From: Xanthomonas theicola
GTDB lineage: Bacteria > Pseudomonadota > Gammaproteobacteria > Xanthomonadales > Xanthomonadaceae
DNA length: 64,000 nucleotides
Direction of reading: 5' to 3'
Assembly: GCF_014236795.1 (NCBI RefSeq)
Contig: NZ_CP049017.1
Coordinates: 4,406,001 to 4,470,000 of the forward strand
Shown here: piece by piece, positions 1-64,000 of the stretch
Numbering within the stretch: position 1 is the stretch's first letter
Layout of the letters: every line of letters begins with the position of its first letter
Position numbers and translations under genes: made by a program
The notes under the pieces: model-generated
The model's database searches: none
Told to the model about the DNA's origin: nothing
What the model saw: the letters and a program-made list of their open reading frames with translations, nothing else

Positions 1-116
1 CGCGGCGCCCGCGCGCCCGCCGGGGCTGGCCGCGGCCTGCCGGGGGTGTCTTCGCCGCCGGCAACAGCGCGGCAGCCGTAGTGCGGCGGTGGCGCACTTG
101 GTGCAGGTGCTACGCA
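1..116 (-). CDS. Possible start of a divergent gene running off the left edge (unidentified)
   Basis: On the minus strand a GGAGG ribosome-binding motif lies six bases before an ATG at 116, and the frame (MRSTCTKCATAALRLPRCC...) stays open to the window edge. Only about 38 codons are visible, Arg- and Ala-rich, with no recognisable domain. The position, divergent from the LacI-type regulator and across a shared palindrome, would suit a gene of the same sugar regulon. The frame is not certain because other frames are also open here. Confidence 0.3.
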
Positions 117-224
117 TCGCATTCCTCCGGTCGCACCGGCGCAACGGACAGCACAAAAGCCGAAACGGAATTGCTGCACTGCAAAATGCGTAGCGGATCA
201 CAACGGCGCAGGATGGGCGGCCTT

Positions 225-238
225 TTAAACCGGTCTAA
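225..238. promoter_or_regulatory. Candidate LacI-family operator
   Basis: The 14-mer TTAAACCGGTCTAA is an almost perfect palindrome (12 of 14 positions symmetric) with a central CG, the usual form of LacI/GalR operators. It ends five bases before the GTG start of the LacI-type regulator and lies between that gene and a possible divergent gene. Autorepression of the sugar cassette is inferred from this position. Confidence 0.5.
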
Positions 239-243
239 TCGCC

Positions 244-1293
244 GTGCCACCGCCCCCTGCCGACAAACGCGTCACCGTCTCCGACATCGCCGCCGCCTGC
301 GGCGTGTCGCGGGCGACCGTGTCGCTGGTGCTGCGCAACAGCCCGCTGGTGCATGCGGGCACGCGCGCGCGGGTGGCGGCGGAGATCGCGCGGCAGAGCT
401 ACGTCTACCACCGCGGTGCGGCCGGCCTGCGCGGGCGCGTCTCCAATGCGGTGGCGCTGGTGGTCAACGACCTGGCCAATCCGTTCTTCGCCGAATTCGC
501 CGGCGGCGTGGACGCGGCGCTGGCCGAGGCCGGCTACGTGATGTTGATGGGCAGCACCGGCGAATCGCCGCAGCGCCAGCAGACCGTGCTCGCCTCGCTG
601 ATCGAGCACCAGCCGGCGGCGCTGATCCTGGCGCCGACCGAGAATACCGATGCGGCGCAACTGCGCCGACTGCTGGGGGCGCAGCGGCCGGTGCTGCTGT
701 TCAACCGTGCGCTGGACGGCGACTGGCCGTTGCTGGCGCTGGACAATCGCCGCGGCGCACACCTGGCCACCGAGCACCTGCTGGCGCAGGGACACCGGGC
801 GATCGCGTTCTTCGGTGGGCGTCGCCAGTCCAGTTCCTGCGCCGAGCGCCGCGCCGGCTACCGCGACGCGCTCGCCGCCGCCGGCATCGCCGCCGATCCG
901 GCCTGGCTGATCGAATGCGCGCCGACCCGGCTGGACGCCGCGCGCCAGGCCGGCGCGCTGCGCGCGCGCGCGCCACTGCCGACCGCGCTGGTCTGCTACA
1001 ACGACGTGGTCGCGCTCGGCCTGGCCAGCGGCCTGGCCGAGCGCGGCCGCCACGCCGGCCACGACTACGCGCTGATCGGCTTCGACGACATCCCCGAAGC
1101 CGCGGTCGCCACCCCTCCGCTGTCCACCATCGCCGTCGCCCCGCGCGAACGCGGCATGCAGGCCGCACAGCTGGTGCTGGACGCATTGCGCCAGCGACAG
1201 GCGTTGCCTGCGCTTACCATCGCCCCGGCCCGGTTGTGCCTGCGTGCCAGCAGCCGCGTCGCCCTCTCGCCCGTCCCTGGAGTCGCTGCATGA
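244..1293 (+). CDS. LacI-family transcriptional regulator of the sugar cassette
   Basis: A 349-aa protein. Residues about 10-55 form a LacI helix-turn-helix (VTVSDIAAACGVSRATVSLVL) and hinge. The rest is a periplasmic-binding-protein-like sugar sensor, with the family signatures GRVSNAVALVVNDLANPFF near the start of the core and ALIGFDDIPEA near the end. The GTG start at 244 gives the usual family length. Its stop overlaps the ATG of the permease by four bases (ATGA), so translation is coupled. A palindrome just upstream is a plausible operator. The neighbouring permease and AGE-type isomerase suggest a hexose effector such as mannose; that ligand is inference. Confidence 0.93.
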   Translation: MPPPPADKRVTVSDIAAACGVSRATVSLVLRNSPLVHAGTRARVAAEIARQSYVYHRGAAGLRGRVSNAVALVVNDLANPFFAEFAGGVDAALAEAGYVMLMGSTGESPQRQQTVLASLIEHQPAALILAPTENTDAAQLRRLLGAQRPVLLFNRALDGDWPLLALDNRRGAHLATEHLLAQGHRAIAFFGGRRQSSSCAERRAGYRDALAAAGIAADPAWLIECAPTRLDAARQAGALRARAPLPTALVCYNDVVALGLASGLAERGRHAGHDYALIGFDDIPEAAVATPPLSTIAVAPRERGMQAAQLVLDALRQRQALPALTIAPARLCLRASSRVALSPVPGVAA

Positions 1294-2597
1294 GCCGTCG
1301 TCCGCTGTCCAACACCGCCGCCATCGCGGTGGTCAGCATGATCTTCTTCACCTGGGGCGGCCTGACCAGCCTCAACGATGTGCTGATCCCGCATCTGAAA
1401 GCGGTATTCCAGATGAACTACGCGCAGTCGATGCTGATCCAGTTCACCTTCTTCGGCGCGTACTTCCTGATGTCGCTGCCGGCCGGGGCGGTGGTGGCGC
1501 GGGCCGGCTACAAGGCCAGCATCGTCATCGGCCTGGCGGCGGCGGCGATCGGCGCGGCGATGTTCTATCCGGCCGCGCGGCTGCCGTCGTATCCGCTGTT
1601 CCTGACCGCGCTGTTCGTGCTGGCCAGCGGCATCACCCTGCTGCAGGTGGCGGCCAATCCGTACATCAGCCTGATCGGCGACCCGGACAAGGCGCCGAGC
1701 CGGTTGAACTTCGCGCAGGCGCTGAACTCGCTGGGCACCACCGTGTTCCCGCTGCTGATCGGTCCGCTGATCCTGGCCACCGCAGTGCTGGGCGCCGACC
1801 AACTGGCGGCGCTGAACCCGGAGCAACTGGCGGCCTACCACATCGAGCAGGCGCGTTCGGTGGAGGTCCCCTACCTGATGCTCGCCGGCGGCCTGCTGCT
1901 GCTGGCGGTGTTCGTGTTGGTGATGCGCATCCCGTCGCTGCGCGAGGACAGCGGCAGCGGCGTCGAGTCGCACCACAGCTTCGGCGACGCGCTGCGCCAG
2001 TCGCACCTGCGGTGGGGCGTGGTCGCGATCTTCATGTACGTGGGTGCGGAAGTGTCGATCGGCAGCTTCCTGATCAACTACATCTCCGGCCCGACCACCG
2101 GCGGCCTGAGCGAGGCCACCGCCAGCCGCTACCTGGCATTCTACTGGGGCGGCGCGATGGTGGGCCGCTTCGCCGGCGCCGCGCTGCTGCAGGTGATCCC
2201 GGCGCGCAGGCTGCTGGCCGCGTTCGCCGGCGTCGCTTCGCTGCTGCTGATCGTCACCATGATCAGCAGCGGCCACGTGGCGATGTGGAGCGTGATCGCG
2301 ATCGGCCTGTTCAACTCGATCATGTTCCCCACCATCTTCACCGTGTCCATCGAGCGCCTCGGCCCGCTGACCGGCAAGGCCTCGAGCCTGCTGATCATGG
2401 GCATCGTCGGCGGCGCGATCGTGCCGCTGGCGCAGGGGGGGCTGGCCGACGTGATCGGCATCCAGCATGCCTTCGTGATTCCGCTGCTGTGCTACGCCTA
2501 CATCCTCTGGTACGGCCTGCGCGGCTCGCGGCTGTCGGCCAACCACTTGCCGGCCGCGTTGCCGGGCGCCGCATCGGTGGCGCGCGCGAGGCATTGA
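1290..2597 (+). CDS. Sugar MFS transporter (FucP/GluP-like, FGHS family)
   Basis: A 435-aa inner-membrane protein with about twelve hydrophobic segments. The N-terminus (IFFTWGGLTSLNDVLIPHLK) matches the fucose/glucose/galactose:H+ symporters, including the Asn-Asp pair of FucP-like proteins, as do AANPYISLIG and the LNFAQALNSLGTTVFPLL segment. The ATG lies inside the stop of the LacI-type gene. It most likely imports a hexose for the downstream isomerase; substrate specificity cannot be read from the sequence. Confidence 0.92.
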   Translation: MSRRPLSNTAAIAVVSMIFFTWGGLTSLNDVLIPHLKAVFQMNYAQSMLIQFTFFGAYFLMSLPAGAVVARAGYKASIVIGLAAAAIGAAMFYPAARLPSYPLFLTALFVLASGITLLQVAANPYISLIGDPDKAPSRLNFAQALNSLGTTVFPLLIGPLILATAVLGADQLAALNPEQLAAYHIEQARSVEVPYLMLAGGLLLLAVFVLVMRIPSLREDSGSGVESHHSFGDALRQSHLRWGVVAIFMYVGAEVSIGSFLINYISGPTTGGLSEATASRYLAFYWGGAMVGRFAGAALLQVIPARRLLAAFAGVASLLLIVTMISSGHVAMWSVIAIGLFNSIMFPTIFTVSIERLGPLTGKASSLLIMGIVGGAIVPLAQGGLADVIGIQHAFVIPLLCYAYILWYGLRGSRLSANHLPAALPGAASVARARH

Positions 2598-2687
2598 TCC
2601 GCGGTCAAGGCGCGGCGCCGCACCGCACCGCACCCGCTTCCGGCCGTTCTTCCCTTCCCCCCACACAACCTGACGCCCCTCGACCGC

Positions 2688-3974
2688 ATGAACCTGCCCG
2701 CCACGCCCCTGCCCGACTTCGCCGACGCCGCCGTCCTGCGCGCGCACATCGCCGACACCATGGCCTTCTACCATCCGCGCGCGATCGATCCGGCCGGCGG
2801 CTTCTTCCACTATTTCCGCGACGACGGCAGCGTGTACGACGCCGGCCACCGCCACCTGGTCAGCAGCACCCGCTTCGTCTTCAACTACGCGATGGCGGCC
2901 GCCGAATTCGCCGATTCGCCGCTGGCCGCCGAGTACCTGGACGCCGCGCGCCACGGCCTGCGCTACCTGCGCGAGGCGCACCGCGACGCCGCCAGCGGCG
3001 GCTACGTGTGGACCCTGCGCGACGGCGTCGCCGAGGACCGCACCCAGCACGCCTACGGCGCCGCGTTCGTGCTGGTGGCCTATTCCACCGCGAAGAAGGC
3101 CGGCATCGACACCGACGCGTGGCTGGACGAGACCTGGCAGCTGCTGGAAACCCGCTACTGGGACGCCGCCGCCGGCCTGTACCGCGACGAGGCCACGCCG
3201 GACTGGCAGTTCTCCAACTACCGCGGGCAGAACGCCAACATGCACCTGTGCGAGGCGCTGATCGCCGCCTATGAGGCCAGCGCCGAACCGCGCTACGTGC
3301 AGCGCGCGCTGCTGCTCGCCGACCACATCACCCGCCGCCAGGCGGCGCTGGCCGGCGGCCTGGTGTGGGAGCACTACGACGCCGATTGGCAGGTGGACTG
3401 GGACTATAACCGCGACAATCCCAAGCATCTGTTCCGCCCGTGGGGTTTCCAACCCGGCCACCAAGTGGAATGGTCGAAGCTGCTGGTGCTGCTGCACGGG
3501 CACCTGCAGGCCGCTTCCGGCACTGCGCCGGGGTGGCTGCTGCCGACCGCGCGGCACCTGTTCGACACCGCGCTGGCGCACGGCTGGGACGCGCAGTACG
3601 GCGGCATCGTCTACGGCTTCGCCTCCGGCACCGAGGCCGAACCGGTGGTCGGCGTGCCCGATGTGGCGAAGAGCCCGACCTACTTCTGCGACGACGACAA
3701 GTATTTCTGGGTGCAGGCCGAGGCGATCGCCGCCGCCGCGCGGCTGCTGGCCGCGACCGGCGACGCATCCTACCGCGCCGCCTACGACAGGCTGTGGGCG
3801 TACTCCTGGGAACACCTGGTCGACCACGGCTACGGCGCCTGGTTCCGCATCCTCAGCCGCGACAACCGCAGCTACAGCGACGAGAAGAGCCCGGCCGGCA
3901 AGACCGACTACCACACCATGGGCGCCTGCCACGACGTGCTGGCGGTGATGCGCGGCAGCCAGGCGTTCGCGTAG
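2688..3974 (+). CDS. AGE-family sugar epimerase/isomerase (mannose isomerase-like)
   Basis: A 428-aa protein of the N-acylglucosamine 2-epimerase / D-mannose isomerase fold, an (alpha/alpha)6 barrel. Conserved His-containing segments are visible: HAYGAAFVLVAYS, the QPGHQVEWSKLLVLL signature, and KTDYHTMGACHDVL near the end. These are family catalytic regions that interconvert aldose and ketose or 2-epimers. It lies 90 bp after the permease in the same direction, so regulator, permease and isomerase probably form one operon. Mannose to fructose is the likeliest reaction in this setting, but cellobiose or N-acetylglucosamine epimerase activity cannot be excluded. Confidence 0.88.
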   Translation: MNLPATPLPDFADAAVLRAHIADTMAFYHPRAIDPAGGFFHYFRDDGSVYDAGHRHLVSSTRFVFNYAMAAAEFADSPLAAEYLDAARHGLRYLREAHRDAASGGYVWTLRDGVAEDRTQHAYGAAFVLVAYSTAKKAGIDTDAWLDETWQLLETRYWDAAAGLYRDEATPDWQFSNYRGQNANMHLCEALIAAYEASAEPRYVQRALLLADHITRRQAALAGGLVWEHYDADWQVDWDYNRDNPKHLFRPWGFQPGHQVEWSKLLVLLHGHLQAASGTAPGWLLPTARHLFDTALAHGWDAQYGGIVYGFASGTEAEPVVGVPDVAKSPTYFCDDDKYFWVQAEAIAAAARLLAATGDASYRAAYDRLWAYSWEHLVDHGYGAWFRILSRDNRSYSDEKSPAGKTDYHTMGACHDVLAVMRGSQAFA

Positions 3975-4066
3975 CGCGAAGGCGGCATGTGCGCCGGGTG
4001 CCGGCGATCCGGCGCCTCTGCCTTCTGTAGAGCGGGAGCCGATCTACGGCACAAGCTCGAAGCTTC

Positions 4067-4094
4067 AGGAGCGACGGGACTTCCCGCCCCTCCT
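4067..4094. repeat. REP-like nested hairpin between convergent genes
   Basis: AGGAG and CTCCT flank an inner CGGGA/TCCCG stem with a two-base loop. It lies in the 348-bp gap between the converging AGE and algC genes and could also act as a terminator. Nearby, at 4137-4160, the short motif ATGTCCAGATRCT is repeated directly. No gene is visible in the gap. Confidence 0.5.
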
Positions 4095-4163
4095 GCGATG
4101 ATCAGTCGGAAGACACAACGCCGTAGAGACGCCATGTCCAGATACTCTATGTCCAGATGCTAA

Positions 4164-4180
4164 GGAGCGACTTCCGTCGC
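4164..4180. repeat. REP hairpin
   Basis: GGAGCGACTTCCGTCGC folds as GCGAC/GTCGC with a TTCC loop. The GGAGCGACTTC head matches the REP hairpins that flank the RAYT gene at 25.8-26.5 kb. Confidence 0.55.
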
Positions 4181-4322
4181 ACCCAACGAAGCGAGATGCT
4201 TACCGGTCTCGGATACAGTCGGCGCTGAAAGCCCCCCACCACAGGATTGGGCATGCCAGCCGGGCACTGGCGACAGCGCACCGGCGGTGATCGCCGCGTG
4301 CGGCAGTGCGCCGGCGAGCGCA

Positions 4323-6653
4323 TCAGAACCCCGGCGCCAGCGCCGGCAGCAGCGCCTGCAACTGGCGGCGGAACAGATCCTTGATCCGCTCCAGCGCGGC
4401 CGCGGTGTCGGCCTCGAACCGCAGCACCAGCACCGGCGTGGTGTTGGACGCGCGCACCAGGCCCCAGCCATCGGCGAAGTCGGCGCGCAGGCCGTCGAGG
4501 GTGAGCAGTTGCGCGCCGTCGAACGGCGAGCCTTCCCGCTGCGCGGCAGCGACCAGCTGCGCGACCAGCGCATGCGCGTCCTGCCCGTCCAGGGGCAGCT
4601 TGATTTCGGGCGTGGACACACTGTCGGGCAACTCGGCCAGCATCGCCGACGGGCTCTCCTGGCGCTGCGCCAGGATCTCCAGCAGCCGCGCCGCCGCGTA
4701 CAGGCCGTCGTCGAAGCCGTACCAGCGCTCCTTGAAGAAGAAGTGCCCGCTCATCTCCCCGGCCAGTTCCGCGTCGGTCTCGCGCATCTTCGCCTTGATC
4801 AGCGAATGCCCGGTCTTCCACATCATCGGGCTGCCACCGTTGCGCAGCACGTAGTCCGACAGTTTGCCGGTGCATTTGACGTCGTAGATCACCAGCGCGC
4901 CGGGATTGCGCTGCAGCACGTCGGCGGCGAACAGCATCAGCAGGCGATCGGGGCGGATCACCGTGCCTTCCTTGCTGACCACGCCGAGCCGGTCGGCATC
5001 GCCGTCGAAGGCGATGCCCAGGTCGGCGTCGAAGCGCTGCACCGTCTGGATCAGGTCTTCCAGGTTGTGCGGCTCGCTGGGATCGGGGTGATGGTTGGGG
5101 AAGGTGCCGTCGACGTCGCAGTACAACGGGATGACCTCCGCGCCGATCGCCTGCAGCAAGCGCGGCGCCAGTTCGCCGCCGGCGCCGTTGCCGGCGTCGG
5201 CCACCACCTTCAATGGGCGGTCCAGTTGTACGTCGTCGGCGATGCGCTGGATGTAGTCGTCGCCGACGTCGCGCTGCTCCAGCCGTCCCGGTTCGGCCGC
5301 GGTCGGCAGGCGGCCTTCGCTGATCCGCGCGTACAGGTCGCCGATCGCCTCGCCGGACAGCGTCTGGCCGCCGACCACGATCTTGAAGCCGTTGTAGTCC
5401 GGCGGGTTGTGGCTGCCGGTCACCGCCAAGCAGCTGCCGGCGCGCAGGTGGAAGCTGGCGAAGTAGACCAGCGGCGTCGGCGCCAGGCCGATGTCGGTGA
5501 CGTGGCAGCCGGCGCGGCGCAGGCCCTCGATCAGTCCCGCCGACAGCTCCGGCCCGGACAGGCGGCCGTCGCGGCCGACCACCACGTCGGTCAGCCCCTG
5601 CTCCTGCATCACCGCGCCGATCGCCTGGCCGATCAGGGCGGCGACCTGCGGACTGAGGTCGCGCCCGACCACGCCGCGGATGTCGTAAGCGTGGAAGATG
5701 CCGGCCGGCACCGTCTGTGCCGTGACCCGTCTGGCCGGCGCGGCCTCGCCCTCCGGCGGCGGCCGCGGCGGCGGTTCCTGGTGTTGCAGGCTCTGCCGCA
5801 GGGTGGGTTCCGCGTCGGCGCGCACGGCGACCGCGGCGCGGCGCGGCCGCGGCAGGCGCCCGCGCGCGGCCATCAGCACCGCCAGGGCCAGGAATCCGAG
5901 CAGGCCGGCGACGACCAGACTCGGCAGCGCGCCCAGGCCGAACGGGCCGAGCTCGGCATCGGGCAACGCCGCGACCATCCGCAGCCCGGTCGCGCCGACC
6001 GGGCGCGACAGCGCGTCGCCATGGTCGGCCAGGCCGTTGTCGCCGGCACCGATCACGTCGTAGCTCCCCTGGCGCAGCGCCAGGTAGCCGCTGGCCGGGA
6101 CCTCGGCCTGGGCCACCGGCGCGGTCAAGACGCGCAGCGGCAGGCGCAGATAGGCGACGCCCGCCCCGGTGTCCAGCGCCACCGGCGCCGCCAGTCCCAG
6201 CCGCGGCCCGCCGCCGTCGCGCACCACCGCGCTGGCGACGGCGTCGCTCAGCAGCGCCTTTTCCAGCAGCGCCAGGCGGCCGTAGCCGAAGCGGTCCACG
6301 TCGGCATAGCCGGCACCGAGGTCGCCGGGCAGCACTTGCGCGTCTTCCGCATCCTTCCAGCCCTCACGCAGCGCCTGCGCCGCCGTCGCCGCGTCGCCGC
6401 GCGCCAGGGCGGACTGCACCCCGGACTGCCGCAGCTGCGCGGCGAAGCGCTGGGTCGCCGCCGCCAGCGCCTGCGAGGTCTGCGCCACTGCGGCGTCGCG
6501 CGCCTGTTCCAGGGCGATCGCGCTGTGCTCGTCGCGCCATTGCCGCACGCCGCTCCAGCCGAACCACGTGGCCAGCACGGCCAGCAGCGCCAGCAGCGGC
6601 ACCGCCTTGCGCAAACCATCCGGCGCCGGCCGCCGTTGTGTTGCCTCGCTCAT
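4323..6653 (-). CDS. algC: Phosphomannomutase/phosphoglucomutase with N-terminal membrane sensor-like extension
   Basis: A 776-aa protein. The catalytic phosphohexomutase part begins near residue 318 (FHAYDIRGVVGRDLSP). It has the active-site serine loop TGSHNPPDYNGFK (Ser about 414), the metal loop FDGDADR and the sugar-binding loop GEMSGHFFF. It interconverts mannose or glucose 6- and 1-phosphates for exopolysaccharide and LPS sugars. Residues 1-310 are extra: a membrane helix at about 15-36, an extracytoplasmic-looking region, a second helix at about 243-265, then a Pro/Arg-rich linker. The order coaBC-dut-algC is shared with pseudomonads, supporting the symbol. The xanthan gene xanA is a shorter, different paralogue. 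Confidence 0.92.
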   Translation of the reverse strand: MSEATQRRPAPDGLRKAVPLLALLAVLATWFGWSGVRQWRDEHSAIALEQARDAAVAQTSQALAAATQRFAAQLRQSGVQSALARGDAATAAQALREGWKDAEDAQVLPGDLGAGYADVDRFGYGRLALLEKALLSDAVASAVVRDGGGPRLGLAAPVALDTGAGVAYLRLPLRVLTAPVAQAEVPASGYLALRQGSYDVIGAGDNGLADHGDALSRPVGATGLRMVAALPDAELGPFGLGALPSLVVAGLLGFLALAVLMAARGRLPRPRRAAVAVRADAEPTLRQSLQHQEPPPRPPPEGEAAPARRVTAQTVPAGIFHAYDIRGVVGRDLSPQVAALIGQAIGAVMQEQGLTDVVVGRDGRLSGPELSAGLIEGLRRAGCHVTDIGLAPTPLVYFASFHLRAGSCLAVTGSHNPPDYNGFKIVVGGQTLSGEAIGDLYARISEGRLPTAAEPGRLEQRDVGDDYIQRIADDVQLDRPLKVVADAGNGAGGELAPRLLQAIGAEVIPLYCDVDGTFPNHHPDPSEPHNLEDLIQTVQRFDADLGIAFDGDADRLGVVSKEGTVIRPDRLLMLFAADVLQRNPGALVIYDVKCTGKLSDYVLRNGGSPMMWKTGHSLIKAKMRETDAELAGEMSGHFFFKERWYGFDDGLYAAARLLEILAQRQESPSAMLAELPDSVSTPEIKLPLDGQDAHALVAQLVAAAQREGSPFDGAQLLTLDGLRADFADGWGLVRASNTTPVLVLRFEADTAAALERIKDLFRRQLQALLPALAPGF

Positions 6654-6668
6654 GCAGACGATCCCCCG

Positions 6669-7139
6669 TCAGCGCACTCCGGTATGGCCGAATCCACCCG
6701 TTCCCCTGACGCTGTCGGCGAAAGTATCCACCACCTGCAGGGCGACGCGCACGACCGGCATCACGACCAGCTGCGCGACGCGGTCGCCGGGGGCGATGCT
6801 GAACGGCTCGCGGCCGCGGTTCCAGACGCTGATCAGCAGCGGGCCCTGGTAGTCGGCGTCGATCAGGCCGGTGCCGTTGCCGAGCACGATGCCGTGCCGA
6901 TGGCCCAGCCCGGAGCGCGGCAGGATCACCGCGCACAGCTGCGGGTCGGCGATGTAGATGGCCAGCCCGCTGGGAATCAGCGCGGTATCCCCCGGTTCCA
7001 AGGTCAGCGGCGCCTCGGTGGCCGCGCGCAGGTCGAGGCCGGCGCTGGCCTCGGTGGCGTAGTCCGGCAGCGGCCAGCTGTCGCCGAAGCGCGGGTCGAG
7101 CAGTTTGACCTGCAGCGGGTGTGGCGTCGGGGTGGTCAT
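6669..7139 (-). CDS. dut: Deoxyuridine 5'-triphosphate nucleotidohydrolase
   Basis: A 156-aa trimeric dUTPase that hydrolyses dUTP to dUMP and pyrophosphate, keeping uracil out of DNA. All five motifs are visible: [40 protein letters not shown] and the C-terminal [10 protein letters not shown]. The ATG overlaps the coaBC stop by four bases and the stop lies 15 bp before algC, so the three genes are read together. Length and motifs are typical. Confidence 0.97.
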
Positions 7140-8392
7140 GCCTGCAGTCTCTCCGCGATCAGGGCCAGCAATTGTTCGGCCAGTTGTGCCTTGGACACGG
7201 CCGGGAAGTTCCGCGCGCCCTCCTGCCAGTAGGCGGTGGCGGCGTTCTCGTCGCTCTCGAAGCCGTTGCCGGCCACCCCCACCTGGTTGGCGATGATCAG
7301 GTCCAGGCGCTTGTCGTTGAGTTTGCCACGCGCGTAGCGCTCGATGTCGTGGGTCTCGGCGGCGAAGCCGACCACCAGCTTCAGTGCCTGGGTCTGGGCG
7401 GCGACCTCGGCCAGGATGTCCGGGGTACGCACCAGTTCCAGGGTCAGCACGTCGCCGCTCTTCTTGAGCTTCTGCGCGGCAACCTGCCTGGGCGTGTAAT
7501 CGGCGACCGCGGCGGTGCCGATGTAGATGTCGGCCGGCAGCGCACCGAGCACCGCTTCGCGCATCTGCGCCGCCGAACGCACGTCGATGCGGCGCACGCC
7601 GTCGGGCGTGGGCAGGTGCACCGGGCCGCTGACCAGCGCCACCGCGGCGCCCTGCCGCGCGGCGGCGGCGGCCAGGGCGTAGCCCATCTTGCCGCTGCTG
7701 CGGTTGCCGAGGTAGCGCACCGGATCCAGGTCTTCGTAGGTCGGGCCGGCACTGATCAGCAGGCGCAGGCCGCGCAACGCGCCGGCGCCGCCCGGCGCGG
7801 GCGCCGCCACCACGGGCACAGGCGTGGCCGCGGCGCGGCCGGCGGCCAGCGCCGCGACGATGTCCTCCGGCTCGGCCAGGCGCCCGGGCCCGGACTCGCC
7901 CTCGGCCAGCGGGCCGTCGTTCGGCCCGACCACGCTGGCGCCGCGCTGGCGCAGCGTGGCGACATTGGCCTGGGTGGCCGGATGCAGCCACATACGGTGG
8001 TTCATCGCCGGGCAGATGGTCAGCGGCGCGGTGGTGGCCAGGCACAGCGTGGCCACCAGATCGCCGGCCAGACCATGGGCCAGCCGCGCCAGCAGGTCGG
8101 CGCTGGCCGGCGCCACCACCACGCGGTCGGCCCAGCGCGCCAGTTCCAGGTGGCCCATCGCCTGCTCGGCGGCGCTGTCCCACAGGCTGGTGCGGGTCGG
8201 GTGCGCAGACAGCGCCTGGAAACTCAGCGGCGTCACGAATCGCTGCGCGCCGGCGGTCATCGCCACCTGCACCTCGGCGCCGGCGCCGCGCAGGCGCCGC
8301 ACCAGCTCCAGCGTCTTGTAGGCGGCGATCCCGCCGCCCACGCACAACAACACACGCCGCCCCTGCAGGGGGCCCTCGAAAGTACCGGTCAC
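7136..8392 (-). CDS. coaBC: Bifunctional phosphopantothenoylcysteine decarboxylase / phosphopantothenate-cysteine ligase
   Basis: A 418-aa enzyme of coenzyme A synthesis. The N-terminal flavin-dependent decarboxylase (CoaC) starts [16 protein letters not shown] and carries [18 protein letters not shown] and the PAMNHRMW motif. The C-terminal CTP-dependent ligase (CoaB) starts [20 protein letters not shown] and carries [15 protein letters not shown] and QKLKKSGD with its catalytic lysine. It is divergent from radC and the first gene of coaBC-dut-algC. Length matches the family. Confidence 0.97.
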
Positions 8393-8465
8393 GTCGGGAA
8401 TGTCCTACCCATGCAAGGACGATTAGCTTACCCGATGGCCTTCGGCGGCCCTGATACCGTTGCGC

Positions 8466-8492
8466 CATATCGCCCGCCAATCTGGCGATATG
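8466..8492. promoter_or_regulatory. Perfect 9-bp inverted repeat spanning the radC start codon
   Basis: CATATCGCC at 8466-8474 and GGCGATATG at 8484-8492 are exact complements separated by nine bases, and the right arm ends in the radC ATG. In mRNA it would form a hairpin that sequesters the start. In DNA it would be a dyad operator between the divergent coaBC and radC genes. Which, if either, it does is unknown. Confidence 0.5.
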
Positions 8493-9164
8493 CACATATC
8501 CGACTGGCCCTGCGACGAACGCCCCCGGGAAAAGCTGCTGTCGCGCGGCGCCCGGGCCCTCTCCGATGCCGAACTGCTGGCGATCTTCCTCGGCTCCGGC
8601 CTGCCCGGCAGCGACGCGGTGCGGACCTCGCGCGACCTGCTGCAGCGGCACGGCCCGCTGCGCGCGCTGCTCGATCGCACCCCCGGCGACCTGATCGGCC
8701 TGCCGGGGCTGGGTCCGGCACGGGCGTGCAAGCTGGCGGCCGCGCTGGAGCTGGGCCAACGCCACCTGGCGGCCGACCTGGAACGCGGCACCACCTTGAC
8801 CGACCAGGACGCGGCAGGCCGCTACTTCTCGCAACGGTTGCGGGCACGGCCGCACGAGGTGTTCGCCGTGCTGTTCCTGGACACCAAGCACCGCTCGCTG
8901 GCGTTCGAGGAACTGTTCCAGGGCACTCTCGACAGTGCCGAAGTGTATCCGCGCGAAGTGGTGCGGCGCGCGCTGGCGCACAATGCGGCAGCGGTGATCA
9001 TCGGCCACAACCACCCGTCCGGGAATCCGGAGCCCTCGCCCGCCGACCGCGCCGTCACCGATCGCCTGAAGCAGGCGCTGGGACTGGTGGACGTGCGCCT
9101 GCTGGACCATTTCATCGTCGGCGACGGCTTGCCGGTGTCGATGGCGGCGCGCGGCTGGGCATGA
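8490..9164 (+). CDS. radC: RadC-family JAB-domain protein
   Basis: A 224-aa protein. It begins with the typical [12 protein letters not shown], has a helix-hairpin-helix region ([20 protein letters not shown]) and ends in a JAB/MPN metal-protease-like domain with the motif [18 protein letters not shown] (His-His-Asp). The family was named for DNA repair, but its biochemical role is unresolved. ATG 8490 gives the normal family start; an in-frame TTG at 8460 would add ten residues. The start codon lies in an inverted repeat. Confidence 0.95.
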
Positions 9165-9328
9165 TCCGGCGGTGGCGGCCATGGATGCCGCCGGGCCTGT
9201 GCGAATCCCGAATGCCCATCCCGAATGCCGCCGCCGCCAGCCGGCCTGAGGTCGGGCTGAACCCGGCACCGGCCGGGAAGCGACGGGTCGGGTAAAATCG
9301 CCGGTTCCGCGCTTCAAGCAGACAACAC

Positions 9329-11017
9329 GTGAAATCCCAACTCCGCGCCCTGATCGGTCAAGGCATCGAAGCCTTGCGCGCCAACGGCACCCTGCCAGCC
9401 GATACCCTGCCGTCGGACTTCGTGGTCGAACGGCCCAAGACCCGCGAACATGGCGACTTCGCCACCAACGCCGCGATGCTGCTGGCCAAGGCGGCGCGCG
9501 GCAATCCGCGCGCGCTGGCCCAGCAGCTGGTCGCCGCGCTGCCGGCCAGCGACGACGTGACCCGGGTCGAGATCGCCGGCCCCGGCTTCATCAACTTCCA
9601 CCTCGGCCCCGGCGCCTACCAGCGCGAAGTGCTGGCGGTGATCAAACAGGGCGAGGACTACGGCCGCAGCCTGGTCGGCAACGGCAGCACGGTGGGCGTG
9701 GAGTACGTGTCGGCCAACCCGACCGGTCCGCTGCACGTGGGCCACGGCCGTGCCGCGGCGATCGGCGACTGCCTGGCGCGGCTGCTCGAGGCCAACGGCT
9801 GGAACGCCAAGCGCGAGTTCTACTACAACGACGGCGGCGGACAGATCGAGAATCTGGCGCGCTCGGTGCAGGCACGCGCGCAGGGCAAGACCCCGGGCAG
9901 CCCCGATTGGCCCGAGGAAGGCTATCGCGGCGACTACATCCAGGACGTGGCCACTGCCTACCTGGCCGGCGATTCGGTGGACCTGGAAGGCCATCTGGTC
10001 ACCGGCGCCGGGGATGCGGACGACCTGGAGGCGATCCGCCGCTTCGCCGTGGCCTATCTGCGCAACGAGCAGAATCACGACTTGGCCGCGTTCGGCGTCG
10101 ATTTCGACATCTACTTCCTGGAAAGCTCGCTGTATCGCGACGGCAAGGTCGAGGAGGCGGTGCAGAAGCTGGTCGCGTCCGGCCACACCTACGAGGAGGG
10201 TGGCGCGCTGTGGCTGAAATCGACCGATTTCGGCGACGACAAGGACCGGGTGATGCGCAAGTCCGACGGCAGCTACACCTACTTCGTGCCGGACGTGGCC
10301 TATCACCTGAGCAAGTGGCAGCGCGGCTACGTGCGTGCGATCACCGAACTGGGCGCCGACCACCACGGCTCGCTGGCGCGGGTGCGCGCCGGGTTGCAGG
10401 CACTGGACCTGGGCATCCCCAAGGGCTGGCCCGAATACGTGCTGCACCAGATGGTCACGGTGATGCGCGCCGGCGACGAAGTGAAACTGTCCAAGCGCGC
10501 CGGCAGCTACCTGACCCTGCGCGACCTGATCGAGGAAGCCGGCCGCGACGCCACGCGCTGGTTCCTGATCGCGCGCAAGCCCGATTCGCAGCTGATCTTC
10601 GACATCGACCTGGCGCGCCAGCAGAGCAACGACAACCCGGTGTTCTATGTGCAGTACGCGCACGCCCGCGTCTGCAGCTTGCTGCGCCAGGCACAGGAGA
10701 AGCAGCTGGACTACGACCAGGGCGACGGGCTGAGCCAGCTGAACCGGCTGAACGAAGCGACCTCGCTGGACCTGATGCTGGAGCTCTCGCGCTACCCGGA
10801 AGTGGTGGAGAATGCGGGGCATGTCCTGGAGCCGCACCTGATCGCGCAGTACCTGCGCGAACTGGCGACCGCATTCCACACCTGGTACCACGGCACCCCC
10901 GTGCTGGTGGACGATGCGGGCGAACGCAACGCCAAACTGACCCTGGCGGTGGCGGCGCAGCGAGTCCTGGCGAACGGCCTGAACCTCCTGGGCGTTTCTG
11001 CCCCGGAAAAGATGTGA
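9329..11017 (+). CDS. argS: Arginyl-tRNA synthetase
   Basis: A 562-aa class I synthetase that charges tRNA-Arg. An N-terminal additional domain ([11 protein letters not shown]) precedes the HIGH-type signature [20 protein letters not shown]. The KMSKS equivalent is degenerate ([13 protein letters not shown]), as is usual for ArgRS. The C-terminal anticodon-binding domain ends [12 protein letters not shown]. It starts at GTG 9329, with a TAAAAT -10-like box about 35 bp upstream. An SPOR-domain gene follows 14 bp later, a common gamma-proteobacterial pairing. Confidence 0.97.
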
Positions 11018-11031
11018 GTGGAGAAGCGGTA

Positions 11032-11823
11032 ATGGCAGCACGACGCGGTAAGACGCAGGCGCGGCGCAATAGCGGCAACGGCACGCCCGGATGGGTGTGG
11101 CTGATCGCCGGCGTGGCGATCGCGGCCGTGGTGTTCATGGCGGCGCCTGGCCTGTTCAAGAAGAACGGTGACGGATTCCTGCGCGTCGGCGGCCCGCGCG
11201 CCAACCCCGACGCGCAACCGGCGCCGGTGGCCGACACCGACGCCGACGCGGCGCCGGAACTGCCCAGGCCGGCGGCGGCCACCGGCAGCGCCAAGCCCGA
11301 AGCCAAGAAGAACGCACAGACCCAGTACGATTTCTACACCTTGCTGCCCGGCAAGGAAGTACAGATGTCCGATGCCGAACTGGCGGCCAGCGCACGCGCC
11401 GAAGCGGCCCGCCAGGCGCGCGCGCCGCAGGCGGCCGCCGCCACGGCGGCGGCGTCCAATCCGACGCCGTTGCCGGAAACCGCGCCGGCGGGCGTGCCCG
11501 GCACCCCAGCGGCCGCAGCGGCCACGCCGGCCATGACGACGCCGGCCACGCCCGGTGTGGCGCCTGCGGCGGCGACCACAGCGCCGGACAGCACCCGCTA
11601 CATGCTGCAGGCCGGTTCGTTCGGCGCTTCCGGCGACGCCGAGTCGACCAAGGCCAAACTGGCGATGCTGGGTCTGTCGGCACGCGTGGAATCGGTGCAG
11701 ATCGGCCGCAAGACCGTCTACCGCGTGCGCATGGGTCCATACGGCACCGCCAGCGAACTGGCCGAGGCCAAGCAGAGGCTGACCGGCAGCGGCGTGCCGG
11801 CGATCGCGATCAAGGCGCAATAA
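11032..11823 (+). CDS. SPOR-domain protein (FtsN-like)
   Basis: A 263-aa bitopic membrane protein. A short basic cytoplasmic tail (ARRGKTQARR) is followed by one transmembrane helix at about residues 20-43 (WVWLIAGVAIAAVVFMAAPG), a long Ala/Pro-rich periplasmic linker with Ala-Thr-Pro runs, and a C-terminal SPOR domain (RYMLQAGSFGASGDAESTKAKL...YRVRMGPYG). SPOR domains bind denuded septal peptidoglycan, so a division role like FtsN is likely. GAGAAG precedes ATG 11032; a GTG at 11014 overlapping the argS stop is an alternative start. Confidence 0.88.
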   Translation: MAARRGKTQARRNSGNGTPGWVWLIAGVAIAAVVFMAAPGLFKKNGDGFLRVGGPRANPDAQPAPVADTDADAAPELPRPAAATGSAKPEAKKNAQTQYDFYTLLPGKEVQMSDAELAASARAEAARQARAPQAAAATAAASNPTPLPETAPAGVPGTPAAAAATPAMTTPATPGVAPAAATTAPDSTRYMLQAGSFGASGDAESTKAKLAMLGLSARVESVQIGRKTVYRVRMGPYGTASELAEAKQRLTGSGVPAIAIKAQ

Positions 11824-12012
11824 GGCGGGGAGTGGGGAACCGGGAAACGGCAATTGGGCAAAGCAACTGCTCCCATGCCCCCTTGACCGGTTGCCGGCCG
11901 GCAGTCGTTGAACGTGCCGCCCCGGTCGCGCGAGCACCGCCGACGTCGGATTGGGGACCTGCAGCAGGGGCAGCACATCGCCGCCTGCTTCTGCCATTCC
12001 CCATTCCCGGCC
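11824..12012. repeat. Imperfect inverted repeat bounding a convergent gap
   Basis: The arms at 11824-11838 and 11998-12012 match at 13 of 15 positions when one is inverted (GGCGGGGAGTGGGGA versus GGCCGGGAATGGGGA), with 159 bp between. A related GGCCGGGAAT motif recurs just upstream of the SDR gene near 12780. This resembles the GGGAATGGGGAATGG filler common between xanthomonad genes. No ORF or clear terminator was seen inside. Confidence 0.4.
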
Positions 12013-12019
12013 TTTGCGA

Positions 12020-12775
12020 TCAGGCGTCCTGGCGCGCGACCTGGAAGCCGGCGAAGGACTGCGTCACCGGCATGATTTCCAGCCGATTGACGTTCAGGTG
12101 CGGCGGCAGCGTGGCGACCCAGAAAATCTGCTCGGCGATGTCCTCGGCGGTCATCGGCTGCGCGCCGTGGTACAGCTTGTCCGACGCGCCCTGGTTGCCG
12201 TGGGTGCGGACCAGGGTGAACTCGGTCTCAGCCATGCCCGGTTCGATCGCGGTCACGCGCACGCCGGTGCCGTGCAGGTCCGAACGCAGGCCCAGCGAGA
12301 ATTGGCTGACGAAGGCCTTGGTGCCGCCGTAGGCATTGCCGCCCGGATACGGGTACAGCGCGGCCACCGAACTGATGTTGATGATCGCACCGCGGCGCTG
12401 GATCAGCGTCGGCAGCAGGCGATGGGTCAGGGTCGCCAGCGCGGTGATGTTGGTGTCGATCATCGTGCGCCAGTCGTCCAGCAGCGCCGCCTGCGCCGGC
12501 GCGGTACCTTGCGCCAAGCCGGCGTTGTTGACCAGCAGGTCGATGCCGCGGAACGCCTCCGGCAACTCGGCCAGCATCGCATCGAGCGCGGCCGCGTCGC
12601 GGATGTCGAACGCCGCCACGTGCACGCGCTCGGCGCCGAACTCGGCGAGCAGCGGCTGCAGGCGCTCGGCGCGGCGACCGGTGGCGATCACGCGCCAGCC
12701 GGCAGCGACGAAGCGGCGCACAGCGGCGGTGCCGAAACCGGAGGTGGCGCCGGTGATCAGGGCGGTCTGGGTCAT
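12020..12775 (-). CDS. SDR-family oxidoreductase (YdfG-like)
   Basis: A 251-aa short-chain dehydrogenase. The cofactor motif TGATSGFG is at residues about 8-15, with Arg residues after the second strand (ATGRRAERL) favouring NADP. NNAG, the active-site serine (INISSVAALY), and YxxxK (YGGTKAF) are all present. It resembles YdfG, which oxidises 3-hydroxy acids such as L-allo-threonine. ATG 12775 was preferred because upstream codons do not look like family sequence. It is monocistronic, convergent with the SPOR gene. Confidence 0.9.
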   Translation of the reverse strand: MTQTALITGATSGFGTAAVRRFVAAGWRVIATGRRAERLQPLLAEFGAERVHVAAFDIRDAAALDAMLAELPEAFRGIDLLVNNAGLAQGTAPAQAALLDDWRTMIDTNITALATLTHRLLPTLIQRRGAIINISSVAALYPYPGGNAYGGTKAFVSQFSLGLRSDLHGTGVRVTAIEPGMAETEFTLVRTHGNQGASDKLYHGAQPMTAEDIAEQIFWVATLPPHLNVNRLEIMPVTQSFAGFQVARQDA

Positions 12776-12819
12776 TGTTGGCCGGGAATCGAGAGGGGGA
12801 TCGGGAATGGTAAAAGCTA

Positions 12820-13340
12820 AAGGAACCTCTGAACAAACACTACCCTTGGATACGGCAGCGGTGGCGTAGGCCCCGCCGCGAAGATCCATCGCCGCACCAT
12901 GGCGGCCAAGTCCAAGGGCCGGTTGAAGCGGCAGCACAATTCGGACAGGCAGCAGGGACATGGCCAAGAATCAGGTCCGCGGCGGCAGTTTGGCGTCGGC
13001 CAGTACCGTGCCAGGGGGGGGGGGGGGCGAGGTCGGGTGCTTGCCGCGATGGCGCTGGAACACATCGCGGCCATGCCGGCGGCAATGACGGCGATGCCCG
13101 CAGGCAGGGCAGACCAGCCCCTGGGGCCATCGTTGCGCGAACAATGCCTGTCGGCATGGCGCCTGCTGGCCGTAGCGCTCCAGAAACGCCGGCAGACTCA
13201 GGCCCGCCTGGAACCGGATCAGGTGCTTTTTCCTCCCCATGGCGCCGGCCTGTTGTGGATCAGACAGATGCAGCTTTGCAGACGCCTGGATCAAGGGATG
13301 CGACTGGTGGGGAATCAGGAAAGACTTTGAACAGGCTCTT
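12820..13340 (-). pseudogene. Internally deleted IS1595-family transposase remnant
   Basis: From ATG 13240 the minus strand encodes an IS1595-type N-terminus (KHLIRFQAGLSLPAFLERYG, then RWPQGLVCPACGHRRHC with zinc-ribbon cysteines) for about 65 codons. Beyond a run of fourteen G at 13014-13027, the other end of such a transposase appears (LSELCCRFNRPLDLAAMV...TPPLPYP) in a shifted frame. The catalytic middle is missing. Loosely similar ends lie near 12822 (GAACCTCTGAACAA) and 13337 (GAGCCTGTTCAAAG, inverted). No gene was seen in the remaining bases to 13575. Confidence 0.7.
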
Positions 13341-13575
13341 ACGGCAATGTCAGCGCAATCGGGTTGGCCTTCATCGCGGCGGCGATCGACGGGAACGGAC
13401 CGGGGCTGGCCGAAGAAACCGGCCAGGGTTGATGTCGCAACGATGACCATCCGGTGGCGTCTGCCTGGCAACGGCGCCGGCGATCACGCCTGGAGGTAGA
13501 CGCTGTTGCGTCGATTAACGCGTGTGATACGCATTCCGATCTACAATGCGCAGCCGTCTTCCGGCTTGCCGATCC

Positions 13576-16077
13576 GTGACCAAGAAGCTGCTGTTCCAGT
13601 TGCACTGGCTGCTCGGCATCAGCGCCGGGCTGGTGCTATCGGTGATGGGGCTGAGCGGTGCCACGCTGTCCTTCGAGGACGAGATCGTGCGCTGGGCCAA
13701 CCCGCCGCTGGCCGCAGCGGCCGCGCGCCACGCCGCCGGCGAGTCGCCGCTGCCGCTGGCCGAGCTGGCGCGGCGCCTGGACCTGGGCGGCGCGCATCGC
13801 GCCACGCGCTTGCTGATCGATCCCACCGGCACGCGCCCGTCGCACGTGCGTCTGGCCGGCCGTGACGGCGGGCGCCTCTATTTCGATCCCTACACCGGGC
13901 AGACCATGCCGGAGCCGCGGCTGACCGGGCTGTTCGAGTTCGCCGAGGACCTGCATCGGAACTTGCTGTCCGGCAAGCGCGGCAAGGCAGTCACCGGCGC
14001 TTGCGCGCTCGCGCTGATCTTCTTCTGCCTGTCCGGGCTGTACCTGCGCTGGCCGCGGCAGTGGTGGAGCTGGCGCGCGTGGTGGGTGGTGGAATGGAAG
14101 CGGCAGGGGCGCAGTTTCCTGTGGAGCCTGCACTCGGTGATCGGCACCTGGTGTCTGGCGCTCTATCTGCTGATCGCGCTGACCGGGCTGTACTGGTCCT
14201 ACGACTGGTACCGGCGCGGACTGCAAACGGTGCTCGGCGGCGAGCGCGCGCACGCCGAGGGCGGCGGCCGCGGCGGCAAGCCGCCGGCGCTGGACTATGC
14301 GCGGTTGCAGACCACGCTCGACGCGTTGCCCGGCGTGCGCCGCGCCTACCTGGACGTGCGCCTGCCCGGGCGCGCCGGCCAGCCGCTGAGCGTGCGCTAT
14401 CTGGCGCCGGATCCGGTGCACAGTCGTGCCTTCGACAGCGTGGAGATCGATCCGCACAGCGGCGCCACCGTACGCCAGGACTACCGGCAACAGCCGCTGG
14501 CGCAGCAGTTGCTGAGCAGCGTCTTCGCCCTGCACAGCGGCAGTTTCTTCGGCCTGGCCGGGCGCGTGGTGGTGATGCTGGCGAGCCTGTGCATGTCGCT
14601 GTTCTTCGTCACCGGGTGGCTGCTGTACCTGGACCGGCGGCGCAAGAAGCGCGCGCTGCACCGCGCGCGCCGCGGCCTGGGGTCGGTCGCGCCGGCCGCG
14701 GCCGAACCGTGGCTGGTGGGCTTCGCCAGCCAGAGCGGATTCGCCGAACGCCTGGCCTGGCAGGCCGCCGGCCAGTTGCAGGCAGCCGGCGTGCCGGTGC
14801 AGGTGCAGTCGTTGGCGCAGTTGGACGCGGCGCGGCTGGGCAGCGTGCGGCGTGCGCTGTTCGTGGTCAGCACCTTCGGCGACGGCGAGGCGCCGGACCC
14901 GGCGCGCGGCTTCGAGAAGAAAGTGCTGCGCCAGATCCAGGCCCTGCCCGGGCTCGGCTATGCGCTGCTGGCGCTGGGTGATCGCCAGTACGCGCGCTTC
15001 TGTGGCTTCTCGCGCCGGCTGGAACAGTGGCTGGCCGCGCAGGGCGCGCAGGCGCTGTTTCCGTCGGTGGAGGTGGACAACGCCGATCCGCAGGCGCTGG
15101 CGCAGTGGCAGCGGCAATTGTCCGCGGTCACCGGCGTGGCCGCGGCGGCGCCGGAGCTGGAGGTGCCGCCGTCGCTGGAGTGGCGCCTAGTGGCCCGTGC
15201 GCTGCTCAATCCCGGCAGTGCCGGCGCGCCGGTGTGGCGCATCGACCTGGCCGCGCCGGCGCCGGTGCGATGGCAGGCCGGCGACATTCTGGAAGTGCAA
15301 CCCTGCCACGCCGCCGACGCGGTGCGGGCCTGGCTCGTCGCGCATGGCCTGGCCGCCGACACGCCGGTGCACGTCGGCGGCGCGCGGGTGCCGCTGCAGG
15401 CGGCGCTGGCCGATCGCGTGCTGTCGCAGCTCGGGCCCGGGCCCGAGCTGCAGGCCTGGCTGGATGCGCTGCCGCAGCTGCCGCTGCGCGAATACTCGAT
15501 CGCCTCGGTGCCGGCCGACGGCCTGTTGCAACTGGTGGTGCGCCTGGCCCGGCGCAGCGACGCCAGCGCCGGCCTGGGCTCGGGCTGGTTGTGCCTGCAT
15601 GCAGCGCCAGGCACGGCGGTGCAGGCGCGGGTGCGCGCCAACCCCGGGTTCCGCCGCCATGGCGATGCGCCGCTGCTGTTGATCGGCAACGGCACCGGCA
15701 TCGCCGGCCTGCGCAGCCTGCTGCGCGAAGCCAGGCAGGCCGGCGTGCATGGCCACTGGCTGCTGTTCGGCGAACGCAACGCCGCGCACGACGCGCTGTT
15801 CGGCGCGGAGCTGCGCGCCTGGCGGGACAGCGGCCACCTGCAGCGCCTGGACCTGGCGTTCTCGCGCGACCAGCCAGGCAAGGTCTACGTGCAGGATCGC
15901 CTGCGCGATGCCGCCGACGAGGTGCGCGCCTGGCTCGCGCGTGGCGCCACGCTCCACGTCTGCGGCAGCCTGGACAGCATGGCCCGCGGCGTGGACGCGG
16001 CCTTGCGCGAGATCCTCGGCGAAGAGGCGCTGGATGCGCTCAGCGCCGAAGGGCGGTATCGGCGCGATGTGTACTGA
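13576..16077 (+). CDS. PepSY membrane protein fused to flavodoxin and FAD/NADPH reductase domains
   Basis: An 833-aa fusion. Residues 1 to about 370 form a PepSY-associated transmembrane domain with four helices (LLFQLHWLLGISAGLVLSVM; GACALALIFFCLSGLYL; WCLALYLLIALTGLYW; VVMLASLCMSLFFVTGWLLY). A flavodoxin-like domain follows (FASQSGFAERLAWQ; STFGDGEAPDPARG). A CysJ/FNR-like FAD and NADPH domain ends the protein (REYSIAS; GNGTGIAGLRSLLREA; Y-R-R-D-V-Y terminus). It would pass NADPH electrons to the periplasm or membrane; related proteins are linked to ferric-siderophore reduction. GTG 13576 fits the family start; ATG 13546 would add ten residues. A TACAAT box lies at 13541. Confidence 0.87.
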   Translation: MTKKLLFQLHWLLGISAGLVLSVMGLSGATLSFEDEIVRWANPPLAAAAARHAAGESPLPLAELARRLDLGGAHRATRLLIDPTGTRPSHVRLAGRDGGRLYFDPYTGQTMPEPRLTGLFEFAEDLHRNLLSGKRGKAVTGACALALIFFCLSGLYLRWPRQWWSWRAWWVVEWKRQGRSFLWSLHSVIGTWCLALYLLIALTGLYWSYDWYRRGLQTVLGGERAHAEGGGRGGKPPALDYARLQTTLDALPGVRRAYLDVRLPGRAGQPLSVRYLAPDPVHSRAFDSVEIDPHSGATVRQDYRQQPLAQQLLSSVFALHSGSFFGLAGRVVVMLASLCMSLFFVTGWLLYLDRRRKKRALHRARRGLGSVAPAAAEPWLVGFASQSGFAERLAWQAAGQLQAAGVPVQVQSLAQLDAARLGSVRRALFVVSTFGDGEAPDPARGFEKKVLRQIQALPGLGYALLALGDRQYARFCGFSRRLEQWLAAQGAQALFPSVEVDNADPQALAQWQRQLSAVTGVAAAAPELEVPPSLEWRLVARALLNPGSAGAPVWRIDLAAPAPVRWQAGDILEVQPCHAADAVRAWLVAHGLAADTPVHVGGARVPLQAALADRVLSQLGPGPELQAWLDALPQLPLREYSIASVPADGLLQLVVRLARRSDASAGLGSGWLCLHAAPGTAVQARVRANPGFRRHGDAPLLLIGNGTGIAGLRSLLREARQAGVHGHWLLFGERNAAHDALFGAELRAWRDSGHLQRLDLAFSRDQPGKVYVQDRLRDAADEVRAWLARGATLHVCGSLDSMARGVDAALREILGEEALDALSAEGRYRRDVY

Positions 16078-16290
16078 TGTCTGGCACGGTTGGAACGATT
16101 CGGACGGAGTCCTTTCCTTGGCCCGGACCGCATCCGATCGCGTTGTTTCCACCGCTGCGCTTGTCGCGGCTGAAGCTGCGACCAAATGCATCAGCGATCA
16201 TTGCAGCGACTGTTCCGGCAGCATTGGATACGGAGATGCGGCAAACCGGTCCTCGGCAACCATACTTTTCGGCAGCGAAGTCATCGCCAA

Positions 16291-17193
16291 TCAGCGCACA
16301 CCCGCACAATCGCCGCTGCCGCTCGCCACCGGCGCCTTCATCCGGCACGCGTCGCGCTGGACGGCCTTCGGTGCGCGCGCGCTGCCGTCGAGCAGCAGTT
16401 CGGTTGGCTTGGACATGTCCAGCACCGCGCCGCGCGTGTCGCCGTCGGCGCTGTTGAACGACAGCGCCAGCGGCGGCGGCTGCAGGTAGCGGCCGTCGCC
16501 GCACTGTGCCAGCAACAGCTGCGTGCCTTGCACCTTGCGCGCCCGCGCGAACAGCAGCGCGCGGCCATCGCCCAGCCAGGCCGCATCGGTTTCGTCATCG
16601 GCGCTGTTGACCGCGTCCAGCGCCTGTCGCTGGCCGAAGACCTGGCCTTGCAGTCGCGCCACGAACAGGTCCAGGCCGCTGGCACCGCCGTGGCCATCGC
16701 TGACGAACAGCAGCCGGGTGGCGTCCAGCGACAGCGTCGGCGCGCGCTCGCCGCCGCGCGAATTCACCGCCGCGCCGAGGTTCTGTGGCGGGCCATAGCG
16801 GCTGTCGGCCAGCAGCGCGGCGCGGTACAGGGCGTTGCCGCCGTGGCCGCCGGCCCGGTCGGAGGCGAAGTACAGCCGGTGCCCGTCGGCGCTGAAGAAC
16901 GGGGCGGTCTCGGCACTTGGCGGGTTGAGCGGCGCCGGCAACGGCTGCGGGTCGGCCCAGCGTCCGTCGCGCAGTGTAGCCTGGCACAGGTCGCCGCCGC
17001 CGGGCTCGCCGGTACGGTCGGGGCTGGCCCAGACGATACGCTGTTCGTCCGCGGAAACACTGGCGCGGGTCTCGTCGGCCTTGGTGGAGACCACTCCCAT
17101 GATGCCCTCGATACCGAACTCGGAAAGCGCGAACGCCGACGGCGCGCAGAGTAAACTCGCGGCCAGCGCGAGCGGCAGGGCAGGGGGCCGCAT
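16291..17193 (-). CDS. Exported TolB/PD40-like beta-propeller protein
   Basis: A 300-aa protein with a Sec signal peptide ([17 protein letters not shown], cleavage about residue 24). Repeated propeller blades follow, with [50 protein letters not shown] and [11 protein letters not shown], the WD40-like PD40 pattern. No enzymatic residues are apparent. A periplasmic binding or scaffold role is inferred. The start at 17193 was chosen because it begins the signal peptide. It is divergent from aroE, whose start lies 52 bp away. Confidence 0.82.
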
Positions 17194-17245
17194 GTCGGAT
17201 TCCTTCGGATGTCGCGACCAGTCTAAAACAACCAACGAGCGTTCC

Positions 17246-18094
17246 ATGCCCACATCCCGTTATGCCGTGTTCGGCCATCCCGTCACCCACTCGCTGTCGC
17301 CGCGCATCCATGCCGACTTCGCCAAGCAGACCGGCGTCGCCCTGCAGTACGCCACGATCGACGCCTTGCCGGACGGCTTGGCGGCGGCGCTGGCGGCGTT
17401 TGCCGCCGCGGGCGGCGTGGGCGCCAACGTGACCCTGCCGTTGAAGGAAGCCGCGTACGCGCTCAGCGTGGTCCACAGCGAGCGGGCGCAGCGCGCCGGG
17501 GCGGTCAATACACTCAGTTTCCGGGACGGGCAGTGGCACGGCGACAACACCGACGGCGCCGGCCTGGTGCGAGACCTGACCGGACGCAACGGCCTGGATC
17601 TGCGCGGCCGCCGCGCGCTGCTGCTCGGTGCCGGCGGTGCCGCGCGCGGCGTGGCGCCGGCGCTGCTGGAGGCTGGCGTGCAGCAGTTGCTGATCGTCAA
17701 CCGTTCGCCCGAGCGCGCCGATGCGCTGGTAGATGCACTGGGCGATCCGGCGCGCGCCGTGTCCCGCTACTGGGAAGACCTGCGCGAGCAGGGCGACTTC
17801 GAACTGATCGTCAACGCCACCGCCGCCGGCCGCGACGACACTGCGGGTTTCTCGCTGCCGCTGTCGCTGGTCAACAGCATGACCCTGGCGGTGGACCTGA
17901 ACTATGGCGAGGTCGCGATCCCGTTCCTGGCCTGGGCGCGCGCGGCGCGCTGCCGCGACACCGTGGACGGCCTGGGCATGCTGGTCGAGCAGGCGGCCGA
18001 GAGCTTCGAACGCTGGCACGGCGTGCGCCCGGACACCGATCCGGTCTACGCTGTGCTGCGCGCGCGAGACGCGGTGCTGGTCAGCGCCGACTGA
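17246..18094 (+). CDS. aroE: Shikimate dehydrogenase (NADP+)
   Basis: A 282-aa enzyme reducing 3-dehydroshikimate to shikimate in aromatic amino-acid synthesis. The N-terminal substrate domain shows the signature [13 protein letters not shown], with the catalytic Lys in [10 protein letters not shown] and DNTDGAGLV. The Rossmann domain shows [17 protein letters not shown] with NRSPERA as NADP-binding stretch, and the C-terminal [14 protein letters not shown]. Its ATG at 17246 lies in a normal family position. Small membrane-protein genes and dinG follow in the same direction. Confidence 0.96.
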
Positions 18095-18139
18095 CTCCGG
18101 CGCCCCGGCGCTTCTTTTCGTAGCTCCACGGAGATGTCC

Positions 18140-18466
18140 ATGGACGATGGATTCGTGATGCGGCTGTTGACCACGGTGGGCTTTCAGCTGCCGATCCTGA
18201 TCGTGCTCGGTACCGGCCTGGTGCTGCTGGCCGCGTGCCGCCCTGGCCGCGCCCGCACGCTGGGCCTGTGGGGATTGAGCCTGCTGCTGCTCGGCGGGCT
18301 GTGCGGCACGGTGACCTCGCTGTTGCCGATCTGGGTCATCGCGCAAGGCGGAAGCTTCTCGAGCTATGCGGTGTGGTACGGCATCCTGCAGGCGGCGTTC
18401 ACCCTGCTGCATGCGCTGGCGATGCTGCTGGTGGTGCTGGCCTTGCGCCTGGCCTTGCCGCGCTAG
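18140..18466 (+). CDS. Small three-helix membrane protein, unidentified (first of a paralogous pair)
   Basis: A 108-aa protein, mostly hydrophobic, with helices near residues 11-33, 42-64 and 80-103. It ends LALRLALPR. GGAG at 18130 is well spaced for ATG 18140; ATG 18134 is too close to it. No family was recognised. The next coding stretch repeats the same plan (GRAR-LWGL core, ALRLTLPR end), so the two look like tandem duplicates. Confidence 0.6.
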   Translation: MDDGFVMRLLTTVGFQLPILIVLGTGLVLLAACRPGRARTLGLWGLSLLLLGGLCGTVTSLLPIWVIAQGGSFSSYAVWYGILQAAFTLLHALAMLLVVLALRLALPR

Positions 18467-18631
18467 ATGGCACCGGCATGTCCATGCTTGCGCCGGCCGC
18501 GTAGCGCCGCACTGCGCGGCATGCAGGTCGGATCGGCCCGGCTGCGACCGAGCGCACAATCCGGCAACGCCTCGATGGCAGGCGCGGGCCGAAGCGCCGC
18601 GCCACGGCGCGGCACGCGCGCAGGCGGCGCG

Positions 18632-19046
18632 ATGATCAGCGACCAATTCAGGGTGTTTTCGCTGGTGGCCGGCGGCATCGGCCTGGCTGGCAAGTTCGGC
18701 GTCCCTGCTGCTCGACTTTCTGCTGGTGCTGCGCAGCGCCGGCGGCCGCGCGCGCCGCCTGACGTTGTGGGCGCTGGCCGTGCTGACGGCGAACGTGCTG
18801 TTGCCGCGCGCGCTGGAAGTGGCGATGGGATTGCTGCGGCTGTACGCCATCGCTCCCGAAGCGCACCTGTGGGCGGACCCGGCGATCGATCTGTTGCGGG
18901 ATATCCTCCTTGTGATAGGACTGGCGCTACTGCTGCAGGCCCTGCGCCTGACATTGCCACGCAAGCAGGCCGCCGCGCGGCCCCGATCCGCTGGCGCGGG
19001 CGGCGTTTCGTTTCCTGAGACCGGACATGAGAAAATGCCGGCATGA
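18632..19046 (+). pseudogene. Frameshifted paralogue of the preceding small membrane protein
   Basis: Coding begins at ATG 18632 after an AGGCGG motif (MISDQFRVFSLVAGGIGLAGK). It must shift frame near 18700 to continue as SLLLDFLLVLRSAGGRARRLTLWALAVL...LLLQALRLTLPR. The second part ends in an ATGA overlap with dinG, which suggests a once intact, translationally coupled gene. The GRARxLxLWxL core and ALRLxLPR tail match the upstream 108-aa protein. A single-base change repairs the frame, so recent mutation or a sequencing error are both possible. Confidence 0.6.
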
Positions 19047-21172
19047 ACGATGACGCCACAGCGGCCGCGGCCCGCGCCGCCGACAAGCCCCAGCGCCAGC
19101 TGACCGAGCCGTTGAAACTGGCAATCCGTGACGCCTACACCAAGCTGCAGGCCAATACCCCCGGTTTCCGCGTGCGCCGCGCGCAGAGCCAGATGATCGG
19201 CGTGGTGTCGCGCGCGCTGGGTACCTCTGGCGGGGTCGGCGTGGCCGAGGCGCCGACCGGCGTCGGCAAGAGCCTAGGCTATCTCACCGCCGGCGTGCCG
19301 ATCGCGCTGGCCAGCAAGAAGAAGCTGGTGATCAGCACCGGTACCGTGGCGCTGCAATCGCAGCTGGTGGAGCGCGACATCCCCGCCTTCCTCAAGGCCA
19401 CCGGCATCGAGGCGACGGTGGCGCTGGCCAAGGGCCGTACCCGCTACCTGTGCGCGCGCAACGTCGCCGAGCTGCATGGCGAAGCCGCGCAGGACAGCAT
19501 GTTCGAGGACGAGGCGCCGCTGTACGACCGTCCGCTGAGCCCGGCCGAGGCCGAGCAGGCGCGCGCGCTGGCCAAGGCCTATGCCGACAAGGCATGGAAC
19601 GGCGATCTGGATACCGCGCTGGAGCCGATCCCGGCGTCGCTGCGCGCGCGCATCACCACCAATGCCGCCGGCTGTGCCGGGCGCCGCTGCTCGTTCGCGG
19701 TGCAGTGCCCGGTGCTGAAGGCGCGCAGCGACGTGCGCGAGGCGCAAATCGTGGTCACCAACCACGCGCTGTTGCTGTCGGCGCTGGCGCTGGGCGACAG
19801 CGACAACGGCCAGCCGTTGATCGCGCCGCCGGCGGACATGCTGCTGGTGCTCGACGAGGGCCACCACATCGCCGGCATCGCCATCGATCAGGGCGCGGCC
19901 AACCTGGCGCTGGACGACATGGCGCGGCGTACCGGTCGGCTGCAGGCGCTGGTCGGCGCGGCCTATCGGCTGGCCGACAAGGACACGATCGGCAATCAGC
20001 TGCCGAACGAGGCGATCGAACTGGCGACCCAGGTCAGCAAGGGGCTGAAGGCGTTCCGCGCCGAGGTCGAGCGCGCCTGGGTGCCGGAGCCGGGCCAGGA
20101 GGAACCGATGTGGCGCGCGCCCAACGGGCGCCTGCCGGAGGACTGGAAGCCGTTCATCGATGCGCAGGCGCAGGACACCGCCGCGCTGCTCAACTGGGTG
20201 CAAGCCGCGCATCAATTGGTGGCCAAGTCCAAGCAGGAGGATGCGGCCAAGGAGCGCCTGCAGCGCAGCTTGGGTATGGCCCTGGAGATGGTCGAGCAGC
20301 AGTACGCGCTGTGGCTGGGTTGGCGCCGCGAGGACCAGGACGGGCAGGCGCCGATGGCGCGCTGGATCACCGCCTCGCACGATGCCGACTTGGTCTGCCA
20401 TTGCTCGCCGGTGTCGGCCGCGCAGGTGCTGCGCGCGCTGCTGTGGAGCGAAGTGGACTCGGCGGTGCTGACCTCGGCCACGCTGACCGGCGGCGGCGAT
20501 TTCCAGGCGCTGGCGATCGACAATGGCCTGCCGGCGCATGCCGAGATGGTGTCGCTGTCCTCGCCGTTCGACCTGCCCAACCAGGCCGAACTGATCGTGC
20601 CGAAATTCCCGGTGGCGCCGGACGACCGCGAAGGCCATCCGCGCGAGGTCGCGCGCTACCTGGTCAAGGAACTGGACTGGGGCAAGGGTTCGATCGTGCT
20701 GTTCACCTCGCGCTGGAAGATGCTCAAGGTCGCCGACCTGTTGCCGATCGCGCAGCGCAACCGGGTGCTGGTGCAGGGCGAGGGTTCCAAGTCGCAGATG
20801 ATCGGCGAGCACATGCGCCGCATCGGCGCCGGCGAAGGCTCGGTGCTGTTCGGCCTGAATTCCTTCGGCGAAGGCCTGGACCTGCCGGGCGAGGCCTGCA
20901 CCACCGTGGTCATCACCCAGGTGCCGTTCGCGGTACCGACCGATCCGCAGACCGCCACCCTCGGCGAGTGGCTCGAAAGCCGCGGCCTCAACGCCTTCAA
21001 CCTGATCGCGGTTCCGCACGCGCTGCGCACGCTGACCCAGTTCGCCGGGCGCCTGATCCGCAGTTCCAGCGACCACGGCCGGGTCATCATTCTTGATTCG
21101 CGCTTGCTGACCAAGCGCTACGGCAAGCGCATCATCGATGCGCTGCCGCCGTTCAAACGGGTGATCGGCTAG
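19043..21172 (+). CDS. dinG: ATP-dependent DNA helicase DinG
   Basis: A 709-aa superfamily 2, XPD-like 5'-3' helicase that unwinds D-loops, R-loops and forked DNA. Walker A is EAPTGVGKS and the DEAH-type box is LVLDEGHHIAG. Four Fe-S cysteines appear in RTRYLCARN and AAGCAGRRCSFAVQCPVL. Late motifs include LFTSRWKML, FGLNSFGEGLDLPG and LTQFAGRLIRSSSDHG. Its ATG overlaps the stop of the preceding small membrane gene. Length is normal and no damage is visible. Confidence 0.96.
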   Translation: MNDDATAAAARAADKPQRQLTEPLKLAIRDAYTKLQANTPGFRVRRAQSQMIGVVSRALGTSGGVGVAEAPTGVGKSLGYLTAGVPIALASKKKLVISTGTVALQSQLVERDIPAFLKATGIEATVALAKGRTRYLCARNVAELHGEAAQDSMFEDEAPLYDRPLSPAEAEQARALAKAYADKAWNGDLDTALEPIPASLRARITTNAAGCAGRRCSFAVQCPVLKARSDVREAQIVVTNHALLLSALALGDSDNGQPLIAPPADMLLVLDEGHHIAGIAIDQGAANLALDDMARRTGRLQALVGAAYRLADKDTIGNQLPNEAIELATQVSKGLKAFRAEVERAWVPEPGQEEPMWRAPNGRLPEDWKPFIDAQAQDTAALLNWVQAAHQLVAKSKQEDAAKERLQRSLGMALEMVEQQYALWLGWRREDQDGQAPMARWITASHDADLVCHCSPVSAAQVLRALLWSEVDSAVLTSATLTGGGDFQALAIDNGLPAHAEMVSLSSPFDLPNQAELIVPKFPVAPDDREGHPREVARYLVKELDWGKGSIVLFTSRWKMLKVADLLPIAQRNRVLVQGEGSKSQMIGEHMRRIGAGEGSVLFGLNSFGEGLDLPGEACTTVVITQVPFAVPTDPQTATLGEWLESRGLNAFNLIAVPHALRTLTQFAGRLIRSSSDHGRVIILDSRLLTKRYGKRIIDALPPFKRVIG

Positions 21173-21270
21173 CGATCGTGGTTGTTGCTGCGTCGCCGGG
21201 CGCACGCAGCGCGTTCGCGCATGCCACAGTCCATCGCGGCGAAAGTGGAGGCATGCGATGCGGCCTCATG

Positions 21271-21806
21271 TTTTTTGGCTCATCGTGGATTCGTGTGGGT
21301 GCTTTTGCCGGGTTGAACTGGCCCTGGTCCTTGGAAACAAGCGCTTTTCTGCGCTGTGCCGGAGGGCGTCCTGCCCTCAGCACCTGGCCCTGGACGGCCG
21401 CCAGGCACTGAAAAGCGGCTGGCCGCCGACCAGCGCTTGAACACCGCCTCCTTGCTCAAGGCGTCGTTCGGCCAGCTCTGGAGCTATCGCACCGAACGCG
21501 GTGCCCGGGCCTTCTTCGAGCCCTGCAAGCAGCGCCTGCGCCGGCAGCGGCTGGCGCCGTCCCAGCGGTTCGTGAAGAGGATCGGGCGGCACTGGGACGG
21601 CATCGCCGCCTACTGCCATCCCGATCACAAGATCGGCCGCGGCCGGGTAGAAGGCCTGAACAACAAGATCCGGGTCATCCCGCACAGTGCCTATGGCGAC
21701 CGCGATCGGGACGATCTCAGGCTCACGATCATCGCCAGCGTCCTGCCGCCGCTACCCGAAAACGCCCGTTCGCACCCACACCGATCCGCGAAGACCCGAA
21801 AAACTT
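21271..21806 (+). mobile_element. Internally deleted ISL3-family element
   Basis: Imperfect terminal inverted repeats lie near 21271-21312 and 21765-21806; both contain a GTGTGGGTGC core. Between them about 140 codons of an ISL3 transposase C-terminus remain (SFGQLWSYRTERGARAFFEP and RGRVEGLNNKIRVIPHSAYG), about 21400-21755. The N-terminal zinc finger and first catalytic Asp are gone, so it cannot move by itself. Confidence 0.65.
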
Positions 21807-21890
21807 GGGTTCGTCGCCCAACTGAGTGGAGAGGCACACGGCCGACAGGTCAGACTTGCTGTTGTCTAGGCAACCAACTGAAGCTCGGCC

Positions 21891-22495
21891 GTGGCCGACG
21901 CTTTCAGGACCCTGGAGCGCACGCTGGGGCCGCTGGAGCTGGACGGGGTACGCGCGATCGCGATGGACCAGTTCGCGGTGCACAAGGGCCATCGCTACGC
22001 CACCGTCGTGGTGGACGTGGAGCGCAAGCCGGTGCTGTGGGTGGGACGGGGCCGCCCACGGGTCCAGGTCAGAGCCTTCTTCGAACTGCTAGGCCCCCAG
22101 CGCTGTGCCGACATCCAGGCGGTGGCGATGGACATGAACGCCGCCTAGGACATGGAAGTGCGCCAGCACCGCCCAAACGCGCGCGTGGTCTACGACCTGT
22201 TCCATGTGATCGCCAAAGACGGCCGCGAGTACGGCCTGGGCCTGGCGCCGTGCCTGGAGGCAGTGGCGACGCCACGCCCGGGAGAGTGCGATCCCGGCCC
22301 TGATGCACTTCGCCAGGTGCCTGCGGCCCGACTGGCGCGGCATCCTCCGTCGGGTACGCTGGCCGAGGCACACCGGCTTGCTCGAAGGCATCCACAACAA
22401 GATCAAGGTCATCAAGCCCATCGCCTACGGCTAACGCGATGACGCCCACTTCTTCCTCAAGATCCGCGCTGCCTTCCACGCAGTTGGGAGATGAA
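21891..22495 (+). pseudogene. Second, decayed ISL3-family transposase
   Basis: Coding pieces match the middle and end of an ISL3 transposase: AIAMDQFAVHKGHRYATVVV, WVGRGRPRVQVRAFFELLGP and QAVAMDMNAA. A stop at 22146-22148 interrupts it, after which the frame resumes (MEVRQHRPNARVVYDLFHVIAK). It shifts again to GLLEGIHNKIKVIKPIAYG, another stop, and DDAHFFLKIRAAF. It shares only family-level similarity with the first ISL3 copy. Confidence 0.7.
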
Positions 22496-22553
22496 CCAAA
22501 ACTTGGACCATCGCAAACGTCCATGGAGTCACAAAAGGACAGCATTGTGTAGG

Positions 22554-22886
22554 TGGTGGGCCGTGTTGGACTTGAACCAACGACCAAAGGATTATGCTTG
22601 CCACTTCGGCTTTCGCCGCCCGTTTCCGGTTCGTGGTCTGGACTCTGTCTTGCCTTTCGGCCTTCCCGTCGAGTCTCTACACGTTCCTTCCTCGCGGAAG
22701 GCTTCGCTCGGCGTTGGCATAGCGCACTGGAAGCGCCTTAGCGTTCACCGAATTTGAGAAGTTCTACTTCAAGGCAGAGTGAACTTACCTTGAGCAACCC
22801 ATTGGGACGATCCATTCCTGAGCCAACGGCCAGGGGCAGGAACGTCCCGTTAAGTCCTCTGCTCTAACCAACTGAGCTAACGGCCC
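22554..22886 (-). tRNA. tRNA-Ile(CAU), interrupted by a group I intron
   Basis: The 5' exon is 22886-22853 (34 nt, GGGCCGUUAGCUCAG...) and the 3' exon is 22596-22554 (43 nt, ending ACGGCCC-A-CCA with encoded CCA). Joined, they give a 77-nt tRNA with a perfect 7-bp acceptor stem. The anticodon arm GAGGA-CUCAUAA-UCCUU has anticodon CAU, and the T arm is GUUGG/CCAAC. The UUGGUCG variable region and overall similarity fit tRNA-Ile2, whose C34 is changed to lysidine by TilS to read AUA, rather than tRNA-Met, which lies separately at 57013. The two halves are 256 nt apart. Confidence 0.88.
22597..22852 (-). other. Group I self-splicing intron in the anticodon loop of tRNA-Ile(CAU)
   Basis: A 256-nt insertion after U33 of the tRNA; it follows U and ends in G, as group I introns require. 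The core is visible on the minus strand. R segment GUAGAGACUCGACGG is at 22680-22666 and S segment AAGACAGAGUCC at 22651-22640. P7 is GACUC/GAGUC. P3 is CUUCUC with GA-CGG-GAAG. P4 is CGGUG/CGCCG. P6 is CCUUCC/GGAAGG with a GCGA loop, and P8 is GCC-GAAA-GGC. P9 is CCAC/GUGG with P9.1 CCG-GAAA-CGG and P9.2 GGC-GAAA-GCC. P2 is UUCCUG/CAGGAA. It resembles the small tRNA introns of Azoarcus (IC3-like). P1 is not firmly assigned. No homing-endonuclease ORF fits inside. Confidence 0.88.
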
Positions 22887-22896
22887 GCAGCTTCCG

Positions 22897-22926
22897 ATTG
22901 TCGCATAGGCAACCGGCGGCAGTAAA
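22897..22926 (-). promoter_or_regulatory. Candidate promoter of the intron-bearing tRNA
   Basis: Read on the minus strand, TTTACT (22926-22921) and GACAAT (22902-22897) are separated by 18 bp and end ten bases before the mature tRNA 5' end. Both boxes are imperfect matches to the sigma-70 consensus. Confidence 0.35.
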
Positions 22927-23046
22927 CGACTGGCGCCACGCCTTGCAGATGTGCCGGGCGTCAATCGCGTTGGTCTAGCGCGGCCAAATGTCTATTCCCG
23001 CCGCGCGCACGACTCGTAGAGTCGGTGGTTCTGACATGAGCCGCGG

Positions 23047-23298
23047 ATGGTCGAATGGCCGCTGCAAAAGCACATCGCCAAGGGAGCCTTGCTGAGCGCG
23101 GCCTACTGCGCCGCATTCCTCGTGGCTTGGCGCTGCTCCGTGGATCAATGGTACCTGCCGGCGGGACTGCGGGTGGCGACGCTGTTGTTCCTGCCGTACC
23201 GGTTGTGGCCGTACCTGCTGCTAGGCGATACAGCGGCCTTGTTGATGATCCGCGTGCCGATGGCGCAAGAACAAGGCGCCAGCCCGTTGTGCGCCTAG
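23047..23298 (+). pseudogene. Truncated MASE1-domain sensor protein
   Basis: An 83-codon fragment with two hydrophobic segments. It shows the MASE1-like pattern AWRCSVDQWYLPAGLRVATL followed by LPYRLWPYLLLGD. MASE1 is the N-terminal membrane sensor of some histidine kinases and GGDEF proteins. The reading stops where an IS5-type end begins at about 23299, and no downstream kinase or GGDEF part is found in the window. It is most likely a gene cut by insertion and deletion. Confidence 0.55.
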
Positions 23299-23489
23299 AA
23301 CTTATCCGTAAATTGTTAAACTTCTGATGCGAGCCGCAGAGAACGCGGCGGCGGATCGGGACCTTGGCTAAGCGCGTCGAATCGTGGGTCGTGACGGATG
23401 ACGTCTGGGAACGGGTTGAGCCGCTGATGCCGCTGCGCTTGGCGGCGGACCGGGTATCTGGTCGCAAGCCAGGAGCGGGCCGACCACCG
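23299..23489 (+). pseudogene. IS5-family transposase fragment (N-terminus only)
   Basis: About 42 codons from TTG 23364 (KRVESWVVTDDVWERVEPL followed by SGRKPGAGRPPK) match the start of IS5-type transposases. GAACTTATCCGTAAATTGTT just after 23298 looks like the element's left end. The rest is lost where the IS30 copy begins. Confidence 0.6.
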
Positions 23490-24536
23490 AAGTGCAACAC
23501 CTCACAGAGCGCAGGAGGTTGCGCTGGGCAAACAGTCCAGTCATCTGCGTGTTGAGGAACGCGCGGTGCTGCAGGTGGAGCGCGATCGAGGAACGCGCTT
23601 GCGCAAGATCGGTCGCCGGTGGGGACGCCGTGCATCGACGCCGAGCCGCCAGGTCGGTGGTCTGCAAGGGCCGGTGTCCTGTGCGCACGCGGCGGCGGCG
23701 GCCTATCGCTCGCGCCGCTCGCGCTGCGTGCGCCCTCGCCGGCCCCTGGAAGGTTCGTCGTTGTTCCCGTGCGTCGATGAGCGCCTGGTGTACGAGCGCT
23801 GGTCGCCACAGCAGATCGCGGCCGCACGGCGGGACAGGCATCCGGACGCTTCCAGCCAGCGGGTCAGCCACGAGAGGATCGCTGCGGCGATCGACACGCA
23901 GCGGGGGGGGTGGTCTGAAGAAGGCGCTGATCCATGCATGGAGAGGGGGCCAGCCCACACCAGGTCGCAGGCGCACGACAGCGGCGGTGCGCTCGTGGGC
24001 GCCGGAGGAACTGCGCATCGTGCATGGCCCGGACCCCGTGGAGCGGCGCCTGGCGCCGGGGCATGGGGAGGGCGCCCTGATCGAAGGCGCGTTCAACCGT
24101 TCATGCGTGGGCGCACTGGTGGAACGCAAGACCCGCTTGGTGGTGCTGTGCAGGATGGACGGTGGCACGGCGCAGGCGGCGGTCGAGGGGTTTCCCCGGC
24201 AGATGAAGCAGCGGCCGGCCTTCCTGGGTGAGAGCCCGACCGACGACCGCGGAACGGACCTGCTACGAGGAACGGATGCAGCGGTTGAACAGCCAGGTCC
24301 GGTTCGCCGATCCGCATGCGCCGTGGCAGCGCGGCAGCAACGAGAACACCAACGGCTTGCTGCGCCAGTTCCTGCCCTACGGGGTGGACCTGTCGCAGGC
24401 CCGTCAGGAGTACCTCGATCGCGTGGCCAAGCGAACGAACGCACGGCCGCGCCAGCCATTGGCCTGGGCGACCCCGGCGGCGGCCTTGGAGAAGGACATC
24501 CTGGCATTCAAATCACGTGTTGCACTTGATTCTTGA
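23490..24536 (+). pseudogene. IS30-family transposase, multiply frameshifted
   Basis: Scattered frames together follow an IS30 transposase: [94 protein letters not shown]; ending [21 protein letters not shown]. At least three frame changes separate them, one near a run of G at 23895. Inverted AAGTGCAACAC motifs at 23490-23500 and 24517-24527 probably mark the ends. It is inactive as read. Confidence 0.75.
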
Positions 24537-24550
24537 GACCGCCCCTTCCC

Positions 24551-25716
24551 TAGTGTTATGAGTTCGAAGTTCGTTGAACTATTGTTTGACGTTGAAGTCC
24601 GTTGTGTCCGTGGCGTACTCGACGCGGCAGCGATGAGCGGACGACCCAAGGCACTTTTGGTTTTGACCGAGACGCAGCGCGAGGAACTGGTGGCGTTGAC
24701 ACTGCGCCGCAAGACGGCGCAAGCGCTGGCGCAGCGCGCCCGGATCGTACTGGCCTGCGCTGACGGGCTGGACGACAAGGTCGTCGCGGCACGGCAGCGC
24801 GTCACGCCGCAGATGATCAGCAAGTGGCGGGCGCGCTTGGTTGAGCATCGACTTGAGGCACTGCTGGATGCCCCACGGTCGGGCGCTCCGAGAACCATCG
24901 ACGCACGCGCATCGACGCCGTGATCGCCAAGACGCTGGAGAGCGTCCCCGTCGGCGCCACGCACTGGAGCACGCGCAGCATGGCGCGCGCGATGGGGCTG
25001 TCGCAGACCGTGGTGTCGCGCATCTGGCGTGCCTTCCGATTGCAGCCGCGCCGCCAGGAGACCTTCAAGCTCTCCACCGATCCCATGTTTGTCGACAAGG
25101 TAGGCGACATTGTCGGCCTCTGCATGAACCGGCCGCTGAGGGCGATGGTGCTTTGCGTGGACGAGAAGAGCCAGATCCAGGCGCTCGACCGCACGCAGCC
25201 TATGCCGCCCTTGGCGCCTGGCATCCCCGAGCGGCGCACCCATGACGACGAGCGGCACGGTACGACGACGTTGTTCGCGGCCTTGGACATGGCCACCGGA
25301 CGCGTCATCGGCCAGACCCACAGGCGTCATCGCAGCAGCGAGTTCCGGCAGTTTTTGCGCACCGTCCAGGCCAACGTACCTCCGGTGCTCGACGTGCACC
25401 TGGTCATGGACAACTACGGCACCCATAAGACGGATGCCATCAAGAACTGGCTGACCCGTCATCCCCGCTTCCACGTCCACTTCACCCCGACGTCTGCCTC
25501 GCGGCTCAACCAGGTAGAGCGCTGGTTCGCGACGCTGACCCAGCGTTGTATGCGCCGCGCCACCCACCGCTCCACCCGAGAACTCGAAAAGGCAATCGGC
25601 CAGCACATCGACCTCAACAACGCCGACCCGAAGCCATTCAATTGGTCCAAGACCGCCGACGACATCCTCGCAAGCGTCGAGAGGTTTTGTCTGCGAACTT
25701 CGAACTCATAACACTA
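24551..25716 (+). mobile_element. IS630-family insertion sequence with perfect ends
   Basis: Exact 24-bp inverted repeats sit at 24550-24573 and 25694-25717 (CTAGTGTTATGAGTTCGAAG...), with TA at both borders as expected from IS630/Tc1-type insertion at TA. The perfect termini, unlike the battered neighbouring elements, point to a recent arrival. It lies 14 bp beyond the end of the IS30 transposase remnant. Confidence 0.85.
24633..25711 (+). pseudogene. IS630-family transposase in two overlapping frames
   Basis: The first frame (MSGRPKALLVLTETQREELV, to about 24921) holds the helix-turn-helix region (RVTPQMISKWRARLVEHRL). The second (from about 24920) holds the DDE domain with [25 protein letters not shown] and the closing Glu in [13 protein letters not shown]. 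The join near 24905 needs a one-base shift around GACGCACGCGC. This could be a disabling mutation or the programmed frameshift some IS630 elements use to make a full transposase. The catalytic D, D and E are all intact. Confidence 0.75.
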
Positions 25717-25751
25717 GAGGAAAAACGAAAGCGCCCTGGCGTGGAGCTTGT

Positions 25752-25777
25752 TGTGGGAGGGACTTCAGTCCCGACGC
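25752..25777 (+). repeat. REP hairpin upstream of the RAYT gene
   Basis: TGTGGGAGGGACTTCAGTCC and the following CGACG: the GTGG head precedes a GGGAC/GTCCC stem with a TTCA loop. It pairs with the inverted copy after the RAYT gene. Confidence 0.75.
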
Positions 25778-25874
25778 CTTGCAGTTTCCGCCATCGCGGT
25801 CTCGCGCATTTCCCGACACGACGCCAAGACGATCCCCGATAGCATCTCCATGCCGGCATCGCGAAGCTGGTGTC

Positions 25875-26402
25875 ATGCATATGGAACCTGCTAAAGGCTA
25901 TCGCGCACTGCGCACGACGGGGCGTTGCACCGAAGCCGGCCGCATCTATCTGGTGACCACGGTGACCTGCGACCGCCAGCGTCTGTTCGAGGACTGGCGC
26001 TGCGCCTGGGCTGCCGCGGCCTGTCTTTCCAACCCCGCTACCTGGGATTGCGCACGGTTGCTGTGCTGGGTATTGATGCCCGATCACTGGCACGGATTGC
26101 TCCTGCTCGATGGGGCCGGTCCGCTGTCCACCGTCATGCAAAACGCCAAGGGCAGGGTGGCCAGGGCGGTGAATCTGGCGCGCGGCCGCGGCGGGTCGGT
26201 GTGGATGCCGGGCTTTCACGGCCACGCGCTGCGCCACGAGCGAGACATCTTGCCCAGTGCGCGCTACATCGTCGCCAACCCGTTGCGTGCAGGCTTGGTG
26301 GACAGGCTTGGCGGGTATCCGTATTGGGATGCGGTTTGGGTGGATGCGGCGAAGAAGCGTTCGCAGGGAGTCGACAGTATGGCGGTGCCATCTGTGGGAT
26401 AG
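25875..26402 (+). CDS. REP-associated tyrosine transposase (RAYT)
   Basis: A 175-aa Y1 transposase-like protein. The metal-binding His-x-His motif is MPDHWHGLLLL and the catalytic tyrosine lies in SARYIVANPLRAGLV, the hallmark of RAYT (TnpA_REP) proteins. These cut and join single-stranded REP hairpins and are vertically inherited rather than classic IS200 mobiles. REP hairpins flank it in opposite orientation 97 bp upstream and 47 bp downstream. The ATG at 25875 begins MEPAKGYRALR. The frame is intact, so the protein may still act on the REPs scattered through this chromosome. Confidence 0.88.
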   Translation: MHMEPAKGYRALRTTGRCTEAGRIYLVTTVTCDRQRLFEDWRCAWAAAACLSNPATWDCARLLCWVLMPDHWHGLLLLDGAGPLSTVMQNAKGRVARAVNLARGRGGSVWMPGFHGHALRHERDILPSARYIVANPLRAGLVDRLGGYPYWDAVWVDAAKKRSQGVDSMAVPSVG

Positions 26403-26449
26403 GCGAACGTTGCCGTTCGGACGAGTTGCCATGCCATTCTGCTCCCGTT

Positions 26450-26474
26450 CGTCGCCACTGAAGTCGCTCCCACA
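26450..26474 (-). repeat. Inverted REP hairpin downstream of the RAYT gene
   Basis: On the minus strand TGTGGGAGCGACTTCAGTGG shares the GTGGGAG-GACTTCAGT core of the upstream REP. One arm base differs, weakening the stem. Confidence 0.7.
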
Positions 26475-26637
26475 GGGCTCGAGGCAGCTCCGGCTTGAGG
26501 GATGCAGGCAGGGGCCGCCTGCTCTTGCCGCCGGTGTCCACCTTTCGGCCGGCATCGCGCCAGGACTTCCGGCCCACCCCGCGCCGCCGCCGGGGTGCGA
26601 TCATCGGGATCCCGTTCCCACCTGCCTGTTGCCACCC

Positions 26638-28470
26638 ATGCCGACCGCCAAGACCCCGCTGGCCGCTTCCCTGTTGCTGGCCCTGGCGCTGTCCACGCCA
26701 ACGCTGGCCGCATCGCCGGCTGTGCCGCCTGCGGCCGCCGCTTCTGCCGCCGACGCCCGCTTCCAGGCCATCTACGAGAAGGAATGGGCATGGCGGCAGG
26801 CACAACTCGGGCAGGCCGACGAGGACAGCGACAGCAGCGGCGACAACCCGCAGCTGCCCGATGTCGGCACGGCGGCGCAGGCCGCGCGGTTGAAGGTCTG
26901 GCAAGACGTGCTGGCCCAACTGGACGCGATCGACCCGGCGCAGTTGTCGGCCGACAACCAGGTCAACCTGGCGGTGTACCGCCCGCAGATCGAGAACCTC
27001 GCCGCCGCGGTGCGCTTGCGCGCCTACGAGATGCCGTTCAATTCCGACAGCTCGTTCTGGTCGGACCTGGGCTTCATGGCGCGCCGCACGCTGCGCACCC
27101 CGGCCGAGTACCGCGCCTACATCGCACGGCTCGACGACGTGCCGCGCTATTTCGCGCAGCAGATCGACAACATGCGCGCCGGGCTCGCGCGCGGCTTCAG
27201 CGTGCCGCGCGCGGTGCTGGAAGGGCGCGACGGTTCGATCGCCGGCGTCGCCGAACTCAAGGACCCCACCGCCGCGGCGCTGTACGCGCCGTTCAAGCAG
27301 CTGCCCGCACAGATCCCTGCCGCCGAACAGCAGGCGCTGCGCGAACAGGCGCAGGCGGCGATCCGCGACAAGGTGATCCCGGCCTATGCACGGCTGCTGC
27401 GCTTCTATCGTCAAGAGTACGTGCCGCAGGCGCGCACCACGCTGGCCGCCGAGGCGCTGCCCGACGGCAAGGTGTACTACCAGCAGCAGATCCGCGAATA
27501 CACCACGCTGGAGATGCGCCCCGAGCAGATCCACCAGTTGGGTCTGCAGGAAGTGGCGCGGATCCAGAAGGAGATGGACGCGATCATCCAGCAGGTGGGC
27601 TTCAAGCCGCCGGCCGGGCAGCAGACCTTCCCGGCGTTCCTGCGGTTCCTGCGCAGCGACCCGCAGTTCTACGTCAAGACGCCGCAGGAATTGCTGGACC
27701 GCGCTGCGTGGATCGCCAAGCGGGTGGACGGGGAAGTCGGCAAGTTCATCGGTACACTGCCACGCGGACGCTTCACCATCGTGCCGGTGCCGCCGGAGAT
27801 CGCGCCGTTCTGGACCGCCGGCCGCGGCGGCGTGGGCACCTACTGGCTCAACACCTACGACCTGCCGTCGCGCCCGCTGTACAACCTGCCGGCGCTGACC
27901 CTGCACGAATCCTCGCCCGGCCACTCGCTGCAGGGCGCGCTGGCCGAAGAGCAGGGCGCGCAGCCGGCGTTCCGCCGCGGGAACTACATCTCCGCCTACG
28001 GCGAGGGCTGGGCGCTGTACACCGAGAAACTGGGCAAGGAGATGGGCATCTACCAGACCCTGTACGAGGATTTCGGCCGGCTCAGCTATGAGATGTGGCG
28101 CGCCTGCAGGCTGGTGATCGACACCGGCGTGCACCACAAAAGCTGGAGCCGCGAGCGGGCGCTGGCCTATCTGCGCGAGCGCACCGCGCTCAGCGAGCAC
28201 GAGGTCGGCACCGAGGTCGACCGCTACATCTCCTGGCCGGGGCAGGCGCTGAGCTACAAGCTCGGCGAGATCGCCATCATCGAGCTGCGCGCCGACGCCG
28301 AGCGCGAACTGGGCGCGGACTTCGACATCAAGGCCTTCCACGATGCGGTGCTGAAGCAAGGCTCGGTGCCGCTGCCGGTGCTGCAGCAGCAGGTGCGCGC
28401 GTTCATCGCCGAGAGCAGGCAGCAGCATCGGGCCGCCGCCCGAAAGCCCGCCGCGTCCGCGCCCGAATAG
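26638..28470 (+). CDS. DUF885-family exported protein (putative zinc metallopeptidase)
   Basis: A 610-aa protein with a Sec signal peptide (PLAASLLLALALSTPTLAAS). The long alpha-helical DUF885 domain has the metal-binding motif LHESSPGHSLQ (HExxPGH) near residue 423, then EGWALYTEKLGKEMG and PGQALSYKLGEIAI. The helical fold resembles M3/M32-like carboxypeptidases, but substrates of DUF885 proteins are largely uncharacterised. It likely acts in the periplasm. It stands alone between the RAYT locus and rpmB. Confidence 0.85.
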   Translation: MPTAKTPLAASLLLALALSTPTLAASPAVPPAAAASAADARFQAIYEKEWAWRQAQLGQADEDSDSSGDNPQLPDVGTAAQAARLKVWQDVLAQLDAIDPAQLSADNQVNLAVYRPQIENLAAAVRLRAYEMPFNSDSSFWSDLGFMARRTLRTPAEYRAYIARLDDVPRYFAQQIDNMRAGLARGFSVPRAVLEGRDGSIAGVAELKDPTAAALYAPFKQLPAQIPAAEQQALREQAQAAIRDKVIPAYARLLRFYRQEYVPQARTTLAAEALPDGKVYYQQQIREYTTLEMRPEQIHQLGLQEVARIQKEMDAIIQQVGFKPPAGQQTFPAFLRFLRSDPQFYVKTPQELLDRAAWIAKRVDGEVGKFIGTLPRGRFTIVPVPPEIAPFWTAGRGGVGTYWLNTYDLPSRPLYNLPALTLHESSPGHSLQGALAEEQGAQPAFRRGNYISAYGEGWALYTEKLGKEMGIYQTLYEDFGRLSYEMWRACRLVIDTGVHHKSWSRERALAYLRERTALSEHEVGTEVDRYISWPGQALSYKLGEIAIIELRADAERELGADFDIKAFHDAVLKQGSVPLPVLQQQVRAFIAESRQQHRAAARKPAASAPE

Positions 28471-28670
28471 CCGTCGCAGCGACGGGAGGGCGCCTTGGAT
28501 GATCCAGGATCCATCGCGGGGTCTGGCCCATGGCCGCAGCGTGTTTTCGAGACGGCGCCAGGACCTGGCTGGGCCGTCGCCTGTCCTTGAATGCGCCGAA
28601 GGATGGCGGCTCGGCCGCCGTCCTGTCCGGCGGTCGCCCCGCCGCGGTGCGCGGCGGCGCCGGCAAGTGC

Positions 28671-28699
28671 TTGCGAGGCAAGGGAAAGCCCTGCATAAT
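28671..28699 (+). promoter_or_regulatory. Sigma-70 promoter for rpmB-rpmG
   Basis: TTGCGA (28671-28676) and CATAAT (28694-28699) are spaced by exactly 17 bp, the best promoter-like pair in the 444-bp gap after the DUF885 gene. Transcription would start near 28706, leaving a leader of about 210 nt before rpmB. No riboswitch or leader peptide was recognised in that leader, and no gene in the rest of the gap. Confidence 0.6.
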
Positions 28700-28914
28700 G
28701 CGCGGCTCGCTGTGCCTGGTTCGCCCGGGCGGCGGTGCGGAAGCGCGAACGTCGCATCGGCCTGTTCCAGCGTAAGTGCTTGATTCCCAATGTCGCGTGG
28801 CAGCCAGTGCTGCCGGGGCCGCCGTCTCCCAGGCTATGGGCGACACCAATTGCGGATCCGTCCGCAAGAGCCCGGCCATCCATCGCCGGACTTCCCAACT
28901 TATCGAGGTGCGTA

Positions 28915-29151
28915 ATGTCCCGCGTATGCCAAGTGTCCGGCAAGCGTGTGCAGACGGGTAACAACGTCTCCCACGCCAACAACAGAACCCGTCGCCGCTT
29001 CCTGCCCAACCTGCACGAGCGCCGCTTCTGGGTCGCCAGCGAGAAGCGCTGGGTCAAGCTGAAGGTTTCCGCGCACGCGCTGCGCACCATCGACAAGAAC
29101 GGGATCGATTCGGTTCTGGCTGAGCTGCGCGCGCGCGGCGAAAAGGTCTGA
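28915..29151 (+). CDS. rpmB: 50S ribosomal protein L28
   Basis: A 78-aa basic protein with the full L28 pattern: [20 protein letters not shown] at the start, [17 protein letters not shown] and [10 protein letters not shown]. Family length and the following rpmG are as in most gamma-proteobacteria. A strong promoter lies about 215 bp upstream. Confidence 0.98.
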
Positions 29152-29164
29152 GGAGCAAGCAATC

Positions 29165-29329
29165 ATGGCAGGCAAGCGTGACAAGATCCGTATGATTTCC
29201 TCGGCCGCCACCGGCCATTTCTACACCACGGACAAGAACAAGAAGAACACTCCGGGGAAGATGGAAATGATGAAGTACGACCCGGTCGTGCGTAAGCACG
29301 TGCTGTACAAGGAAGGCAAGATCAAGTGA
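29165..29329 (+). CDS. rpmG: 50S ribosomal protein L33
   Basis: A 54-aa protein: [40 protein letters not shown], then [14 protein letters not shown]. It starts 13 bp after rpmB with an AGGAG-type site and is followed by a stem-loop terminator. The zinc-binding cysteines of C+ paralogues are absent, so this is the C- zinc-independent type. Confidence 0.97.
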
Positions 29330-29372
29330 TCGCCTGATCGCCTGATCGCCTGGATCGTCCTTCGAGGTCGTC

Positions 29373-29400
29373 GCCAAACCCGCCACAAGGCGGGTTTGGC
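29373..29400 (+). terminator. Stem-loop terminator after rpmG
   Basis: GCCAAACCCGCC and GGCGGGTTTGGC form a perfect 12-bp stem with an ACAA loop 43 bp after the stop. No clear U-run follows, so termination may rely on stem strength or Rho. Confidence 0.75.
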
Positions 29401-29522
29401 GTGTCTGGCGCGCTCCCGCCGCTCTCTCGCGCTCGACGCTCCTCCCGCGCCGGTGCGCCGAGGCGCTTGCGTTTGCCGACGCAGCCCGCAGAATCGGGCG
29501 ACTTGGCTTGCGAAGGGTCGCG

Positions 29523-30941
29523 ATGCTGCCGTTCTGGTTGGAAGGCACGTGGTTGCTGGCGCTGGACTGGCTGATCCGGCTGGTGGCGTTGTTGTGGATT
29601 CCCGCGCGTACCACGCCCGGGGCGGCGCGCAGTTGGCTGCTGCTGGTGGGCTTCGTACCGGTGCTGGGACTGCCGCTGTATCTGCTGCTCGGGCATCCGT
29701 GGCTGTCGCGGCAGCGGATCCTGCGCCAGGCGCAGGCCTCGCAGCTGATCCGCGAACAGCAGGTGCCGCTGATCGCGCTGCGCTGGAGCCCGCCTGCCGA
29801 TACCGCGATCGCCGAAGTGGTGCCGCTGATCGAGCGCCAGGGCGACTTCATGCCGACCCATGGCAACACCGTGGAGCTGCTCGACCGCTATGCGGTCTCA
29901 CTGCAGGCGCTGATCGGCGACATCGACGCGGCCGGCGAACGCGTGCACCTGCTGTACTACCTGATGTTCGACGACGCGGTCGGCGATGCGATCGTGGCCG
30001 CGCTGCTGCGCGCCGCCGCGCGCGGCGTACGCTGCCGCCTGCTGCTCGACGCGCGCGGCGGCCGGCGCGGGCTGCGCCGCTACCGCAAGCGCCTGTACGC
30101 CGCCGGGGTCGAGGTGCAGGCGCTGCTGCCGGGCGGCCTGCGCTGGCGCAGCAGCGGGCGCATGGACCTGCGCAATCACCGCAAGATCGCGGTGATCGAC
30201 AACCGCGTCGGCTACATCGGTTCGCAGAACCTGGCCGCCGCCGGGTTCGTGCGCGGCCATCCCAACCGCGAACTGGTGGCACGGGTACAGGGGCCGGTGG
30301 TCGCACACCTGGAAGCGGTGTTCGCCAGCGACTGGTTCATCGAGACCGGGCAGCGCCTGAGCGTGGCGGCCGGCACCGTGGTGCACGGCGCCGACACCGC
30401 CACGCAATTGCTGCCCAGCGGCCCGGCGTACCCGTTCGAGAACGCGCGCGATGCGGTCAATGCACTGATCCACCTGGCGCGGCGGCGGATCGTGATGGTG
30501 ACGCCATACTTCGTCCCCGACGAGGCCACGCTCAGCGCGCTACGCATCGCCGCGCTGTCCGGCGTGGACGTGCAACTGATCCTGTCGGAGAGCAGCAACC
30601 AGCGGCTCACCGCCTGGGCGCAGGAGGCGTATTACGACGAACTGCTGCGCAGCGGGGTCAAGATCGCGCTGTACCGGCCGTGCTTCCTGCATGCCAAGCA
30701 CCTGAGCGTGGACGAGGGCATCGCCCTGGTCGGCTCGATCAACCTGGACATCCGCTCCTTCGCACTGAATGCCGAGATCGGTGTGCTGTGCTACTGCGCC
30801 GAGGTGGTGCAGCGGCTGCGCGCGATCGAGGCGGACTACATGGCCGATGCCCGCGTGCTGTCGCTGCAGACATGGCGCCGGCGGCCGGCATGGCGGCGCA
30901 GCCGCGAGGGCATCGCCCGCCTGGCCGACGCATTGATGTGA
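29523..30941 (+). CDS. cls: Cardiolipin synthase (phospholipase D family)
   Basis: A 472-aa membrane enzyme that condenses phosphatidylglycerol or related lipids into cardiolipin. Two N-terminal helices (LLALDWLIRLVALLWI; WLLLVGFVPVLGLPLYLLLG) are followed by two PLD domains with HKD motifs, HRKIAVIDNRVGYIGS and HAKHLSVDEGIALVGSINLD. Both His-Lys-Asp sets are intact. ATG 29523 begins MLPFWLEGTW; a few upstream codons are open but lack family likeness. It is monocistronic. Confidence 0.92.
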   Translation: MLPFWLEGTWLLALDWLIRLVALLWIPARTTPGAARSWLLLVGFVPVLGLPLYLLLGHPWLSRQRILRQAQASQLIREQQVPLIALRWSPPADTAIAEVVPLIERQGDFMPTHGNTVELLDRYAVSLQALIGDIDAAGERVHLLYYLMFDDAVGDAIVAALLRAAARGVRCRLLLDARGGRRGLRRYRKRLYAAGVEVQALLPGGLRWRSSGRMDLRNHRKIAVIDNRVGYIGSQNLAAAGFVRGHPNRELVARVQGPVVAHLEAVFASDWFIETGQRLSVAAGTVVHGADTATQLLPSGPAYPFENARDAVNALIHLARRRIVMVTPYFVPDEATLSALRIAALSGVDVQLILSESSNQRLTAWAQEAYYDELLRSGVKIALYRPCFLHAKHLSVDEGIALVGSINLDIRSFALNAEIGVLCYCAEVVQRLRAIEADYMADARVLSLQTWRRRPAWRRSREGIARLADALM

Positions 30942-31057
30942 AAGCGCGCGGGCATGACAGCATGATGTCGCGGCCATGCGCGATCTTCGCCGCGACATGA
31001 ACGATGGTTCTTAAGCCGCGCGCGGTGCCGGCGGAGGCATCCCTTACAATTGCCGGC

Positions 31058-32491
31058 ATGAGCGAACCCTTGCCCAACGCATCCGATGGCGACTGCGACT
31101 GCGATATCGCCATCGTCGGCGGCGGCGCGGCCGGCACGCTGGCCGCGCTGCAGTTGCTGCGACAGGCCACGCGCGCGCTGCGGCTGCAGCTGATCGAGCC
31201 GCAGGCCGCGCTCGCGCAGGGCGTGGCCTATGCCACGCCCTGCGCGGAACACCTGCTGAACGTGGCGGCCGCACGCATGAGCGCTTTCGCCGAGTTGCCC
31301 GACGACTTCCTCGACTGGCTGCAGCAGCAGGCGCTGTATCCGGCGCTGGACCGCGCCGCGCTGGCGCAGACCTACGTGCAGCGCCGCCACTACGCCGGCT
31401 ACCTGCGCGCGCGCCTGACGCAGGCGCAAGCCGCAAGCCCGGCACGGCTGCAGTGGCGGCAGGACCGCGTGCTGGCGCTGGACCGCACCGAGCGCGGCCA
31501 GACGCTGCGGCTGCATGGCGGCGCGACGCTGCGCGCTGGCGCGACGGTGTTGGCGCTGGGCAACAGCCTGCGCCCGCTGCCGGCACGCGGCGGGGCCAGT
31601 CTGCCCGCGCACGTGCGCGTGGACGCCTGGAACTACGAGCGGCTGCGTGCGATCCGGCGCGAAGCCACGGTGTGCATCGTCGGCACCGGCCTGAGCATGG
31701 TCGACAGCGTGCTGACCCTGCTCGCCAATGCACACCGCGGCCCGGTGCACGTGATCTCGCGGCACGCGGTGCTGCCGCTGCCGCATGCCGAGCATGTCGG
31801 CCACGCCGAGGCCGAGTTCGATCCGCAGCCATTGTTGGCGCTGCCGCTGCGCCAGCGCTTGCGCGCGCTGCGCCGGCATGCGGCCACGGCGCAGGCGCAC
31901 GGCCTGCCCTGGCAAAGCGCGATGGAGCGGGTGCGGCCGCTGGGCCAGGCGCTGTGGCAATCGCTGTCGGCCACCGAACAGCGGCGCTTCCTGCGCCACG
32001 CCGCGCGCTATTGGGACGTGCACCGGCACCGTATCCCCGCGCCGGTGTTCGAACGACTGCAGGCGATGCGCCGGGCCGACCAGCTGCGCGTGCATCGCGC
32101 GCGGCTGGACACGGTGTTCCCGGTCGGCGCCTGCGTGCAGGTCAACGCGGTCGGTTCCGATGGCCTGGCGCTGCAGCTGGACGCCCACTACCTGGTCAAC
32201 GCCACCGGCGTGGAGCTGCGCGCGCAGACCATGCGCAACCCGCTGTTGCACCAGCTGCTGGGTTGCGGCCACGCCGCGCCCGGCCCACACGGCATCGGCA
32301 TCGCCACCGCGGCCGATGGCGCGCTGCTCGACGCCGACGGCCAGGCCGATCCGCGCCTGCGCGTGCTCGGCAGCCTGCGCATCGGCAGCCTGTGGGAAAG
32401 CCTGGCGATCCCGGAGCTGCGGGTGCAGGCACAGCAGCAGGCGCAGGCGTTGCTGTCCGAGCTCTTCCCGGTGCGCGCCGACGCAGGCTGA
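31058..32491 (+). CDS. FAD/NAD(P)-binding oxidoreductase of the NAD_binding_9 type
   Basis: A 477-aa protein with an N-terminal dinucleotide fold (DIAIVGGGAAGTLAALQLL) and ALAQGVAYATP...HLLNVAAARMSAF, typical of the hydroxyacylglutathione-hydrolase-unrelated 'FAD-NAD(P)-binding' family (PF13454). A second GTGLSMVD motif follows at about residue 209. No membrane segments. Substrate is unknown. A TTACAAT box lies about 13 bp before the ATG and could be an extended -10 for a short leader. It converges on the MFS gene with a REP pair between. Confidence 0.8.
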   Translation: MSEPLPNASDGDCDCDIAIVGGGAAGTLAALQLLRQATRALRLQLIEPQAALAQGVAYATPCAEHLLNVAAARMSAFAELPDDFLDWLQQQALYPALDRAALAQTYVQRRHYAGYLRARLTQAQAASPARLQWRQDRVLALDRTERGQTLRLHGGATLRAGATVLALGNSLRPLPARGGASLPAHVRVDAWNYERLRAIRREATVCIVGTGLSMVDSVLTLLANAHRGPVHVISRHAVLPLPHAEHVGHAEAEFDPQPLLALPLRQRLRALRRHAATAQAHGLPWQSAMERVRPLGQALWQSLSATEQRRFLRHAARYWDVHRHRIPAPVFERLQAMRRADQLRVHRARLDTVFPVGACVQVNAVGSDGLALQLDAHYLVNATGVELRAQTMRNPLLHQLLGCGHAAPGPHGIGIATAADGALLDADGQADPRLRVLGSLRIGSLWESLAIPELRVQAQQQAQALLSELFPVRADAG

Positions 32492-32542
32492 GACCGCGCC
32501 GGGCGGTTGTCGTCACCATGGCGATGCGACGTCGGGGATCCC

Positions 32543-32610
32543 TGTGCAGGAGCGGCGTCAGCCGCGACGGACACGACCGTGAACGCCTGTCGTGGCCGAA
32601 GCCTCCTACG
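32543..32610. repeat. Head-to-head REP pair between convergent genes
   Basis: A forward REP at 32543-32570 (GCGGC-GTCA-GCCGC stem) faces an inverted REP at 32589-32609, whose minus-strand head GTAGGAGGCTTCGGCC provides the TAG stop of the MFS gene. Such pairs are typical RAYT-related units at gene 3' ends. Confidence 0.65.
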
Positions 32611-34129
32611 CTGAAGCAGCAACGCGCTGCGCGTTGCGCCCGAGCAGCGCGTAGATCGCGAGCGCCGACAGCGCGGTGATCGCCGCCAGCGTCCGCGCCA
32701 GCACCGCGAAGCCATCTGCGTAGATGTGCCGCAATTGCGCCACGGACGCGGCGCTGCCCGCCTGCACCGCCTGCGCCAGATCGCCCGCGGCCAGGCGTTG
32801 CGCGGTCTCCGCGACGACCGCGCCGGCCGCGGTCGGCGCCAGTGCCGCCAGCCGCGCGTGGAGCAGGCCGGCCAGCACTCCGGCCACGCTCGCCAGCGCG
32901 ATGCCCTCGCCGGCCACGCGCAGGGTGCCGAAGATGCCGGCAGCCATGCCGGCACGCTCCTTCGGCACCACGCTGACCGACAGCGCGTCCATCAGTCCCC
33001 ACGGCAACGCGGTGCCGGCGCCGATCAGCAACAAGGCCGGCAGCGCCTGCGCCGGAGGACGCGCGCTGAGCCAGCACAGGCCGACCGCGGCCACTGCCAA
33101 CCCGGCCGCGGACAGCGCGCCCGGGGCGATGCGCTGCGCCAGCGCGGCGGCCAGGCGCGGCACCAGCAGCATCGGCGCCGACAACGCCAGCATGGTCAGG
33201 CCGGCTTCGCTGGCGCCCTGGCCGTCCACCCCGATCAGCCGCAGCGGCAGCAACACCAGCAGCACCACGTAGCTGTAGCAGGTGGCCACCGGCAGCAACT
33301 GCACGCCGACGAAGCGCCGGTAGCGGAACAGGCTCAGGTCCAGCATCGGCCGCCGGCTGCGCCGCTCGATGCGCACGAAGCCGATCAGCAGCGCCAGGGC
33401 GGCACCCAGCAATCCCAGCGTCGGTGCGCTGTGCCAGCCGCTGTGCGGGCCCTGGATCAGGCCTGCGGTGAATGCCGCCAGCGCCGCACTGAAGCACAGC
33501 GCGCCGGCGCGGTCGGCCGGTCCCGGCGCCGGATCGCGCGATTCGCCCAGGCAGCGTGCGCCGACAGCCCATGCCAGTGCCGCCAGCGCGGCCAGCCCAA
33601 GGAAGATCGCGTGCCAGCCCAGATGCTCGATCAGCAGTCCGGCCGCCAGCGGGCCGAACGCCAGGCCGGTGCCGAAGGTGGTGCCGAGCAGGCTGAACGC
33701 GCGTGCCCGCGCCGCGCCGTCGTACAGCTGCGCCAGCGCGGCGGTGCCGGCGGCCAGCGCCGCGGCTGCGCCCACGCCCTGCAGCGCGCGCAGTAGGTCG
33801 ATCGCCGCCACCGAGCCGGCCAGGCCGACGCCCAGCGACGCGGCGCCGAACAGGCCAAGCCCGCCCAGGAACACGCGCTTGCGTCCGTGCCGGTCGGCCA
33901 GCGCGCCGGCGGCGAGCAGCAAGCTGCCGAAGCTCAGCATGAAGGCATTGGTGATCCAGGCCAGCGCCAGCGCGTCGCCGCCGAGCGCAGCGCCGATCGT
34001 CGGCGTGGCGACCGCGCCGCCGGAGAAGTTCAACGGCAAGGCCAAAGCCGCCAGGCAGACTGCGGCGAGCGCGGCGCCGCGTCGTGCCGGCGGGGTGGAC
34101 GGGAGAGGCTGGGACGTGCGGAGAGTCAT
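32606..34129 (-). CDS. MFS drug exporter-like protein (EmrB/QacA type, 14 helices)
   Basis: A 507-aa inner-membrane protein with about fourteen hydrophobic segments. Motifs include LDxT-like region replaced by GGAVATPTIGAALGG, the A motif GALADRHGRKRVFLGGL, and motif C-like GTTFGTGLAFGPLAAGLL. It is divergent from a LysR regulator, a common drug-efflux arrangement. Substrates cannot be predicted. Its stop codon lies in a REP. Confidence 0.86.
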   Translation of the reverse strand: MTLRTSQPLPSTPPARRGAALAAVCLAALALPLNFSGGAVATPTIGAALGGDALALAWITNAFMLSFGSLLLAAGALADRHGRKRVFLGGLGLFGAASLGVGLAGSVAAIDLLRALQGVGAAAALAAGTAALAQLYDGAARARAFSLLGTTFGTGLAFGPLAAGLLIEHLGWHAIFLGLAALAALAWAVGARCLGESRDPAPGPADRAGALCFSAALAAFTAGLIQGPHSGWHSAPTLGLLGAALALLIGFVRIERRSRRPMLDLSLFRYRRFVGVQLLPVATCYSYVVLLVLLPLRLIGVDGQGASEAGLTMLALSAPMLLVPRLAAALAQRIAPGALSAAGLAVAAVGLCWLSARPPAQALPALLLIGAGTALPWGLMDALSVSVVPKERAGMAAGIFGTLRVAGEGIALASVAGVLAGLLHARLAALAPTAAGAVVAETAQRLAAGDLAQAVQAGSAASVAQLRHIYADGFAVLARTLAAITALSALAIYALLGRNAQRVAASA

Positions 34130-34246
34130 TGCGGACGGCTCGGTTGGCGGGTGTGGGGATCGTCACTAGAGATAAAGCGGCAGGAATGGTCGAAAAAGAC
34201 CGGCGATCGCCAGAGATGCCGGAGAATAATTCCGTAATATCCGCGC

Positions 34247-35128
34247 ATGGATCGTCTGACCGGCATCGTCGCCTTCGTCCGTGCCGCCGAGCAGCTGAGC
34301 TTCGTCGGTGCCGGTCGCGTGCTCGGCATCTCGGCCTCGGCGGTGGGCAAGAGCGTGGCCGCGCTGGAGCGCGAGCTGGGCGTGCGCCTGTTGCAGCGGA
34401 CCACGCGCCGCATCGCGCTGACCGCAGAAGGGCGCTTGTTCTTCGAGCGGTGTCAGCGTGTGCTGGAGGACCTGCGCGAGGCCGAGAGCGCGCTGTCGCA
34501 GACGCTGCAGGCGCCGCGCGGATTGCTGCGGGTGGGCCTGCCGACCATCGGCTACCGCTTCCTGCTGCCGCTGCTGCCCGAATTCCGCCAGCGCTATCCG
34601 CAGGTGGAATTAGAACTGGAATTTGACGACCGCCTGGTCGACGTGGTCGAGCGCGGGCTGGATGCGGTGATCCGCAGCGGCACGCAGGCCGATTCCAGCC
34701 TGATGTCGCGGCGCCTGGGACCGTTCCGTTTCTGCATCTGCGCCGCGCCCGACTACCTGCGCCGCCGTGGCGTGCCGCAGGCGCCGGCGCAACTGGCCGC
34801 GCACGACACCGTGCGCTTCCGCTTTCCCACCACCGGCAAGCTGCACGTGTGGCCCTTGTCCGAAACGGCGCCGCTGCCGCCGGCGGTGTTGACCTGCAAC
34901 AACATGGAGGCGCTGCGTGCCGCGGCGATCGGCGGCATGGGCATCGGCTGCATGCCCGAATTCCTGGCGCGCGACGCGCTCGCCGATGGCCGCCTGCAGC
35001 GCCTGCTCGACGGCTATCTGGGTGATAGCGGCCAGTTCTTCGTGCTGTGGCCGTCCAGCCGGCAGTTGTCGCCGAAGTTACGCGCGCTCGTGGATTTCGT
35101 CGCCGAGCGGCTGTTCCCAACGCCGTGA
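34247..35128 (+). CDS. LysR-family regulator divergent from the MFS exporter
   Basis: A 293-aa protein with an N-terminal winged HTH (FVRAAEQLSFVGAGRVLGIS, SAVGKSVAALERELGVRLLQ) and a type 2 periplasmic-binding effector domain starting about residue 90 (RGLLRVGLPTIGYRFLLPLL). The 117-bp divergent spacer holds an AT-rich stretch (AATAATTCCGTAATAT) just before the start, a possible T-N11-A site. It probably regulates the exporter and itself. Confidence 0.9.
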   Translation: MDRLTGIVAFVRAAEQLSFVGAGRVLGISASAVGKSVAALERELGVRLLQRTTRRIALTAEGRLFFERCQRVLEDLREAESALSQTLQAPRGLLRVGLPTIGYRFLLPLLPEFRQRYPQVELELEFDDRLVDVVERGLDAVIRSGTQADSSLMSRRLGPFRFCICAAPDYLRRRGVPQAPAQLAAHDTVRFRFPTTGKLHVWPLSETAPLPPAVLTCNNMEALRAAAIGGMGIGCMPEFLARDALADGRLQRLLDGYLGDSGQFFVLWPSSRQLSPKLRALVDFVAERLFPTP

Positions 35129-35208
35129 ACGCGGCGCAGTCGCGGCTTTTCGCGATTCCGCCGCTCCGGTCGCAGCCGATGCGCCGCCGCAACCGGTAAA
35201 ATGTCCGG

Positions 35209-37410
<2,202 letters not shown>

Positions 37411-37437
37411 GGCCTGTTAACACTAAACCAACCTGAG

Positions 37438-38080
37438 AGTTCCCCCGGCTCTGCCGGGGAGGCAGTAGAAGTTTGACGTATCCGGGAGTCCATCCCGGAG
37501 ACTCCGCAACGTGAGCGGCCAAGCACACGAGACGGAGAAACCGAGATGGATGAGTTTGAGAGCTTAAGTCACACCAGGTGGGAGTGTCTGTACCACGTTG
37601 TGTTCATACCGAAGTGTCGCCGTAAGACACTGTATGTGGGTCTGAGGAAGCATCTAGGAGAGGTGTTCCGGCGATTGGCCGAGCAGAAGGAGAGCCGGGT
37701 CGAGGAGGGCCATCTGATGCCAGATCACGTCCATATGCTGTTGAAGATTCCGCCGAAGTAGGCGGTGTCGCAGGTGGTGGGCTATATCAAGGGCAAGAGC
37801 GCCATCCACCTAGCGCGGGTGTATGTGGAGCGGAAGCGGAACTTTGTAGGGCAGAGCTTCTGGGCGCGAGGTTACTTCGTTACGAGGGTAGGTCGGGATG
37901 AAGGGTTGATCGGGGCATACATCCAGAACCAAGAGGCGGAAGATCGGCGCTTGGACCAATTGCAGTTGCTGAGGTAGTCGGCCACCTTCAGGTGGCCCTA
38001 ACAAGGGAGGCGCGTAGCGCTCCCGCAGCCGCTTTGAGCGGCTCACATCTCTAAAGCCCCCGGCTTTGCCGGGGGATATT
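37438..38080 (+). mobile_element. IS200/IS605-group element with terminal hairpins
   Basis: The left-end hairpin at 37442-37459 (CCCCCGGCTCTGCCGGGG) and right-end hairpin at 38057-38075 (CCCCCGGCTTTGCCGGGGG) are near-identical, as expected for single-strand transposition. Further hairpins lie after the gene (GGCCACC/GGTGGCC at 37981-37998). There is no inverted terminal repeat or target duplication, consistent with the family. Exact borders are not certain. Confidence 0.75.
37546..37977 (+). pseudogene. tnpA: IS200-type Y1 transposase with an in-frame TAG
   Basis: The frame reads MDEFESLSHTRWECLYHVVF, then the His-x-His metal motif MPDHVHMLLKIPPK, a TAG at 37759-37761, and continues in the same frame as VSQVVGYIKGKSAIHLA. 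The catalytic Tyr is in AYIQNQEAED. Relatives have Tyr at the stop position (KYAVSQVVGYIKGKS), so one base made a nonsense codon. Everything else, about 143 codons, is intact. Confidence 0.85.
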
Positions 38081-38364
38081 TACTTCAACGAGAGAGGGCC
38101 ATGCTCATGTGATCGTAAGCCAACAGCGCGGCGATAATCAACCCGCGCATCGCCGGAATCACGCTCAATGAGCATAAGCAACTTGCCTTGCCAAGCCGGC
38201 GGACGCTATAAAAAAAAGAACATCGATGAAATGCCAAGCCGCGCGCGCCACCCGCGTCGCCCGGACCCGCAACCAGGCTGGTATCGCCGAGGCCGTCGAT
38301 CGGCCTTCGCCGATCCGCTGGTCGCCGCCGACAGCACGCTCCACGCGGCTGCTGATGCTCCGAC

Positions 38365-38700
38365 GTGGCGCAGGCCCGCGCCGCGTTCGACCGCCTGTCC
38401 GGCGCGTTCCCCGCCACCCTGGACAGCGCCCGCTTGGAGATCAGCCAGCCGTTGCGCGAGGCTGCTCTCGATCCGCTGCGCGACCTCGCCGCGTTCGCGC
38501 TGTCGGTCGGGCGTGGCTGGGTATGGCCGTACTATGCCAGCGACGGCACGCCGGACGCCTGGCCCCAGGCGGCGGGGCTGGATACCAACATCAGCGCAAT
38601 CTGGCAGGCGCGGAGACCGCGCTGGGCGAGAACACTGGGCTCGGCGACGGCCGCGGCGTTCACCGCTTCGATCGCGCCAGCGGCGATAATGCATCGATCT
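38365..38700 (+). pseudogene. Orphan coding scrap, unidentified
   Basis: About 80 codons (AQARAAFDRLSGAFPATLDS, SLVGRGW-like, VWPYYASDGTPDAWPQAAGL) show strong GC-rich third positions and read like real protein. There is no start and no known domain, and the frame then degrades into the yccS upstream region. The 270 bp before it, next to the IS200 right end, holds only short pieces, including a minus-strand MRGLIIAALLAYDHMSMALS at about 38095-38150. It is probably debris of a gene disrupted by the element. Confidence 0.35.
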
Positions 38701-38719
38701 TTCGGCCGCGGTTTGCCAC

Positions 38720-40936
38720 ATGTCCCGCCTGCGAGGCTTCCTCAACCAGCTCTGGGCCCACGAGAAGGCCAGCTACGGCCTGCGCGTATTCATCGCCCTG
38801 AGCGTGGCCATGGGCGTGTGCTGGCAGCAACAGCAGCTGGCCGCGCTGCCGGCGATCTTCCTCGGCACCATCGCCAGCGCCATCGCCGAGACCGACGACA
38901 ACTGGCTGGGCCGGATCAAGTCGGTACTGCTGTCGCTGCTGTGCTTCGCCGCTGCCGCCGCGGCGGTCATGCTGCTGTTCCCGTATCCGCTGCCGTTCGT
39001 GGCCGGGCTGGCGCTGTCCACCTTCGCCATGACCCTGCTCGGCGCGCTCGGCGAACGCTACGCCTCGATCGCCCAGGCCACGGTGGCGCTGGCGATCTAC
39101 GCGATGATCGGCATCGACCATGGCGGCCAAGTCGGCCACGTCGGCGGCGAGGCCTGGCACGGCATCGCACTGCTGCTGCTCGGCGCCAGCTGGTACGGCC
39201 TGCTGTCGATCCTGTGGACCATCCTGTTCGCCAACCGGCCGGTGCGCGAGCGGCTGGCGCGGCTGTTCCTGGAACTCGGCCGCTACCTGCGGCTCAAGGC
39301 CGCACTGTTCGAGCCGGTGCGGCAGAGCGATCTGCACGCGCGGCGGCTGGCGCTGGCCGAGCAGAACGCGCAGGTGGTGGCGGCATTGAATGCGGCCAAG
39401 ACCGCGATCATGAGCCGGTTCGGCCGCTCCGGCCGCCCCGGCGTGCAGTCCGGCCTGTATTTCCGCCTGTACTACATGGCGCAGGACTTCCACGAGCGCG
39501 CCAGCTCCTCGCACTATCCCTACGAGGCGCTGACCGACGCGTTTTTCCACAGCGACGTGCTGTACCGCTGCCAGCGCCTGCTGGCGCTGCAGGGCCAGGC
39601 CTGCACCGCGCTGGGCGAGGCGATCCGGCTGCGCCATCCGTTCGAGTACGGCGAGCAGACCCAGCAGGCCACCACCGACCTGCGCCAGTCGCTGGACTTC
39701 CTGCACGGCCGCGCCGACCCGCAACAGGCACGCCTGCTCGGTTCGCTGGAACTGCTGGTGACCAATCTGCAGAGCATCGAGCGGCGGCTGTCCGACGCCG
39801 CGCAATCGGACACCACCAGCGACACCCTCGACACCCGCCTGCGCGATTCCTCGCCGCACACCCTGCGCGAGATGGCGGTGCGCATCGGTCAGCAGCTCAC
39901 CCCCGGCTCGGTGCTGTTCCGGCACGGCCTGCGCATGGCGATCGCGCTGGCGCTCGGCTACGCCATCGTGCAGTTCGCCGACACCAGCAACGGCTACTGG
40001 ATCATGCTCACCACTGCCTTCGTGTGCCGGCCCAACTACGGCGCCACCCGGCTGCGCCTGGCGCAGCGCATCGCCGGCACCCTGGTCGGCCTGGGCGCCT
40101 GCTGGGCGCTGATGCAGTTGTTCCCCGGCACCGAGCTGCAATTGCTGTTCGCGCTGCTCGGCACCCTGCTGTTCTTCGTTACCCGCACCGACCGCTACAT
40201 GCTGGCGACCGCGGCGATCACGGTGATGGCGCTGTTCTGCTTCAACCTGCTCGGCGACGGCTTCGTGCTGATCTGGCCGCGTCTGGTCGACACCCTGATC
40301 GGCTGCGCGATCGCCGCCGCCGCCTCGTTCCTGATCCTGCCGGACTGGCAGGGCCGCCGCCTCAACCAGGTGATGGCGACGGTGCTGAGCAGCTGCGCCC
40401 GCTACCTGGCGCAGGTGCTGGAGCAGTACCGCAGCGGCATGCGCGACGACCTGCCGTACCGCATCGCCCGGCGCGACATGCACAACGCCGACGCCGCATT
40501 GTCGGTGGCGCTGTCCAACATGCTGCGCGAGCCCGGCCGCTACCGCCGCAACCTGGAGGCGGGCTTCCGCTTCCTGGCGCTGTCCAACACCTTGCTCGGG
40601 TACCTGTCGGCGCTGGGCGCGCACCGCGCCGCGCTGGCCGGCGAGGCCGACCCGGCCATCGACCGCGCCGGCGGCGGCCTGCAGGACGCCCTGGGCGCGA
40701 TCGCCGCCGCGCTGGCGCAGCGCCGCGCGCTGCCGCCGGCCGACGAAACGGCCGAGGCCGCGCTGGCCGATGCGCTGGAGCAGGAGGACGGCGTGGACGA
40801 GGCCAAGCGGCGGCTGGTGCGCAACCAACTGGCGCTGACCCTGCGCCTGCTGCCCAAGCTGCGCGCCGCCGCGCAGGCGGTCACCGCTCCGGCGTCGGCG
40901 CCAGTGCCGCCGGCGGCGCTGCCGCTCGCACGCTGA
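38720..40936 (+). CDS. yccS: YccS/FUSC-family inner-membrane protein
   Basis: A 738-aa protein in the YccS plan. Six helices in the N-terminal 150-200 residues (FIALSVAMGVCWQQQQLAAL, VLLSLLCFAAAAAAVMLLFP) are followed by a long cytoplasmic helical region. A second membrane block carries the FUSC signature (LRMAIALALGYAIVQFADTS, GYWIMLTTAFVCRPNYGAT, RIAGTLVGLGACWAL), then a soluble tail. The family is linked to aromatic acid or fusaric acid efflux, but YccS function is unknown. Its 3' end overlaps the convergent MFS gene by 56 bp. Confidence 0.92.
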   Translation: MSRLRGFLNQLWAHEKASYGLRVFIALSVAMGVCWQQQQLAALPAIFLGTIASAIAETDDNWLGRIKSVLLSLLCFAAAAAAVMLLFPYPLPFVAGLALSTFAMTLLGALGERYASIAQATVALAIYAMIGIDHGGQVGHVGGEAWHGIALLLLGASWYGLLSILWTILFANRPVRERLARLFLELGRYLRLKAALFEPVRQSDLHARRLALAEQNAQVVAALNAAKTAIMSRFGRSGRPGVQSGLYFRLYYMAQDFHERASSSHYPYEALTDAFFHSDVLYRCQRLLALQGQACTALGEAIRLRHPFEYGEQTQQATTDLRQSLDFLHGRADPQQARLLGSLELLVTNLQSIERRLSDAAQSDTTSDTLDTRLRDSSPHTLREMAVRIGQQLTPGSVLFRHGLRMAIALALGYAIVQFADTSNGYWIMLTTAFVCRPNYGATRLRLAQRIAGTLVGLGACWALMQLFPGTELQLLFALLGTLLFFVTRTDRYMLATAAITVMALFCFNLLGDGFVLIWPRLVDTLIGCAIAAAASFLILPDWQGRRLNQVMATVLSSCARYLAQVLEQYRSGMRDDLPYRIARRDMHNADAALSVALSNMLREPGRYRRNLEAGFRFLALSNTLLGYLSALGAHRAALAGEADPAIDRAGGGLQDALGAIAAALAQRRALPPADETAEAALADALEQEDGVDEAKRRLVRNQLALTLRLLPKLRAAAQAVTAPASAPVPPAALPLAR

Positions 40937-42092
40937 GGCCCATCCACAGCAGCGCCGCCACCGCCAGCGCCGCGCCGCCGACCACCACCCCGCGCCAACC
41001 GGCGTAGGCGTAGGCGGCGGTGCCGAGGCTGGAGCCGATCGCGCCGCCGATGAAATAGCAGGTGACGTAGGCCGAGGTGATGCGGTTGCGCGCCTTCGGA
41101 TCCAGTTGGTAGATCACGCTCTGGTTGCCGATGTGCACGCCCTGCACCGCCACGTCCAGCAGCAGCACGCCGGCGATCAGCAACCACAGCGAATGCGGCG
41201 CGGCGGCCAGCAGCAGCCACGCCAGCAGCAGCATGGCCAGCCCGCCCCAGCCCACCCAGTGCCCGGCGCCGCGGTCGGACAACTTGCCCGACAGGTTGGC
41301 GGCGAACGCGCCGGCGGCGCCGATCAGTCCGAACAGGCCGATCGTCGCAGCGCCGTAGCCGTAGTGCGGGCCGGACAGCAGGAACGCCAGCGTGGTCCAG
41401 AACATGCTGAAGCCGGCGAAGATCAGCCCGCCCAGGACCGCGCGCGCGCGCAGCACCGGCTCGTCGCGCAGCAGCGCCAGCACCGAGCCGATCAGGTGCG
41501 GGTACGACAGCCGCGGATTGCCCGGATGCCGCGGCAGCGCGCTCCACAGCAGCGCCGCCGCCAGCAGGATCAGCGCCGCCGCCACCCAGTACACGGTATG
41601 CCAGCCGCCGGCGCCGGCCAGCAGCCCGGACACGGTGCGCGCCAGCAGGATGCCCAGCAGCAGCCCGCTCATCACCGTGCCGATGACCCGGCCGCGCTCG
41701 TGCGGCGCGGCCAGGGTGGCGGCGAACGGCACCAGGATCTGCGCGGCTACCGAGCTGAGCCCTGTGACCAGGGTGCCAAGCAGCAACAGCGCGAAGCTGT
41801 TCGAGGCCGCGCTGATCAGCAAGCCCACCGCGCTGAGCGCGTACAGCCCGACGATCAGGCTGCGGCGCTCGAAGCGGTCGCCCAGCGGCACCAGCAACAG
41901 CAGGCCGGCGGCATAGGCCAGCTGCGCGGTGGTGACCACCGCGCCGGCGCTGCGCACGTCGATCGCGAAGGTCTGCGCCAGCACCTCCAGCAGCGGCTGC
42001 GCGTAGTAGTTGCTGGCCACCGCCAGGCCGGTGGCGGCGGCCATCAGCAGCACCAGGCCGCGCGGCATCGGGGGGTGCGGTGAGGTTTGCAT
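40881..42092 (-). CDS. MFS transporter (sugar efflux/YnfM-like)
   Basis: A 403-aa, twelve-helix transporter: ATGLAVASNYYAQPLLEVLA, LLVPLGDRFERRSLIVGLYA (motif A), and APHERGRVIGTVMSGLLLGI. N-x-YAQPLL is typical of the YnfM/arabinose-efflux-like group. Substrate is unknown. It is divergent from a LysR regulator 105 bp away and overlaps yccS at the 3' end. ATG 42092 is the only good start before the membrane part. Confidence 0.87.
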   Translation of the reverse strand: MQTSPHPPMPRGLVLLMAAATGLAVASNYYAQPLLEVLAQTFAIDVRSAGAVVTTAQLAYAAGLLLLVPLGDRFERRSLIVGLYALSAVGLLISAASNSFALLLLGTLVTGLSSVAAQILVPFAATLAAPHERGRVIGTVMSGLLLGILLARTVSGLLAGAGGWHTVYWVAAALILLAAALLWSALPRHPGNPRLSYPHLIGSVLALLRDEPVLRARAVLGGLIFAGFSMFWTTLAFLLSGPHYGYGAATIGLFGLIGAAGAFAANLSGKLSDRGAGHWVGWGGLAMLLLAWLLLAAAPHSLWLLIAGVLLLDVAVQGVHIGNQSVIYQLDPKARNRITSAYVTCYFIGGAIGSSLGTAAYAYAGWRGVVVGGAALAVAALLWMGLSVRAAAPPAALAPTPER

Positions 42093-42197
42093 GGGGGAAT
42101 CCACTGCGGGGCGATCAGGAAGGGCGTCAGTCTGGGGCGGCGTCAGCGATCTTTCCAATGTATTGTTTTCACTCGATCCATCTTTTTTCGAGATCCC

Positions 42198-43136
42198 ATG
42201 CTGACCCTGCGCCAGCTCGAATTCGCCGTCGCGGTGGCCGAGGAAGGCAGCTTCACCGCCGCCGCACGCCGCTGCCACACGGTGCAGTCGGCGCTGAGCC
42301 ACCAGATCGCCAAGACCGAAGAGGCGCTGGGCGCGCGCCTGTTCGAGCGCGGCGCGCGGCAGGTGCGGCCGACCGCCGCCGGCGAGGTGTTCCTGCACAA
42401 CGCCCGCGCCACGCTGCGCGCGGCCGAACGCCTGCACGAGGAGATGGCGCAGGCGCTGGGCACGGTGCGCGGGCGCCTGCACATCGGCCAGATCTCCTCG
42501 CTCAACACGGTGCAGGTGCCGGCCCTGCTGCGCCGCTTCGGCCAGGCGCACAGCGCGGTGGACGTGCACCTGCGCACCGGCATGAGCGCTGCGCTGCTGC
42601 TCGAACTGGGCGAGGGCCGGCTGGACGTGGCCCTGGTCGGGGTCGGCCCGCACGTCGTCCTGCCCGCACAGCGCCTGCTGCTGCACGAAGAACCGCTGGC
42701 GCTGATCGCCGCGCGCGGCAACCGCTTCGCCGCCCGCGCCGAGGTGGCGCTGCACGAACTGGAGGACGCGCCGATGGCCGGGCTGACCGCCGGCGCCGGC
42801 GTGCGCGGCATCATCGACCGCGCCTTCGCCGAGGCCGGCCTGCGCCAACGATTGCAGTACGAGGTCACCCACGCCGACCTGCAGCGCCAGCTGGTGGTCC
42901 AGGACCTGGGCCTGGCGATCGTGCCGCAGACCATGGCCGCGGCGATGCACGGCGTGGCGGTGATCGCGCTGCGCGAGCGCTTCCGCTTCCTGACCTACGC
43001 CACCTGGCGGCCGGACCCGACCCCGGCCGCGCGCGCGCTCATCGCGCTGCTGCGGCAGCGGCATGCGGGCGCAGAGGCGGGCCAGGCCGGTGCCGCGGAC
43101 ACGCGGCATCCGTCCGGCCCGCAACGAACCTGCTAG
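42198..43136 (+). CDS. LysR-family regulator divergent from the MFS gene
   Basis: A 312-aa protein with a canonical LysR N-terminus (MLTLRQLEFAVAVAEEGSFT, AAARRCHTVQSALSHQIAKT, EEALGARLFERGARQVRPT) and an effector domain from about residue 90 (RGRLHIGQISSLNTVQVPAL). The divergent spacer contains AT-rich CCAATGTATTGTTTTCACTC near 42157, a likely control site. The acyltransferase fusion follows 27 bp downstream and may be co-transcribed. Confidence 0.9.
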   Translation: MLTLRQLEFAVAVAEEGSFTAAARRCHTVQSALSHQIAKTEEALGARLFERGARQVRPTAAGEVFLHNARATLRAAERLHEEMAQALGTVRGRLHIGQISSLNTVQVPALLRRFGQAHSAVDVHLRTGMSAALLLELGEGRLDVALVGVGPHVVLPAQRLLLHEEPLALIAARGNRFAARAEVALHELEDAPMAGLTAGAGVRGIIDRAFAEAGLRQRLQYEVTHADLQRQLVVQDLGLAIVPQTMAAAMHGVAVIALRERFRFLTYATWRPDPTPAARALIALLRQRHAGAEAGQAGAADTRHPSGPQRTC

Positions 43137-43163
43137 GCTGCGCGCGTTCGCAAAGGAGCCTGC

Positions 43164-45086
43164 ATGTCCGGCCATAGTCAGTTCGCCCTGCTGAAGCAGC
43201 GCCGCTTCCTGCCGTTCTTCGTGGTCCAGGGGCTGGGCGCGTTCAACGACAACGTCTACCGGCAGGCGATCATCGGCCTGTTGTTCTACCTGAGCGTGAC
43301 CCCCGAACAGCGCACGCTGTACACCAACCTGGCGCCGGCGCTGTTCATCCTGCCGTACTTCCTGTTCTCCGCGCTGGCCGGGCAGATCGCCGAGAAGCTG
43401 GAGAAATCGCGGCTGGTGGTGATCACCACCACGATGGAGATCGCGATCATGTCGCTGGCCGCGGTCGGCTTTTTGACCGAGAACATGGCGGTGCTGCTGG
43501 TCGCGCTGTTCTGCACCGGCCTGCAGTCCACGCTGTTCGGCCCGGTGAAGTACTCGATCCTGCCGTCGGTGCTGAAGCCGGAGGAACTGACCGGCGGCAA
43601 CGGCCTGGTCGAGATGGGCACCTCGATCTCGATCCTGTGCGGCATGATCCTGGGCGGGCTGATCTTCCAGATCGCCGGCAGCCACGGCCCGATCGCCGCG
43701 GCCACCGCGGTGATCGCGCTGGCGGTCGCCGGCAACTTGGTCGCGCGCGCCATTCCCAGGGTCGACGCAGGCGCGCCGCAACTGAAGATCAACTGGAACC
43801 CGCTGCCCGAGTCGCTGGCGATCATGCGCCTGACCCGGCGCCGGCTGGCGGTGCGCAACGCGGTGCTCGGCGTGTCCTGGTTCTGGTTCGTCGGCACGGT
43901 GCTCACCGCGCAGCTGCCGACCTACGCCGAACTCAACCTCGGTGGCGCGCAGGACCTGTACATCTTCGCGCTGGCGCTGTTCTCGATCGGCATCGGCACC
44001 GGCTCGCTGCTGTGCGAGAAGCTGTCCGGGCGCACCGTGGAGATCGGCCTGGTGCCGCTGGGCGCGTTCGGCATCAGCGCGTTCATGCTCGACCTGTATT
44101 TCGCACGCCCCGGCGGCGCGCTGCAGGCCGGGCTGGACATCGGCCAGTTCGTGCGCCAGGCCGGCAGCTGGCGGATCATGCTCGACCTGGTCGGCATCGG
44201 CCTGTGCACCGGCCTGTTCGTGGTGCCGTTGTTCGCGCTGATCCAGAGCCGCACGCCGAAGGCGGAACTGTCGCGCGTCATCGCCGGGCTCAACATCCAG
44301 AACTCGATGTTCATCGTCATCGCCGCGATGGTCGGCATCGCGCTGCAGATGCAGCAGCTGACCCTGTTCGGCACGCGCATCCCGATGCCGGGGCTGAGCA
44401 TTCCGCAGGTGTTCCTGGCGCTGGCCATCGCCAACGCGGTGGTGGCGATCTGGATCTTCAGCATCGTCCCCGAATTCCTGATGCGCTTCCTCAGCTGGGT
44501 GATGGTGCGCGCGCTGTACCGGCTGCGCCTGCACGGCATCGAGCGGCACGTGCCCGACGAGGGAGCAGCGCTGATCGTGTGCAACCACGTCAGTTACATG
44601 GACGCGCTGGTGCTGGCCGCGGCGATCCCGCGCCCGGTGCGCTTCGTCATGTACTACCGCATCTTCAACATCCCGGTGATGCGCTGGATCTTCCGCACCG
44701 CCAAGGCGATCCCGATCGCCGGCGCGCGCGAGGACCCGGCGCTGATGCAGCACGCGTTCGACGAGATCGACGCGGCGCTGGCCGAGGGCGAGCTGGTGTG
44801 TATCTTCCCGGAGGGCGCGCTGACCAAGGACGGCGCCATCGTCACGTTCAAGTCCGGCATGGAGAAGATCCTCGAGCGCCGCGCGGTGCCGGTGCTGCCG
44901 ATGGCGCTGCGCAACATGTGGACCAGCATGTGGAGCAAGCGCGATTCGCGGCTGCGGCGCATGCGCGTGCCGCGCCGGTTCCGCGCGCACGTGGAGGTGA
45001 TCGCCGGCGCGCCGGTGGCGGCCGCCGAGGCCAGCGCCGAGCTGCTGGAAGCGCAGGTGCGGCAGCTGCGCGGGGATGCGGCCTGA
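43164..45086 (+). CDS. LplT-like MFS transporter fused to PlsC-type acyltransferase
   Basis: A 640-aa fusion. Residues 1 to about 430 form an MFS domain resembling the lysophospholipid flippase LplT (FFVVQGLGAFNDNVYRQAII; GPVKYSILPSVLKPEELTGG). The remainder is a glycerolipid acyltransferase with NHVSYMD (NHx4D), FVMYYRIFNIPVMRWIF and the FPEGALTKDG acyl-acceptor motif. This would flip lysophospholipids inward and re-acylate them. The acyl-ACP synthetase part present in E. coli Aas is missing. AAAGGAG precedes ATG 43164. Confidence 0.9.
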   Translation: MSGHSQFALLKQRRFLPFFVVQGLGAFNDNVYRQAIIGLLFYLSVTPEQRTLYTNLAPALFILPYFLFSALAGQIAEKLEKSRLVVITTTMEIAIMSLAAVGFLTENMAVLLVALFCTGLQSTLFGPVKYSILPSVLKPEELTGGNGLVEMGTSISILCGMILGGLIFQIAGSHGPIAAATAVIALAVAGNLVARAIPRVDAGAPQLKINWNPLPESLAIMRLTRRRLAVRNAVLGVSWFWFVGTVLTAQLPTYAELNLGGAQDLYIFALALFSIGIGTGSLLCEKLSGRTVEIGLVPLGAFGISAFMLDLYFARPGGALQAGLDIGQFVRQAGSWRIMLDLVGIGLCTGLFVVPLFALIQSRTPKAELSRVIAGLNIQNSMFIVIAAMVGIALQMQQLTLFGTRIPMPGLSIPQVFLALAIANAVVAIWIFSIVPEFLMRFLSWVMVRALYRLRLHGIERHVPDEGAALIVCNHVSYMDALVLAAAIPRPVRFVMYYRIFNIPVMRWIFRTAKAIPIAGAREDPALMQHAFDEIDAALAEGELVCIFPEGALTKDGAIVTFKSGMEKILERRAVPVLPMALRNMWTSMWSKRDSRLRRMRVPRRFRAHVEVIAGAPVAAAEASAELLEAQVRQLRGDAA

Positions 45087-45141
45087 ACGCCAGGGTGCCT
45101 GGAAGCGCCGCCTCGGGTGGATTGAGCGCCGGGAACACGCC

Positions 45142-45549
45142 ATGCGCGCCCGCACTCTCCGGCCATCGGCAGCGGCGTCCATCTTGGCGGCTGCCGCTTG
45201 CCGCGCTGAGCGGCATGGCGGCGGCGCTGGCGCTGCGCCGGGTCGCCCCCGAGCTGCCCGGCACCCCTCGCCGGCGTGCCCGTTCCTACGCGCACCGGCC
45301 TGTACTGCCCGGGCGGCGGCGGCACGCGCTGCTGCACCGGGACCTGGCCCATGCCCTGGCGAGCAATCCGCTGCCGGTCGCGGCCCTGCCGCTGCTGGCG
45401 GTGGTCATGGTGCGCAATGCCGCCGGGCCGCGCCCGCCGGCGCCGCTGCTGTAGCTCCTAGCCGAGCCGCCGCGGGTCTGCTGCTCGGCCACGCGGGATT
45501 GCGCAACAAGCGGCCGTGGTATCCGTTCACCCCGCTGGCACCCGGTTGA
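45142..45549 (+). pseudogene. Decayed DUF2752 gene
   Basis: Pieces in different frames mirror the intact DUF2752 gene at 45978. TRTGLYCPGGGGTR corresponds to the CPGCGxTRA motif with one Cys lost, ALLHRDLAHALASNPLPVAA follows in a shifted frame, and LRNKRPWYPFTPLAPG matches the family C-terminus. No single frame spans it. It looks like a damaged tandem relative, with the CD225-like gene in between. Confidence 0.6.
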
Positions 45550-45631
45550 GCGCGGTGATGCATGTCCGATCGCAGGCACAACCGTTAGACTTCGCCCCAT
45601 GCCCAGCGCATAGCTACCCAAGGAGATCCAC

Positions 45632-45973
45632 ATGAGCACCGTCGGCCCCGTCACGCCCCCGCCCGCCCCCGTGCCCGGCGCGATTCCCAATCACCTGGCC
45701 TGGGCGATCATCGCCACGGTGCTCGGCTTCTGCCTGTGCTGCCCATCGATCATCACCGGCATCGTCGCGATCGTGTTCTCCAGCAAGGTCAACGGGCTGC
45801 TCAACCAGGGCGACCTGGAAGGCGCGCGGCGCGCCTCCAACAGCGCCAAGACCTGGTGCTGGGTAACCACCGCGCTGGCCATCGTCGGCCTGCTGATCAA
45901 CATCGGCTTGATCGCCACCGGCGGCATGCAGCGCTACATAGAGTACGTGCAGCAGATGCAGCAGATGCACTGA
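45632..45973 (+). CDS. CD225/dispanin-like small membrane protein
   Basis: A 113-aa protein with a Pro-rich N-terminus (TPPPAPVPGAIPNHLAWAII) and two membrane segments around the dispanin-like motif CCPSIITGIVAIVFSSKVNG and a conserved ARRASNSAKTWCW before the second helix. Function in bacteria is unknown. AAGGAGA precedes the ATG. It ends 4 bp before the DUF2752 gene, so the two are likely co-translated. Confidence 0.85.
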   Translation: MSTVGPVTPPPAPVPGAIPNHLAWAIIATVLGFCLCCPSIITGIVAIVFSSKVNGLLNQGDLEGARRASNSAKTWCWVTTALAIVGLLINIGLIATGGMQRYIEYVQQMQQMH

Positions 45974-45977
45974 CCGC

Positions 45978-46385
45978 ATGCGCGCCTGGCAACAGCGGGC
46001 GTGCCTCGGCGCCGCCACCGCCCTCGCGGCGGCCGGCGGCGTGGCGCTGTACCGGTTCGATCCCAACGCCGCGGACAATCCGTTCGCGCCGTGCCTGTTC
46101 CATGCGCTCACCGGCTACTACTGTCCCGGCTGCGGCATGACCCGAGCCTTGCACGCGCTGCTGCACCTGGACCCGCTCGGCGCCCTGGCGATGAATCCCG
46201 GGGCGATGCTGGGCCTGGCCCTGCTGCCGTGCCTGGTCGCGTGGAAGGCCGGATGGCGCGCAGCATGGTTCGCGCCGGTGGTCGCGGTGGTGTCGCGGCC
46301 GAATTTCTGGCTGCTGGCGCTGCCGGGCTACTGGATCGCGCGCAACCTACCGTGGTTCCCCTTCACCCTGCTCGCGCCGGGTTAG
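45978..46385 (+). CDS. DUF2752 membrane protein
   Basis: A 135-aa protein with the DUF2752 signature FHALTGYYCPGCGMTRALHA (two Cys) and three or four hydrophobic segments, ending WFPFTLLAPG. Function unknown; members often sit beside CD225/TM2-like proteins as here. It starts just after the CD225 gene, on the same strand. Confidence 0.85.
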   Translation: MRAWQQRACLGAATALAAAGGVALYRFDPNAADNPFAPCLFHALTGYYCPGCGMTRALHALLHLDPLGALAMNPGAMLGLALLPCLVAWKAGWRAAWFAPVVAVVSRPNFWLLALPGYWIARNLPWFPFTLLAPG

Positions 46386-46413
46386 GACGCGGCATACGGT
46401 CGCGCCGGTTGCG

Positions 46414-47310
46414 TCAGCCGACCCAACCAGCGATCACCAGCAGCGCCAGCACCCCCAGCCACAACAGCAGCATCCGCCAGATCTGGCTCATCGCATCGCG
46501 CAGCTCCGGCAGCCGCCGCATCAGCGGCACCGCCATGCCGGCATCGCTGTAATCGTGCGCCTCGGCGTCGAGTTCGCCGCGCACGCTGGCGCAGGCCACC
46601 GGACCGAGGAAGCCGGTGTCCAGCCGCCAGCGATGGCCGCCGGTCGCGCGCCAGGCGCCGAACACGGTCTCGAAATTGCCGACCAGCGCCAGCGAGAAGG
46701 TCATCAGCTGTGCCACCGGCCATTCCAGCGCCGCCAGCGCGGTGCGCGCGCCGAGCGCGGTGCCAAGCGGCAACCGCGGCGCATACGCGCCGACTGCGGC
46801 CAGCGCCAACAGGCGGTAGCCGAGCGCGCCGAACGGCCCCAGCAGCAGGAACCAGAACAGCACCGCGAACCAGCGCCGCAGCGCGCTGAACGCCACTGCC
46901 TCGACCAGGCTTGCCGGGTCCTCGCGCAGCGGCCCGCCATCGGCCTGCAGCTGCGCAACCGCGCCGCGCCGCGCCGCGATGTCGTCGGCCTCGATCACCG
47001 CTTCCACGTCGATGTCCAGGTCGCGCGGTCCCCAGCTGAAGACCAGCACCAGCACCCCGAACAGCAGCGTCAGCAGGCCCAGGTGCGGCGCATCCAGCAG
47101 CCACTGCAACAGGCCGACCAGCAACAGCGCCGGCAGCAGCGCCAGCGTGATGCCGTAGCGGCCGCGCCAGCCGCTGCCCGCGCCGGCACGCGCATCCAGC
47201 CACGACAGCCAGTCGCCATAGGCGTCGAAGCGGCGCAACGAGGCCACCATGCCGGGCGCGACATGGCCCAGCACCAGCGCAACGATCACAGCGACCAGGG
47301 TAGTGAACAT
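46414..47310 (-). CDS. ampE: AmpE-like inner-membrane signalling modulator
   Basis: A 298-aa membrane protein of the CobD/AmpE family: SLRRFDAYGDWLSWLDARAG, then helices (LALLPALLLVGLLQWLLDAP; LTLLFGVLVLVFSWGPRDLD), and the family block FAVLFWFLLLGPFGALGYRL. AmpE is linked to beta-lactamase induction and peptidoglycan recycling with AmpD; no ampD is adjacent here. It is 70 bp downstream of nudC on the same strand. Confidence 0.85.
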   Translation of the reverse strand: MFTTLVAVIVALVLGHVAPGMVASLRRFDAYGDWLSWLDARAGAGSGWRGRYGITLALLPALLLVGLLQWLLDAPHLGLLTLLFGVLVLVFSWGPRDLDIDVEAVIEADDIAARRGAVAQLQADGGPLREDPASLVEAVAFSALRRWFAVLFWFLLLGPFGALGYRLLALAAVGAYAPRLPLGTALGARTALAALEWPVAQLMTFSLALVGNFETVFGAWRATGGHRWRLDTGFLGPVACASVRGELDAEAHDYSDAGMAVPLMRRLPELRDAMSQIWRMLLLWLGVLALLVIAGWVG

Positions 47311-47380
47311 GCAGATCCTCCGGGACCGGTTCTGAAGCGTGTGCCCATGTGTGGCTGCGCCGCCGCGCCGGCGCGGCGCT

Positions 47381-48313
47381 CTACGCGCAACCGCCGGCGC
47401 GGCGATGCCAGTCCTCGATCAGCGCGCGCGCGATGGAGATGTGCGGCGGCAGGCGCAGGCTGCGCCCGTCGTCGGCGCCGTCGCCATGCGCCGCCGCACG
47501 CTGCAGGGCGGCGCCGACCTCGTCGCGCTCGAACCAGCGTGCGTCTTCCAGCTCGCCATCCACCTGCGGCGCGTCGGGTTCGGCCAGCGCGCTGAAGCCG
47601 AGCATCAGCGCGCCGGGGAACGGCCATGGCTGCGCGCCGAAATAGCGGCAGCTGCCGGGCCGCACCCGCACCCGGGCTTCCTCGGCCACCTCGCGCGCCA
47701 CCGTCTGCTCCAGCGACTCGCCCGGCTCGACGAAGCCGGCGATCACCGAATAGCGCCGCGCCGGCCAGCTCGCCTGGCGGCCCAGCAGCAGCCGCCGGCC
47801 GTCGCCGACCGCGACGATCACCGCCGGGTCCACGCGCGGATAGTGCTCGCTGGCGCATTGCGTGCACTGCCCGAGGAAGCCGCCCCGGCCAAACACGACG
47901 GCGCCGCCGCAGACGCCGCAGAAGCGGGTGCGCGATTGCCAGTGGAGCATGCCGCGGGCGTAGGCGAACAGGCCGGACTCGGCGGCCGGCCACTGGCTCG
48001 CGGCGCGGCGCAGGTCCATGCGTTGCGGCGGGTCGAGGTCCGCGTCGAGCACGGCCGCGGCCAGCGCGAACCAGACGCTGCCGCCATACAGGCCAAGGAG
48101 GATCGCCTGCTCGACGACGTCGCCCAGCGCCGCGCCGGTCAGCGGCGACGGATGGCCGTCCGCATCGGCATGGGCATTGCCGTCGGCATCGACCAGCAGC
48201 ACGCGCGCCTCGGTCCAGGCACGGCGCAGTGCCGCCCGATCGTCGCGCAGCGCGTCGGCGCGGTCGATGGCAGCGCCGGCGAAGGCGAAGGGGGCGGGCG
48301 TCAGGTCGGACAT
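47381..48313 (-). CDS. nudC: NAD+ diphosphatase / RNA deNADding enzyme NudC
   Basis: A 310-aa Nudix protein that cleaves NADH or NAD caps on RNA. Zinc-ribbon cysteines (FCGVCGG...GQCTQCASEHYPR) precede the Nudix box GFVEPGESLEQTVAREVAEE. The NudC signature AQPWPFPGALMLGF follows. ATG 48313 was chosen; a longer ATG at 48349 is possible. It lies 48 bp after erpA. Confidence 0.94.
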   Translation of the reverse strand: MSDLTPAPFAFAGAAIDRADALRDDRAALRRAWTEARVLLVDADGNAHADADGHPSPLTGAALGDVVEQAILLGLYGGSVWFALAAAVLDADLDPPQRMDLRRAASQWPAAESGLFAYARGMLHWQSRTRFCGVCGGAVVFGRGGFLGQCTQCASEHYPRVDPAVIVAVGDGRRLLLGRQASWPARRYSVIAGFVEPGESLEQTVAREVAEEARVRVRPGSCRYFGAQPWPFPGALMLGFSALAEPDAPQVDGELEDARWFERDEVGAALQRAAAHGDGADDGRSLRLPPHISIARALIEDWHRRAGGCA

Positions 48314-48361
48314 CCGGCGCAGGGTCCAGGCAAACCGCGCATCCGGCAAGCCGCAGCGTGT

Positions 48362-48748
48362 CTACACGCTGAAGCTGCTGCCGCAGCCGCAGGTGGTCTT
48401 GGCGTTGGGATTGCGGATCACGAACTGCGCCCCGTGCAGGCCCTCGCTGTAGTCCACTTCCGCGCCCATCAGGTACTGCAGGCTCAGCGGGTCGACCAGC
48501 AGGGCCACATCGTCGGTCCGCACCGACAGGTCGTCCTCGGCGCAGTTCTCGTCGAACTCGAAGCCGTACTGGAAGCCGGAGCAACCGCCGCCCTGGATGT
48601 ACACGCGCAACGCCAGCGCCGCGTTGCCTTCCTCGCCGATCAACTCGCGCACCTTGGCCGCAGCGGCCTGAGTGAAGTTGAGCGGCCGCTCCAGCGACTG
48701 GTAGTCGGGCGTGGGCGCGGGGCCGGGCAGGGAAACGAGAGTGCTCAT
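48362..48748 (-). CDS. erpA: Iron-sulfur cluster insertion protein ErpA
   Basis: A 128-aa A-type carrier. The three cluster cysteines are in [11 protein letters not shown] and [10 protein letters not shown], and the family core [14 protein letters not shown] is clear. It delivers 4Fe-4S clusters to apo-proteins such as isoprenoid enzymes IspG/H. The start at 48748 (MSTLVSLPG) gives normal length. It is placed between bactofilin and nudC. Confidence 0.95.
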
Positions 48749-48779
48749 GGCGACAGAATGGGGGCGGCCGACGCCCAAA

Positions 48780-49232
48780 TCAAGCGTCCGCGGGGGTCAG
48801 CGCGCGCTGCGCCGGCTCGGCCTGCGGGTCTTGGTGCAGGTGCTCCGGCGGGGCCAGGGCGGCCAGGCTGCCGGCGTGGATCAGCCGTCCGGTCAGCTGC
48901 GCGCCGGCGTTCATCTCCACCACCTGGTAGTGCACGTTGCCCTGCACCCGCGCCTTCGGCGCCAGCTCCACGCGCTCGGCGGCATGCACGTCGCCGATCA
49001 ACTGGCCGTTGATGACCACGATCGGCGCACGTACCTCGCCCTCGATGCTGCCGTGCTCGGACAGGGTCAGCGTCGCCGGCGCGCCGTCCTCGGCCAGCAC
49101 CTTGCCCAGGATGCGCCCTTCCACGTACAGGCCGCCGCTGAACACCAGGTCGCCCCGGATCACCACCTGCGCGCCGATCAAAGTATCGACCACGGTCTGG
49201 CCGCTGCTGCGGCCGTTCTTGCTTCCGAACAT
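48780..49232 (-). CDS. Bactofilin (polymer-forming cytoskeletal protein)
   Basis: A 150-aa protein of the bactofilin (DUF583) family: repetitive right-handed beta-helix sequence with Gly/Val turns ([49 protein letters not shown]) and short disordered ends. Bactofilins polymerise without nucleotide and scaffold cell-wall enzymes. It lies 17 bp after the DUF6776-like gene, a neighbour frequently seen with bactofilin and erpA. Confidence 0.93.
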
Positions 49233-49249
49233 ATGCTGCCTATTCCCCT

Positions 49250-49975
49250 TTAGCCGTTGCCGGCCAATGTCCAATCGAAACTCTGGGCGACCGGCGCCCC
49301 GCCGCCCGACAGCGAGACTCGCACCCGTTGCGGGGTGAAATCCTTGGGCAGGATCACGCTGCCATGCAATTGCTGGAAGTAACGGAACGAATAGTCCTGG
49401 CCGGGCACGCCGCTCTTCTGATGCAGTTCGTCCCAGCCCACGCTGGCCAGCTTGCCTCCGCGCACGCCTTCCACCGCCAAGCGCAGCTGCCCCCGGCTGA
49501 TCGCGCCGCGGTTGAGGTTCTGGGTCAGCACCACGTTGTAGTGCCAGGTGCCGCCGGCTTCGGCCGAGAACTCCACCGAATGCACGGTCAGGCCCTTGCG
49601 CTGGCCGGTCGCGCCGACCAGGCGCTCGTAGAAGGCCACATCCGCGCGCAACCCGGCGATCTCCTCGTCGCGTTCGGCCAGGGAACTCTGCACCTCGTTG
49701 TTGGCGGCGCGGCTGATCTGGTCGGAGCGGGCCAGGGTGGCCTGGCGCTGGTTGAGCGTCTCGATCTGCTGCTGCTGCGCCTGCACCTGGCGTTCGGACT
49801 CGCGCAGCCGCGCGCTGACCGCGCCCAGCTGCGGCGCGGCCTGGCGGCTGGCCAGCGCCCAGGCCGCGCCCAGCGACAGCAGCCAGGCGGCGCCGATCAG
49901 CAGCCACAGGCCGCGTCCGCGGCGCGGCGCGGCGCCGTTGGGCACGATCTGGAATCGGGGTATGGGTCGGTTCAT
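49250..49975 (-). CDS. DUF6776-like membrane-anchored coiled-coil protein
   Basis: A 241-aa protein with an N-terminal basic segment (PRRGRGLW) and one transmembrane helix (LLIGAAWLLSLGAAWALA). A coiled coil (RLRESERQVQAQQQQIETLN...SSLAERDEEIAGLRADV) and a C-terminal beta-rich domain (HYNVVLTQNLNRG) follow. Length and plan match DUF6776 proteins. A bactofilin partner role in cell-wall shaping is inferred from adjacency only. Confidence 0.8.
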   Translation of the reverse strand: MNRPIPRFQIVPNGAAPRRGRGLWLLIGAAWLLSLGAAWALASRQAAPQLGAVSARLRESERQVQAQQQQIETLNQRQATLARSDQISRAANNEVQSSLAERDEEIAGLRADVAFYERLVGATGQRKGLTVHSVEFSAEAGGTWHYNVVLTQNLNRGAISRGQLRLAVEGVRGGKLASVGWDELHQKSGVPGQDYSFRYFQQLHGSVILPKDFTPQRVRVSLSGGGAPVAQSFDWTLAGNG

Positions 49976-50175
49976 CGTCAAGGCCGCGCCACCGAAGCGG
50001 CCGCGGCGTCGATCCTCACGGAGTTCGGCCGGCCGGCTAGTGTAAGCCACCCGTCTGACTGGCGCCGGACCGAGCCGCCGCCAGCGCCCGGCGCACGCGC
50101 CGGCCCCGCGCTGGCCTTCGCCGCACGCTTGGCCGATAGTGGCCGCCAATACGCGCATATGCGGAAGCGCTTGCC

Positions 50176-50796
50176 ATGACCGACGCCCACCTCTTCGTAA
50201 TCGGCATCCTGCTGGCCTGGCTGGCGGGCATCCGCGTCTACCTGACCGTGTTCGGGATCGGCATGGCCGGCCTGCTCGGCTGGCTGGAGCTGCCGCCGGC
50301 GCTGCAGGCGACCGCGTCGTGTTGGGTGCTCGGCACCTCCGGCGCGCTGGCCGTGGCCGAGTTCTGCGCCGACAAGATTCCCGGCGTGGATTCGGTCTGG
50401 GACTTCTTGCAGACCCTGACCCGGGTCCCGGCCGGCGCCTTCCTGGCCGCGGCCACGCTGTCGCCGGACGGCCAGCTGAGCGGCGGCGCGCTGGCCGCTG
50501 GCGCCGGCGTCGCGCTCACCAGTCATGTGCTGAAGGCCGGTTCGCGCGCCTTGCTGAACACCTCGCCGGAACCGGTCAGCAACTGGATCGCCTCGCTGGC
50601 CGAGGATTCGGTGGTGATCGCCACGCTGGCGCTGGCCTTGGCGCATCCGTGGCTGGCATTGATCGCCTTATTGGGAGCGAGCGCGCTGGGCGCGTTGCTG
50701 GTGTGGTGGGTGTGGCGCGCGTTGTGGCGCAGCGTCCGCCGCCTGCTAGCACCTCCCGCCGGCAGGCCGCAACGCGATGGCGCCCTGTCCTACTGA
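50176..50796 (+). CDS. DUF4126 membrane protein
   Basis: A 206-aa protein with about five hydrophobic segments and the DUF4126 features LAWLAGIRVYLTVFGIGMAG, VAEFCADKIPGVDSVWDFLQ (the D-x-P motif) and GVALTSHVLKAGSRALLNTS-PEP. Function is unknown. It is followed by the REC-GGDEF-EAL gene after 45 bp. Confidence 0.85.
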   Translation: MTDAHLFVIGILLAWLAGIRVYLTVFGIGMAGLLGWLELPPALQATASCWVLGTSGALAVAEFCADKIPGVDSVWDFLQTLTRVPAGAFLAAATLSPDGQLSGGALAAGAGVALTSHVLKAGSRALLNTSPEPVSNWIASLAEDSVVIATLALALAHPWLALIALLGASALGALLVWWVWRALWRSVRRLLAPPAGRPQRDGALSY

Positions 50797-50841
50797 ACTT
50801 CATCGCATAATTGCGTGCGCAAAAGTAGGATTAAAGACAGG

Positions 50842-52707
50842 ATGATCCCCAGAGACACCGCACCGCTTTCCAGCCGCGACGAACCGCGTCCGCGCAACGT
50901 CCGTGCCGAGACCCCGCCGCCGCACTACTGGCGGCGCTGGACCGCCGACGCAGCACCCGACATGACCGCGCCGACGGCGCCCGCGCTTGCGTCCGGCGCG
51001 GCGGACGACGCGCCGCCCGCCGCCGGGCCGGGCACCGCCAGCGGCGACGCCGCGCCGCCGCCGCTGGACGCGCCGTACCGCATCCTGATCGTCGAGGACG
51101 ACCGCTCGCAGGCCTTGTTCGCGCAGAGCGTGCTGCACGGCGCCGGCATGCAGGCGCAGGTGGAGATGCAGAGCGACGGCGTGCAGCAAGCGATCGCCGA
51201 ATACCGGCCCGACTTGATCCTGATGGACCTGCACATGCCCGGCCTGGACGGCATGCGCCTGACCGCGCTGATCCGCCAGCAGCCGCAGCACCGATTGCTG
51301 CCGATCGTGTTCCTGACCGGCGACCCGGATCCGGAACTGCAGTACGATGTGCTGGACAGCGGCGCGGACGATTTTCTGACCAAGCCGATCCGGCCGCGGC
51401 ACCTGATCGCCGCGGTTTCCAACCGCATCCGCCGCGCGCGCCAGCAGGCGCAGCGGAGCGCGGGCGACACGCCGCCGCTGAACAATCCCGAGACCGGCCT
51501 GCCGACCCGTACCCACGTGTTGCAACTGCTCGGCGAGGCGCTGCGCGCGCGCAGCGGCGGCCTGTTCTTCATCGAGATCGCCAGCGCGCTGGGCCTGCGC
51601 GAGCGCTACGGCTATGCCGCGTTCGAACGCCTGATGACCCACGCCGGGCGCCGCCTGGCCAGCGTCACCGCACCGCAGCCGCTGGCACGGCTCAACGACA
51701 ACAGCTTCCTGCTGCTGGCCCAGGACAGCGGCCTGGAGGCGCTACGGCAGCGTGCGCAGGCGCTGCGCGAAGCCCTCGCCAGCCACGCCTTCCCGCTGCG
51801 CGAGGACGAGGCGGTGCACCTGCGCTGCGCGATCGGCTACGCCGACCTGGGACAGGGCTTCGAGGACGCCGGCAGCGCGCTGGAAGCGGTCGAGCGCACC
51901 GCATTGCAGGCGCGGCTGCACCCGCAGGGCGTGGCCGCGTACGCGCCGCCGCGCGAGGAAGAGGACCTGGGCCGCATCGCGATGTTCGAAGGCCAGCTGG
52001 AGCCGGCCTACCAGCCGATCGTCGCCGTCGCCGGCGGCGACACCGCGCAGTACCAGGTGTTGCTGCGCCTGCGCCAGCGAGACGGCACACTGCTGTCGGC
52101 CGGGCAGGTGCTGCCCGCGGCCGAAGCCGGCGGGCGCATCGCCGACCTCGACCAGCAGGTGCTGGACCATGCGCTCGGCCTGCTGCACCTGTACCAGCAC
52201 GCGACGCCGCCGCTGCGTCTGTTCGTGTCGCAGTCCTCGCGCACGCTGGCGCGCGGCGCCTTCGCCGACTGGCTGGTCGAGGCGATCGGCCGCCGCGGCG
52301 TCGCCGGCACCGCGCTGGTGATCGACCTGCGCCTGGACGATGCGCTGATCCACACGGTGACGCTGCAGCAGTTCTGCGCTCGACTGATGCCGCTGGGCGT
52401 GCAGTTCTGCCTCAGCCAGTTCGAACCCGGGGCCGAAGCCGAGGCGCTGTTTGGCCAGCTGCCGCTGGGCTACCTGCGCCTGTCCGCGCGCTTCGCCGGC
52501 GCGCATGCCGATGCCGGGCTGCGCGACCAGTTGCGCACCGCGATCGACCTGGCGCATCGCGCCGGGCTGCTGATCATCGGCCAGCAGATCGAGGAAGCAC
52601 AGGCCGCCGCCGCGATGTGGATGGGCGGGGTCGATTTCATTCAGGGCAACCTGGTGCAGTCGGTCGGCGACGAGCTGAACTTCGATTTCCAGAACGCGGT
52701 GTTGTAG
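50842..52707 (+). CDS. Response regulator with degenerate GGDEF and EAL domains
   Basis: A 621-aa protein. A Pro/Ala-rich N-terminus precedes a receiver domain (YRILIVEDDRSQALFAQSVL; phospho-Asp in LILMDLHMPGLDG; switch Lys in DDFLTKPIRP). A GGDEF-like region follows with LARLNDNSFLLL in place of GGDEF, then an EAL-like domain with QVLLRLRQRDG where EALLR is expected. Both catalytic sites look lost, so it is more likely a c-di-GMP effector than an enzyme. GTG 50815 is an alternative start. The stop is two bases before the hybrid kinase gene. Confidence 0.85.
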   Translation: MIPRDTAPLSSRDEPRPRNVRAETPPPHYWRRWTADAAPDMTAPTAPALASGAADDAPPAAGPGTASGDAAPPPLDAPYRILIVEDDRSQALFAQSVLHGAGMQAQVEMQSDGVQQAIAEYRPDLILMDLHMPGLDGMRLTALIRQQPQHRLLPIVFLTGDPDPELQYDVLDSGADDFLTKPIRPRHLIAAVSNRIRRARQQAQRSAGDTPPLNNPETGLPTRTHVLQLLGEALRARSGGLFFIEIASALGLRERYGYAAFERLMTHAGRRLASVTAPQPLARLNDNSFLLLAQDSGLEALRQRAQALREALASHAFPLREDEAVHLRCAIGYADLGQGFEDAGSALEAVERTALQARLHPQGVAAYAPPREEEDLGRIAMFEGQLEPAYQPIVAVAGGDTAQYQVLLRLRQRDGTLLSAGQVLPAAEAGGRIADLDQQVLDHALGLLHLYQHATPPLRLFVSQSSRTLARGAFADWLVEAIGRRGVAGTALVIDLRLDDALIHTVTLQQFCARLMPLGVQFCLSQFEPGAEAEALFGQLPLGYLRLSARFAGAHADAGLRDQLRTAIDLAHRAGLLIIGQQIEEAQAAAAMWMGGVDFIQGNLVQSVGDELNFDFQNAVL

Positions 52708-52709
52708 CG

Positions 52710-55133
52710 ATGCCCGCACGCCGGCGCCGGCCCCTGCCATGGCTGGCCGCGCTGAGCGCGGCGATCGCGCTCGCCGGCGCGCTGCTGGCGGTACCGGAGC
52801 TGGCCCCGGCGCCATGGCGGCGGCTGGCACCGGCCTGCATCGGCGCCGCCGTGCTGCTGGCGGCGTTCGCCGCCGCGCGCATGCGGCAGCGCGCACGCGC
52901 GCAGGACGCGGCATTGGACGCGGCGCTGGCGCGCGCGGGGCTGGCCGAGTCCGAACGCGAGACGCTGCAGCGCGACGTGCGCCTGCGCGAGCGGCTGGAA
53001 CGGGAACTGGTGCAGGCCAAGCAGGCGGCCGAGGCCGCGGCGATGGCCAAGGGCGAATTCCTGGCCACGATGAGCCACGAGATCCGCACTCCGCTCAACG
53101 GCATCATCCCGATGCTGGAGCTGATCGCGCGCGGCCAGCTCGACCTGGATCAACGCGAGATGCTGCGCACGGCCAACGCCTCCTCGCTGCAACTGCTGCG
53201 CATCGTCGACGATGTTCTCGACTACTCCAAGCTGGAAGCGAACCGGCTGGAGCTGGAGATCATCACCTTCAACCTGCGCGAACTGCTCGACGACGTGCTG
53301 CAGATGCTGCAGCGCGCGGCCGAGGCCAAGGGCCTGCGCTTGGCGCTGGAGTTGGATTCGGCGGTGCGCCTGCCGGTGCGCGGCGACCCGGTCCGGCTGC
53401 GGCAAGTACTGAGCAACCTGATCGGCAACGCGATCAAGTTCACCGCGTGCGGCGGCGTGGAGCTGCGCGTGCGCCGCCTCGGCGAAACCCCGGCACAGCA
53501 CCTGCTGCGTCTGGAGGTGCGCGACACCGGCATCGGCATCAGTGCCGAGCAGCAGCAACGGCTGTTCCGCTCCTTCACCCAGGCCGACGCCTCCACCACC
53601 CGCCTGTACGGCGGCACCGGGCTGGGACTAGCGATCTGCAAGCGCATCGTCGACCTGATGGGTGGCCGCATCGGCGTGGAATCCGGCAGCGGCCAGGGCG
53701 CCACGTTCTGGTTCGAGATCCCGCTGCTGAAGGTGATCGGCGACCTGCCACAGGTGCAGGGCGGCCTGCCGCAGCTACGCGCATTGCTGGTCGGCGCCGA
53801 CCAGCGCCTGTACCAGCGCCTGAAGCTGCTGCTGCCGAACTGGGGGGTGCAGCTGAGCAAGGTCGACTCGACCCAGGAAGCATTGGAGCGACTGCGTGCC
53901 GGCAACCCCGCGCGTCCGGCCTACGATGTCCTGATCGGCGACCTCGACGGCCTGCGCCAGAGTGCCAGGGTGCTGCAGCGCGCCGTGATGCGGTTGCCCG
54001 CACCGCACGGGCTGCGCCTGCTCTGGCTGTACGGCGAAGCGGAAATCCCGGAGGAAATCCGTGCCTACGGCGCGCTGCTGTCGCGGCAGGCGGGGGACCT
54101 GGACCTGCGCGGAATGCTCGCGCTGGCGCCTGCGGCGCCTCCCCTGGCGCCCCCCTTCGTCCCCGGAGGCGACACGGACGCGGTGCCAGTGCCGGCCGCG
54201 GCGCCCGCCGCCGCGGTGGAAGAGGACCTGGCCGCCGGCGCAGCCTCGGCGCCTGCCGACTACCGCCTGCTGCTGGTCGAGGACAACCCGGTCAACCTGC
54301 AGGTCGCACAGAAACTGCTCGCCGTGCTCGGCTACCGTGCCGACATCGCCACCGACGGCGCCGCCGCATTGGCGCGGCTCTCGGCCCAGGCCTATGACCT
54401 GGTGTTGATGGACTGCCAGATGCCGGTGCTGGACGGCTATGCCGCCACCCGCCAATGGCGCCAGTCCGAGGCGGCGGCGGCGCGGCCGCGGCTGCCGATC
54501 GTGGCGATGACCGCCAATGCGATGGCCGGCGATCGCCAGCGCTGCTTGGAGGCCGGCATGGACGACTATCTGTCCAAGCCGGTCAGCCACCAACGCCTGG
54601 CGCAATGCCTGCGACGCTGGCTGCCGCCGCGCGGCGCCGCTGCCGCGCCGGCCGCCGCCGCAATGCCTGCGGACGCGGCGGCTGCAGAAACCACGCCGGC
54701 GCCGGCGGCGCCCGCCCTACCTGCGCCTGCCGCTGGCGTTGCCGACCCGTTGCCGATGCCGCCGCCGGTGCTGGACATCGCGGTGCTCGACGAATTGCGC
54801 GAGATCACCGGCGGCGCGACCACCGCGCAGATCGTCGAACTGTTCCTGAGCGATGCGCCGCAGCTGATCCAGCGCCTGGAGCAGGCCGCCGCGGTTCCGC
54901 AACTGAAGCCGCTGCGCGAGGTCGCGCATACGCTGAAGTCCTCTGCCGCCAACGTCGGCGCGCTGGCCTTGTCGGCGGCGGCCCTGCGCATCGAGGCCGG
55001 CGTACGCGCCCACCAATTGGAGCGTCCGGCCGCCGCGGTGGCGCTGGTGATCGCCGAATTCGCGCGTGCGCGGCTGGCATTGAACGGCTACCGCACCACC
55101 TTGCGCGACACTGCCGAACGCACCGCGTCGTAG
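52710..55133 (+). CDS. Hybrid sensor histidine kinase with receiver and HPt domains
   Basis: An 807-aa protein: two N-terminal membrane helices ([36 protein letters not shown]), coiled coil, HisKA with ATMSHEIRTPLNG (His about 123), and HATPase_c with NLIGNAIKFT, DTGIGIS, GGTGLGLAICKRIV. A degenerate middle receiver-like region precedes a receiver (LLLVEDNPVNLQVAQKLLAV; MDCQMPVLDG) and an HPt domain (EVAHTLKSSAANVGA, His about 740). A complete phosphorelay in one chain. The two-base gap to the preceding regulator indicates a cognate pair. Confidence 0.93.
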   Translation: MPARRRRPLPWLAALSAAIALAGALLAVPELAPAPWRRLAPACIGAAVLLAAFAAARMRQRARAQDAALDAALARAGLAESERETLQRDVRLRERLERELVQAKQAAEAAAMAKGEFLATMSHEIRTPLNGIIPMLELIARGQLDLDQREMLRTANASSLQLLRIVDDVLDYSKLEANRLELEIITFNLRELLDDVLQMLQRAAEAKGLRLALELDSAVRLPVRGDPVRLRQVLSNLIGNAIKFTACGGVELRVRRLGETPAQHLLRLEVRDTGIGISAEQQQRLFRSFTQADASTTRLYGGTGLGLAICKRIVDLMGGRIGVESGSGQGATFWFEIPLLKVIGDLPQVQGGLPQLRALLVGADQRLYQRLKLLLPNWGVQLSKVDSTQEALERLRAGNPARPAYDVLIGDLDGLRQSARVLQRAVMRLPAPHGLRLLWLYGEAEIPEEIRAYGALLSRQAGDLDLRGMLALAPAAPPLAPPFVPGGDTDAVPVPAAAPAAAVEEDLAAGAASAPADYRLLLVEDNPVNLQVAQKLLAVLGYRADIATDGAAALARLSAQAYDLVLMDCQMPVLDGYAATRQWRQSEAAAARPRLPIVAMTANAMAGDRQRCLEAGMDDYLSKPVSHQRLAQCLRRWLPPRGAAAAPAAAAMPADAAAAETTPAPAAPALPAPAAGVADPLPMPPPVLDIAVLDELREITGGATTAQIVELFLSDAPQLIQRLEQAAAVPQLKPLREVAHTLKSSAANVGALALSAAALRIEAGVRAHQLERPAAAVALVIAEFARARLALNGYRTTLRDTAERTAS

Positions 55134-55274
55134 CGCGTTCTCGCCGCAACCGCGGCTGCGGCGCCTCGGGCGCGAAAGCGCCGCATCAGACACGACTGCG
55201 GCGGACCGGGCTGATGCCTCTCATCCAGTGCAGCAGCCACACCCACACGCGCTCCCAAGCCCAATCCCCTGCCC

Positions 55275-55303
55275 TGTAAGAGCGGCTCCATCAGCCGCGA
55301 CGG
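55275..55303 (+). repeat. REP hairpin in the gap before bfr
   Basis: TGTAAGAGCGGCTCCATCAG with GCCGCGACGG: the stem GCGGCT/AGCCGC has a five-base loop. It sits in the 279-bp gap between the kinase gene and bfr, whose remaining bases show no gene. Confidence 0.6.
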
Positions 55304-55412
55304 TCCTACCGGGGAGCCCTCCGTGGCCGAAACCGCCACTTCAGCAACGGATGCCGCTGCAGCAGCCGCTGCTCGGACCGCACCTGGCGGTGCCCTGCGC
55401 CGGCGCCAACGC

Positions 55413-55883
55413 TCAGTCCTCGAGCTTGGTCAGCAGGTAGTTCGGCTCGCCGATACGGCCGATCAGATCGAGCTGGGTTTCCAGCCAGTCGATGTGTTCT
55501 TCCTCCGACTCCAGGATGTCGGCGAGCAGCTGGCGGCTGACGTAGTCCTGGATCGATTCGGCGTAGGCGATGCCGTCGCGCAAGGTAGTGGTGCCGTCCT
55601 GCTCCAGGGCCAGGTCGCACTCGAGGATCTCCCTCGGGGTTTCGCCGATGCGCAGCTTGCCCAGCGCCTGGAAGTTGGGCAGCCCCTCGAGGAACAGGAT
55701 GCGGTCCGCCAACTTGTCGGCGTGCTTCATCTCGTCGATCGATTCCTTGTACTCGTGCTCGGCCAATTCCTTCAGCCCCCAGTTCTTCAGCATCTTGGCG
55801 TGCAGGAAGTACTGATTGATCGCGGTCAGTTCGTTGTAGAGAACCTTGTTGAGGAATTCGATGACCTTGCTGTCGCCCTTCAT
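55413..55883 (-). CDS. bfr: Bacterioferritin
   Basis: A 156-aa iron-storage subunit (24-mer): [40 protein letters not shown], and [20 protein letters not shown] with the haem-ligand Met about residue 52. Ferroxidase residues E18, E51, H54, E94, E127 and H130 all have counterparts ([26 protein letters not shown]). The bfd gene lies upstream on the same strand, 108 bp away. Confidence 0.97.
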
Positions 55884-55991
55884 CGCACTGCTCGCTAGTA
55901 CCGGAAAGCGCAGACTCTAGCGAATCGCGGACAGCGATGAAGGAACGCGAATCGTGATCATCCCGCCGCACATCCGCGCGGCGTCGTGGTT

Positions 55992-56201
55992 TCAGGCGGC
56001 GCGGGTCAATCCGCCCAGCAGCGGCAGCGGCAGCTCGCGCGACAGCGCGCGGTCCAGGAGATCGCCGGCCATGTCCAGGCAGGAACCGCAGGTGGCGCCG
56101 CAGCCGGTGCGCATGGCCAACTCGGACACAGTGCGGCAACCGGCGGCGGCGGCTTCGCGGATCTGGCGATCGGTGACCCCATTGCAGATGCAGACGTACA
56201 C
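55992..56201 (-). CDS. bfd: Bacterioferritin-associated ferredoxin
   Basis: A 69-aa 2Fe-2S protein with cysteine pairs MYVCICNGVTDRQI and TGCGATCGSC. Bfd reduces the Bfr core to release stored iron. A Fur-box-like site lies 56 bp upstream of the start, consistent with iron-starvation induction. Confidence 0.93.
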   Translation of the reverse strand: MYVCICNGVTDRQIREAAAAGCRTVSELAMRTGCGATCGSCLDMAGDLLDRALSRELPLPLLGGLTRAA

Positions 56202-56256
56202 GGTGATGTTGGCGGCGGGCGGCGCGGACTGCGCCTGACGCCATTCAACCCAAAGC

Positions 56257-56275
56257 GAGAATGGTTGTCAATTCC
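56257..56275 (-). promoter_or_regulatory. Candidate Fur box upstream of bfd
   Basis: GAGAATGGTTGTCAATTCC matches the 19-bp Fur consensus GATAATGATTATCATTATC at 13 positions. It lies 56 bp upstream of the bfd start and beside the 3' end of rppH. A mismatch-tolerant motif; experimental binding is not known. Confidence 0.45.
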
Positions 56276-56280
56276 AGGCG

Positions 56281-56892
56281 TTAATCGTTACTAATAAGGA
56301 CCACCCAGGGCCCGCCGCGCTTGCGCGGACGCTTGTGCGGACGCTCGTGGCCGGCGTTGTTGCCGGGCATCCATGCCTCCTGTGCCAGGGTCGGCATGGC
56401 GCGAATCCCGGTCCCGGCGATGTTCTGCGCCAGCGGTGCCAGATGACGCAGCGCACGCGCATAGACGCCGCGCTTGAACAGCACCACATGCTCCACCGGG
56501 TACCAGAAGTCGACCCAGCGCCAATGGTCGAACTCCGGGGTCTCGGTCAGCTCCAGGTTCAGCTGGCTCTCGTCGCAGTGCATCTGCAGCAGGAACCAGA
56601 CCTGCTTCTGGCCGATGCACACCTGGCGTTCGTTGCGGCGGACGGCGCGGTTGGGCAGCCGATAGCGCAGCCAGCCAGGAGTCGCGCCGAGCACTTCGAC
56701 ATGCTCAGGCAACAGCCCGGTTTCTTCACGCAACTCGCGGTACATGGCCTCGACCGGGGTCTCGTCGGTATTCATGCCACCTTGCGGGAACTGCCAGCCG
56801 TCCCGGCGCACGCGACGTGCCCAGAACACCTGGCCGTCCGGTCGCATCAGCACGATGCCCACGTTCGGTCGATAGCCGTCCGGATCGATCAC
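56281..56892 (-). CDS. rppH: RNA pyrophosphohydrolase
   Basis: A 203-aa Nudix hydrolase that removes pyrophosphate from mRNA 5' ends to trigger decay. GTG 56892 gives the standard start [19 protein letters not shown]; the Nudix box is [20 protein letters not shown], and [12 protein letters not shown] and [20 protein letters not shown] follow. The C-terminal basic tail ([11 protein letters not shown]) is typical of xanthomonads. Confidence 0.95.
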
Positions 56893-56969
56893 GATGCGGA
56901 CTCCTGAAAAATCTACTGGCTCCGACTCTGCCATGGCTGCGGCCGGCCCACAAGCTCGGCAAAGATCCG

Positions 56970-56998
56970 TTGACAGCGGTTCGATTTGCTATAACAAT
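56970..56998 (+). promoter_or_regulatory. Promoter for the tRNA-Met/tRNA-Gln unit
   Basis: A perfect -35 TTGACA (56970-56975) is followed 17 bp later by AACAAT (56993-56998), inside a CTATAACAAT stretch that offers slightly different -10 placements. The first tRNA begins 15 bp downstream. Confidence 0.6.
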
Positions 56999-57012
56999 CC
57001 GCGGTTCACCAA

Positions 57013-57089
57013 GGCTATGTAGCTCAGCCGGTTAGAGCACAGCACTCATAATGCTGGGGTCGGTGGTTCGAGTCCACCCATAGCCACCA
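57013..57089 (+). tRNA. tRNA-Met (elongator, CAU)
   Basis: A 77-nt tRNA with acceptor GGCTATG/CATAGCC, anticodon loop CTCATAA, T arm GGTGG/CCACC and encoded CCA. The GCUAUGUAGCUC start and GGGGUCG variable loop match elongator tRNA-Met and differ from the tRNA-Ile(CAU) at 22.6-22.9 kb. Confidence 0.96.
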
Positions 57090-57134
57090 TTGGTGCCCAC
57101 GCAGAAGGCGTGCGATACTTGCAGTTCGCGACAT

Positions 57135-57209
57135 TGCCCCGTCGCCAAGCGGTAAGGCACCTGACTCTGACTCAGGCATTCGGTGGTTCGAATCCATCCG
57201 GGGCAGCCA
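57135..57209 (+). tRNA. tRNA-Gln (CUG)
   Basis: A 75-nt tRNA: acceptor TGCCCCG/CGGGGCA, D arm CGCCAAGCGGTAAGGC, anticodon loop CTCTGAC (CUG), encoded GCCA. A hairpin immediately follows and shares its last bases. Confidence 0.95.
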
Positions 57210-57261
57210 AACAAAAGAAGAAAGGCCGATCTTTGATCGGCCTTTCTTCTTTTGTTTGGCT
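57205..57261 (+). terminator. 27-bp perfect palindromic terminator overlapping the tRNA-Gln 3' end
   Basis: Arms 57205-57231 and 57235-57261 are exact complements around a TTT loop, beginning AGCCAAACAAAAGAAGAAAG and ending CTTTCTTCTTTTGTTTGGCT. The left arm includes the tRNA's CCA. A/T-rich flanks would work as terminator in both directions. The perfect symmetry is unusual for a normal terminator. Confidence 0.8.
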
Positions 57262-57299
57262 CCGGGTTTGCGCAGGCGCTTTGCGCCTGCGCCCCACAG

Positions 57300-58036
57300 G
57301 CGGACTGAATCGCCAGGTCGACGGTGTGCGCAAGGTGTGCAAGCAGTTGCTGCGGGAAGGCCGGCAGATGGCGCGGTGCACGGTGGCGCGGCGGATGCGC
57401 CGGCTGGGCCTGCGTGGTGTGGTCGGTGGCAAGCCAGTGAAGACCAGGCACAGCGACAAGGCGCCGCCGTGTCCGCTGGACCGGGGGAACCGGCAGTTCC
57501 AGGCCGACCGCGCTGTGGGTCAGCGACTTCACCGACGTCTCGACGTGGCAGGGCAGGGTGTCCGTGGCATTGGCGATCGACGTGTCCGCGCGGCGGATCG
57601 TGGGCTGGCAGGCGTCGGGCTCGATGACCACGGACCTCGTACTCGACGCCCTGGAACAGGCGCTGCACGCGCGGCAGCGGGAGGGCGTACTGATCCACCC
57701 CTGCGACCGCGGTTCGCAGTCTGTGAGCATCCGCGACAGCGAGCGGCCGACCGAGGCGGGGATCGAGCCGTCGGTGGGCCGCGTGGGCGATTGCTATGAG
57801 CGCGAAGCCTGCCCTTGGGGCACACCGCGCTGGCCGAGACGATCGATGGCCTGTACAAGGCCGAGGGGATCCACCGCCGATCGTGGCGCAAGCGCGAACA
57901 GGTGGAACTGGCCACGCTGGACTGGGTGCACGGGTTCAACCGCAAACCACGGCTGGGGCCGATCGGGCACGCCCGGCCAGCGGAAGCCCAAGCGGCTTAC
58001 CATCGGCAGCAAGCCGCTCAGGCCAAGGCGGCCTGA
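57300..58036 (+). pseudogene. IS3-family orfB remnant
   Basis: Broken frames follow an IS3 DDE transposase: VRKVCKQLLREGRQMARCTV, RRMRRLGLRGVVGGK, then DVSTWQGRVSVALAIDVSAR, and MTTDLVLDALEQALHARQRE. The end is LAETIDGLYKAEGIHRRSWR and LDWVHGFNRKPRLGPIGHARPAEAQ. At least two frameshifts are needed, and orfA and inverted repeats were not found. It fills the gap between the tRNA-Gln terminator and xth. Confidence 0.75.
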
Positions 58037-58076
58037 CTCAAACCAAACGGCCTCCAAGAAAAGTCGGGGTGGTTCA

Positions 58077-58877
58077 ATGCGCATCATCAGCTTCAACGCC
58101 AACGGCCTGCGTTCGGCCGCCACCAAGGGCTTCTTCGAATGGTTCTCCAGCCAGCATGCCGACGTGCTGTGCGTGCAGGAAACCAAGGCGCAGGAGCATC
58201 AACTGGCCGGGCCGGCGTTCCTGCCTGATGGCTACCGCGCCTGGTTCCGCGACGCCAGCACCAAGAAGGGCTACAGCGGCGTGGCCATCTACAGCAAACG
58301 CGAGCCCGACGAGGTGCGCACCGCGCTGGGCTGGCCCGAGTTCGACGAAGAGGGCCGCTACCTGGAGGCGCGCTTCGGCAACCTGAGCGTGGTCTCGTTC
58401 TACATTCCCTCCGGCTCGTCGGGCGAACTGCGCCAGGGCTACAAGTTCCAGGTCATGGACTGGCTGCGGCCGATCCTGGTGGAATGGCTGGGCAGCGGCC
58501 GCGACTACGTGCTGTGCGGCGACTGGAACATCGTGCGCTCGGCGCTGGACATCAGGAACTGGAAGTCCAACCAGAAGAATTCCGGCTGCCTACCGCCCGA
58601 GCGCGACTGGCTCAACGGCCTGTGCGCCGATCGCGCCGAAGACGCCGATCCGGGCAATGGCCGCGGCTGGGTCGACGCCTACCGCGCGCTGCATCCGGAC
58701 GGCCAGGATTACACATGGTGGAGCAACCGCGGCGCCGCCCGCGCCAACAACGTCGGTTGGCGCATCGACTACCAGTTGGTCACCCCGTCGCTGCGCGAGC
58801 GCCTGCAGCAATGCGCGATCTATGTCGCGCAGCGCTTCTCCGACCATGCGCCGTTCGTGGTGGACTACCGCGCATGA
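58077..58877 (+). CDS. xth: Exodeoxyribonuclease III
   Basis: A 266-aa AP endonuclease/3'-5' exonuclease of base excision repair. Motifs: FNANGLRSAATKGFF, CVQETKAQ, GDWNIVRSALDIRNWK, and FSDHAPFVVDY with the catalytic Asp-His pair. The start (MRIISFNANGLR) is typical. Its stop overlaps the ampG start by four bases. The IS3 remnant ends 40 bp upstream, so its original promoter may have been altered. Confidence 0.95.
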   Translation: MRIISFNANGLRSAATKGFFEWFSSQHADVLCVQETKAQEHQLAGPAFLPDGYRAWFRDASTKKGYSGVAIYSKREPDEVRTALGWPEFDEEGRYLEARFGNLSVVSFYIPSGSSGELRQGYKFQVMDWLRPILVEWLGSGRDYVLCGDWNIVRSALDIRNWKSNQKNSGCLPPERDWLNGLCADRAEDADPGNGRGWVDAYRALHPDGQDYTWWSNRGAARANNVGWRIDYQLVTPSLRERLQQCAIYVAQRFSDHAPFVVDYRA

Positions 58878-60181
58878 CCGCGACCGCATCCACGCCGGCC
58901 TCCTACAAAGGGTGGGCCGGCATCAAGCGCGCCTTCGCCACGCCGTCGGCGGCGACGATGGCGCTGCTGGGCTTCGGCAGCGGCCTGCCGTTCCTGCTGA
59001 TCGCCTCGCAGACCCTGTCCACGCGCCTGCGCGACGTCGGCCTGGACCTGGGCAGCATCGGCCTGATCAGCCTGGCCAGCTTCTTCTACCTGCTCAAGTT
59101 CCTGTGGGCGCCGCTGCTGGACCGCTACCCGTTCCCGATGGTCGCGTTCCTCGGCCGGCGCCGCTCGTGGCTGCTGGTGTCGCAGCTGGGGGTCATGATC
59201 GGCTTGGCCGCGCTGGCGTTGATGCGCCCGGAACTGGGCATCGGCGGACTGGTACTGTGGGTGCTCATCGCCTCGTTCGCCGGCGCCACCCAGGATTCGG
59301 TGGTGGATGCGTACCGGATCGAGATCGCGCCGCTATCGGCGCAGGCTGCGCTCGCCGCGACGTATACCCTCGGCTACCGCATCGGTCTGATGCTGGCCGG
59401 CGCCGGCGCGCTGTACCTGGCCCAGTTCGGCGACTGGACCCTGGCCTACCTGGTCATGGCCGGACTGATGCTGCTGCCGATCGCCGCCACGCTGCTGTGC
59501 CGCGAGCCAGAGGTGCCGGTGGCCACAGTGGTACGCAAGATCGACGTCGTCGGTGCGTTCTGGCAGCCGATCTCCAGCTTCTTCGCCAGCAACGGCGTCG
59601 CGCTGAGCCTGGGATTGCTGCTGTTTGTGGGCCTGTTCAAGTTCCCCGACCAAGTGATCGGGGTGATGTCCGGGCCGTTCTACCTGGATTCGGGCTTCAC
59701 CAAGGCCGACATCGCGACCGTCTCCAAGCTGTTCGGAGTCTGGGTGGGCATCGTCGGCGCCTTCGCCGGCGGCCTGGCGGTGGCCGCGTTCGGCTTCCGG
59801 CGCATGCTGTTCGTCGCCGCGCTGGGCGTGGCGCTGTCCAACCTGGCGTTCCTGTTGATGGCCAGGCACCCAGGGCAGCTCTGGTCGTTCTACGCCGCGC
59901 TCAGCTTCGACAATCTGTTCCAGGGCTTCGCCGGCACCGTGCTGGTGGCGTTCATGTCGTCGCTGACCGATCGCAACTTCACCGCCACCCAGTACGCGCT
60001 GCTAGTGTCGCTGGCCAACCTGCCGGGAAAGTTCGTCGGCGGCGCCTCCGGCTACATCGTCGAGGCCACCTCCTACAGCACCTTCTTTGTGCTCAGCGCG
60101 TTCACGGTGATCCCGACTCTGCTGCTGCTGGCCTGGCTGTGGCCGCGGATCCGCGAACGACCGGCGGCGCCGGCCGATTGA
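58874..60181 (+). CDS. ampG: AmpG-like muropeptide MFS permease
   Basis: A 435-aa membrane protein with about twelve helices: LLGFGSGLPFLLIASQTLST near the start, WAPLLDRYPFPMVAFLGRRR, and GATQDSVVDAYRIEIAP, all AmpG signatures. It imports GlcNAc-anhydroMurNAc peptides for recycling, feeding AnmK nearby. Its ATG overlaps the xth stop. Confidence 0.92.
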   Translation: MTATASTPASYKGWAGIKRAFATPSAATMALLGFGSGLPFLLIASQTLSTRLRDVGLDLGSIGLISLASFFYLLKFLWAPLLDRYPFPMVAFLGRRRSWLLVSQLGVMIGLAALALMRPELGIGGLVLWVLIASFAGATQDSVVDAYRIEIAPLSAQAALAATYTLGYRIGLMLAGAGALYLAQFGDWTLAYLVMAGLMLLPIAATLLCREPEVPVATVVRKIDVVGAFWQPISSFFASNGVALSLGLLLFVGLFKFPDQVIGVMSGPFYLDSGFTKADIATVSKLFGVWVGIVGAFAGGLAVAAFGFRRMLFVAALGVALSNLAFLLMARHPGQLWSFYAALSFDNLFQGFAGTVLVAFMSSLTDRNFTATQYALLVSLANLPGKFVGGASGYIVEATSYSTFFVLSAFTVIPTLLLLAWLWPRIRERPAAPAD

Positions 60182-60251
60182 AAGCCTGCGAGCGGTCGCG
60201 GATGATGGGCGTGGCGCACGTGGTGCGCCGCCGCATGTCCCGGGAGTGCGT

Positions 60252-60479
60252 ATGACCGACCTGTTGTTGCGCGACATCGATCCCGTCCTGGTGGATCGGA
60301 TCCGCCGCATCGCCGTGGCCCGCGGCTGGACCCAGCACCAGACCGTGCTCAACCTGATCGAGCAGAGTTTGTTCGCCAGCGAGCACGAAGTGCGCAGCGG
60401 CTTCGCAAACCTGGAAGTGGATGCCTTGTCCGAAGCGATCGCTGCCTTGCGCGAACTGCCTGCTGGCTCCGGTTTCTGA
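60252..60479 (+). CDS. Small ribbon-helix-helix-like protein
   Basis: A 75-aa protein. LLLRDIDPVLVDRIRRIAVA followed by GWTQHQTVLNLIEQSL fits a strand-helix-helix DNA-binding fold like Arc or FitA; the rest is a short acidic tail. No toxin partner is adjacent. CGGGAG precedes the ATG at 60252. The family and target are not known. Confidence 0.65.
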   Translation: MTDLLLRDIDPVLVDRIRRIAVARGWTQHQTVLNLIEQSLFASEHEVRSGFANLEVDALSEAIAALRELPAGSGF

Positions 60480-60525
60480 GCCGCGCGCCGGCACCCGCGG
60501 CCCGGCACCGGGGGGGCTGCAGCGG

Positions 60526-61656
60526 TCAGGCCAGATGGATCGCGCCGAGGACGCGCGGCCCGCGTGCGCCGCTGACCGCAGGCAGGTTGCCGGGCCGCCC
60601 GGCCAGGGTCTGCCGCGCCAGCCAGGCGAAACCCATCGCTTCCACGTAGTCCGGGTCCAGGCCCAGCGCCTGCGTCGACAGCACCTGCACGCCGGGCAGC
60701 CGCGCCAGCACCCGCGCCAGCAAAAGCGGGTTGTGCACGCCGCCGCCGCAGACCAGCAGTTGCCGGGTCGCCGGCTGCTGCGCCAGCAGCGCGTCGGCGA
60801 CGGTGGCGGCGCTCAGCTCCAGCAAGGTGGCCTGCACCGCCGCGGCCGGCTGCGCGGCCGGCTGCAACTGCGCATCGACCCAACGCAGGTGGAACTGCTC
60901 GCGCCCGGTGCTCTTGGGCGGACCCAGCGCGAACCAGGGATCGTCCAGCAAGCGCTGCAGCAGACCGGCGTCGACCTGGCCGCTGGCGGCGAAGGCGCCG
61001 CCGGCGTCGTAGGGCTGTCCCAGGTGGCGCTGGCACCAGGCGTCGAGCAGCGCGTTGGCTGGACCGGTGTCGAAACCGCGCACGTCGCCATGCGCCGGCA
61101 GCAGGGTCAGATTGCCGATGCCGCCCAGATTCAGCACTGCGCGGTCTTCGTGCGCGGCGCCGAGCATCGCCGCATGGAAGGCCGGCATCAGCGGTGCGCC
61201 ATGGCCGCCGGCGGCAACGTCGCGGCGGCGGAAATCGCACACCGTGGTGATGCCGGTCAGTTCGGCGATGCGATTGCCGTCGCCCAACTGCCAGGTGAAG
61301 GCGGGGTCGGCCAGCGGTCGGTGGCGCACGGTCTGCCCATGCGAGCCGATCGCGCGGACCTCGGCAGGGGCGACGCCGGCGTCTTCGAGCAGATGCAGCG
61401 CGGCCTCGGCGAAGGCGATCGCCACTTCCGCATCAAGCCGGCCCAACGTGTCCAGCGAATTGATCTGGCCGCCTTCGCCCAGCGCGATCAGCACCTCGCG
61501 CTGGCGCGGCGCCCAGGCATAGCTGCGACCCAGGCGCAGCTGCGCCCGGCCATCCGCGCCGAAGCGCACCAAGGCAGCGTCGATGCCATCGGCGCTGGTA
61601 CCGGACATCAGGCCCAGGAACAGGGCCTCGTCGTCGAGCGTGGTTGGATCGGGCAT
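60526..61656 (-). CDS. anmK: Anhydro-N-acetylmuramic acid kinase
   Basis: A 376-aa enzyme that phosphorylates and opens anhydroMurNAc to MurNAc-6-P in cell-wall recycling. ATP-binding [53 protein letters not shown] (catalytic Asp) and [11 protein letters not shown] are all present. It is 91 bp downstream of mepM on the same strand. ATG 61656 gives the normal start. Confidence 0.96.
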
Positions 61657-61747
61657 GGCAGGGCATCGGGCGGGGGTCAGCGCCGCAGCGTGGGCGAGGG
61701 ATGGCGGCGCGTCAATCCGCGCCGCGGCATCCGCAGCGCGGCGCGGC

Positions 61748-63220
61748 TCAGCCGGCGTCGCTGGAGTGCGCCGGTCTGGCCGAGGCCACGACCCTTTTTT
61801 TCTTCGCCGTTGCGTCGTTCTTCGTCGGTGCGGCATCGGCGTAGATCAGCTTCTCCACGCGCTGGATGCGCGCCAGCGCCGGCGAGGTCTGCGCGCGGAA
61901 CGCGGCTAGTTCCGCGCCGGCCAGCGGCGTCGGCGGCGGCATCGTCACCGACGCCGGGTTGCGCTGCGCGCCGTCGATGCGGAATTCGTAGTGCAGGTGC
62001 GGGCCGGTGGCCATGCCGGTCATGCCGACGAAGCCGATCACCGTGCCCTGGTTGATGCGCTGTCCGGCCTTGATGCCGCCGAAGCGCGACATGTGCCCGT
62101 ACAGGGTGCTGTAGCCCTTGCCGTGGTCCAGGATCACCACGTTGCCGTAGCCGCGCTGGGTGCCGACGAACTGCACCCGCGCATCGCCGGCGGCCATGAT
62201 CGGTGTGCCCGACGGCGCCGCATAGTCGATGCCCTTGTGCATGCGCATGGTGCCCAGCACCGGATGCTTGCGCGCGCCGAAGGTGGAACTGATGCGGCTG
62301 TAGGACACCGGCATGCGGATGAAGCTCTTTTTCAGCGGTCGCCCGCTCACGTCGAAGTATTCGGCCGGCTTGCCGCCGCGCTCGAAGCGGAAGCCGCTGT
62401 AGGTCTTGCCGCGGGTGGTGAAGGTCGCGGCGAGGATCTTGCTGGTGTCGATCCGCTCGCCTTCGCGCCAGGTCTCGTCCATCACCACGCTGAAACGATC
62501 GCCCGGCTGCAGGTCCTTGTCGAAGTCGATGTCGTATTTGAAGATCTCGTCGGTCATCGTGGCGATCGCCGACGGCGACAACCCGGCCCTGCGCGCGGCC
62601 ACGTACAGCGAACTGCTGATCTCGCCGCTGACGACCGTCGTGCGGGTGCTGGTCTCGCGCTGGGTCACCTTCTCGTGGATGTCGTCGCCGAGTAGGGACA
62701 GTTCCACGCGGTGGGTGGCGTCGCGGTCGAAACGGATCCCGCGCAGGCTGCCGGCCACCGGCAGGTCGAAGCCGATCTCGGCGCCGGGCCGCAGCCTGGT
62801 CAACGCCTCGCGGGTGCCGGGGCGATCCAGCACATGGTGCATCACAGTGGCCGGGATGCCGAGTTGTTCGAATACCGCGCCCAGGGTCTGCCCGGGCTGG
62901 ATGCGCACCACCTGCCAGCTGCCGCCGGCTACGCCCTGCTGCTGCGTCGGCGAGATCGGCGGCAACGGCAGCGCGAGCGTCGCGTGGGTGGTCTGCAGCG
63001 GCACGTCGATGGCGTTGGAGAAGCCGGGGACGATCGTGGTCACCAGTGCACCGATGGTGGCGAACAGGCTGGCGTGGATCCAGTGGCGGCGCGTCCAGCG
63101 GCCGACCGGGAGGTGCTGGGTCAGCCGCTGATGCAGCGCGGTGTCGTGGAGGACATGGAGACGTTGCTGGAACCGCTGCTTACGCGCGCGATTCTGATCG
63201 CTTTCGCTGTGCTGCATCAA
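61748..63220 (-). CDS. mepM: M23 peptidoglycan DD-endopeptidase (MepM-like)
   Basis: A 490-aa protein. An N-terminal basic region and membrane anchor ([20 protein letters not shown]) precede a LysM/OapA-like region ([20 protein letters not shown]) and a C-terminal zinc peptidase with [11 protein letters not shown] (HxxxD) and [12 protein letters not shown] (HxH). It cleaves murein cross-links during growth. It is divergent from tyrS across 165 bp and upstream of anmK. An ATG pair at 63220/63217 leaves a one-residue uncertainty. Confidence 0.93.
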
Positions 63221-63385
63221 GGCTTCCTCGTGAGCCCGAAGCGCGGGCTCAAAACTCGGCTACCATAAACACCGAGCAACATCGCGTCAAACCATTGAGC
63301 CGACACGAGTTTTCGGCCATCGCGCGGTTAATCTACACTTAACGTCATTCATGTTGCATGGACGCTTATCCGCCGGAGTTCCGTT

Positions 63386-64000
<615 letters not shown>

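What the first reader, a model, noticed from the sequence alone, without database searches (positions are those of the whole stretch)
22597..22852. Group I intron inside the only tRNA-Ile(CAU) gene seen
Seen: two tRNA halves separated by 256 nt. The insert carries R (GUAGAGACUCGACGG) and S (AAGACAGAGUCC) segments, and P2, P3, P4, P6, P7, P8, P9, P9.1 and P9.2 all pair; four loops are GNRA. P3 (CUUC-UC / GA-CGG-GAAG) covaries with what I recall of the Azoarcus intron while keeping its CGG bulge. The insert follows U and ends in G. Known: small group I introns occur in proteobacterial tRNA-Ile(CAU) and tRNA-Arg genes. Inference: this is a working ORF-less IC3-like ribozyme. I do not know if it has been described in this lineage.
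Basis: partly seen in the sequence, partly recalled or inferred. Interest (0 to 1): 0.9.

Follow-up and report, generated by a model that had tools for sequence, protein, structure and literature searches.

The report
Foreign self-splicing tRNA replaced native gene
In this bacterium (likely a Xanthomonas), the only gene found for the tRNA that would read the rare AUA codon is a likely foreign copy split by a 256-base group I intron, which is predicted to splice itself out; introns of this kind are already known, but here the gene likely took over from a native copy that is now a stub.

Summary
On the minus strand, tRNA-Ile(CAU) halves (22886-22853, 22596-22554) flank a 256-nt group I intron (22852-22597). 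Rfam finds it only below its gathering score (32.9 vs 50 bits), but 33 related introns covary strongly: 96.3% of cells paired, 37 of 50 pairs with changes on both sides. The intron precedes the anticodon (U33|C34), unlike the introns after it seen in its own family. Its guide (GGU, intron nt 54-56) lies behind a ~50-nt extra domain and covaries with tRNA position 31 in 61 of 65 introns. Core, exons and a promoter-like motif match Comamonadaceae (clade 100/98), so the gene likely arrived whole by lateral transfer. The native gene, intact in 17 of 19 congeners, is a 20-nt stub here; the other two congeners keep only its 3' half beside another, intron-free Ile(CAU) gene. No other Ile(CAU) gene was found here. 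Group I introns in tRNA-Ile2 of Acidovorax and Burkholderia were reported in 2021 (PMC8450103): a new member of a known kind. Splicing is untested.

The parts
22853..22886 (-). 5' exon of tRNA-Ile(CAU): acceptor, D arm, 5' anticodon stem, C32-U33
   Evidence: 33 of 33 compared bases identical in six close relatives
22597..22852 (-). group I intron, 256 nt, no ORF over 25 codons wholly inside, ends in omega-G
22554..22596 (-). 3' exon of tRNA-Ile(CAU): anticodon C34-A35-U36 to the encoded CCA
22803..22852 (-). extra domain in the P1 loop (intron nt 1-50), with hairpin GGGACG/CGUCCC; variable among relatives
22796..22802 (-). guide AUG-GGUU (intron nt 51-57): GGU (54-56) pairs with exon ACU (P1, U33.G wobble); AUG can pair with the anticodon CAU of the 3' exon (P10)
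   Evidence: covariation with tRNA position 31, 61 of 65 introns; positions
22756..22761 (-). P3 5' strand CUUCUC (3' strand at 22662-22667)
   Evidence: 6 of 6 pairs with changes on both sides
22666..22680 (-). R segment GUAGAGACUCGACGG with the P7 5' strand
22652..22662 (-). P8 with GAAA loop
22640..22651 (-). S segment AAGACAGAGUCC with the P7 3' strand
22608..22629 (-). P9.1 and P9.2, both with GAAA loops
22896..22907 (-). TATGCGACAATC, -10-like motif; the same or similar upstream of relatives' genes, so it probably came with the gene
   Evidence: alignment to Paracidovorax runs 22545-22916; the strict sigma-70 scan found no promoter
21271..22499 (+). ISL3-type transposase fragments downstream of the tRNA; parts at 87-99% identity elsewhere in the genome
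   Evidence: PF01610; copies in L030

Best explanation
The insert is a group I intron in the anticodon loop (U33|C34) of the only tRNA-Ile(CAU) gene found in this genome, and it is predicted to remove itself from the precursor so that the cell can make this tRNA. Predicted mechanism, by analogy with studied group I introns: the guide GGU (intron nt 54-56) pairs with exon ACU; a guanosine held in P7 attacks after U33; the freed U33 then attacks after the terminal G, joining U33 to C34 and restoring the seven-base anticodon loop. After lysidine modification of C34 by TilS (recalled; tilS not looked for here) the tRNA would read AUA. Likely history, inferred: a Comamonadaceae-type gene (exons, intron and core promoter) came in by lateral transfer, and the native intron-free gene beside glgB was reduced to a 20-nt stub by a rearrangement, so the host would now depend on the ribozyme. 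Shown: anatomy, covariation, the foreign type of exons and core, the stub, the lack of another copy found. Inferred: splicing, expression, dependence, order of events.
For: RF00028 match at E 1.3e-6. Covariation on 33 introns: 96.3% of 1639 cells paired, 37 of 50 pairs with changes on both sides, all slid versions far lower. P1: A31 with U 21 times, G31 with C 40 times, 4 exceptions among 65. Joined exons form a standard tRNA. No other Ile(CAU) gene found. Intact native gene in 17 of 19 congeners; in this genome glgB is followed by the first 20 nt of that gene and then unrelated DNA. Core 186-194 identities over 198-204 columns with six relatives; native congener exons match only 29/33 and 28/39. 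Tree: clade of 7 with Comamonadaceae, a Burkholderiaceae bacterium and Halotalea, 100/98; next to Paracidovorax and a viral-collection contig, 96/90.
Against: No splicing or expression data. The Rfam score is under the gathering cut-off, and 4 of 5 close relatives tested had no RF00028 match at E 0.001. The strict sigma-70 scan found no promoter. P1 is short, and its covariation has 4 exceptions. The tRNA inventory misses Ile(GAU) and Ala(UGC), so an unseen copy in a masked or missed stretch is not fully excluded.
Confidence: 0.88

Rival explanations
1. The gene is a fossil: the intron no longer splices and AUA codons are read by some other tRNA.
For: It lies beside transposase fragments in a rearranged region; three window ORFs hold AUA only twice in 1868 codons (in one of them the first 140 codons may not be coding); no expression data.
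Against: Intron helices, guide, omega-G and exons are intact and agree with relatives; no other Ile(CAU) or Ile(UAU) gene was found; the -10-like motif is kept.
Confidence: 0.06
2. Only the intron moved in (homing or reverse splicing) and landed in the native tRNA gene.
For: Group I introns can move by themselves (recalled); the site is a conserved anticodon loop.
Against: The exons are of the Comamonadaceae type, not of the congener type, on both sides; similarity to Paracidovorax spans 22545-22916, past both ends of the gene; the native gene is a separate stub.
Confidence: 0.03
3. It descends from the CAU|AAU tRNA-Ile(CAU) intron found in other genera of its own family.
For: 14 of 149 genomes sampled in the family have an RF00028 match (a lower bound: with its stricter filters this search missed both matches of the own genome); 13 of these 14 loci show an intron in tRNA-Ile(CAU), the 14th runs off its contig.
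Against: Those follow the anticodon, with a GGUG guide near the 5' end; in the tree the 5 of them included form their own group (100/100) apart from the window.
Confidence: 0.01

Closest known systems
Group I introns in tRNA-Ile2 of Acidovorax and Burkholderia, noted in the tRNAscan-SE 2.0 paper (PMC8450103, passages read)
   Same: Same tRNA; our nearest relatives by tree are from Paracidovorax, a viral-collection contig, Halotalea, Ottowia, a Burkholderiaceae bacterium and Pseudacidovorax.
   Different: Another lineage (likely Xanthomonas), and the native gene is a stub. The passage gives no sequences or insertion sites, so identity with those introns was not checked.
Cyanobacterial tRNA-fMet introns (Biniszkiewicz 1994, seen only as a citation in PMC8450103; tRNA-fMet introns also mentioned in passages of PMC4033280 and PMC1995217)
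   Same: fMet-like introns of cyanobacteria in our scan, e.g. L057 and L117, have the same site before CAU and the same internal guide layout (fMet by my reading of the halves).
   Different: Different tRNA; guide GGC instead of GGU.
Azoarcus tRNA-Ile(CAU) intron (recalled; Tanner and Cech 1996 seen only as a citation)
   Same: Same tRNA; small; R and S segments much alike (recalled).
   Different: The Azoarcus intron follows the anticodon (recalled; such a site is seen directly in 13 loci of this family), with the guide next to the 5' end.

Membership tests
Group I intron | P3-P8 core with R and S segments and the P7 pseudoknot | tested here: met
   All 5 P7 pairs form in 33 of 33 rows, 2 of them with changes on both sides; P3 6 of 6
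Group I intron | Guide sequence pairing with the 5' exon, U.G at the splice site | tested here: met
   GGU with ACU; covariation 61 of 65
Group I intron | Intron ends in G | tested here: met
   Position 22597; the scan pattern required this G, so its conservation in those relatives proves nothing
Group I intron | Rfam RF00028 gathering score (50 bits) | tested here: not met
   32.9 bits, E 1.3e-6; a database threshold, not a structural feature
Group I intron | Guanosine-dependent self-splicing | not testable with these tools
   needs RNA
Azoarcus-type tRNA-Ile(CAU) intron | Insertion after the anticodon (CAU|AAU) | tested here: not met
   Insertion is U33|C34; Azoarcus site recalled
Azoarcus-type tRNA-Ile(CAU) intron | Groups with CAU|AAU introns in a core tree | tested here: not met
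   5 such rows in the tree, none from Azoarcus itself
Comamonadaceae-type tRNA-Ile(CAU) intron, U33|C34 | Same site, same exon type, same core clade | tested here: met
Subgroup IC3 | Subgroup-specific peripheral pairings | not tested
   no subgroup models at hand

The most novel reading that the evidence does not exclude
Mobile DNA has taken over two tRNAs of this genome with intron-bearing stand-ins. Besides the Ile(CAU) case, the only tRNA-Leu(UAA) gene found carries a group I intron (after U34) and lies just inside one end of a ~58-kb island that split the native tRNA-Leu(UAA) within its anticodon loop (shared 7-bp core CTTAAAA, integrase gene at the far end). An intron in the anticodon loop would remove the integrase target from the stand-in while still giving a normal tRNA, so the host would depend on a foreign ribozyme and the stand-in would be shielded from further integration. 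Two congeners also swapped native tRNA-Ile(CAU) for another gene, but without an intron, so takeover would be common and the shield optional.
Probability: 0.2. Interest if true: 0.75.

Novelty: new member of a known kind. Interest (0 to 1): 0.43.

Why it matters
The intron itself is a known kind. What adds interest is the setting: a tRNA generally held to be essential (recalled) seems to have been replaced by a foreign gene that needs a ribozyme to work, in a genus where 17 of 19 other sampled genomes keep the plain native gene. It also shows a gap in annotation: ARAGORN and Rfam at its cut-off both miss gene and intron here, so the genome looks as if it lacked tRNA-Ile2. With the island-borne tRNA-Leu(UAA) it gives a concrete case to ask why intron-bearing tRNAs spread: as passengers of lateral transfer, or because the intron hides the anticodon-loop target of integrases.

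Tried and rejected
First idea for the guide: pairing of the 5' exon with GUUCC near the intron's 5' end. Rejected, since it leaves a C.U mismatch and does not recur in the relatives printed; the internal GGGUUGC motif covaries instead. A consensus fold first paired that motif with the S segment; dropped because S is the P7 strand, which that tool cannot draw as a pseudoknot; P7 was then tested by name. First pattern for intact Ile(CAU) genes was misspaced and is not used; replace it. Two core trees left the window out through a bad regular expression and are not used for the tree argument; one search replaces them with 48 rows (4 Ile33, 2 Ile36 and 3 Leu34 rows of those asked for dropped out). 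The alignment holds 33 of the 35 references (L110 and L117, near copies of others, left out). Pfam domains next to the relatives' genes gave no integrase (10 proteins from seven loci), so that the Ile gene itself rides on an integrative element is not shown. Contexts of three other genomes with the same type of Leu intron showed no integrase either (10 proteins), and two congeners swapped tRNA-Ile(CAU) without an intron; both speak against the shielding idea as a general rule.

Full report
WHAT IS THERE. On the minus strand, 22886-22853 and 22596-22554 are the two halves of a tRNA-Ile(CAU) gene with encoded CCA; between them lie 256 nt (22852-22597) that follow U33 and end in G. ARAGORN and Rfam at gathering level see neither gene nor intron. 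At a laxer threshold the only strong match is the group I intron model RF00028, 32.9 bits (gathering score 50), E 1.3e-6 for 601 bases; over the whole genome it is one of two matches, E 2.4e-6. The joined exons give a 77-nt tRNA with anticodon CAU. No ORF over 25 codons lies wholly inside the intron.

IS THE STRUCTURE REAL. 33 of 35 introns listed, chosen for the same site, guide motif and a core of 175-215 nt, were aligned from the guide to the 3' exon. For the structure P2 to P9.2 with P7 as a pseudoknot, 96.3% of 1639 cells pair, 37 of 50 pairs have changes on both sides, and the covariation score is 0.550 against 0.190 +/- 0.009 in 500 shuffles, none reaching it; partners slid by 1 to 3 columns give 0.065 to 0.092. 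The structure came from a consensus of the same rows, so part of the excess over the slid versions is built in, and related rows inflate such scores; the number of pairs with changes on both sides (37 against 25.7 +/- 1.9 shuffled) is the sturdier measure. P3 and P9.2 vary in every pair and never break; the fifth P7 pair has four types.

THE GUIDE. A conserved GGG(U/C)UG motif lies upstream of P2, in the window at intron nt 53-58. Of 113 different introns at this site (window included), 65 have the motif; in 61 its fourth base pairs with tRNA position 31 (A31 with U 21, G31 with C 40), and 4 do not (L202, L061, L096, L144). The other 48 lack the motif and were not tested; at least 18 have a GGGUC motif within 30 nt of the 5' end instead. 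Related sequences are not independent, so the Fisher value is not a probability of chance; but genes that are not fMet-like by my reading and have G31 (L058, L062, L101, L126, L135, L146, L166) also carry C. P1 is thus exon ACU with GGU (nt 54-56), U33.G at the splice site. The preceding AUG can pair with anticodon CAU (P10); in several relatives this triplet deviates. Intron nt 1-50 form an extra hairpin domain in the P1 loop, little conserved among relatives.

KIN. Six close relatives match the window core at 186/200 to 194/204 and its 5' exon at 33/33: Paracidovorax cattleyae (L127), a viral-collection contig (L183), Halotalea alkalilenta (L082), a Burkholderiaceae bacterium (L142), Ottowia (L090) and Pseudacidovorax intermedius (L134). 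In a tree of 48 cores these and the window form one set (100/98), the window next to Paracidovorax and L183 (96/90). Similarity to Paracidovorax spans 22545-22916, past both ends of the gene, and the -10-like TATGCGACAATC upstream is the same or similar in the relatives printed, least so in L134; a strict sigma-70 scan found no promoter. In the family of the window's genome, 14 of 149 sampled genomes have an RF00028 match, a lower bound since this search missed the own genome; in 13 of the 14 loci the sequence shows an intron after the anticodon of tRNA-Ile(CAU), the 14th runs off its contig. Five of these in the tree form a separate group. In 369 genomes of the class the site-specific pattern hit 6, of which 3, the own genome included, have a group I 3' end before the anticodon.

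THE NATIVE GENE. All 19 congeners hold the 3' half of a native tRNA-Ile(CAU) of another type. In 17 of the 19 it runs on unbroken into the matching 5' half; in the other two (G155, G157) the native 5' half is not attached, and each has another complete, intron-free Ile(CAU) gene of a different sequence (L273/L284; L275, L285). In 14 of 19 the gene follows glgB (long upstream match; family). In this genome the stretch after glgB ends with GGGCCTATAGCTCAACGGTT, the first 20 nt of the native gene, and goes on into unrelated DNA. So the native gene is a stub about 33 kb from the foreign one. Around the window gene, synteny with all 19 congeners stops at 21169-21178, at the end of dinG and just before ISL3-type transposase fragments; 1.5 kb beyond was compared for the 19 and up to 15 kb for three.

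IS IT THE ONLY COPY. The tRNA search of the genome gave 47 matches; 44 of the 46 typed are tRNAs with an anticodon, 2 gave none, and the remaining one is the window's tRNA-Gln. CAU genes: fMet-like, Met, and the split Ile; the pattern also hit one place that is no tRNA. No Ile(UAU). The list also lacks Ile(GAU) and Ala(UGC), usually in rRNA operons (recalled), so the held sequence or the search has gaps.

HOW IT MOST LIKELY WORKS. Guanosine-dependent two-step self-splicing as in studied group I introns (established knowledge, recalled), giving the normal anticodon loop; then modification by TilS (recalled; not looked for). None of this is shown here.

A SECOND CASE IN THE SAME GENOME. The only tRNA-Leu(UAA) gene found has a 232-nt group I intron after U34. 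It starts 198 bp after a detached 5' half of the native tRNA-Leu(UAA); the matching 3' half lies 58 kb away, 77 bp from an integrase ORF. This is the basis of the novel case. Against its general form: no integrase in the contexts looked at around three other Leu introns of this type or around the Ile relatives, and two congeners whose stand-in Ile(CAU) gene has no intron.

WHAT IS KNOWN. [quoted passage not shown] Searches for group I introns with tRNA-Ile and Azoarcus, with tRNA genes and gammaproteobacteria, with tRNA-fMet and tRNA-Leu, with Xanthomonas and tRNA, with islands, integrases and anticodon loops, with bacterial tRNA-Arg, with tRNA-Ile2 and Acidovorax and on tRNA replacement listed no paper that I took, by title and abstract start, for a report of this case. 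Several lists were cut (for example 15 of 20, 10 of 371), and most subscription papers are not held.

ORGANISM. The first 20 kb of the genome's second contig match 307 plasmid records, 305 of Xanthomonas; the genus is inferred from that, the species is unknown.

VERDICT. New member of a known kind, with an unusual setting: likely lateral transfer of a whole intron-bearing gene and loss of the native one.

Noticed in passing
G000:C1:1064639-1065194 (L001, L295): A tRNA-Leu(UAA) gene with a 232-nt group I intron after U34 starts 198 bp after a detached 5' half of the native tRNA-Leu(UAA). No other complete Leu(UAA) gene was found.
   Followed up: partly
G000:C1:1123164 (L287, L298): The matching 3' half of the native tRNA-Leu(UAA), sharing the 7-bp CTTAAAA with the 5' half 58 kb away and 77 bp from a tyrosine integrase ORF (PF00589): an island inserted in the anticodon loop. 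14 of 20 genomes of the genus match a pattern for the intact native gene; this one and 5 congeners do not.
   Followed up: partly
L273, L284 (G155); L275, L285 (G157): Two congeners keep only the 3' half of the native tRNA-Ile(CAU), from the anticodon loop on, and have another complete intron-free Ile(CAU) gene: looks like repeated takeover of this tRNA by mobile DNA.
   Followed up: partly
L393:859-1051 (plasmid pCTX-M3): An unannotated group I intron-like stretch (RF00028, 36.8 bits, below cut-off) with no tRNA found in the 2 kb; blastn with the window gene matched 1253 plasmid records, 1251 of them at 60-80% identity, Escherichia and Klebsiella first.
   Followed up: partly
L350-L377 (class survey): tRNA-Leu(UAA) genes split after U34: pattern hits in 28 of 369 genomes of the class, 25 with a 5' half upstream (one of these, L350, unclear): introns in proteobacterial tRNA-Leu(UAA) are not rare.
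   Followed up: partly
L051-L167: Introns before the CAU of fMet- and Ile-like genes occur in many phyla (record titles name Planctomycetes, Bacteroidota, Chloroflexi, Nitrospirae, Omnitrophota and others); several are about 600-700 nt long; whether they hold ORFs was not checked.
   Followed up: no
L168-L260 (viral contigs): 18 different U33|C34 introns with a 5' tRNA half were parsed from viral contigs; 9 of them are of a type with a GGGUC motif within 30 nt of the 5' end.
   Followed up: no
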